From a virus, in IMG/VR virus record IMGVR_UViG_3300049489_000746, positions 1 to 26,250 of that record: 26,250 nucleotides of DNA; one strand, 5' to 3'. Below the pieces are notes generated by a model. It was not told where the DNA came from and did not search any database. It saw nothing but the letters and a program-made list of their open reading frames with translations. This document shows positions 1 to 26,250 of the stretch, piece after piece. Position 1 is the stretch's first letter, and every line of letters begins with the position of its first letter. Position numbers and translations under genes: made by a program.

Positions 1-72
1 TGCCAGAATACCGCGAACGCGGGCGGCGCGGGCGGCGCGGGCTCAAACGGTTATATTTTGATCGCGTGGTAA
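1..72 (+). CDS. C-terminal end of a tail fibre-like protein (partial)
   Basis: The first 23 codons read as an open frame from base 1 to a TAA at 70-72, giving a tail that contains NTANAGGAGGAGSNGYILIAW. A glycine-rich stretch followed by a short hydrophobic strand and a terminal aromatic residue is the usual ending of phage tail fibre and receptor-binding proteins. The frame is open to the left edge, so the gene starts outside the window. It sits directly upstream of the lysis-type cassette, as is common for fibre genes. Family assignment rests only on this short tail; any secreted glycine-rich protein could end the same way. Confidence 0.6.
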   Translation, partial: CQNTANAGGAGGAGSNGYILIAW

Positions 73-96
73 ACTAAACCAAACAAGGGGGCTTAC

Positions 97-369
97 ATGG
101 AATTTCTTGATCTCGCTGGAATCGGTTCGGCTTTGAGCGGTTTTCTCGCGCCCATCGTGGCGAAGTATCCGCTCATGATGACGGTCGTCTTTTTTATGGG
201 GGCACTTCGCGTGGTTATGAAGCCGCTGATTTCCGTTCTCCGTGCTTATGTCGTATTTACTCCGAACCCGACCGACGACGCGGTTCTTGATTCGATTGAG
301 CAATCGAAATGGATGAAAGGACTTATCTTCGCCGTCGATTATATTGCGTCGATCAAGCCGCTCAAATGA
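97..369 (+). CDS. small membrane protein at head of lysis-type cassette
   Basis: A 90-residue protein. Residues about 12-55 are hydrophobic, with a clear membrane-type segment (LMMTVVFFMGALRVVM) and a weaker preceding one; the C-terminal third is soluble and mixed charge. The ATG is preceded by CAAGGGGGC at good distance, the same leader seen before several other genes here. It is followed by a gene that starts inside its stop codon (ATGA at 366-369), so the two are probably translated together. Position next to a lipoprotein, an NlpC/P60 peptidase and another membrane protein suggests a lysis or membrane role such as a holin, but I do not recognise the family and the function is inferred from context. 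Confidence 0.75.
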   Translation: MEFLDLAGIGSALSGFLAPIVAKYPLMMTVVFFMGALRVVMKPLISVLRAYVVFTPNPTDDAVLDSIEQSKWMKGLIFAVDYIASIKPLK

Positions 370-629
370 TCGAGCTTCTCGTTTCAGTCTTCAAGGCGAT
401 TCCGATCATTTGGACAATGATCGATCGGTTCGCAGCTCTTTGGGTTCAATTTCGGGTTTGGCAAATGCGGGAAGAAAATCGCGATGCAATTAGAAAAGCA
501 ATCGACACGAAAGACCAACGGCCTATTGAAAACGCGGTCGGGAATCCCGGGGCGGGCAAGCCGTCTGGTATTGCTGGCGGCGAGCTTCGCGATTCTCTTC
601 CCGGCGTGCGTGACCCGAAAGGAAATTAG
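366..629 (+). CDS. small membrane-associated protein, possible inner-membrane spanin partner
   Basis: An 87-residue protein whose ATG (366-368) overlaps the upstream stop as ATGA, which fixes the start. The N-terminal 30 residues are hydrophobic and could be a membrane anchor (VFKAIPIIWTMIDRFAALWV); residues 30-55 are charged and helix-prone; the tail is glycine/proline-rich and low complexity. The last 146 bases also encode the start of a lipoprotein in another frame. A membrane-anchored protein overlapped by a lipoprotein gene is the classic Rz/Rz1 arrangement of Gram-negative phages, so an i-spanin-like role is possible. The helical part is short for a spanin, so this is tentative. Confidence 0.65.
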   Translation: MIELLVSVFKAIPIIWTMIDRFAALWVQFRVWQMREENRDAIRKAIDTKDQRPIENAVGNPGAGKPSGIAGGELRDSLPGVRDPKGN

Positions 630-828
630 GTCGCATTTTTGGTTGAACAACGGGCTTCCCGCCGACCTATGCGAGCGCGAGCCAAGGCTCAAGGACTACG
701 GCTTTTATAGGCGACTCGATTCGGGCCAGCTCGAATTCCTAAGTTTCTGCAAACCTGAAGCGCAGCGTTTCTTCGGAATAGTTGACTCCGAGCTTGAGGA
801 ATTGCTTAACGCGACGCTCCCAGAATAG
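484..828 (+). CDS. lipoprotein nested in the preceding gene (o-spanin-like)
   Basis: A 114-residue protein. After a basic n-region there is a hydrophobic core and a lipobox (LVLLAASFAILFPAC, lipidated Cys at residue 42), so a signal peptidase II lipoprotein is predicted. The mature part, about 73 residues, is not proline-rich as classical Rz1 proteins are; it carries two more cysteines and an acidic C-terminus. The first 146 bases overlap the preceding membrane protein gene in a different frame. The n-region of 26 residues is long, so initiation further in is possible, though no better ATG is seen. The architecture suggests an outer-membrane spanin, but a superinfection-exclusion lipoprotein is an alternative. 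Confidence 0.7.
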   Translation: MQLEKQSTRKTNGLLKTRSGIPGRASRLVLLAASFAILFPACVTRKEIRSHFWLNNGLPADLCEREPRLKDYGFYRRLDSGQLEFLSFCKPEAQRFFGIVDSELEELLNATLPE

Positions 829-839
829 GGGCTCATGGC

Positions 840-1286
840 ATGACGCCGGAACTTCTCAAGGCTTACGCCCTATCCTTCATTGGAGCGCCGTACCGCTTCG
901 GGGCGGCGTTTGGCGGGGGCGACGATCCCCTTCTAGGCTTCGACTGCTCCGGGCTTGTCTGCGAGCTTCTCCGGGCGTCTGGCGTGGTCCCGTGGAACTT
1001 TCGAACCAACGCCCAAGGGCTTCTTTCCTTACCAAATGCGTCGGGAGTTTCGGGGATTCGGCAATTTGCTGATCTCGTTTTTTTCGGTCAGAATATTAAT
1101 AAGGTTTCTCACGTTGGTTTTTGTCTGGATCGGTTGACCATGCTCGAAGCGGGCGGCGGGGATTCCTCGACGGTCACGGTCGATCTCGCGAGCGAGCGAA
1201 ACGCTTTCGTGCGACTCAGGCCCGTGAGCATCCGGTCAGATTACTTGGGCGCGATTCGCCCCCCATACCCATTCGTGGGAGCTTGA
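840..1286 (+). CDS. NlpC/P60-family cysteine peptidase, probable endolysin
   Basis: A 148-residue single-domain protein with the NlpC/P60 (C40 peptidase) signature: FDCSGLV with the nucleophile Cys at residue 36, and HVGF with the catalytic His at 91; a polar residue about 12 positions later (E103 in LEAGGG) may complete the site. The N-terminal segment KAYALSFIGAPYRFGA matches the usual start of the fold. Such enzymes cleave peptide bonds in peptidoglycan stems. There is no signal peptide or cell-wall-binding domain, so it would need a holin to reach the wall. Its place between a lipoprotein and a holin-like protein favours an endolysin over the tail-tip P60 proteins of some siphophages, but the latter cannot be excluded. 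AGGGGC precedes the start. Confidence 0.88.
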   Translation: MTPELLKAYALSFIGAPYRFGAAFGGGDDPLLGFDCSGLVCELLRASGVVPWNFRTNAQGLLSLPNASGVSGIRQFADLVFFGQNINKVSHVGFCLDRLTMLEAGGGDSSTVTVDLASERNAFVRLRPVSIRSDYLGAIRPPYPFVGA

Positions 1287-1308
1287 ACTTGAATCGCAGC
1301 GGGGGCGT

Positions 1309-1536
1309 ATGACGCGGGAAAAAAACATCCCGGAATGGATCAAATGGGTCGCGAGCGTCATGCTTTCCGCGATGAGCGCGGGCGTCGGCGTAACTGTTTT
1401 TATGTACCAGAATTTTGAAACGGTCGCGGCGGCCGAGCAGCGCGAGAACCATTTGAAAGAAATTCGCGGGATTGACTCGCAACGGTTGGAGCGGATCGAG
1501 CAGAAAATAGACCAAATCATTTCACAAGGACGGTGA
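1309..1536 (+). CDS. holin-like protein: one membrane helix plus coiled coil
   Basis: A 75-residue protein with a short charged N-terminus, one membrane helix at about residues 11-33 (WVASVMLSAMSAGVGVTVFM) and a heptad-like charged C-terminal helix (about 40-73, HLKEIRGIDSQRLERIEQKI) that should form a coiled coil. This layout resembles the XhlA/haemolysin-type accessory proteins of phage lysis cassettes, although the order is inverted relative to XhlA, where the coiled coil comes first. GGGGGC lies just upstream of the ATG. It follows the peptidase gene by 22 bases. A holin or antiholin role is likely from context. Confidence 0.75.
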   Translation: MTREKNIPEWIKWVASVMLSAMSAGVGVTVFMYQNFETVAAAEQRENHLKEIRGIDSQRLERIEQKIDQIISQGR

Positions 1537-1540
1537 AATT

Positions 1541-1612
1541 ATGACGCAAGAATACGCCGAATGCTGGGATATGTGTTCTTATTATCAGCGCCGCCGGAAG
1601 CGGGCGGGCTGA
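1541..1612 (+). CDS. very small basic protein of unknown function
   Basis: A 23-codon frame from ATG at 1541 to TGA at 1610-1612, fitting exactly between the holin-like gene and the GTG of the phosphoesterase gene (3 bases apart). The product begins MTQEYAECWD and ends in a basic run (QRRRKRAG). CAAGGACGG lies 7-8 bases upstream of the ATG, a fair ribosome binding site. It fills an otherwise empty gap in a tightly packed operon, which is the main argument for it. It may only serve to couple translation into the next gene. Confidence 0.4.
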   Translation: MTQEYAECWDMCSYYQRRRKRAG

Positions 1613-1615
1613 TTC

Positions 1616-2560
1616 GTGGCAAAAGCGAAAACCACGGCGGAAGAATTCAGACGGCTTTTCGAAACTCTCGGGCCGTATGGCGTGGCCGAAGCGACGGGCT
1701 CGACTCCGACCGCTGTTTTCAGCCGTCGAAGAAACATCGAAAAAGCCGAAGGCGTCCCGATCCGAAGCCCGAAGGAAATCTCGGAAGGGCTCGCGTCGGG
1801 ATACGGGAAACGAATAGAGCTTTCAGTCGTGGACGGCGTGGTTCTCATTGGTTCCGATTGCCACTATTTCCCGGATCGCGCGACGACCGCGCACCGGGGG
1901 TTCGTGAAACTCGCGCGCGAGCTTGCGCCGAAAATCGTCGTCTTAAACGGCGACGTGACCAACGGAACTCGGAACGGGCGTCATCCCGAAATTATGTGGG
2001 AAGGCGAGCGGCCGAATGTTCGCCAAGAATTCGAGGCCGTCGATGAGCGGCTTGAGGAAGTCAAGAAAGCCGCTCCCGCTTCCGAGCGCGTATGGTGTTT
2101 AGGAAACCATGACGCCCGGTTTGAATCCAAATTGAGCGCCATGGTCCCGGAGTATCGGGGCGTCGCGGGCTTCAGGCTCGCCGATCATTTCCCCGACTGG
2201 CGCATTTGTTGGTCGCTTTGGCTCAACTCAAAAGTCGTCGTCAAACATCGCTTCAAGGGCGGCGTCCACGCGACATACCAAAACACGCTCCATGCCGGGA
2301 TGACCATGGTCACGGGGCATTTGCATTCGCTCAAAGTTACGCCGTTTTCGGATTACAACGGGACGCGGTACGGTATCGACACCGGGACGCTTGAGGAACC
2401 CGATGGCCCGCACGCGAACTATACCGAAGGTAATCCGCTCAATCATCGGTCGGGCTTTGTCGTTCTCACATTCCAAGGGGGCCAGCTTCTTTGGCCCGAG
2501 ATCGCGGCCGTGATCGAGCCCGGAAAAATTCAATTTCGGGGAAAAACGATTGAAGTTTGA
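1616..2560 (+). CDS. calcineurin-like metallophosphoesterase
   Basis: A 314-residue protein starting at GTG. Residues about 76-240 hold the full metallophosphoesterase motif set: SDCH (D81, H83), NGD (D113), GNHD (N164, H165, D166), KHRF (H211) and GHLH (H235, H237), which together bind two metal ions and hydrolyse phosphoesters. The first 60 residues precede the catalytic fold and look like a small DNA-binding helix-turn-helix (FRRLFETLGPYGVAEATGST), with SRRRN behind it. No signal peptide is visible, so it acts in the cytoplasm. The substrate cannot be read from sequence; nucleic-acid ends, cyclic nucleotides or phosphoproteins are all possible. It lies in the lysis-type operon and overlaps the next gene by 11 bases. 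Confidence 0.88.
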   Translation: MAKAKTTAEEFRRLFETLGPYGVAEATGSTPTAVFSRRRNIEKAEGVPIRSPKEISEGLASGYGKRIELSVVDGVVLIGSDCHYFPDRATTAHRGFVKLARELAPKIVVLNGDVTNGTRNGRHPEIMWEGERPNVRQEFEAVDERLEEVKKAAPASERVWCLGNHDARFESKLSAMVPEYRGVAGFRLADHFPDWRICWSLWLNSKVVVKHRFKGGVHATYQNTLHAGMTMVTGHLHSLKVTPFSDYNGTRYGIDTGTLEEPDGPHANYTEGNPLNHRSGFVVLTFQGGQLLWPEIAAVIEPGKIQFRGKTIEV

Positions 2561-2828
2561 ATCGCTGGCGATTCTTGCCGCCGCCCTAGTCGCGGCGGCC
2601 GATCCCGTTAAAACGGCCGAATGCAACGTCGCTTGTCATTTCCTTGGTTATGACGCGGGCTCATTCGCCGAGCCCGATTGCGCGTGCACTGATTTTAAGG
2701 ACTATGCCGAGCTTATGGCGCGTCGTCGGTTGATGCTTCCGAAGCGGTCGGGGCGGAAGGCGGAACCGGCTCAGTCGCCCGCGTCGGTTCCGGGATGGTC
2801 GCCCGGGACGTCGATTTTCGTTGAATGA
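2550..2828 (+). CDS. small exported cysteine-containing protein
   Basis: A 92-residue protein with an apparent TTG start inside the end of the phosphoesterase gene; GGGG lies about 9 bases upstream, supporting this start. Residues 5-17 are a hydrophobic signal-like segment (LAILAAALVAAA). The next stretch has paired cysteines around ECNVACHFLGYDAGSF and DCACTD, suggesting disulfides after export. The C-terminal 35 residues are proline/serine-rich. Small proteins with a C..C..GYD..(C.C) core occur in many phages without known function. Its last 116 bases lie opposite the end of a leftward gene (2713-2976). Confidence 0.6.
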   Translation: MKFESLAILAAALVAAADPVKTAECNVACHFLGYDAGSFAEPDCACTDFKDYAELMARRRLMLPKRSGRKAEPAQSPASVPGWSPGTSIFVE

Positions 2829-2976
2829 GAAGCGCCGCTTTCTCTTCTCGGTCAAGCCGCCTTATGATGGCGTCCACGACCTTGGCGCGCTTTGGGCAGA
2901 TATTCCCGCAGGGAATTTCACGGCTCGCGTTTCGATTAAACGACTTTTCCTTTTCCGTTTTCCTTGCCATCCGCAT
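2713..2976 (-). CDS. small hypothetical protein at the end of the leftward operon
   Basis: An 87-residue leftward frame whose start (ATG at 2976, or 2970) lies inside the end of the zinc-ribbon gene (2936-3151). Residues 20-50 look structured (EIPCGNICPKRAKVVDAIIR plus an amphipathic helix), with two cysteines; the tail is a threonine/proline/alanine-rich low-complexity region. No good ribosome binding site is seen, so translational coupling would be needed. It overlaps the convergent gene 2550-2828 by 116 bases, where both products are low complexity, so one or both ends may be accidental. It is kept because its first half reads like a real protein. Confidence 0.45.
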   Translation of the reverse strand: MRMARKTEKEKSFNRNASREIPCGNICPKRAKVVDAIIRRLDREEKAALLIQRKSTSRATIPEPTRATEPVPPSAPTASEASTDDAP

Positions 2977-3151
2977 TCAATGGTAAGGGGCTTTTCTTGA
3001 AATCGCAACATTTGGCGCAAGTAAACCGAAACCGCTCCCGCTTCTCGGTCGTCCAATACTGGCGAAACTCCCGGGCCGAAACCCATGCGATCCCGAACGA
3101 CTCGCCGCATTTCGAGCAGTTTTGAATTACCGTTTTCTTTTTCACGCTCAT
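2936..3151 (-). CDS. zinc-ribbon protein
   Basis: A 71-residue protein. The ATG at 3151 overlaps the polymerase stop as ATGA, which decides the start over longer upstream options. Residues 8-45 contain two cysteine pairs, NCSKCGESFG and TCAKCC, spaced about 30 residues apart, which is a zinc-ribbon or zinc-knuckle arrangement. The C-terminus is basic and lysine-rich (NADGKENGKGKVV). Such proteins commonly bind nucleic acid or stabilise replication partners; coupling to the polymerase suggests a replication-associated role, but no specific family is recognised. Confidence 0.75.
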   Translation of the reverse strand: MSVKKKTVIQNCSKCGESFGIAWVSAREFRQYWTTEKRERFRFTCAKCCDFKKSPLPLNADGKENGKGKVV

Positions 3152-5151
3152 TTCCTGTACCTCTTTCCCGTCCAGCCGGACGCTTTCACCGGGCATCCTT
3201 GAGCCCATTCGGGCAAATCGACCATGGCGTTTTCAAATTCCCCTAGTGGTCGCCCGGGCCGCTGCTCGGCCAAGAGTTCGTCATGTACCGAAAGCACAAT
3301 AGCGTACCCACGTCCTGACACGTTCAGCATTGCATGGGCCATGATATCGCGCGAAATGGCTTGGTCGATATTCTCGACAAGTTTCCCGCCGTAAGTCGCG
3401 CTCTCTTCCCATTTGCGTGTCACGCTATTAAGCCCGTAATGGTAGAGTTTCGGGGCGGGCTCGCCCCAAGGCGTTTCCTCGAATCTAACGCTCGGGTTTT
3501 TGAACGCGAGCCGCCGTCCGCTTGGGAGCTTGCACCATAAAAAATCCCGGTCGGCGAACCATTCGCAGCGTCCGGCGACGAAACTTTCAGACCGGCCCGT
3601 TCGGTTTCTGGCGATCACGGCGCGGCAAGCGGCGCGCTCGACATTCTTCCAAAGGGCGACGACCGGCTCATGCTCGGAGCGGTACACTTTTACGGCCGCT
3701 TTCGCGAGTTCCTCGGTCACGGCTTGCCCTTGGTCACGGCAAGCGCGGAAGAACTTCACCGGCCCCATACCGTATCCGCATCCGAGAATTGTGGTTTTCC
3801 CAAGCCAGCGTTGGGCGTCGGTCACTTTCTCGACCGGGACGCCGAAGATCCGCGCCGCCATTTCGCGGTATAGATCGGCCCCGCTTTCCCAAAGTCTAAT
3901 CCCGGCGGTATGGTCCGCGAGCCAAAACAAAACGCGCGCTTCGATTGCGTTATAATCCGCGCAAACGAATTCGCTCCCGAGCGTCGGGACGATCATCGAG
4001 CGCAAGCAGCTCGAAAAGGTTTCCATCGGGCGGCCGTAGAAAAACCGCGCCGACTCAAGCCCGCCTTGGTCGACCAACGCGACGGCGGTTTCGGTATCCT
4101 TGATCGTCCCGCGCGGGAAGTTTTGGGGCTGGACGCCCGCCCCGCTCCAGCGCCCGGTCGATGCGGCGTGGTAAACCAAAATATCGCGGATCCGCCCATT
4201 TGATTCCGAGCGATCCAAAAATGCGCGATACTTGGCCGTACTCGTTTTCGATGCATCTTGCCTGATTTCAAGCGCGCGCCTTGTTTTCGGCGTGAGCCCC
4301 CCGGCCGCGAGCGCGTCCAAAACCGTTTTCGCCCGAAGGTCCGGGAGATCGAGCCCCCGGCCCTTGAGCCATCCCAGAAGTTCGTCGCGTTGTCCGGCTG
4401 TGAAAAGCCCGGTCAAATCCGAGATCGCTTCGTTGAGCGAGCGGGTTTCTTCTCCGATCATGCCCAAGATTTTCCCGACAAGCGGACGGTCAACGCAAAA
4501 CCCGCGCCAGTTTATTTCCTGATCAAGAAGCCAAACGGCCCGTTCGTTCTCGGTCAATTCCGGCGTCGAAAGGAGAAGCCCGGTTTCGGCGTCGATATCG
4601 GTCGCGCAGTAATGAATAAGCCGGTGCAAGTCAGGAGAAAGCTCATGCCATTTGTCTTGGTTATTCTTGGTCGCCTTACGCGGTTTGCAATGTTTCAGAA
4701 TGAGCTTTCGCCCGACCATATCTTTTTGAACGGGAAGCCCCATCGCTTGACAAGCCCCTTCCAAGTTTCGCGGGATGGCAAGCGCCGCCGCTTGCGCGGC
4801 GGTACACTGCCAGCGCGCGGGCGGGAGATCCGGGAGCGGGCGCTTCAGGTATTTCGGAAGCACAAAGCGCGTAATGACTTGCTCGAAAAAAGCGTTATGA
4901 GCGACCATGCGAACGGACGGGTCGGCCATAACCGCCGCAAGCTCCGCGAGTTTCCGATTTTCCGCGACTCCGTCCAGCCAGATGAAGGGCGACCAAGCCG
5001 AGATCGGCGCGCGCTCAATACTCTCCCGCGTCCCGATCCGCCAAGCGGCGCAAATAATTTCGGTCGTCGGATGAACGGCGTACTCGTAAGCCCCGACCGC
5101 TTTTAGGTCGGCTTCGGAGCGCGTTTCGAAATCAAGGACGCAAAACCTCAT
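3148..5151 (-). CDS. polA-like: family A DNA polymerase with 3'-5' exonuclease domain
   Basis: A 667-residue PolA-type phage replicative polymerase. The N-terminal proofreading domain has Exo I (LDFETRS, D7 and E9), Exo II (VAHNAFFEQ, N86) and Exo III (YCATDIDAE, Y181 and D185). The polymerase domain has STGRWSG (about 331-337), motif A (CADYNAIEARVLFWLA, D399 and E404), motif B (RWLGKTTILGCGYGMG, K451 and Y460) and motif C (LSVHDELLA, H623-D624-E625). There is no 5' nuclease domain, as is usual for phage enzymes of this size. All catalytic residues seem intact. The gene is ATGA-coupled at both ends (upstream zinc-finger gene, downstream zinc-ribbon gene). Confidence 0.97.
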   Translation of the reverse strand: MRFCVLDFETRSEADLKAVGAYEYAVHPTTEIICAAWRIGTRESIERAPISAWSPFIWLDGVAENRKLAELAAVMADPSVRMVAHNAFFEQVITRFVLPKYLKRPLPDLPPARWQCTAAQAAALAIPRNLEGACQAMGLPVQKDMVGRKLILKHCKPRKATKNNQDKWHELSPDLHRLIHYCATDIDAETGLLLSTPELTENERAVWLLDQEINWRGFCVDRPLVGKILGMIGEETRSLNEAISDLTGLFTAGQRDELLGWLKGRGLDLPDLRAKTVLDALAAGGLTPKTRRALEIRQDASKTSTAKYRAFLDRSESNGRIRDILVYHAASTGRWSGAGVQPQNFPRGTIKDTETAVALVDQGGLESARFFYGRPMETFSSCLRSMIVPTLGSEFVCADYNAIEARVLFWLADHTAGIRLWESGADLYREMAARIFGVPVEKVTDAQRWLGKTTILGCGYGMGPVKFFRACRDQGQAVTEELAKAAVKVYRSEHEPVVALWKNVERAACRAVIARNRTGRSESFVAGRCEWFADRDFLWCKLPSGRRLAFKNPSVRFEETPWGEPAPKLYHYGLNSVTRKWEESATYGGKLVENIDQAISRDIMAHAMLNVSGRGYAIVLSVHDELLAEQRPGRPLGEFENAMVDLPEWAQGCPVKASGWTGKRYRK

Positions 5152-5333
5152 ACGCTGGCCCGTTCGTTTTCTTTGTGGCGCAAGTCATTCGCGCGCCCGA
5201 GTTTCTCGCCCCGCTTGTATAACGTTTGTCGCATGGCCGCGCAACGGCGGCAAATTTGGCGGCCCCGGTGGAAATATGTATTCTTCTCTGAAAATTCGTG
5301 GCCGCGTTTGCAGCGCGCGGGAATGGTCCGCAT
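5148..5333 (-). CDS. small zinc-finger protein upstream of polymerase
   Basis: A 61-residue protein coupled by ATGA to the polymerase start. Residues 8-35 read CKRGHEFSEKNTYF then RQICRRCAAMRQ, a C..GH...C..C finger of the kind found beside or inside phage HNH-type proteins and as free-standing small phage proteins. There is no HNH catalytic core, so it is probably a DNA- or RNA-binding accessory rather than a nuclease. The tail is basic. A 14-bp hairpin lies between this gene and the upstream ssDNA-binding protein gene. Confidence 0.75.
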   Translation of the reverse strand: MRTIPARCKRGHEFSEKNTYFHRGRQICRRCAAMRQTLYKRGEKLGRANDLRHKENERASV

Positions 5334-5357
5334 CGTTCGCCCCTGATCGTTTGATGC

Positions 5358-5394
5358 TTCCGGCCCCCGTGTTTCTGGGGCACGGGGGCCGGAA
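5358..5394 (-). terminator. strong hairpin between ssDNA-binding and zinc-finger/polymerase genes
   Basis: A perfect 14-bp inverted repeat (arms 5358-5371 and 5381-5394, TTCCGGCCCCCGTG and its complement) with a 9-base loop. It is the only sizeable gap inside this part of the leftward operon. No U-tract follows on the leftward strand, so it may be a partial terminator, an RNase processing or stability element that lowers polymerase expression relative to the ssDNA-binding protein, rather than a full intrinsic terminator. Confidence 0.5.
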
Positions 5395-5410
5395 ACTTGT
5401 TTAGCCCGTA

Positions 5411-6016
5411 TTACAGGCCAAAGGAATCGGAATCGTCGCTCGACTCATAGGAGGATTCTTTTTCGGAAGAATCTTCGACCGCGTCGAATTCGTCAACCGC
5501 CGAGCGCCGTCCGCCAAAGCGTTCGCCGTCGCGCGTTTTCTGGACCGACATAACCGAAAACGATATCCCACGATTGCCTTGCGTGTCGTAAGCAAACGCG
5601 ACCAAGGACGCTCGGGCATAACAGCCCGAGTAAAAAACCGCGCGCCCGTTCTCATCGCTCGGAATCGGGTCTAGCTTTTGGTCAACCAAGGCGGGCTTTT
5701 CCTTCGACGACGCCCTGACAAAAATCTTCCCGGCGTAATCCTCTTGATCCGATTCCTTGTCGCCGTTGCGAAACGGCGTTTTGAGGTTCTTGGGCCAACG
5801 GCTTTTGTCGTCGCCCCATTTCTCACTCGCCGCATTGGCCGCCGCTCGCTTGAGTTCCTTGAGATCCGCGTTTTTCGGGAACAGCATGGTCACGCTGTAC
5901 TTGGCTTCCATCCCTTCTTTGAACGCGCGGGGCTTGTGGATATTCTCAAAGCTCACGCGAAACTCAGGGCATTGCCGCCCCGTGACTTTCTTTTCCTCAA
6001 AGCTCATTTGTCCCAT
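5411..6016 (-). CDS. single-stranded DNA-binding protein, DUF2815/gp2.5-like
   Basis: A 201-residue protein matching the DUF2815 layout: an OB-fold-like core (residues about 10-165; VTGRQCPEFRVSFENIHKP, then AKYSVTMLFPKN) and a long acidic, serine-rich C-terminal tail ending DSFGL. Phage T7 gp2.5 and bacterial SSBs use acidic tails with a terminal aromatic residue to bind polymerase and other replication partners, and this tail has the same character. It would coat ssDNA during replication. The family is regularly found with PolA, DUF2800 and SNF2 genes, as here. Start at 6016 overlaps the upstream gene by 13 bases; ATG 6007 is an alternative. Confidence 0.85.
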   Translation of the reverse strand: MGQMSFEEKKVTGRQCPEFRVSFENIHKPRAFKEGMEAKYSVTMLFPKNADLKELKRAAANAASEKWGDDKSRWPKNLKTPFRNGDKESDQEDYAGKIFVRASSKEKPALVDQKLDPIPSDENGRAVFYSGCYARASLVAFAYDTQGNRGISFSVMSVQKTRDGERFGGRRSAVDEFDAVEDSSEKESSYESSDDSDSFGL

Positions 6017-6162
6017 GTTTTTCTCTTTCTCTTTTTGGTTCGTTTTTTCGTTGGTTTCCCGACTGGCCCATCCAGTCGGAAAAATTTGAATACCCGGGCG
6101 AGCAGCGAAAGGAAATAGAATCCGATCACGCTCAGGATTATTTTCGCGATAAGGCCAATCAT
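6004..6162 (-). CDS. tiny membrane protein with basic tail
   Basis: A 52-residue protein starting at ATG 6162, chosen because AAGGGAG sits 7-9 bases upstream and because the ATG overlaps the upstream stop (ATGA). Residues 2-27 form one membrane helix (LIAKIILSVIGFYFLSLLAR), followed by a very basic tail (KPTKKRTKKRKRK). It may tether something to the inner membrane or bind nucleic acid or phospholipid at the membrane face. No family is recognised. The stop lies inside the start of the ssDNA-binding protein gene. Confidence 0.6.
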   Translation of the reverse strand: MIGLIAKIILSVIGFYFLSLLARVFKFFRLDGPVGKPTKKRTKKRKRKTWDK

Positions 6163-6320
6163 TTTCTGTGCTCCCTTTTCGCGAGGCATCTTTCGCAAGT
6201 GACTCTTCGCCATGAGTTTACGGCGGTATAAGCGTATGTTTTATTGTGAACGCCGCAAACCGAAATCCGAGAAACGCCAAAAACGCTCCTAAATAATTTA
6301 AGCCTGTGAATTTTCTTCAT
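6159..6320 (-). CDS. small cysteine/histidine protein, probable zinc-binding
   Basis: A 53-residue protein, start taken at ATG 6320 (MKKIHRLKLF), which overlaps the upstream gene by 23 bases; a longer version from 6356 is possible. It carries CGVHNKTYAY followed by RRVTCERCLAKREH, a C..H...C..C pattern compatible with one zinc ion. It is ATGA-coupled to the membrane protein downstream. Function unknown; it is one of several tiny basic zinc-type proteins in this operon. Confidence 0.6.
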   Translation of the reverse strand: MKKIHRLKLFRSVFGVSRISVCGVHNKTYAYTAVNSWRRVTCERCLAKREHRK

Positions 6321-6480
6321 CGGATGACTCAAAAAGTTTATGAATTTCTCCCACAAGTTCTAACCCGATTCGCTGGCATTCCGACGAATCGAAAACGCCG
6401 TGTGGTATAGGCTCCCAACACATTGTCGCTTGTCCGAGGGATTGAAAGACAAGCTCTAAAAGTTTTTCGTTTTTGGTCAT
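6298..6480 (-). CDS. small helical protein of unknown function
   Basis: A 60-residue acidic protein (pattern MTKNEKLLELVFQSLGQ then CWEPIPHGVFDSSECQRIG) predicted to be mostly helical. The ATG at 6480 overlaps the stop of the DUF2800 gene as ATGA, which fixes the start and supports that it is translated. No motif is recognised. Confidence 0.65.
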   Translation of the reverse strand: MTKNEKLLELVFQSLGQATMCWEPIPHGVFDSSECQRIGLELVGEIHKLFESSDEENSQA

Positions 6481-7670
6481 TCGAGCTTACCAAATTCGTT
6501 CGCGAGCAGATTAACAGCCGGGCGTGCGTCGTCCATGGCGACCAAAGTGGTCCCGCTCGAAATGCTCGATGCGTTTGCGGTCACGAATTCCCCGGCCGCG
6601 ACTGACCCCTTCATTGCCTTTTCAAACTGGGCCGGGCTCAGAAGCTCGGGCTCGGAGAAAACTTGCGAGCCGAAAAGCCGCTTCGCTTTCTTGGTCGCGG
6701 CGTCGACGTCCGACCATTTACGCGTGCTTCTTTTCTGTACCATTTTCCAGCCCGGGATTTCGCCGCCCCGGTTCAGGATTGAAACGGCGTGTTCCCTGAC
6801 ACGCGAAAGCCATTCTTCGACCCGTTCGCCCGCTTGCAAAATGTTCCCGATCTCGGCCGCCGTGAGCTTCGGGAGAAGCTCGGCGGTCGGGGGCTTGGCG
6901 TTTTTCCCGACCGAATCGAATTCGATCCGGGCTTGCTTGAGCGACTTCGCCCCAAGCTCCGGGCAATGCGGCGCGGCCGGGCACCATCGGCACCATGCGC
7001 CAGCGGCGAACGGAGGGCGCTTGGATTTGGCCGCCTTAATCCCCGACTCGAATTTCTCGCGCCAGCTCGCAAGCTCATCGGGCGTCATCTCATGGACGCG
7101 GACGGTTTCGCCGTCCGAATCCGCCGCGCGCGGCTGGAATATGACAAGCTCGATTGACTCGAAATTGAAATCGTAAAGGCTCGCGAGGCCCAACGCGTAA
7201 TAGATGAGCTGCGAATTCTCGCGCGGGCTCACTAGAACGCCTTGGCCGTACTTGTAATCAAACACGACCAAGCGGCCAAACACTTCGACGATTGCAGCGT
7301 CAACCGTCCCGAATTGCCCGGCTTCCGAAACCGGAAGCTCGACTTTGGTTTCGCACAATACCTTAGCCCCTTTAGCTTGGGCGTGACGGGCTTCGATCCA
7401 TTTGAAAGCGGAAAGGGCGTGAGCGACCTTGTCTTTCCCGTGGGCTGTTTCGAGATCCCGGGAAAGCGTGTACGGACGCTCGCCGTCGATGTACGCTCGC
7501 AGTAATTTTTCCAAAACGGAATGGGCTTCCGTTCCTTCAAGCGCGTAAGGGCCGGGCGGCTGTTCCGGCAAGCCGTCGCAAGCGCGGATCGAGCCCGGGC
7601 AATTGAGCCAACGCTCGGAACCACTAGCGCTGAATCGCGCATGAGCTTTCTTTTCAATTTCTTTTTTCAT
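6477..7670 (-). CDS. DUF2800 family Cas4/RecB-like nuclease
   Basis: A 397-residue protein with a PD-(D/E)XK nuclease core of the RecB/Cas4 type: GTEAH (E48-H50), FGTVDAAI (D124), VFDYKYG (D138, K140) and a QLIYYALGL motif (Q154). A cysteine at 24 (WLNCPGS) and three clustered cysteines (C227, C230, C236 in WCRWCPAAPHCPEL) form the four-ligand set that holds a 4Fe-4S cluster in Cas4 and AddB enzymes. The C-terminal 150 residues are a separate helical region. It probably trims DNA ends during phage recombination or replication. AAGGACG lies 8 bases before the ATG. It occurs with PolA, ssDNA-binding and SNF2 genes in many phages. Confidence 0.88.
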   Translation of the reverse strand: MKKEIEKKAHARFSASGSERWLNCPGSIRACDGLPEQPPGPYALEGTEAHSVLEKLLRAYIDGERPYTLSRDLETAHGKDKVAHALSAFKWIEARHAQAKGAKVLCETKVELPVSEAGQFGTVDAAIVEVFGRLVVFDYKYGQGVLVSPRENSQLIYYALGLASLYDFNFESIELVIFQPRAADSDGETVRVHEMTPDELASWREKFESGIKAAKSKRPPFAAGAWCRWCPAAPHCPELGAKSLKQARIEFDSVGKNAKPPTAELLPKLTAAEIGNILQAGERVEEWLSRVREHAVSILNRGGEIPGWKMVQKRSTRKWSDVDAATKKAKRLFGSQVFSEPELLSPAQFEKAMKGSVAAGEFVTANASSISSGTTLVAMDDARPAVNLLANEFGKLE

Positions 7671-7739
7671 GTCGATGCGTCCTTGAGCCGGGAAAATTCT
7701 CGGGGCCGGAAAAAGTCGCGGCTGTGTGGTCCGCGCGAT

Positions 7740-7784
7740 CCCCAGCCCCGAGCCCTAGAAGGCTGGGGAGCATTGAGCCCCAGC
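7740..7784 (-). promoter_or_regulatory. alternative-hairpin (attenuator-like) leader
   Basis: On the leftward strand three short elements follow each other: GCTGGGG (complement of 7778-7784), CCCCAGCC (7761-7768) and GGCTGGGG (7740-7747). The middle element can pair with the first (7 bp) or the third (8 bp), but not both. It lies in the 128-base gap between the AT-hook gene and the DUF2800 gene. The downstream hairpin lacks a U-tract, so it may control RNA processing or translation more than termination. Confidence 0.4.
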
Positions 7785-7798
7785 TTTCAATCGGTCGT

Positions 7799-8221
7799 TT
7801 ACTTCAGTTTGCGCGCGGCCGCGAGGGCTTCTGCGTACTGCTCGGAATCCAAGTCGGTGAGCTTGCCGACCTTGAACTTGGTTTTGAACATTTTCATAAT
7901 CGCGTCGGGCTTCCCGATTTCCTTGAGCCCTTTCCTGAGTTCGTCAAGCGACATGGTGGGCGTGGTTTCTTCCGCGTCGTCGTCGAGCCCGTCAAACGAT
8001 TCCGTTTCCGTTTCTTCGGATTCGTCGGATTCGTCGAGCGCGGGAGCGGCTTGCTTGGGCGGACGGCCACGACCGCGCGGGGCCGAGGCCACGGGGGCCG
8101 GGGCGTTTGCGGTTTCCTGAGTCGGGGCTTGGGTTCCGCCGTCCATTTGCTCAAGCGCCGCGAGCAGGGCCGCCGCGTTTTTCGGGTTTGCAGTAATAGT
8201 GAACGTAATAGATTGGATCAT
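7799..8221 (-). CDS. AT-hook, acidic phage protein
   Basis: A 140-residue protein, start at ATG 8221 with AAAGG about 10 bases upstream; longer frames lack a binding site. It has an N-terminal strand-rich region (SITFTITANPKNAAALLAAL), an alanine/proline linker, a textbook AT-hook core (PRGRGRPPKQ, residues 48-57) that binds the minor groove of AT-rich DNA, a strongly acidic serine/glutamate segment (63-86) and a C-terminal helical domain (DELRKGLKEIGKPDAIMKMF). It is 25 bases downstream of the helicase gene. It may recruit the helicase or nuclease to AT-rich DNA, such as the gap near 12.6 kb; this is inference. Confidence 0.75.
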   Translation of the reverse strand: MIQSITFTITANPKNAAALLAALEQMDGGTQAPTQETANAPAPVASAPRGRGRPPKQAAPALDESDESEETETESFDGLDDDAEETTPTMSLDELRKGLKEIGKPDAIMKMFKTKFKVGKLTDLDSEQYAEALAAARKLK

Positions 8222-8246
8222 GAGTAATTGCCTTTCGGGTTTTCGC

Positions 8247-9761
8247 TTACGCGAGTTTCTGGATTTGCTTCCGCTTCGCCAGTACGGTTTCGAGAACCGC
8301 CCGGTCAACGGAATTTCGGTGCAGCATATACTGAACCAAAACTTTTTCATTTTGCCCGATCCGGTGAGCCCGGTCGATTGCTTGGTCATTCTCGCCCGGA
8401 ACCCACGAGAATTCGGCGAATACGACGCGGCTTGCTTTCGTCAGATTGAAACCAACGCCGCCCGCCGTGATGTTCAGAATCAGGACGCGCTTGTCTGGGT
8501 TCGTCTGAAACTCTTTCACAATTTCGAATCGCTCATCGCGCTCGACGCTTCCCGTGATCGCCATGGGCTTGAATTCGGAAAGCCCGGCCATGAGCCCCGA
8601 GATTACGTCCCTATGATGCGCGAATACAAGGACGCTTTCGGTTCCGCCAGAAAGCACGTTGCGCAGAAAGTCTAACGCCGGTTTCACTTTCACGGCCCCG
8701 AGCTTTCGCCGGTAAGTCGCTAACTGTTCCTCGCCGATCCGACCGCGCATGAGGTCTTCGGGGCTGTACTTGTTCAAAATGTGGCGGGACATTTCGGCAA
8801 GCTCGACGGGCAAGTCGTCGTCCACGAAAACTAGTTCCTCCGACTTCTCGGGAAGCTCGGGCAGGACGTCCGCTTTCTTGACCCTAAGCATGAACTTACC
8901 CATGATGCGTTTGGAGAGTTCGCCCACGTTGCTTGAGCCCGAGAAATCCCAGCCCCACGGCCCCTGAAATCCCGCGCAGTATTTGAGCCCGAAACGGAAT
9001 TGGTCGAAGTGATCGATCAGCTCCGGGCAATTTCGGGATATGACCGGAAACAATTCCATGGGCCGGTTAGGCATTGGAGTTCCCGACAAGAAAACCGAAT
9101 GCGTGAAAGCGGGCTGAATCTTTCGGTACAGGGCTTTTGAGCGTTCGCTTGAAAGCGTTTTGAACCGATGCGCCTCATCTATAATGAGCAGCGTTTTTCT
9201 GCGACCCGCGAAGCCGATCACGCTCGAAAGCGTGGTTTCTCTGGCGAGCATTGAGTCGGGCACGATAAGAATGTCGGCCGTACTCGCGCGCTTGAAGTGT
9301 TCTAGTCTCACAATCCGGGGCTGGCCGGTTGACCATTTGGCGAATTCCTCTTCGACGTTGCCCATGAGAAACGGCGGGCAGATATACACGGTCGGATACG
9401 AAAGCGCGTTTCTAATGAGCGCGGCGCAAATGGTTTTCCCCAAGCCTGGGTCGAGCGCCAAATAGGAACGATTGCGGGAAAGCGCAAACGGAACGGCTTG
9501 GTTAATTTGGAACGGGAGCGGATCGAGCCCGGGCGGAACAGGAATCGCCCCGGCCCAATTGGTCACGACCAAAGCCGAGTTTTCAATTTCTTTTTTCGCT
9601 CGCTCATCCGCGTAATGAATCAGGCGCGAGGCGATTCCCGGGCTCGAAGTGTACCAGACTTGAGCCGACGAATCCCAGACGAACCCGGCTTGTTTTGGTT
9701 TGTACCGTTCATCGAAAAGACAACGCGCCACGAATCGCGCGCCGTCAAACATGATAACCAT
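8247..9761 (-). CDS. SNF2-family DNA helicase/translocase (SMARCAL1-like)
   Basis: A 504-residue superfamily 2 ATPase. The start is ATG 9761, chosen because GGGGGC sits at a good distance and the longer version adds low-quality sequence. Residues 1-50 form a small N-terminal domain (KPKQAGFVWDSSAQVWYTSS). The RecA-like domains carry Walker A (DPGLGKT, 104-110), DEAH (195-198), SGTPMPNRP (motif III, from 226), and in the C-terminal lobe ITAGGVGFNLTKASRVVF and DQAIDRAHRIGQ (motifs V and VI). Proteins of this kind anneal or remodel DNA forks. It is the first gene of the leftward operon, downstream of the divergent control region. Confidence 0.93.
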   Translation of the reverse strand: MVIMFDGARFVARCLFDERYKPKQAGFVWDSSAQVWYTSSPGIASRLIHYADERAKKEIENSALVVTNWAGAIPVPPGLDPLPFQINQAVPFALSRNRSYLALDPGLGKTICAALIRNALSYPTVYICPPFLMGNVEEEFAKWSTGQPRIVRLEHFKRASTADILIVPDSMLARETTLSSVIGFAGRRKTLLIIDEAHRFKTLSSERSKALYRKIQPAFTHSVFLSGTPMPNRPMELFPVISRNCPELIDHFDQFRFGLKYCAGFQGPWGWDFSGSSNVGELSKRIMGKFMLRVKKADVLPELPEKSEELVFVDDDLPVELAEMSRHILNKYSPEDLMRGRIGEEQLATYRRKLGAVKVKPALDFLRNVLSGGTESVLVFAHHRDVISGLMAGLSEFKPMAITGSVERDERFEIVKEFQTNPDKRVLILNITAGGVGFNLTKASRVVFAEFSWVPGENDQAIDRAHRIGQNEKVLVQYMLHRNSVDRAVLETVLAKRKQIQKLA

Positions 9762-9837
9762 TTCAAACGCCCCCGTTTGGTCCCGTGTTTTCGTTTTCTC
9801 TTTTTCCGGCGTTGTCCTTGATCGCTGGAGATCGTTG

Positions 9838-9864
9838 GTTATGCCGGGGCGGGAGAAATGGCAA
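9838..9864 (-). promoter_or_regulatory. possible leftward promoter for the replication operon
   Basis: On the leftward strand TTGCCA (9859-9864) and CATAAC (9838-9843) are separated by 15 bases. The -35 matches the sigma-70 consensus in 5 of 6 positions, the -10 in 4 of 6, but the spacer is short. It lies about 75 bases ahead of the helicase start. It is the best leftward candidate I see in the divergent gap, but it is weak. Confidence 0.3.
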
Positions 9865-9881
9865 GCGAGAAAATGAAAAGT

Positions 9882-9910
9882 TTGACAACGCGGCGGGGGC
9901 CGCTTAGGGT
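9882..9910 (+). promoter_or_regulatory. rightward sigma-70-type promoter for the HTH gene
   Basis: TTGACA (9882-9887), a 17-base spacer, then TAGGGT (9905-9910). An A-rich stretch (AGAAAATGAAAAG) lies just upstream. The spacer contains a GC-rich dyad (GCGGC at 9890-9894, GCCGC at 9899-9903), which may act as an operator or stiffen the spacer. The HTH gene starts 36 bases downstream of the -10 after a CAAGGGGGC binding site. The regulator may control this and the leftward operon. Confidence 0.6.
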
Positions 9911-9946
9911 TTCCTCTCATCTTTCAAACAAATCAAGGGGGCTTTT

Positions 9947-10186
9947 ATGACAGAGAAGAAACGCCCGGGCGAGAAGCCCGGGGCGTTTGTGCGTTGGGTT
10001 AGTTCCATCGGCGGGGCTCAGGTTTTGGCGCGCTCGCTCGGGATGACCGAACCCGGAGTCACTCGCTGGCTTAGAAAAGAATGCCAGCCTAATACCCGGA
10101 CGGCCGTCCGCATGATCGTCATGGGCCGGGGGGCGTTTGATTATAATGATCTCGTTCGCGACACCTATCGCGGGAAATTGTGGTGA
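9947..10186 (+). CDS. small helix-turn-helix regulator
   Basis: A 79-residue protein. Residues about 21-45 form a helix-turn-helix (GGAQVLARSLGMTEPGVTRW) of the Cro/CI-like type: a first helix, a glycine turn and a recognition helix with exposed polar residues, then a basic LRKE. No ligand or dimerisation domain is present. It sits in the divergent control region, as early phage regulators and DNA-binding initiators do. AATCAAGGGGGC precedes the ATG. It is 4 bases ahead of the primase-helicase GTG, so it may also be a replication accessory that marks the origin. Confidence 0.75.
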   Translation: MTEKKRPGEKPGAFVRWVSSIGGAQVLARSLGMTEPGVTRWLRKECQPNTRTAVRMIVMGRGAFDYNDLVRDTYRGKLW

Positions 10187-10190
10187 GCCC

Positions 10191-12533
10191 GTGAGCGGAA
10201 TTGACAAGGCTAAAGTATTCTCGGAAGCGAAGCGTTTACATGACGCGGGCTGGGCGATTCACTGGCTCATGCCGCGCGAGAAGCGCCCGGCGAAAGCGGG
10301 CTGGACAACCGGCCCGCGCGAGTCGTGGCCGGAGTTAAAAAACTCATACCCGTTTGGCGGGAACGTGGGCGTAAGGCTCGGGAGCGCGTCGCGGTTGAAC
10401 GGCGGGTTTCTCTTGGCTTGCATCGACTGCGACGTGAAAGGAACCGAGGCATTTTTTGCAGATGAAATGCGGGCGCGGTTGTCTGAGATTTTCCCGGGGC
10501 ATGAGTCGGCCCCGAGCGTCGAATCAGGGCGGGGCAATGGCTCGCGTCATATATATGTCGCGACCCGGGGGGCCGAGCGGGGCCGGGTTCTCGCGCAGTC
10601 GAGCGAGGAAACGCGCGTCAAAATGCCATCGGTCAAGCCATCGCGCAGGGAAATGGAAACCATGAGCGCGGACGAAATAAAGGCGGGCTATAGGCTCAGG
10701 CCCGCTTGGGAGATTTCGCTTATGACCGAAGGGCGGCAAATGGTTCTGCCGCCGTCGATCCATCCCGATACGGGGGCCGCGTATCGTTGGGTCGTTCCGT
10801 TTACGGGCATGGTTCCCGAGCTTGCGCTGAATAAGGGGGCCGAAACCGGCCGGGCTATCGGGGGGCTTGCGGCCGGGGCGGCTGGGCGATTGGGGGGCTC
10901 GGGCGATTTCTTGTCATTCAAATGGTCGCCCGTTCCAGTTTCTCTCAAAGACGACCCGCGCTCAAACGAGAAACTCCGGGCGTTGTGCGAGGACGCGGAA
11001 GGATTTGACGATCATTCAAAGGCGCTTTTCTCGGCGTGTTTGAAACTGAATGCGTCGGGCTTTGGGCGGGATGAGATTCTGACAGTCTTGACTGACCCGA
11101 GTACGGCGCTCGGGGCGTGCCCGTACCGGCATTGCAAGCGCCCCGTATTAGAGCAGCACAGGCGGCGTGCGGCGTTTTGGTTGAGCCGGTACACGCTGGC
11201 CCGGGCGCTTGAACTTGGGGGCTTAGAAGCCGAATACGGCGGCGAGGTCGTGCGCGGCGAGCCGCTCGATGACGACCAAGCGGAAGCACAGAAAAGCGAT
11301 CTAGTGGGGGCCGCCGACTGGCGCATGGGGCTTGAGCGCGGGGGCCAAAATGGGACCGGGAAACCAAAAGGGACGCTGGCAAATGTCATCCTAGTTTTAG
11401 AGAATGAGGTCGGGCCGGGCGTGTTCAAAAAGAACCTGTTCACCGGGTATGAGATCCATGGGCGGGCGACGCCGTGGGGGGCTCGGGCTGGCGACGAAAT
11501 CGACGACGGGCATTTGATCGCGGTCAAGGTATGGTTCGCGAACCATTTCGGATTCGAGCCGCCGACCGGGCTCGTAAGCGAAGCGGTGAGCGATATCGCG
11601 CGGCGGAATTCGTTTCATCCCGTTCGGGAGTATTTGGACAGGCTCGAATGGGACGGCGTCCCGCGCATCGATTCGTGGCTGGCTCGGTATTGCGGGGCTC
11701 AGGCTGAGGAACCATACTTGTCGGCCATCTCGCGCAAGTCATTGGTCGCCATGATCGCGCGTGTGATGAATCCGGGGGCCAAGTTCGATTGCGTCCTGAT
11801 TCTGGAAGGCTCGCAAGGAATCGGCAAGTCAACGCTCATTCGGTTTTTGGCCGGTGACGAATGGTTTACCGACGCCCATATCGACATCAAAAACAAGGAC
11901 GCGGTTTTGTCGATTGGCGGGGTATGGGCCGTGGAACTCGGTGAGCTTTCGAGCTTGCGGAAGGCGGACGTCGATCAGCTCAAAGAGTTCATGAGCCGGA
12001 CAGTCGATCGAATCCGCGTGCCATACGGCGAGCGGCCGATCAAAATCCCGCGCCAGTGTGTGTTTTTCGGGACCACGAACTCGGACGAATACTTGCGCGA
12101 CATGACCGGAAACCGCCGCTTCTGGCCCGTGTCGGTCGGCGATTGCAAGTTCGATGAGATCAAGCGCGACCGCGATCAGCTATTCGCGGAAGCGCGTTGG
12201 TTTTATGACTTGGGCGAGCCGCTTTATTTGGCGGACAAAGAGGCGCTCAAGGGGGCGAAAGCCGAGCAGGAAAAGCGGGAAACGTATGACGCGCTTCAAG
12301 AGCGGTTGGCGGATTTCTTTGACCATGCGGCGAGCGTTGAAAATTTCCCGTTCGACCTTTCGTGTTTTCACATGGCCGACCTTTTTGGCGACCACGGGCC
12401 GATGGCCGGAACCCGAATGGACAAGGGCGAGCAGATGCGAGTCGGGGGGCTTTTAAGGAAAATGGGCTTTCGAAAAGCCCTGAAACGGACCAAAAGAGGC
12501 GTTGCAAATTGGTGGACAAGGACCGAAAAATGA
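10191..12533 (+). CDS. primase-polymerase / VirE-type helicase fusion
   Basis: A 780-residue protein starting at GTG 10191, 4 bases after the HTH gene, with GGTGAG as binding site. The N-terminal 200 residues are an archaeo-eukaryotic primase-like (prim-pol) domain: NVGVRLG, LACIDCD (catalytic acids D79, D81) and GSRHIYV (His 120). The C-terminal part is a VirE/P4-type ATPase: Walker A LEGSQGIGKST (about 538-548), Walker B-like VWAVELGELSS, then TTNSDEYLRDMTGNRRFWPV, the sensor/arginine region typical of virulence-associated E proteins. The fusion should prime and unwind DNA at the phage origin, feeding the PolA-type polymerase. Confidence 0.92.
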   Translation: MSGIDKAKVFSEAKRLHDAGWAIHWLMPREKRPAKAGWTTGPRESWPELKNSYPFGGNVGVRLGSASRLNGGFLLACIDCDVKGTEAFFADEMRARLSEIFPGHESAPSVESGRGNGSRHIYVATRGAERGRVLAQSSEETRVKMPSVKPSRREMETMSADEIKAGYRLRPAWEISLMTEGRQMVLPPSIHPDTGAAYRWVVPFTGMVPELALNKGAETGRAIGGLAAGAAGRLGGSGDFLSFKWSPVPVSLKDDPRSNEKLRALCEDAEGFDDHSKALFSACLKLNASGFGRDEILTVLTDPSTALGACPYRHCKRPVLEQHRRRAAFWLSRYTLARALELGGLEAEYGGEVVRGEPLDDDQAEAQKSDLVGAADWRMGLERGGQNGTGKPKGTLANVILVLENEVGPGVFKKNLFTGYEIHGRATPWGARAGDEIDDGHLIAVKVWFANHFGFEPPTGLVSEAVSDIARRNSFHPVREYLDRLEWDGVPRIDSWLARYCGAQAEEPYLSAISRKSLVAMIARVMNPGAKFDCVLILEGSQGIGKSTLIRFLAGDEWFTDAHIDIKNKDAVLSIGGVWAVELGELSSLRKADVDQLKEFMSRTVDRIRVPYGERPIKIPRQCVFFGTTNSDEYLRDMTGNRRFWPVSVGDCKFDEIKRDRDQLFAEARWFYDLGEPLYLADKEALKGAKAEQEKRETYDALQERLADFFDHAASVENFPFDLSCFHMADLFGDHGPMAGTRMDKGEQMRVGGLLRKMGFRKALKRTKRGVANWWTRTEK

Positions 12534-12561
12534 TTTTTCCGGAATTAAACGCGGCTAAAAT

Positions 12562-12670
12562 CTGTATACACCAGCCGCTTTTCGGCGTTGTAATACCAGT
12601 ATATACACCGGGAGCGGAAAAAAACTTCAATGATCCCGTGCGTGTAAATACTGTATACACTGTAATACCA
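12562..12670. repeat. AT-rich iteron-like repeats, possible origin or operator
   Basis: The 189-base gap between the primase-helicase gene and the next gene contains two TGTATACA palindromes (12563-12570 and 12652-12659), a related GTATATAC (12599-12606), and TGTAATACCA twice (12589-12598, 12661-12670). TATACAC follows all three palindromic cores, so they look like one repeat family. Downstream to 12722 the DNA is nearly free of GC apart from G runs. Position directly after the replicative primase-helicase suggests a replication origin; a repressor operator for the downstream genes is the alternative. Confidence 0.5.
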
Positions 12671-12722
12671 TTATAAAAAGATAAGGGGTTTATTTTAGGA
12701 AAGGAATAGGGGTTTTATATAT

Positions 12723-12869
12723 ATGTTAGGAAATGGTTTTAGACGTTACAAGCCGCTACGGTGTTTACAACACGCCGCCGCTTACGCGGCGTCGGCGATT
12801 TTCGGGCTCGCGCTCGGCGTGGTTATTAATTCGCTCGCCGAGTCGGGCTTTTTCGATTGGGGATTTTGA
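12723..12869 (+). CDS. small membrane protein
   Basis: A 48-residue frame, ATG 12723 to TGA 12867-12869. A basic N-terminus (FRRYKPLR) is followed by a single hydrophobic helix (AAAYAASAIFGLALGVVI) and a short acidic/aromatic end. AATAGGGG sits about 10 bases before the ATG. It is followed at 2 bases by the HNH gene. Function unknown; short phage membrane proteins of this type are often involved in host takeover or exclusion. Confidence 0.5.
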   Translation: MLGNGFRRYKPLRCLQHAAAYAASAIFGLALGVVINSLAESGFFDWGF

Positions 12870-12871
12870 AT

Positions 12872-13375
12872 ATGGGCGCGGAATTCGAAATCATGCGGTC
12901 GGGGATTTACCACGCAAAAACAAGCGGGCGGATTTTCTCTCAGTGGTCAGGGCGGGAAAAGGAAATTCGCTTGTGCAAAAAACCGTCCGGGTATCTAAAG
13001 TTTAATGCGTATGCTGGTTCGGGTCCGATTACGGTTTACGCGCACAGGTTTATTTGGGCGTTTTTTCACGGGGAGATTCCGCCCGGGTTTCAAATAAATC
13101 ATATAAATTTTAATCGATCGGACAATCGGATTTTTAATTTAGAAATTATGAGCCCCGGGGAGAATACGAGATATTCAGCGGAAGCCGGTCGGATGAGTAT
13201 ACCTAAAAACAAGGGCGTTAAAAATATTCGCGCGAAACTTTCCGAGCAAGACGTGATCGCAATCCGTTATTCAAGTTTGCCAACGCGGGAACTCTGTGCT
13301 TTTTTTGGCGTGGGTGGGACGACGATTAGAGAAATTCGTTTGGAAAAATCTTGGGGGCATTTATGGGGAAATTAA
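12872..13375 (+). CDS. HNH homing endonuclease
   Basis: A 167-residue protein, start at ATG 12872 with GGGG at 9 bases. Residues 55-100 are an HNH_3-type nuclease core: YAHRFIWAFFHGEI (H58), QINHINFN (H77), then DNRIFNLEIMSPGENTRYS with the conserved Asn residues. The C-terminus (about 120-160, KLSEQDVIAIRY then TRELCAFFGVGGTTIREI) is a helix-turn-helix that would give target specificity. Free-standing HNH endonucleases spread into phages by homing. Base composition (for example 18 G/C in 60 at 13081-13140) is much lower than that of neighbouring phage genes, supporting recent transfer. Confidence 0.88.
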   Translation: MGAEFEIMRSGIYHAKTSGRIFSQWSGREKEIRLCKKPSGYLKFNAYAGSGPITVYAHRFIWAFFHGEIPPGFQINHINFNRSDNRIFNLEIMSPGENTRYSAEAGRMSIPKNKGVKNIRAKLSEQDVIAIRYSSLPTRELCAFFGVGGTTIREIRLEKSWGHLWGN

Positions 13376-13692
13376 GTCGTCAAAAAGGATTAAGTTTCGA
13401 AAGATGGGTCGCGATCAAGCTCAGGCGAATTTTCCCGGAAGCGCGTCGCCAGCTCGAATACCATGCGCGCGATGCGCGCGGGATTGATTTGCAGGAAACG
13501 GGGCGCTTTCGCTTTCAATGCAAACGCGGGCGGAAGTATTCGCCCGTGACGGCGATTGCGGAGATTCAGTGCAATCGGCTTTTTGAGATCCCGGTATTGG
13601 TCACGCAAGGCGACCACGCCGAGCCGTTGGCCGTCCTGCCATTCGACGAGTTTCTGGCCCTGCTCGAAAGCGCGGAGGTTTGGAGTTCATGA
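13363..13692 (+). CDS. PD-(D/E)XK nuclease, Holliday-junction-resolvase-like
   Basis: A 109-residue protein, start at ATG 13363 with GGGGGC 5-6 bases upstream; it overlaps the HNH gene by 13 bases. The N-terminal helix has KGLSFERWVAIKLRRIF (E13), followed by RGIDLQE (D42) and RFQCKRG (Q52-x-K54), the E...D...QxK pattern of small archaeal-type resolvases and related phage nucleases. It would cut branched DNA before packaging or during recombination. It seems complete. The gene runs straight into a tiny membrane protein by an ATGA overlap. Confidence 0.75.
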   Translation: MGKLSRQKGLSFERWVAIKLRRIFPEARRQLEYHARDARGIDLQETGRFRFQCKRGRKYSPVTAIAEIQCNRLFEIPVLVTQGDHAEPLAVLPFDEFLALLESAEVWSS

Positions 13693-13778
13693 GCCACGAC
13701 GATCAAGTTCACTTGGCAATTATTCTTTGCAGCGCGGGCGGCGTGATGATCGTAATCGCGGCGTTCATTTGGTTATGA
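13689..13778 (+). CDS. 29-residue membrane peptide
   Basis: A 29-codon frame coupled by ATGA to the resolvase-like gene. The product is MSHDDQVHLAI followed by a hydrophobic run (IILCSAGGVMIVIAAFIWL), i.e. almost entirely one membrane helix. The overlap and the helix are the evidence for it. Function unknown. Confidence 0.45.
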   Translation: MSHDDQVHLAIILCSAGGVMIVIAAFIWL

Positions 13779-13786
13779 CTTGCCGC

Positions 13787-13839
13787 AAAAAATTCCGAGT
13801 TTTTTAAGCCGTTGACAAGCCGCGCCCGGCGGGTAGAAT
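13787..13839 (+). promoter_or_regulatory. strong promoter with UP-element-like A/T tracts
   Basis: TTGACA (13812-13817), a 16-base spacer and TAGAAT (13834-13839) make a close sigma-70 match. AAAAAA (13787-13792) and TTTTTTAA (13800-13807) lie just upstream, at about -60 to -40 if transcription begins at the ATG of the next gene, where UP elements sit. The spacer holds a short GC dyad (GCCG/CGGC). Only 7 bases separate the -10 from the ATG at 13847, so the transcript would carry almost no leader. Confidence 0.75.
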
Positions 13840-13846
13840 CCCGGGC

Positions 13847-14467
13847 ATGGCGCTATGGTCCGATCTCAAATCGCTCGCCGAGCTTGCGGGAAAAATTCTC
13901 GCGCGGCTCGATGAAATTTTGACCGAGCTTCGCGTTGCCCGCGCCGAAGTCGCGCGACTCGGTATTCGAATCGGCGACAAACTTGAGCGGCTCGAATCCC
14001 ACGTTGACGCCCAATTCGAAGAAGCCGCCGCCAAAAACAATTTTCGCTTTTTCGTCGTCGAGTCACGGCTTGACGAAATCATTCGCCAGCTTCAACCGCC
14101 CGAAGCCGCGCGAATCGTTTTTCAAACCATGGGCGAGGAGATCGACAAAATGCAGATGAAAGTTACCCAGAAGCTCCCGCTTGAGATCAAGCTCGTGGAC
14201 AAGTTTGGAAACGCCGCCGTCGCCGACGGCGCTCCCGCTTGGTCCGTTTCCGACCCAGCGCTTGGCGACTTGGTCGTCGCCGAAGGCGGCATGAGCGCCG
14301 AGTTCACGCCGAAAGGCGCGACGGGTTCTTGCTTGGTTCAGGTTTCCGCCGACGCCGATCTCGGCGAAGGCATGAAGGCGATCATGGGTTCCCTGCCCGT
14401 TGACCTTCTCCCGGGCGAAGCCGTCGAGGTTCAGGTTTCGGCTGGCGCTCCCGTTGACATGGCTTGA
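13847..14467 (+). CDS. coiled-coil plus Ig-like domain protein, apparently leaderless
   Basis: A 206-residue protein. Residues 1-95 are a long charged helix with heptad character (LAELAGKILARLDEILTELR onward) that should form a coiled coil; residues 104-206 look like a bacterial Ig-like beta-sandwich (LEIKLVDKFGNAAV, PAWSVSDPALGDLVV, AEFTPKGATGSCLVQVSADA). Such Ig-like folds are common on virion surfaces. Its own strong promoter ends 7 bases before the ATG and a terminator follows, so it forms an independent unit. No ribosome binding site is possible in so short a leader. An internal ATG near residue 102 could give the Ig-like part alone. Role unknown; a virion decoration or host-interaction protein is plausible. 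Confidence 0.8.
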   Translation: MALWSDLKSLAELAGKILARLDEILTELRVARAEVARLGIRIGDKLERLESHVDAQFEEAAAKNNFRFFVVESRLDEIIRQLQPPEAARIVFQTMGEEIDKMQMKVTQKLPLEIKLVDKFGNAAVADGAPAWSVSDPALGDLVVAEGGMSAEFTPKGATGSCLVQVSADADLGEGMKAIMGSLPVDLLPGEAVEVQVSAGAPVDMA

Positions 14468-14490
14468 GCAGTATTGGCCCACAACGCCAC

Positions 14491-14540
14491 GCGCCCCCTA
14501 TGCGTCCGTCCTTGAGCGCATGGGGGGCGTTTCTGTTTTG
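14491..14540 (+). terminator. intrinsic terminator of the Ig-like gene
   Basis: A 13-bp GC-rich stem (arms 14492-14504 and 14517-14529, one G-U pair) with a 12-base loop, followed by TTTCTGTTTT. It lies 24 bases after the stop of the Ig-like gene and is the clearest rho-independent terminator in the window. It would isolate that gene from the structural operon. Confidence 0.85.
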
Positions 14541-14647
14541 CAGGCTTGACGCAGCCCCCGCTTTCGTCGTAAGCGAAAAGAATTGACGCCGGGGCCATCC
14601 CGGGCGGAAACTAAAACAAGGCTCGACACGGGCCAAGGGGGCGACGA

Positions 14648-15229
14648 ATGGCAAGGCCGAGAAAGCAAGCAACGCAGGAAACGGAATCAGAGTCGCTCGA
14701 ATCATTTGGCGCGTTTGAAGCGGGAACCGAATCGCCCGAAATCCAAACGCCCCCGGCCGCCGAAGCGTCCCAGCCCCGCGTGTATCGCGGAACTCAGGAC
14801 GTCGACCATGATCTATTCAAGCTCAAGGTCGCTAAGATGCGGAAGAATACCGCATGGGATGGTTCCGAGAATTGGGTCTCGGTTGAGCATTGTCATATTT
14901 TTCACACGGTCGATTCGTCGGGCCGGGCGCAAACGACTTGCTCGCCAGTCGGCGGGCATTTCCACGAAATCACAGTGAGCCAGTCGCCCGGGAATGCGCC
15001 GACGCTTTTGGTTTCTCAGGCCAAGCAATACGCAAAAAAGAAACTGCCCAATGGCCGGATGGTCAAGGTCGCGGTCGATATGCCCGACGACTCGCATTCG
15101 CACGACGCCGAATATTTGGGCTCGCAGAAAATCCGGCTCAGACAACCAAACGTCGAAGCGGCCAAGGTCGAAAGCGTCATGCGCGCCAAGTTCGATCAGC
15201 CCGCAATCGGCGGAATCGTTGAGCGTTGA
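14648..15229 (+). CDS. hypothetical protein, first gene of the packaging operon
   Basis: A 193-residue protein. The first 45 residues are polar and disordered (basic start MARPRKQATQETE, then Ser/Glu/Pro-rich); the rest seems folded, with histidine-rich segments (SVEHCHIFHT, VGGHFHEITVSQ, DDSHSHDAEYLG) that could bind metal. CCAAGGGGGCGACGA precedes the ATG. I do not recognise the family. It is the first gene after the terminator and stands directly ahead of the terminase cluster. Confidence 0.75.
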   Translation: MARPRKQATQETESESLESFGAFEAGTESPEIQTPPAAEASQPRVYRGTQDVDHDLFKLKVAKMRKNTAWDGSENWVSVEHCHIFHTVDSSGRAQTTCSPVGGHFHEITVSQSPGNAPTLLVSQAKQYAKKKLPNGRMVKVAVDMPDDSHSHDAEYLGSQKIRLRQPNVEAAKVESVMRAKFDQPAIGGIVER

Positions 15230-15240
15230 GCGTGAGATCC

Positions 15241-15648
15241 ATGCCGTCCGCGTCGTATACCGACACGCGGGATTTTTGTCGTCAGATATACCGCGAAACC
15301 ATCGAGCGAATCGACGACTCGGAACTCAAGCGGGCGCTCAGGACGCATGAACGTGTTCCGGGTTTCATCGACAATTTGGCGCGTGAGTTCGGTTGTTTGA
15401 GTTTCAGCGTGAAACGCGAAGCGATTGAGCGCGCCGTCCGCGACATGACGAACGTATTCGTCCAATGCGTCAAGCGCCAGTCGGAAGAAAGAATCATGAG
15501 CGACATGGCGAAGCTCACGCTCAAAGCGGAAGCTCAGGCGCGCGAAGAATTCAGGGCGGAAGCGGAAGCATTAGACCAAAAGACAAGTGAGGTCACGACG
15601 TATGATTCGACCGGCAACGAAACGACGAAACAAACGACGGAAGTGTAA
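15241..15648 (+). CDS. hypothetical helical protein before terminase small subunit
   Basis: A protein of about 135 residues from ATG 15241; a TTG at 15226 that overlaps the previous stop is another possible start. The sequence is helical and highly charged (DFCRQIYRETIERIDDSELK; KAEAQAREEFRAEAEALDQK), with a threonine-rich tail. The last 47 bases overlap the terminase small subunit gene. No family is recognised; the position suggests a packaging or DNA-binding accessory. Confidence 0.7.
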   Translation: MPSASYTDTRDFCRQIYRETIERIDDSELKRALRTHERVPGFIDNLAREFGCLSFSVKREAIERAVRDMTNVFVQCVKRQSEERIMSDMAKLTLKAEAQAREEFRAEAEALDQKTSEVTTYDSTGNETTKQTTEV

Positions 15649-16075
15649 GCCCGAGTTTGAATTCCCCGCCCCACCGCTTGCGCCCGGGGAGCGCGTCAAG
15701 CGCGGGCCGATCTCGTATTACCGTGAGCAGTATTGCGGCTTGCTTGTCGAGCATTGCAGAAACGGCGGGTTCATCGAAGGATTCGCCGATAAAATCGACG
15801 TTCACGTCGACACGCTTTATGAATGGGGAAAGAAGCATTCCGAGTTCAAAACCGCGTTGGCTTGCGCGAAACAAGGGAACCGCGTGAAACTCCTCCAAAT
15901 CGCCATGGCCGGAATGATGGGGCGAATCTCGAATTACAACGCGTCAACTTGCATCTTTCTTCTGAAGGCTGTTCACGGTTTCCGCGAGGATGGCCCGGAC
16001 GCGCTTCTCGACAAGGAACTCGATTTCGATTTCGGCGACGAAAGCGTAATCGGCGAGCCTGAAAATGTCGCGTAA
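15602..16075 (+). CDS. terS: terminase small subunit
   Basis: A 157-residue protein, start taken at ATG 15602, with GTGAGGT upstream; GTG 15587 would add 5 residues. The N-terminus is basic. The central part (residues about 45-95: CRNGGFIEGFADKIDVHVDT then YEWGKKHSEFKTALACAKQ) has the helix-turn-helix plus 'LYEWxxxxxEFKxAL' pattern of phage terminase small subunits, which recognise viral DNA for packaging. The C-terminal part (MAGMMGRISNYNASTCIFLL) fits the oligomerisation region. It lies upstream of the large subunit, with a methyltransferase gene between them. Confidence 0.82.
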   Translation: MIRPATKRRNKRRKCKPEFEFPAPPLAPGERVKRGPISYYREQYCGLLVEHCRNGGFIEGFADKIDVHVDTLYEWGKKHSEFKTALACAKQGNRVKLLQIAMAGMMGRISNYNASTCIFLLKAVHGFREDGPDALLDKELDFDFGDESVIGEPENVA

Positions 16076-17369
16076 TCTGAAAGCCGGGGCGTTAAGCCCC
16101 AATAAAGAAAACCCGCGTTCTATATCGGGCGGTAAAGAAAAAATGCTTGCGCGTTCGCTCGCCGAGTTCGGCGATCTCGGCGCGGTCGTTTTCAATCGCC
16201 GGTCGAAGCAATTGGTTGGCGGGCATCAACGCATCAAGGTTTTTCCGAAGGATTCCGAGATCGAGATCGTAACCACGTTTAAGAAACCAACGAAAACCGG
16301 GACGGTCGCCGAGGGTTTCTTGCGCGCATTCGGCGAGCGGTTCCCATATCGCGAAGTCGATTGGGATGCATCGCGCGAGAAAGCGGCGAACATCGCCGCT
16401 AACAAAGGCGCGGGCGAATGGGATTTTCCGGCGCTCTCAAAATGGCTCTCTGAATTGAGCGCGGATGATTTCGATTTGGACTTGACAATGTTTGACGAAA
16501 GCGAGCGGCAAGCGTTGCTTTCGGTTGAAACCGTCGAAGGGAAAACCGACGAGGACGCGATACCCGCCGCGCCAGCCAAAGCGAAAACGGTTCGCGGCGA
16601 CGTGTACCAGCTCGGGCGCCACAGGCTTTTGTGCGGGGATTCGACCATGATCGACGACGTTGAAAAGCTCATGGCGGGCGAGAAGGCTGATATTTGCTTT
16701 ACAAGCCCCCCATACAACCTTGGGGACAACGCGAAGCTGAGAGGGTACAACGGAAGTGGAAAAGATTCGGCTTACGAAGAAAGAACCGATCACAAAACAG
16801 AGCAAGAATATTTGGATTTTTGCGTGAGTTTCACGAATAATGCGTTAATTGTTAGCGATACAGTATTCGTAAATATACAACTACTCGCTGGAAATAAATT
16901 CGTTTTACCGGAATACTGGAGAACTTTTGCGAACAGAACAATCGACGTGTTTATTTGGGATAAAGAACACGCGCCGCCGCAGATGGCTGCGCGTGTTTTA
17001 AATAGCGTATGGGAATTTGTTTTTGTTTTTTGTAACGCTGAACGGCCGTCTAGGGCGATGAAACACGGTCCTAGTTTTCGCGGTACGGTGGACAATATTT
17101 TCAGAATGAATCCGGCGGGGAAAAAAGATAAGCACGCGCATAATCATGGCGCTGTGTTCCCGGTACAATTCGCCGAGCATTTTGTCAGCAAGTTTTCGGA
17201 TAAGCTGGTTTTCGACCCGTTTGGCGGATCGGGCTCGACGCTCATCGCGGCCGAGAAAACCGGCCGCGCCGCTCGGCTTATTGAAATTAGCCCAAACTAT
17301 TGCGACGTGATCGTCAAACGCTGGGAAGATTTCACCGGAAAAAAAGCCAAGCTCATTTCGTCGGCATGA
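16065..17369 (+). CDS. ParB-like domain fused to DNA methyltransferase
   Basis: A 434-residue fusion. Residues 1-110 are a ParB/Srx-like nuclease domain (SPNKENPR, LVGGHQR at 50-56). Residues 175-430 are an amino-methyltransferase with catalytic TSPPYN (213-218) and the AdoMet-binding DPFGGSGST (384-392), in beta-class order. An SPPY tetrad is more common in N4-cytosine enzymes, but N6-adenine cannot be excluded. The central part, coded by about 16741-17170, is strikingly AT-rich (120 of 300 bases G/C at 16741-17040, against 42 of 60 in sampled flanks), matching the target recognition region. It probably protects phage DNA from host restriction. It overlaps terS by 11 bases. Confidence 0.9.
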   Translation: MSRNLKAGALSPNKENPRSISGGKEKMLARSLAEFGDLGAVVFNRRSKQLVGGHQRIKVFPKDSEIEIVTTFKKPTKTGTVAEGFLRAFGERFPYREVDWDASREKAANIAANKGAGEWDFPALSKWLSELSADDFDLDLTMFDESERQALLSVETVEGKTDEDAIPAAPAKAKTVRGDVYQLGRHRLLCGDSTMIDDVEKLMAGEKADICFTSPPYNLGDNAKLRGYNGSGKDSAYEERTDHKTEQEYLDFCVSFTNNALIVSDTVFVNIQLLAGNKFVLPEYWRTFANRTIDVFIWDKEHAPPQMAARVLNSVWEFVFVFCNAERPSRAMKHGPSFRGTVDNIFRMNPAGKKDKHAHNHGAVFPVQFAEHFVSKFSDKLVFDPFGGSGSTLIAAEKTGRAARLIEISPNYCDVIVKRWEDFTGKKAKLISSA

Positions 17370-18671
17370 ATGAAAATCCGCTACGTTCGCGTCCCGCATC
17401 AGGCTGAATTCCACGACGATATAACGTCGAAATATTTGCACCTCTCAACGGGCTTCGGGGGCGGCAAGTCTTACAGCTTGGTTATGAAAGCGTTTCAGCT
17501 TTCGCGGCTTAACCAAGGGATACCCGGCGGGTGCGTCGTCCCGTCGATTGCCGATTACAAAAAAGATTTGCTCCCGTTGTTTGAACAAATTCTCGATGAG
17601 AACAGGGTCCGGTATCGGTACCACAAAACCGACAAATGGTTTTGCTTCCCTTGGTCGAGCGGGCGGCTCTATATCGTGACGGCTGAGAAAAAGATTCGTG
17701 GCCCTAATTGGGGATACGCGCTCGGAAACGAGATCACGCTTATTCCGTATGAGCGCTATAAAGAAGTCATCGGCCGCGTGAGAATCAAAAGCGCGCCCGT
17801 CCCGCAGATTGCAAGCTCCGGGACGCCGGAAGGAACGGGGCATTGGCTCTATGAGCAATTCATTGAAACGCCGCTTCCGCGCTCGCGGATCGTTTACGGC
17901 GACACGCGCGCCAACGCCGCGAACCTTTCCGACGATTATATTCGAGCGTTAGAAGAGTCATTTGATCCGGTAATGCTCGACGCGTATCTCAGGGGCTTAT
18001 TCGTCAATATGAAGGGCTCAAGGTTCTACTATGCCTATGACCCTGCCCGGAACGACAACGCTCAACTTGAGGCGATTGCGGGGCTGGAAACTCATGTGAG
18101 CCTTGATTACAACGTCGCCCCGATGGTCGCAACGCTCTGGCACGTCGTGTCGGTTATGAACGGGAACGGCGTCCCGGTTCTCGACTCATTCGGTCGCCCA
18201 TTATTGAAGGCCGTTGCTTACGACCAGATCGTGATCGACGACGGGGCCGATATTCACCGAATGAGCCGCGCGCTTTTCGGGTACGGGCTCGACCCGGAAA
18301 CGACGACGCTATACCCGGATCCGGCGGGCCGGGCGCGGAATACGGCGGTCGAAGGGGCGAAGTCAAACAACACGATTCTGAAGGAATGCGGCTGGCATCG
18401 GATTAAAGTGAGAAGCTCGGCCCCCCGTTTCCGCGCCCGCCAGCTCGGCATGAATAACTTGCTTGCGCGGGGGCTGATCCAGCTCAATCCGAAAACGTGT
18501 CGTGCGCTCAAGAAAGATTTTGAAGCGGTCGAGCAGGATTCGGCGACTTATGAGAAGATCAAAGAGAATCCGAAATTGACTCATGCGTCGGACGGGGCGG
18601 ATTACTTTATTGACTTGGTTTTCCCGCTTTCCGGGCATAAGCCTGAGAATAGAAGCGTAACCATTCGTTGA
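17370..18671 (+). CDS. terL: terminase large subunit
   Basis: A 433-residue packaging motor. The ATPase half has Walker A (STGFGGGKS, 26-34), a Walker B-like end with the catalytic Glu (GYALGNE, E121) and motif III (SSGTPEG, 149-155). The RNase H-like nuclease half has acidic residues in VSLDYNV (D246), LYPDPAG (D317) and THASDGADYFID (D408, D411). The length is on the short side but all parts are visible. It translocates DNA into the procapsid and cuts it. It begins immediately after the methyltransferase stop. Confidence 0.93.
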   Translation: MKIRYVRVPHQAEFHDDITSKYLHLSTGFGGGKSYSLVMKAFQLSRLNQGIPGGCVVPSIADYKKDLLPLFEQILDENRVRYRYHKTDKWFCFPWSSGRLYIVTAEKKIRGPNWGYALGNEITLIPYERYKEVIGRVRIKSAPVPQIASSGTPEGTGHWLYEQFIETPLPRSRIVYGDTRANAANLSDDYIRALEESFDPVMLDAYLRGLFVNMKGSRFYYAYDPARNDNAQLEAIAGLETHVSLDYNVAPMVATLWHVVSVMNGNGVPVLDSFGRPLLKAVAYDQIVIDDGADIHRMSRALFGYGLDPETTTLYPDPAGRARNTAVEGAKSNNTILKECGWHRIKVRSSAPRFRARQLGMNNLLARGLIQLNPKTCRALKKDFEAVEQDSATYEKIKENPKLTHASDGADYFIDLVFPLSGHKPENRSVTIR

Positions 18672-18684
18672 AACGAGGCCGGTC

Positions 18685-20316
18685 ATGATTAAAGTTTTGT
18701 CAGAGGAATTCTTGCTCGATCCCGCGTTGCGGAAAAAGCTCATTCAATCTTTCGATTCGGCGGCGAATACGCGGCGCAAGGCGGAAGCGTTCAAGGGGTA
18801 TGAGTGTCTGAAAGACTCGACCGATCATTACGTTTACGCGCTTCTCTCAGCTCAATTCGAGTCCGAAACCGTTTACGAGATGCAATATGCGATCTCAAAC
18901 ATTTCGATTCTGCGAAAGGTCGTGGAAAAGCTCGCCAAGGTTTACGCGGGCGGCGTCAAGCGGACGGTCCCTAATAACGACGCTGCGACGGCTCAAGTCG
19001 AGGAACTCGCCAAGCTCATGCGGTTCAATGAGCAAATGGCGAAAGCGAATCGGTATTTCAGGGCGTTCAAGAACACGCTTGTTTTCCCGAAGCCCGTCAA
19101 GGACGAATTCGGCAAGTACGCGCTCAAGCTCGAAATCCTTCCGCCGTTCAAGTACGACGTAATCGAGGATTCGGACAATCCGGAACTCCCGCTTGCGGTC
19201 GTGCTTTCGGATTATGTCCCGACCCGCCAGTCGATTTTCTCGATCAGTAATCCAGCCGTTCGCGGCCAGAATCAGACGACCCGCATGGTTCGGGAATCGA
19301 GCGCGTCCATGCCGGAACAAGCGGCGGGCGAGGACGCCCGTCGTTTCATTTGGTGGACAAAGAATTTACATTTCACGACCAACGCCAAGGGCGAAATCAT
19401 TTCCGGCCCGGGAATCGATAACCCGATCGGCGAGCTTCCCTTCGTGAATATCGCGGGCGATCAAGACGGCGAATTTTGGGCCAAGGGCGGCGGCGATCTC
19501 ATCGACGCGGGCGTGAAAATCAATACAATGATCACGAACGTCCGCCATGTCGCCGTTTCGCAGGGTTATGGTCAAATGTATATGACCGGGAAGAATCTCC
19601 CGAAAACGATCAAAGTCGGCCCGACCCATTGTATTCAAATCGAGCAGGAAAGCACCGACGACCCGAAGCCCGAAGTCGGGTTCCTCAATTCGAACCCGCC
19701 TATCGACGAACTCTCCCGTTTGATCGAGATGGACGTCGCGCTCATGCTCTCGACCAATAATCTTTCAACGCATGGTTTCTCGATCTCGCTTTCGGGCTCG
19801 AAAGATTTCGCGAGCGGCGTCGCAATGATGATTGATAAGGCCGAAAGCGTTGAGGACATTACCGAGCAGTCGCGGATATTCGTCGAGCGCGAGCCGCGCG
19901 TTTGGGGCAAGGTCGAAAAATGGTGGAAAGTATTCGACGAACGCGGGCTTCTCTCGGACGTGTTCAAGGCGGCCCCGGTTCCGAAAGAGGCCGCAAGCGT
20001 GCTTCTTAATTTCCCTGACCCTAAGCCCGTCATGAGCGAGTCGGAAGAACTCGACATTATCGCCAAGCGGCGTGAGCTTGGGCTTAATACTGAGGTCGAG
20101 CTGCTCATGCGCGACGACCCGAGCTTGAGCGAGGAACAGGCGCAAGAAAAATTGACGGCTATTGAGGCTGAGAAACTGGGTCGTATGGAATCGGCGGTCG
20201 CCACGGTGACAAATGGAAATCAAAGTCAAGGGAACGACGGGCAGCAAAACCAAAACAGCGACGACGTTGGAGCTCCCGATTCAGGACCTCCCGCCCCGGG
20301 TTCAAGCGCGAGTTAA
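18685..20316 (+). CDS. portal protein
   Basis: A 543-residue protein directly after terL, where the portal normally sits, with GAGG before the ATG. Length and the mostly helical, charged N-terminus (residues 1-140), a beta-rich centre (ALKLEILPPFKYDVIEDSD, PELPLAVVLSDYVPT) and a Gln/Asn/Ser-rich disordered tail fit SPP1/HK97-type portals. It would form the dodecameric ring at the capsid vertex. I recognise it mainly by position and shape. The last 104 bases are also coding for the next gene in another frame. Confidence 0.85.
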   Translation: MIKVLSEEFLLDPALRKKLIQSFDSAANTRRKAEAFKGYECLKDSTDHYVYALLSAQFESETVYEMQYAISNISILRKVVEKLAKVYAGGVKRTVPNNDAATAQVEELAKLMRFNEQMAKANRYFRAFKNTLVFPKPVKDEFGKYALKLEILPPFKYDVIEDSDNPELPLAVVLSDYVPTRQSIFSISNPAVRGQNQTTRMVRESSASMPEQAAGEDARRFIWWTKNLHFTTNAKGEIISGPGIDNPIGELPFVNIAGDQDGEFWAKGGGDLIDAGVKINTMITNVRHVAVSQGYGQMYMTGKNLPKTIKVGPTHCIQIEQESTDDPKPEVGFLNSNPPIDELSRLIEMDVALMLSTNNLSTHGFSISLSGSKDFASGVAMMIDKAESVEDITEQSRIFVEREPRVWGKVEKWWKVFDERGLLSDVFKAAPVPKEAASVLLNFPDPKPVMSESEELDIIAKRRELGLNTEVELLMRDDPSLSEEQAQEKLTAIEAEKLGRMESAVATVTNGNQSQGNDGQQNQNSDDVGAPDSGPPAPGSSAS

Positions 20317-20866
20317 GCGCGACGTGGGCGAGTTCGTCGTCGAAAGCGTTTTGAAGTCGCTTGCGAATGCGGAGAGCCCAGTCGCGGGCGCGAGCTGGCC
20401 GGATCTCTCGCCAAAGTACAAAGACAAGAAAGAGGGCGAGGGCTTGAACGGCGAGCCCAATATGGAACTTTCTGGCGATATGCTCGACTCGCTCGACTTC
20501 CGCGAAACGCGGGACGGAATCGAGGTCGGCATATTCGGTCGGGAAGCGTGGAAAGCGGACGGCCATTTGAAATTCAGCGGGGCCGAAAACAACACGCCAA
20601 GGCGGCAATTTCTGCCAGACGAAACAAACGGCGAATTCGTTCCGGGCATTCAACGTGAGATGGAAAAAATTATTGCGGACGCAATCGGCGACGAAATGGA
20701 ATTCAAACCGTCCGACTTCGAGGACGTGTCCTCCCGGGCCGGGCTCTACGACGCGCTTGACGAATATTTCCCGGATTTCTCGCGCGCCGATATCCGGGAA
20801 ATTATAACTAACACGCCGTCGCTTGTCCGGTTTCTGGACGACGCCGGGCTTCTGGAGCTTCTCTAA
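20213..20866 (+). CDS. HK97 gp10-like / virion morphogenesis protein, copy 1
   Basis: A 217-residue protein. The ATG at 20213 lies inside the portal gene and has GGTGA just upstream; a GTG at 20324 just after the portal stop is the alternative. Residues about 85-150 hold MELSGDMLDSLDF, GIEVGIFG and PRRQFLPDE, the pattern of phage virion-morphogenesis (gpG/gp10-like) proteins that join head and tail. The C-terminal 55 residues are an added acidic helical region. It shares this core with the next gene. Confidence 0.7.
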   Translation: MEIKVKGTTGSKTKTATTLELPIQDLPPRVQARVKRDVGEFVVESVLKSLANAESPVAGASWPDLSPKYKDKKEGEGLNGEPNMELSGDMLDSLDFRETRDGIEVGIFGREAWKADGHLKFSGAENNTPRRQFLPDETNGEFVPGIQREMEKIIADAIGDEMEFKPSDFEDVSSRAGLYDALDEYFPDFSRADIREIITNTPSLVRFLDDAGLLELL

Positions 20867-21357
20867 TGGCGAAGACCAAGGTCACGACGCGGTTTCAAAT
20901 TTTGGAATTTCTTGACAAGTTCGTGGACGGGGCGACCGCGAGCGCCATCGGCCATACGGTCGTCGATCAAGCCAAGGATATGATCGCAAGCGGCCAAAGC
21001 CCCGAGCGCGGGTGGGGGCGCTTTGACAAATACTCGGAAAGCTACAAATCGGCGATCAAGGGAAACTCGTATCCCGGGAAAAAGGTCCGCCCTGTTAATC
21101 TAAATCTTACCGGCGAAATGCTTTCTGGTTACTCGTTCCGCCGCGTGAGCGATCATGTAATCGAGGTCGGCATGACCAAGGGAAGCGCCGAGCGAAAGAA
21201 CATTGCGGAGTATCATCAAGAAGGGACAAGCCGAATGCCAGCCCGGCCGCTTGTCCCGCACGAAGGGGCGGAATGGGCGGTTTCGATCATGCGCGCAATC
21301 CGGGACGTTTACGGAAAACGCTTGCGTCAACTAATTGAACGTGCAAACAAGAAATAA
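20866..21357 (+). CDS. HK97 gp10-like / virion morphogenesis protein, copy 2
   Basis: A 163-residue protein beginning in the stop of its neighbour (TAATG). It has NLNLTGEMLSGYSF, HVIEVGMTKGS and MPARPLVPHE in the same order and spacing as the preceding protein, so both probably share the gp10-like fold used in head-tail joining. The start PERGWGRFDKYSESYKSAIK is also typical of such proteins. It is shorter at the C-terminus than copy 1. A role in tail or neck assembly is likely. Confidence 0.75.
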   Translation: MAKTKVTTRFQILEFLDKFVDGATASAIGHTVVDQAKDMIASGQSPERGWGRFDKYSESYKSAIKGNSYPGKKVRPVNLNLTGEMLSGYSFRRVSDHVIEVGMTKGSAERKNIAEYHQEGTSRMPARPLVPHEGAEWAVSIMRAIRDVYGKRLRQLIERANKK

Positions 21358-21374
21358 GAAAGGCGGGAAACCGT

Positions 21375-22040
21375 ATGGCCGACGAAAGCCAAAGCCAAAA
21401 CCAGAATCAGGAAAATCAGAATCAGGAAAATCAGAATCAGGACCAAACGCCAGAGCCCAAGAAAGAAACGGTCGCGTTTGCGGATCATGAGCGCGTTATC
21501 GCGGATCTCAATAAGGCCAAGAAGGAAATGGAACGGCTGAAATCCGAGCGCGAAAACGAAAAGACCGCAAAACTTAAGGAACAGAGTCAATGGAAAGAAC
21601 TCGCCGAGAAGTATGAAACCGACGCGAAAACCGCGCGCGAGGAAAGCGACCGCCTTAGAAACTCTTATGTCGAAGGGAAGAAATTCGCCGCAGTGCAAGA
21701 AAAGTGTTTGGCGCTCGGGCTCAGGGCGGAAGCCGTGTCGGATCTCGAAATGCTTGACTTGGTCGATGTTCAGATTGAAACTACTAATACGGGCAAGACA
21801 AGCGTTCTAGGCGCGGACAAATTCGCCGAGCGGCTCAAGACTCTCAAGCCGCATTGGTTCGCCGGAAAAAGCGCGCCCAATGTGAATACGGACGGGACGC
21901 GCGTGATCGACGGTGAGCCGATCACGCCCGCGATGCTTCTCAAGGCCGAAGCCGAAGGGAAGAAATCCGGCGACTTGAGCGGCTACCACGCAATGTTTAA
22001 AACATTCCAAAGCCAACGCGCAAACGGTTTGCGCCGGTAA
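21375..22040 (+). CDS. scaffolding protein
   Basis: A 221-residue protein immediately before the major capsid gene. The start is a Gln/Asn-rich low-complexity stretch, residues about 40-110 are an uninterrupted charged coiled coil (HERVIADLNKAKKEMERLKS and following), and the C-terminal part is smaller and basic. This is the usual form of phage scaffolding proteins, which guide procapsid assembly and then leave. A GGCGGG site is upstream. No protease domain is seen. Confidence 0.82.
   Translation: MADESQSQNQNQENQNQENQNQDQTPEPKKETVAFADHERVIADLNKAKKEMERLKSERENEKTAKLKEQSQWKELAEKYETDAKTAREESDRLRNSYVEGKKFAAVQEKCLALGLRAEAVSDLEMLDLVDVQIETTNTGKTSVLGADKFAERLKTLKPHWFAGKSAPNVNTDGTRVIDGEPITPAMLLKAEAEGKKSGDLSGYHAMFKTFQSQRANGLRR
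21402..21440 (+). repeat. 15-bp tandem repeat in scaffold gene
   Basis: The unit CAGAATCAGGAAAAT occurs at 21402-21416 and 21417-21431 and is followed by a partial copy, encoding repeated QNQEN in the N-terminal tail of the scaffold. Being a multiple of three, it can grow or shrink without frameshift. Confidence 0.85.
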
Positions 22041-22082
22041 GGCGAAGGAAAACCAAGCCCGAAAAAACGAAAGGGGCATACA

Positions 22083-22925
22083 ATGGCAGATGCTTTCATG
22101 ACGGCGGCGACTCATCTCTCCGCAATCGTTCCCGAGATTTGGTCCCAGCGGTACTATGACGTGCTGCTCGCCGATCTCCCGTTTAATTCGCTCATCGCGA
22201 AAGACTGGGAAGGCGAGATTTCCGATCTCGGCGACACGGTGAACATCGCGAGTTTCCCGCAATTCAATGAAGGCACCGAACTTGCCGAAGCCGACGCGAA
22301 CGACGCCGAAGCGATCACGGTTTCGAGCCAGCAGCTTGTCATTAACAAGCGCGTGGTCAAGGATTTCATCGTGACCAAGAAAGCGATTGCTCAGTCGCTC
22401 CCGCACATGGATAAGCTCCGCGAACTGGCCGTTTACTCAATCTTGAAAAAGATTCAGTCGACGATCATCGCGGCAATCGTCCCGAATGCCGCCGCTCCTG
22501 ACCACTCCATCGCTTACGCGGTTGGGACGACTCTCGCGCTGGCGGATTTGCTCGCGGGCAAGGAATTGCTCGACGCGCAGGACGTCCCGGCTTCCGACCG
22601 CCACATGGTCGTCGGGTCGGCTCAGGTCAATGATATTTTCAATATCACTGGCTTCACTTCGAGCGATTTCCTGCTCGCGGGCGCGCCGCTTCAGACGGGC
22701 GAGATCCCCACTTCGCTGCTCGGGTTCATGCCGCATTTTACGACCCTTGCGGGCAACGTGACTTATCTGTTCCACAAGTCATTCATGACGATGGCCGCCC
22801 AACAGGGAATGGACGTCAAAGAATACGACTTGGGCGTGGATGGCAAGCGCGCGACCCGCGTGAATCTCGACACGCTTTACGGCCTGAAGCAGCTTGATGA
22901 CCTCCGCGTCGTCACGATCTCTTAA
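22083..22925 (+). CDS. major capsid protein
   Basis: A 280-residue protein following the scaffold, with AAAGGGGC before the ATG. The sequence fits the HK97-fold capsid family of the coat-protein type: an N-terminal arm (ATHLSAIVPEIWSQRYYDVL), an extended loop (GDTVNIASFPQFNEGT), RVVKDFIVTKKA and a C-terminal beta region (MDVKEYDLGVDGKRATRVNL ending in a valine/threonine strand). No cleavage protease gene is seen nearby. Identification rests on length, position and general pattern; it forms the icosahedral shell. Confidence 0.88.
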   Translation: MADAFMTAATHLSAIVPEIWSQRYYDVLLADLPFNSLIAKDWEGEISDLGDTVNIASFPQFNEGTELAEADANDAEAITVSSQQLVINKRVVKDFIVTKKAIAQSLPHMDKLRELAVYSILKKIQSTIIAAIVPNAAAPDHSIAYAVGTTLALADLLAGKELLDAQDVPASDRHMVVGSAQVNDIFNITGFTSSDFLLAGAPLQTGEIPTSLLGFMPHFTTLAGNVTYLFHKSFMTMAAQQGMDVKEYDLGVDGKRATRVNLDTLYGLKQLDDLRVVTIS

Positions 22926-22941
22926 GGCTGAAAGAGAAAAT

Positions 22942-22970
22942 CCCGGCTCGGGCTTATGGCCCGGGCCGGG
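22942..22970. terminator. GC-rich hairpin after the capsid gene
   Basis: A 12-bp stem with one G-U pair (arms 22942-22953 and 22959-22970, loop TTATG). On the rightward strand A-rich sequence follows, not U; on the leftward strand ATTTTCTC follows. It may therefore dampen rightward read-through or stop antisense transcription rather than act as a full rightward terminator. Confidence 0.45.
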
Positions 22971-23087
22971 AAAAAGAATTTCTCGGGCGGCGGGGCCGGT
23001 AATGCCCGGTCGCAGTCGCTTCCGGCGAGGACGCGCGGACGACGGGAACAGGGCGGCCGCCTTGACCGGCGCGAGGAAAGTTAAAAA

Positions 23088-23279
23088 ATGAAACCGGCGA
23101 CAACGCGACTCAGATATGTTTCGGCGAAGCGCCCCGAGCTTTTGGTCCTGTTTCTCTCAAGGCTCGGGTTCCGGGTTCAGATTTATGGCTCGCCGGTTTG
23201 GGACGGCAAGCGTTGGTTCCTTTGGTTCGTTCCGCCGGATGACATTGCGATTGATATAAAGTCGGTTGATCTCTCTTAA
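23088..23279 (+). CDS. small basic protein, unknown
   Basis: A 63-residue protein with GAGGAAAG at good spacing before the ATG. It is beta-rich and aromatic (LVLFLSRLGFRVQIYGSPVW and RWFLWFVPPDDI) with a short acidic end. No motif is recognised. It stands alone between the capsid hairpin and the next structural gene. Confidence 0.6.
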   Translation: MKPATTRLRYVSAKRPELLVLFLSRLGFRVQIYGSPVWDGKRWFLWFVPPDDIAIDIKSVDLS

Positions 23280-23317
23280 AGTTTTGCCCAATATATTTTT
23301 TCAATGAGGGCGTTTGT

Positions 23318-23722
23318 ATGTCGGTTCGCGATCATGGGCTTGAGGTTCTAAAGAAAAGCGGGCTTGAGCTTATTCCGGGCAACAAGGCCGAGTATGCGCT
23401 TCGGGTCGGGCTCGCCCCCGAGGGCTCATTCCCCGACACGGGCACGACGACCCAATACGCGGCGACGGTCGGGACGTCGCCGATCTCAATCCCGTCAAGC
23501 CCGGGCGCGGCGATCCGCGATTGCCTGATCCGGAACCCTTCGACCAATACGCCGCACACGAAAACGCTTTTGGTTTCTTTCGACGCGGGCGCGACGTTCT
23601 TAGAGCTTTCGCCGGGCGAGTATATCGGCTGGACGCCGCGCGGGAGCGTCGCGCAAATCGTCGTCAAAGGCTCGACGGCTGGCGTGAAATACGAGGCGCT
23701 TTTGAATCGGGGGGCGGTCTAA
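23318..23722 (+). CDS. structural protein, unknown
   Basis: A 134-residue protein with GAGGGCG before the ATG. It is beta-rich with small residues and prolines (TQYAATVGTSPISIPSSPGA; LLVSFDAGATFLELSPGEYI; AQIVVKGSTAGVKYEALL), typical of a virion surface or decoration protein. The next gene begins in its stop codon (TAATG). Confidence 0.7.
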   Translation: MSVRDHGLEVLKKSGLELIPGNKAEYALRVGLAPEGSFPDTGTTTQYAATVGTSPISIPSSPGAAIRDCLIRNPSTNTPHTKTLLVSFDAGATFLELSPGEYIGWTPRGSVAQIVVKGSTAGVKYEALLNRGAV

Positions 23723-23961
23723 TGGGGCGGTTTCAATTCGGGCGGACACAGACCGCTGGGCAAACTCCGTTTGACAATTCGACGAATGGGTTTCAATCTT
23801 CGGAAATGCAAGCCGTGACAGAAGAGATCGATTACCATTCGGGCGTCGAGTTTCTAACCCAGACAAAAAGGATTTTCGCGCGCAAGCAAATGGTCGTCCA
23901 TTCGCTTTTCACGGCCGAGGAAACCCTAATTCTTGACGGCTCGCTTGTGGTGTTCCGATGA
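23722..23961 (+). CDS. small structural-operon protein, unknown
   Basis: A 79-residue protein beginning at ATG 23722, overlapping the previous stop by one base, which decides this start over the longer open frame. It begins MGRFQFGRTQ and ends with an acidic/hydrophobic strand (AEETLILDGSLVVFR). ATGA overlap joins it to the next gene. Probably part of the same virion-surface set; no family recognised. Confidence 0.65.
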   Translation: MGRFQFGRTQTAGQTPFDNSTNGFQSSEMQAVTEEIDYHSGVEFLTQTKRIFARKQMVVHSLFTAEETLILDGSLVVFR

Positions 23962-24374
23962 GCGGCGGGCGCGTAAGATTATTGAGCGGCACAGCCCCAG
24001 AAACGCCACCGGCCGGGTACTGCGAAATTTTTGTCGATAGTGCTGATAAGCACGCTAAGCAAATTAACGACGCGGGCGTGATCTCGGATCTCGTAACGGC
24101 GCAAACATTTTCTTTTCGGACGATCACGGCGAGCGGCCCCATTACGGTCAATGACACGTTCGTTGTCTTTGATTCGGCCGTGGCGCTTGCGATCACACTC
24201 CCGGATATTGCGTCGCTTTCGATGACTGTTCTTGTGAAAAACATCGGAACGGGCAACGTGACGATCACGCCGTTTGGAAGCCAGACGATTGACGGCCAGC
24301 TTTCGCTTGCGCTTAATAAGAAATTCCAAGCCGTCCAGCTTGTCGCCATCGCGGGAGAATGGCATCTATGGTAA
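23958..24374 (+). CDS. fibre- or surface-like structural protein
   Basis: A 138-residue beta-rich protein starting in the previous stop (ATGA). The segments FRTITASGPITVNDTFVVFD, AITLPD, MTVLVKNIGTGNVTITPFG and QTIDGQLSLALNKK form a repeated strand pattern found in phage fibre and surface proteins. It probably forms part of the virion exterior. The end overlaps the next gene by 7 bases, taking that gene's start at 24368. Confidence 0.7.
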   Translation: MSGGRVRLLSGTAPETPPAGYCEIFVDSADKHAKQINDAGVISDLVTAQTFSFRTITASGPITVNDTFVVFDSAVALAITLPDIASLSMTVLVKNIGTGNVTITPFGSQTIDGQLSLALNKKFQAVQLVAIAGEWHLW

Positions 24375-25696
24375 GAAAAATTTTCCTTGGCGCGTCGGCG
24401 CTTGGTCTGTTCTTGGCGCTCAACGCGCTTTCCGCTTATTACCCAACGGTCGATCAAGGCGAGCCCGCCCCGTCCGCAAGCGCGTGGCCGGTGTATGTGA
24501 CCACGCTCCCGACGCCGGTCGGCGTTTCGGCCGCATCCCTTCCGCTCCCAGCGGGAGCGGCGACAAGCGCGAATCAGACGACGGCGAATTCGTCGCTTTC
24601 GTCCATTGACGGCAAACTCCCGAGCCCGGTTTCGGGCAAGGTTCCCGTTGACGGCTCAAGCGTGACCCAGCCCGTTTCGGCCGCATCCCTTCCGCTCCCA
24701 GCGGGGGCGGCGACAAGCGCGAATCAGACGACGGCGAATTCGTCGCTTTCGTCCATTGACGGCAAGCTCCCGAGCCCGGTTTCGGGCCGCGTCCCGGTCG
24801 ATGGCTCAAGCGTGACCCAGCCCGTTTCGGCCGCATCCCTTCCGCTCCCGGCGGGCGCGGCGACAAGCGCGAACCAGACAAGCGGCGACCAAAAAACGAA
24901 AATCGTCGATACGGCTGGCAATGTGGTCGAAAGCATTTTGGCGGCTGGGGTTCAGGCGCTCCCGGTCATCCCGGTTGGGATTCAATACTTTTTTAGTACG
25001 GTGAATAGCACAACGGCCCAGCTTTCGGCCGGGGCGACTTTCAATGGAACGCCCGAGGATACGAAGAATCAGCCGACCTATTCGATTCTGGCCGTTTCCG
25101 ATCAGCCGGGCACAATGTACGTCCGCCAGTATATTGACTCGGGCGGAACCCAACTAACATTGGCTGAGACATTCGCGGTCACGGCTGGCGCGGGCTTTTC
25201 GCGCTCGGGCGTCGTTAACGGCAATTACGTTAAGGTGAGCTTCACGAATACGGGCGCGTCGGCCACGACGACATTACGAATCGACACGGCTTATGGGATT
25301 ATCCAGCCCGCGACCCAGCTTAACAATTTGCCGATCTCGCTTGCGGAAGTGAACGGAAAAGTCATTACGCCGCAATCGGTGGACGGCGGGAGTCAATTCC
25401 TTTTCCCGACGCTCGCGACCATGGCCGGGACGCCCGCGTATTTCGCGACCGCCACGACTTCAACGCTCAAATCGGGCGGTGGGGTTCTCAAGCGCATTTG
25501 CTTGGGCACGAACGGCGGCAACGGCGACACGATTACGGCGTATAACAATACCTCCGCCGCTGCGCCGATCATGGTTTTGGTCACGACTTCCGGCGGCTCG
25601 GCCCCGGGAACTTGTGCGGGATACGACGCGAAATTCACGACCGGGCTTACCATCGTTACGGCTGGCACAACCAAATGGACGGTCGTTTATGAGTAA
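24368..25696 (+). CDS. signal-peptide-bearing repeat protein
   Basis: A 442-residue protein from ATG 24368; ATG 24359 is too close to the GGGAGA site, so 24368 is preferred. Residues 1-23 are a clear Sec signal peptide (MVRKIFLGASALGLFLALNA, cleavage near LSA). Residues about 50-170 are 2.4 copies of a 50-residue repeat (SAASLPLPAGAATSANQTT core). The remaining 270 residues are beta-rich, with Thr/Ser/Gly strands and two cysteines near the end (RICLGTNG; GTCAGYDAKF). The repeat and beta regions fit a fibre or adhesin, but an export signal is unusual for virion proteins. Confidence 0.78.
   Translation: MVRKIFLGASALGLFLALNALSAYYPTVDQGEPAPSASAWPVYVTTLPTPVGVSAASLPLPAGAATSANQTTANSSLSSIDGKLPSPVSGKVPVDGSSVTQPVSAASLPLPAGAATSANQTTANSSLSSIDGKLPSPVSGRVPVDGSSVTQPVSAASLPLPAGAATSANQTSGDQKTKIVDTAGNVVESILAAGVQALPVIPVGIQYFFSTVNSTTAQLSAGATFNGTPEDTKNQPTYSILAVSDQPGTMYVRQYIDSGGTQLTLAETFAVTAGAGFSRSGVVNGNYVKVSFTNTGASATTTLRIDTAYGIIQPATQLNNLPISLAEVNGKVITPQSVDGGSQFLFPTLATMAGTPAYFATATTSTLKSGGGVLKRICLGTNGGNGDTITAYNNTSAAAPIMVLVTTSGGSAPGTCAGYDAKFTTGLTIVTAGTTKWTVVYE
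24524..24880 (+). repeat. 150-bp coding tandem repeat
   Basis: Copies begin at 24524, 24674 and 24824 (exactly 150 bases apart); the third stops after about 57 bases. The two full copies are almost identical in DNA, indicating a recent duplication or gene conversion and offering a site for copy-number change in frame. Confidence 0.95.
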
Positions 25697-25711
25697 GCGA
25701 AAGGGAACCAA

Positions 25712-26250
25712 ATGGAACCACAAGGCGTAAATTGGGCGGAATTGAAAAGGCATTTGGCCGTTGGCGCGCAGCTCAAATACATTGAGAGCGACGACGCGTA
25801 TCAGGTTTTTGCCATTGATCCGCCGTTCATTCTTTCGCACAATATCGTCAAGGACGCGGGCGCGGAGCAGACCGACTTTGAAACCAATTTCAAAGCCGAC
25901 GCCGTCCTGAACTCCCAAGTCACGACAGCACAGGAAAAAAGCGACAAGGACTTGGTTCTCGCAAGCGATGAACAGCCGTTCGTCGGGACGACTTGCACGC
26001 TTTCGGTTGAGATCCCCGGAGCGGTCGGAAACATGGACGGCCGCTTGATCGCGGGCGGGTATGGGTTCACCGACGTTTTTGGTTGGGGCGACCGCGTGAG
26101 CGATGTTCGCGTCGTGGACAAGAATTTCGTTTACGCCGGAATCGCGTACCCTGCCACGCCGACCGAGGCCGGTATCCCGGGCGTCGAGGGGCTTTCTTGG
26201 GCGGACATTCAGCCGAACGGCGTCGTTATGGGCTCATACGTTGACGGCGA
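25712..26250 (+). CDS. structural protein, truncated by window end
   Basis: An open frame from ATG 25712 (AAAGGGAACCAA upstream) to the window edge, 179 complete codons so far. It begins MEPQGVNWAELKRHLAVGAQ and carries YQVFAIDPPFILSHNIV, and later IPGAVGNMDGRLIAGGYGF and WADIQPNGVVMGS. It is acidic and beta-rich, consistent with a virion component. Family not recognised. Confidence 0.7.
   Translation, partial: MEPQGVNWAELKRHLAVGAQLKYIESDDAYQVFAIDPPFILSHNIVKDAGAEQTDFETNFKADAVLNSQVTTAQEKSDKDLVLASDEQPFVGTTCTLSVEIPGAVGNMDGRLIAGGYGFTDVFGWGDRVSDVRVVDKNFVYAGIAYPATPTEAGIPGVEGLSWADIQPNGVVMGSYVDG

Follow-up and report, generated by a model that had tools for sequence, protein, structure and literature searches.

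A phage Ig-like gene with a predicted leaderless long form and a conserved internal start for its Ig-like domain

The window analysed here, the whole of a linear virus record of 26,250 bases, carries on its plus strand a self-contained unit that probably yields an Ig-like phage protein in two nested forms, a leaderless long form and a short form of the Ig-like domain alone that is initiated at a Shine-Dalgarno (SD) sequence; we put the chance that this reading is correct at roughly two in three. Transcription from a TTGACA-N16-TAGAAT promoter would begin at the ATG at 13847 or within one or two nucleotides of it, so that a leaderless 5' AUG would serve as the start of the long form (206 aa, a helical coil followed by an Ig-like domain). 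Further along this mRNA, GAGGAG-N9-ATG at 14150 would recruit ribosomes in the ordinary way to produce the 105-aa Ig domain by itself, and a hairpin at 14491-14530 would end transcription. An earlier note on this DNA had described a strongly promoted, leaderless and insulated gene, and its reading is supported in part; its main omission was a conserved SD-dependent start inside the gene, at 14150, and it had also missed the family to which the gene belongs.

The promoter stands where that note had placed it, ending seven bases before the first ATG. TTGACA (13812-13817), a 16-nt spacer and TAGAAT (13834-13839) are followed by seven nucleotides of GC-rich discriminator, CCCGGGC, and then by the ATG at 13847. 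This sigma-70-type site is the best in the window, and nowhere else on the two strands does a match reach 11/12, as compared to 0.13 expected per simulated sequence under a consensus that may not be the host's, and the exact pattern with a spacer of 15-19 nt was absent from all 100 shuffled sequences, which bears out the claim of a strong promoter-like site belonging to the gene itself. The GC-rich stretch at the -10 element could slow open-complex formation. With regard to the UP element that had also been proposed, the A6 (13787-13792) and T6 (13800-13805) tracts do lie in the right interval on the plus strand, but they match the UP-element consensus only partially.

The ATG at 13847 is the first ATG, GTG or TTG in its open frame, which a stop precedes, and no SD-like stretch was found upstream of it, in agreement with the absence of a ribosome binding site noted before. 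The -10 element lies directly 5' of this start codon, and the A of the ATG, at position 8 after the -10, is the best-placed purine following a C. With no SD and a purine so placed, one would naturally predict a leaderless start, and the gene very probably has no leader before its first ATG; we infer that the exact 5' end of the transcript is at or next to 13847. The long form (13847-14467) would include an extension, 13847-14149, whose GC content at the three codon positions (0.70, 0.36 and 0.60) is coding-like.

At the other end of the gene, the intrinsic terminator that had been reported after the stop is present at 14491-14540 (plus strand), where a hairpin with a 15-bp stem (14491-14530) is followed by the U-rich tail TTCTGTTTT and the fold has a z of -3.3. 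Both a promoter and a terminator of its own, one of the marks of a moron, are found in the sequence. Insulation from both neighbouring operons had been claimed, and for the downstream side it appears well supported; the upstream half of the claim was not supported, as only an A/U-rich hairpin, and no convincing terminator, separates the promoter from the upstream stop (13778).

The family was found by scanning IMG/VR with a pattern built on its conserved stretch ADADLGEG, which gave at least 119 stretches, at least 95-100 of them encoding the Ig family; a second, disjoint pattern gave at least 65 further members. The nearest relatives among the matches listed (L025, L098, L053, L060 and L121) have VQVxADADLGEG in common. 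None of 40 family members matched Pfam, and one of 40 matched phrog_215, a structural protein with an Ig domain (E 2.9e-4), which the window protein does not match. A tblastn search of four members against 50,697 phage isolate records produced no convincing match. This is a large Ig-like family, present in uncultivated phages and undetected in some 50,000 sequenced phage genomes. We note that members are found as well in bacterial assemblies bearing the labels Dependentiae, Saccharibacteria, Pirellulales and Bradyrhizobium (L123, L122, L124 and L126); of 147 genomes from the genus to which the Bradyrhizobium record belongs, 2 had the family, a rarity of the kind expected of prophage cargo.

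A terminator-like hairpin within 140 nt 3' of the gene was seen in 25 of the 101 family genes listed as compared to 17 of 500 control ORFs, and in the second set in 9 of the 50 listed as compared to 6 of 267 controls, and on these counts a downstream terminator seems typical of the family. A sigma-70 promoter was rejected as a family trait (4 of the 95 genes listed, 1.7 expected), and leaderless expression may therefore be peculiar to this phage. The leaderless arrangement was not seen in the relatives, and an SD of at least 4 nt stands at the likely long-form start in 52 of the 72 listed, a biased figure since the starts were partly picked by SD. The scarcity of the promoter in relatives, together with the missing terminator upstream, would suit an alternative in which most transcription of the gene is read-through from the RusA-like operon, the promoter-like match having arisen by chance or contributing little. 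We consider this unlikely, as the 11/12 match is unique and is placed at the start codon, and a read-through mRNA would offer the long form no SD.

The only SD in the window gene is GAGGAG (14135-14140, plus strand), 9 nt 5' of the internal ATG, from which the predicted 105-aa short form (14150-14467) shares frame and stop with the long form. An ATG is present at the expected position, 63-78 codons 5' of ADADLGEG, in 100 of the 105 loci first examined among the matches listed, and upstream of it the frame is open for at least 30 codons in 75 of the 93 non-redundant genes listed (27 and 23 for the other two frames). Among these 75 extended genes, 48 have an SD of at least 5 nt at the internal ATG, as compared to 19.2 expected from synonymous recoding with local codon usage, in which the maximum over 1000 trials was 31. 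The excess survives thinning of the matches listed to below 50% identity (21 of 31, 8.3 expected) and recurs in the independent second set (26 of the 36 listed, 10.7 expected, z = 5.4), and there was no SD excess at internal ATGs in other genes of the same loci (20 versus 31.6 of 600). With regard to the extensions, pN was lower than pS in all 11 close pairs differing at more than two sites, pairs that overlap in members, a pattern by which the N-terminal extensions of the relatives are under purifying selection and translated. From a conserved in-frame internal start, a ribosome binding site selected beyond the protein sequence, and an extension that both pN<pS and codon-position GC mark as translated, we conclude that the nested two-product design is, as far as sequence comparison can tell, a family trait. 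A literature search on nested starts in phage Ig proteins found nothing relevant.

There are two other possibilities for this phage. Only the 105-aa form might be made, from an mRNA whose 5' region spans 303 nt and whose upstream frame is incidental; the sole SD of the gene is indeed the one serving 14150, and some relatives (L081 and L089) consist of the short form alone. For this to be so, however, one would have to dismiss an extension that is stop-free, coding-like in codon-position GC and under purifying selection in relatives, that shares with the nearest relatives the segment L..I...L.P..A..I.F.. before the internal Met, and that has a promoter sitting exactly at its ATG, and we find it improbable. 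Alternatively, only the long form might be made, as one continuous frame with a dedicated promoter might suggest, the internal SD and ATG being idle. The selection seen across the family for an SD at precisely this ATG, over and above any on the amino-acid sequence, and the retention of GAGGAG in the window at a workable spacing make that a poor prospect as well. Our preferred reading is the nested one, in which both forms would be made in this phage.

The window protein matched no Pfam, PHROGs or NCBIfam model at a meaningful E-value. The coiled-coil/Ig-like product first read from the translation is what structure prediction returned: an AlphaFold2 model of the long form (22 aligned sequences, mean pLDDT 86) has helices at residues 2-38 and 43-82, followed by a beta strand and an Ig-like sandwich, and the 105-aa part is also predicted to fold by itself. 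In a Foldseek search of the PDB, the best hits of this model were Ig-like domains of Rib, S-layer SbsC, BIG2 and the phi29 capsid protein (E 5e-5 to 1e-3). The folds are alike at 13-18% identity, but in those structures the domain is part of a larger surface or capsid protein, whereas in the window it is a stand-alone gene.

The modelled layout is also that of the T5 decoration protein pb10, another small phage protein, which in the excerpted account combines an alpha-helical domain at the N-terminus with an Ig-like one at the C-terminus and binds capsid hexamers (PMC5292684). PDB sequence searches gave no sequence relationship between the two, and the same excerpt of PMC5292684 describes no two-form expression for pb10. 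The Ig adhesins of gut phages were rejected as a different kind, being, in the portion of PMC13370021 available, mostly of the BACON type and mostly with several Ig-like domains per phage. As for the expression strategy, Shigella virF is one gene for two in-frame proteins, of which one is made from an mRNA that lacks a leader (PMC5101355). The window gene is predicted to resemble it in both respects, but in virF it is the short form that is leaderless, from an internal promoter, whereas here leaderless initiation would belong to the long form and SD-led initiation to the short one. Within phages, lambda S105/S107 and M13 gII/gX have a second in-frame start inside the gene; their proteins are unrelated to the window protein, whose short form is a whole Ig domain.

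PHROGs profiles place on the minus strand of the window a polA-type polymerase (3148-5151), a gp2.5-like ssDNA-binding protein, an exonuclease and a helicase, and on the plus strand a primase-helicase (10137-12533), HNH, the RusA-like protein, the terminase small subunit, a ParB/methyltransferase, the terminase large subunit (TerL) and the major head protein. The Ig gene is flanked by the RusA-like operon and a 193-aa ORF, after which the packaging genes come, and the capsid gene is some 7.6 kb away from it. Single IMG/VR queries with the Ig protein, TerL and the primase had no match and hence disclosed no close relative of the phage, and the 543-aa ORF after TerL had no match among isolates. 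The search for homologues and their neighbourhoods that the earlier note had recommended yielded the family but no function, the neighbours of relatives being a mixture of terminase, primase/polymerase, clamp loader, baseplate, methyltransferase and endolysin/lysis genes. A fixed neighbourhood as a clue to function was rejected, and since the neighbouring modules vary among relatives, context does not reveal function. Such mixed neighbourhoods are as expected of an accessory gene, and the moron-like status proposed at the outset is consistent with relatives found beside terminase, primase/polymerase, baseplate and lysis genes as well as with the family-wide terminator excess.

Might this be a classical moron, expressed in the lysogen and altering the host, for instance by superinfection exclusion at the envelope? 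The gene has its own promoter and terminator, relatives occupy diverse genomic positions, and 9 of the 71 relatives listed have a membrane-helix N-terminus. Set against these points, PHROGs scans of most window ORFs found no integrase or repressor in what is a fragmentary record, the phage has its own polymerase, helicase and primase, and the window N-terminus has no membrane helix, and we regard the proposal as doubtful. On the same figures, a membrane anchor was rejected as the general role of the N-terminus.

The most likely function, in our estimation, would be that of an accessory Ig protein with an anchored or multimerised long form and a free short form. Across the family the Ig part is constant and the N-terminus varies (coil, membrane helix or beta segment), and this variable part would anchor or multimerise the long form on the virion or host envelope, with the free Ig form co-assembling with it or limiting it. 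It is further conceivable, if rather doubtful, that the two forms are initiated by different routes, the anchored one from a leaderless 5' AUG and the free one from an SD, with the condition of the translation machinery in the course of infection setting their ratio. A family missed by both Pfam and tblastn appears to yield two proteins per gene, and an annotation that settles on a single start would overlook one of the products in most of its members. The window member would be a clean natural example of leaderless and SD-led initiation side by side on a single short transcript.

Several other features of the record deserve mention. Just upstream of the Ig gene, a 29-aa ORF with a membrane helix (MSHDDQVHLAIILCSAGGVMIVIAAFIWL, 13689-13778, plus strand) starts within the stop of the RusA-like gene (an ATGA overlap) with GGAGG upstream, and is probably the last gene of that operon. 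On the minus strand, a 17-bp perfect inverted repeat at 5358-5394, between the ssDNA-binding protein gene and polA, has symmetry sufficient for what could be a terminator or attenuator. Between the two terminase genes, a single plus-strand ORF (16065-17369) matches ParB-like profiles in its N-terminal part and N6/N4 DNA methyltransferase profiles in its C-terminal part. Finally, two adjacent plus-strand ORFs at 20213-21357 each match phrog_26 (tail completion or neck protein) and are possibly a duplication or a split gene.
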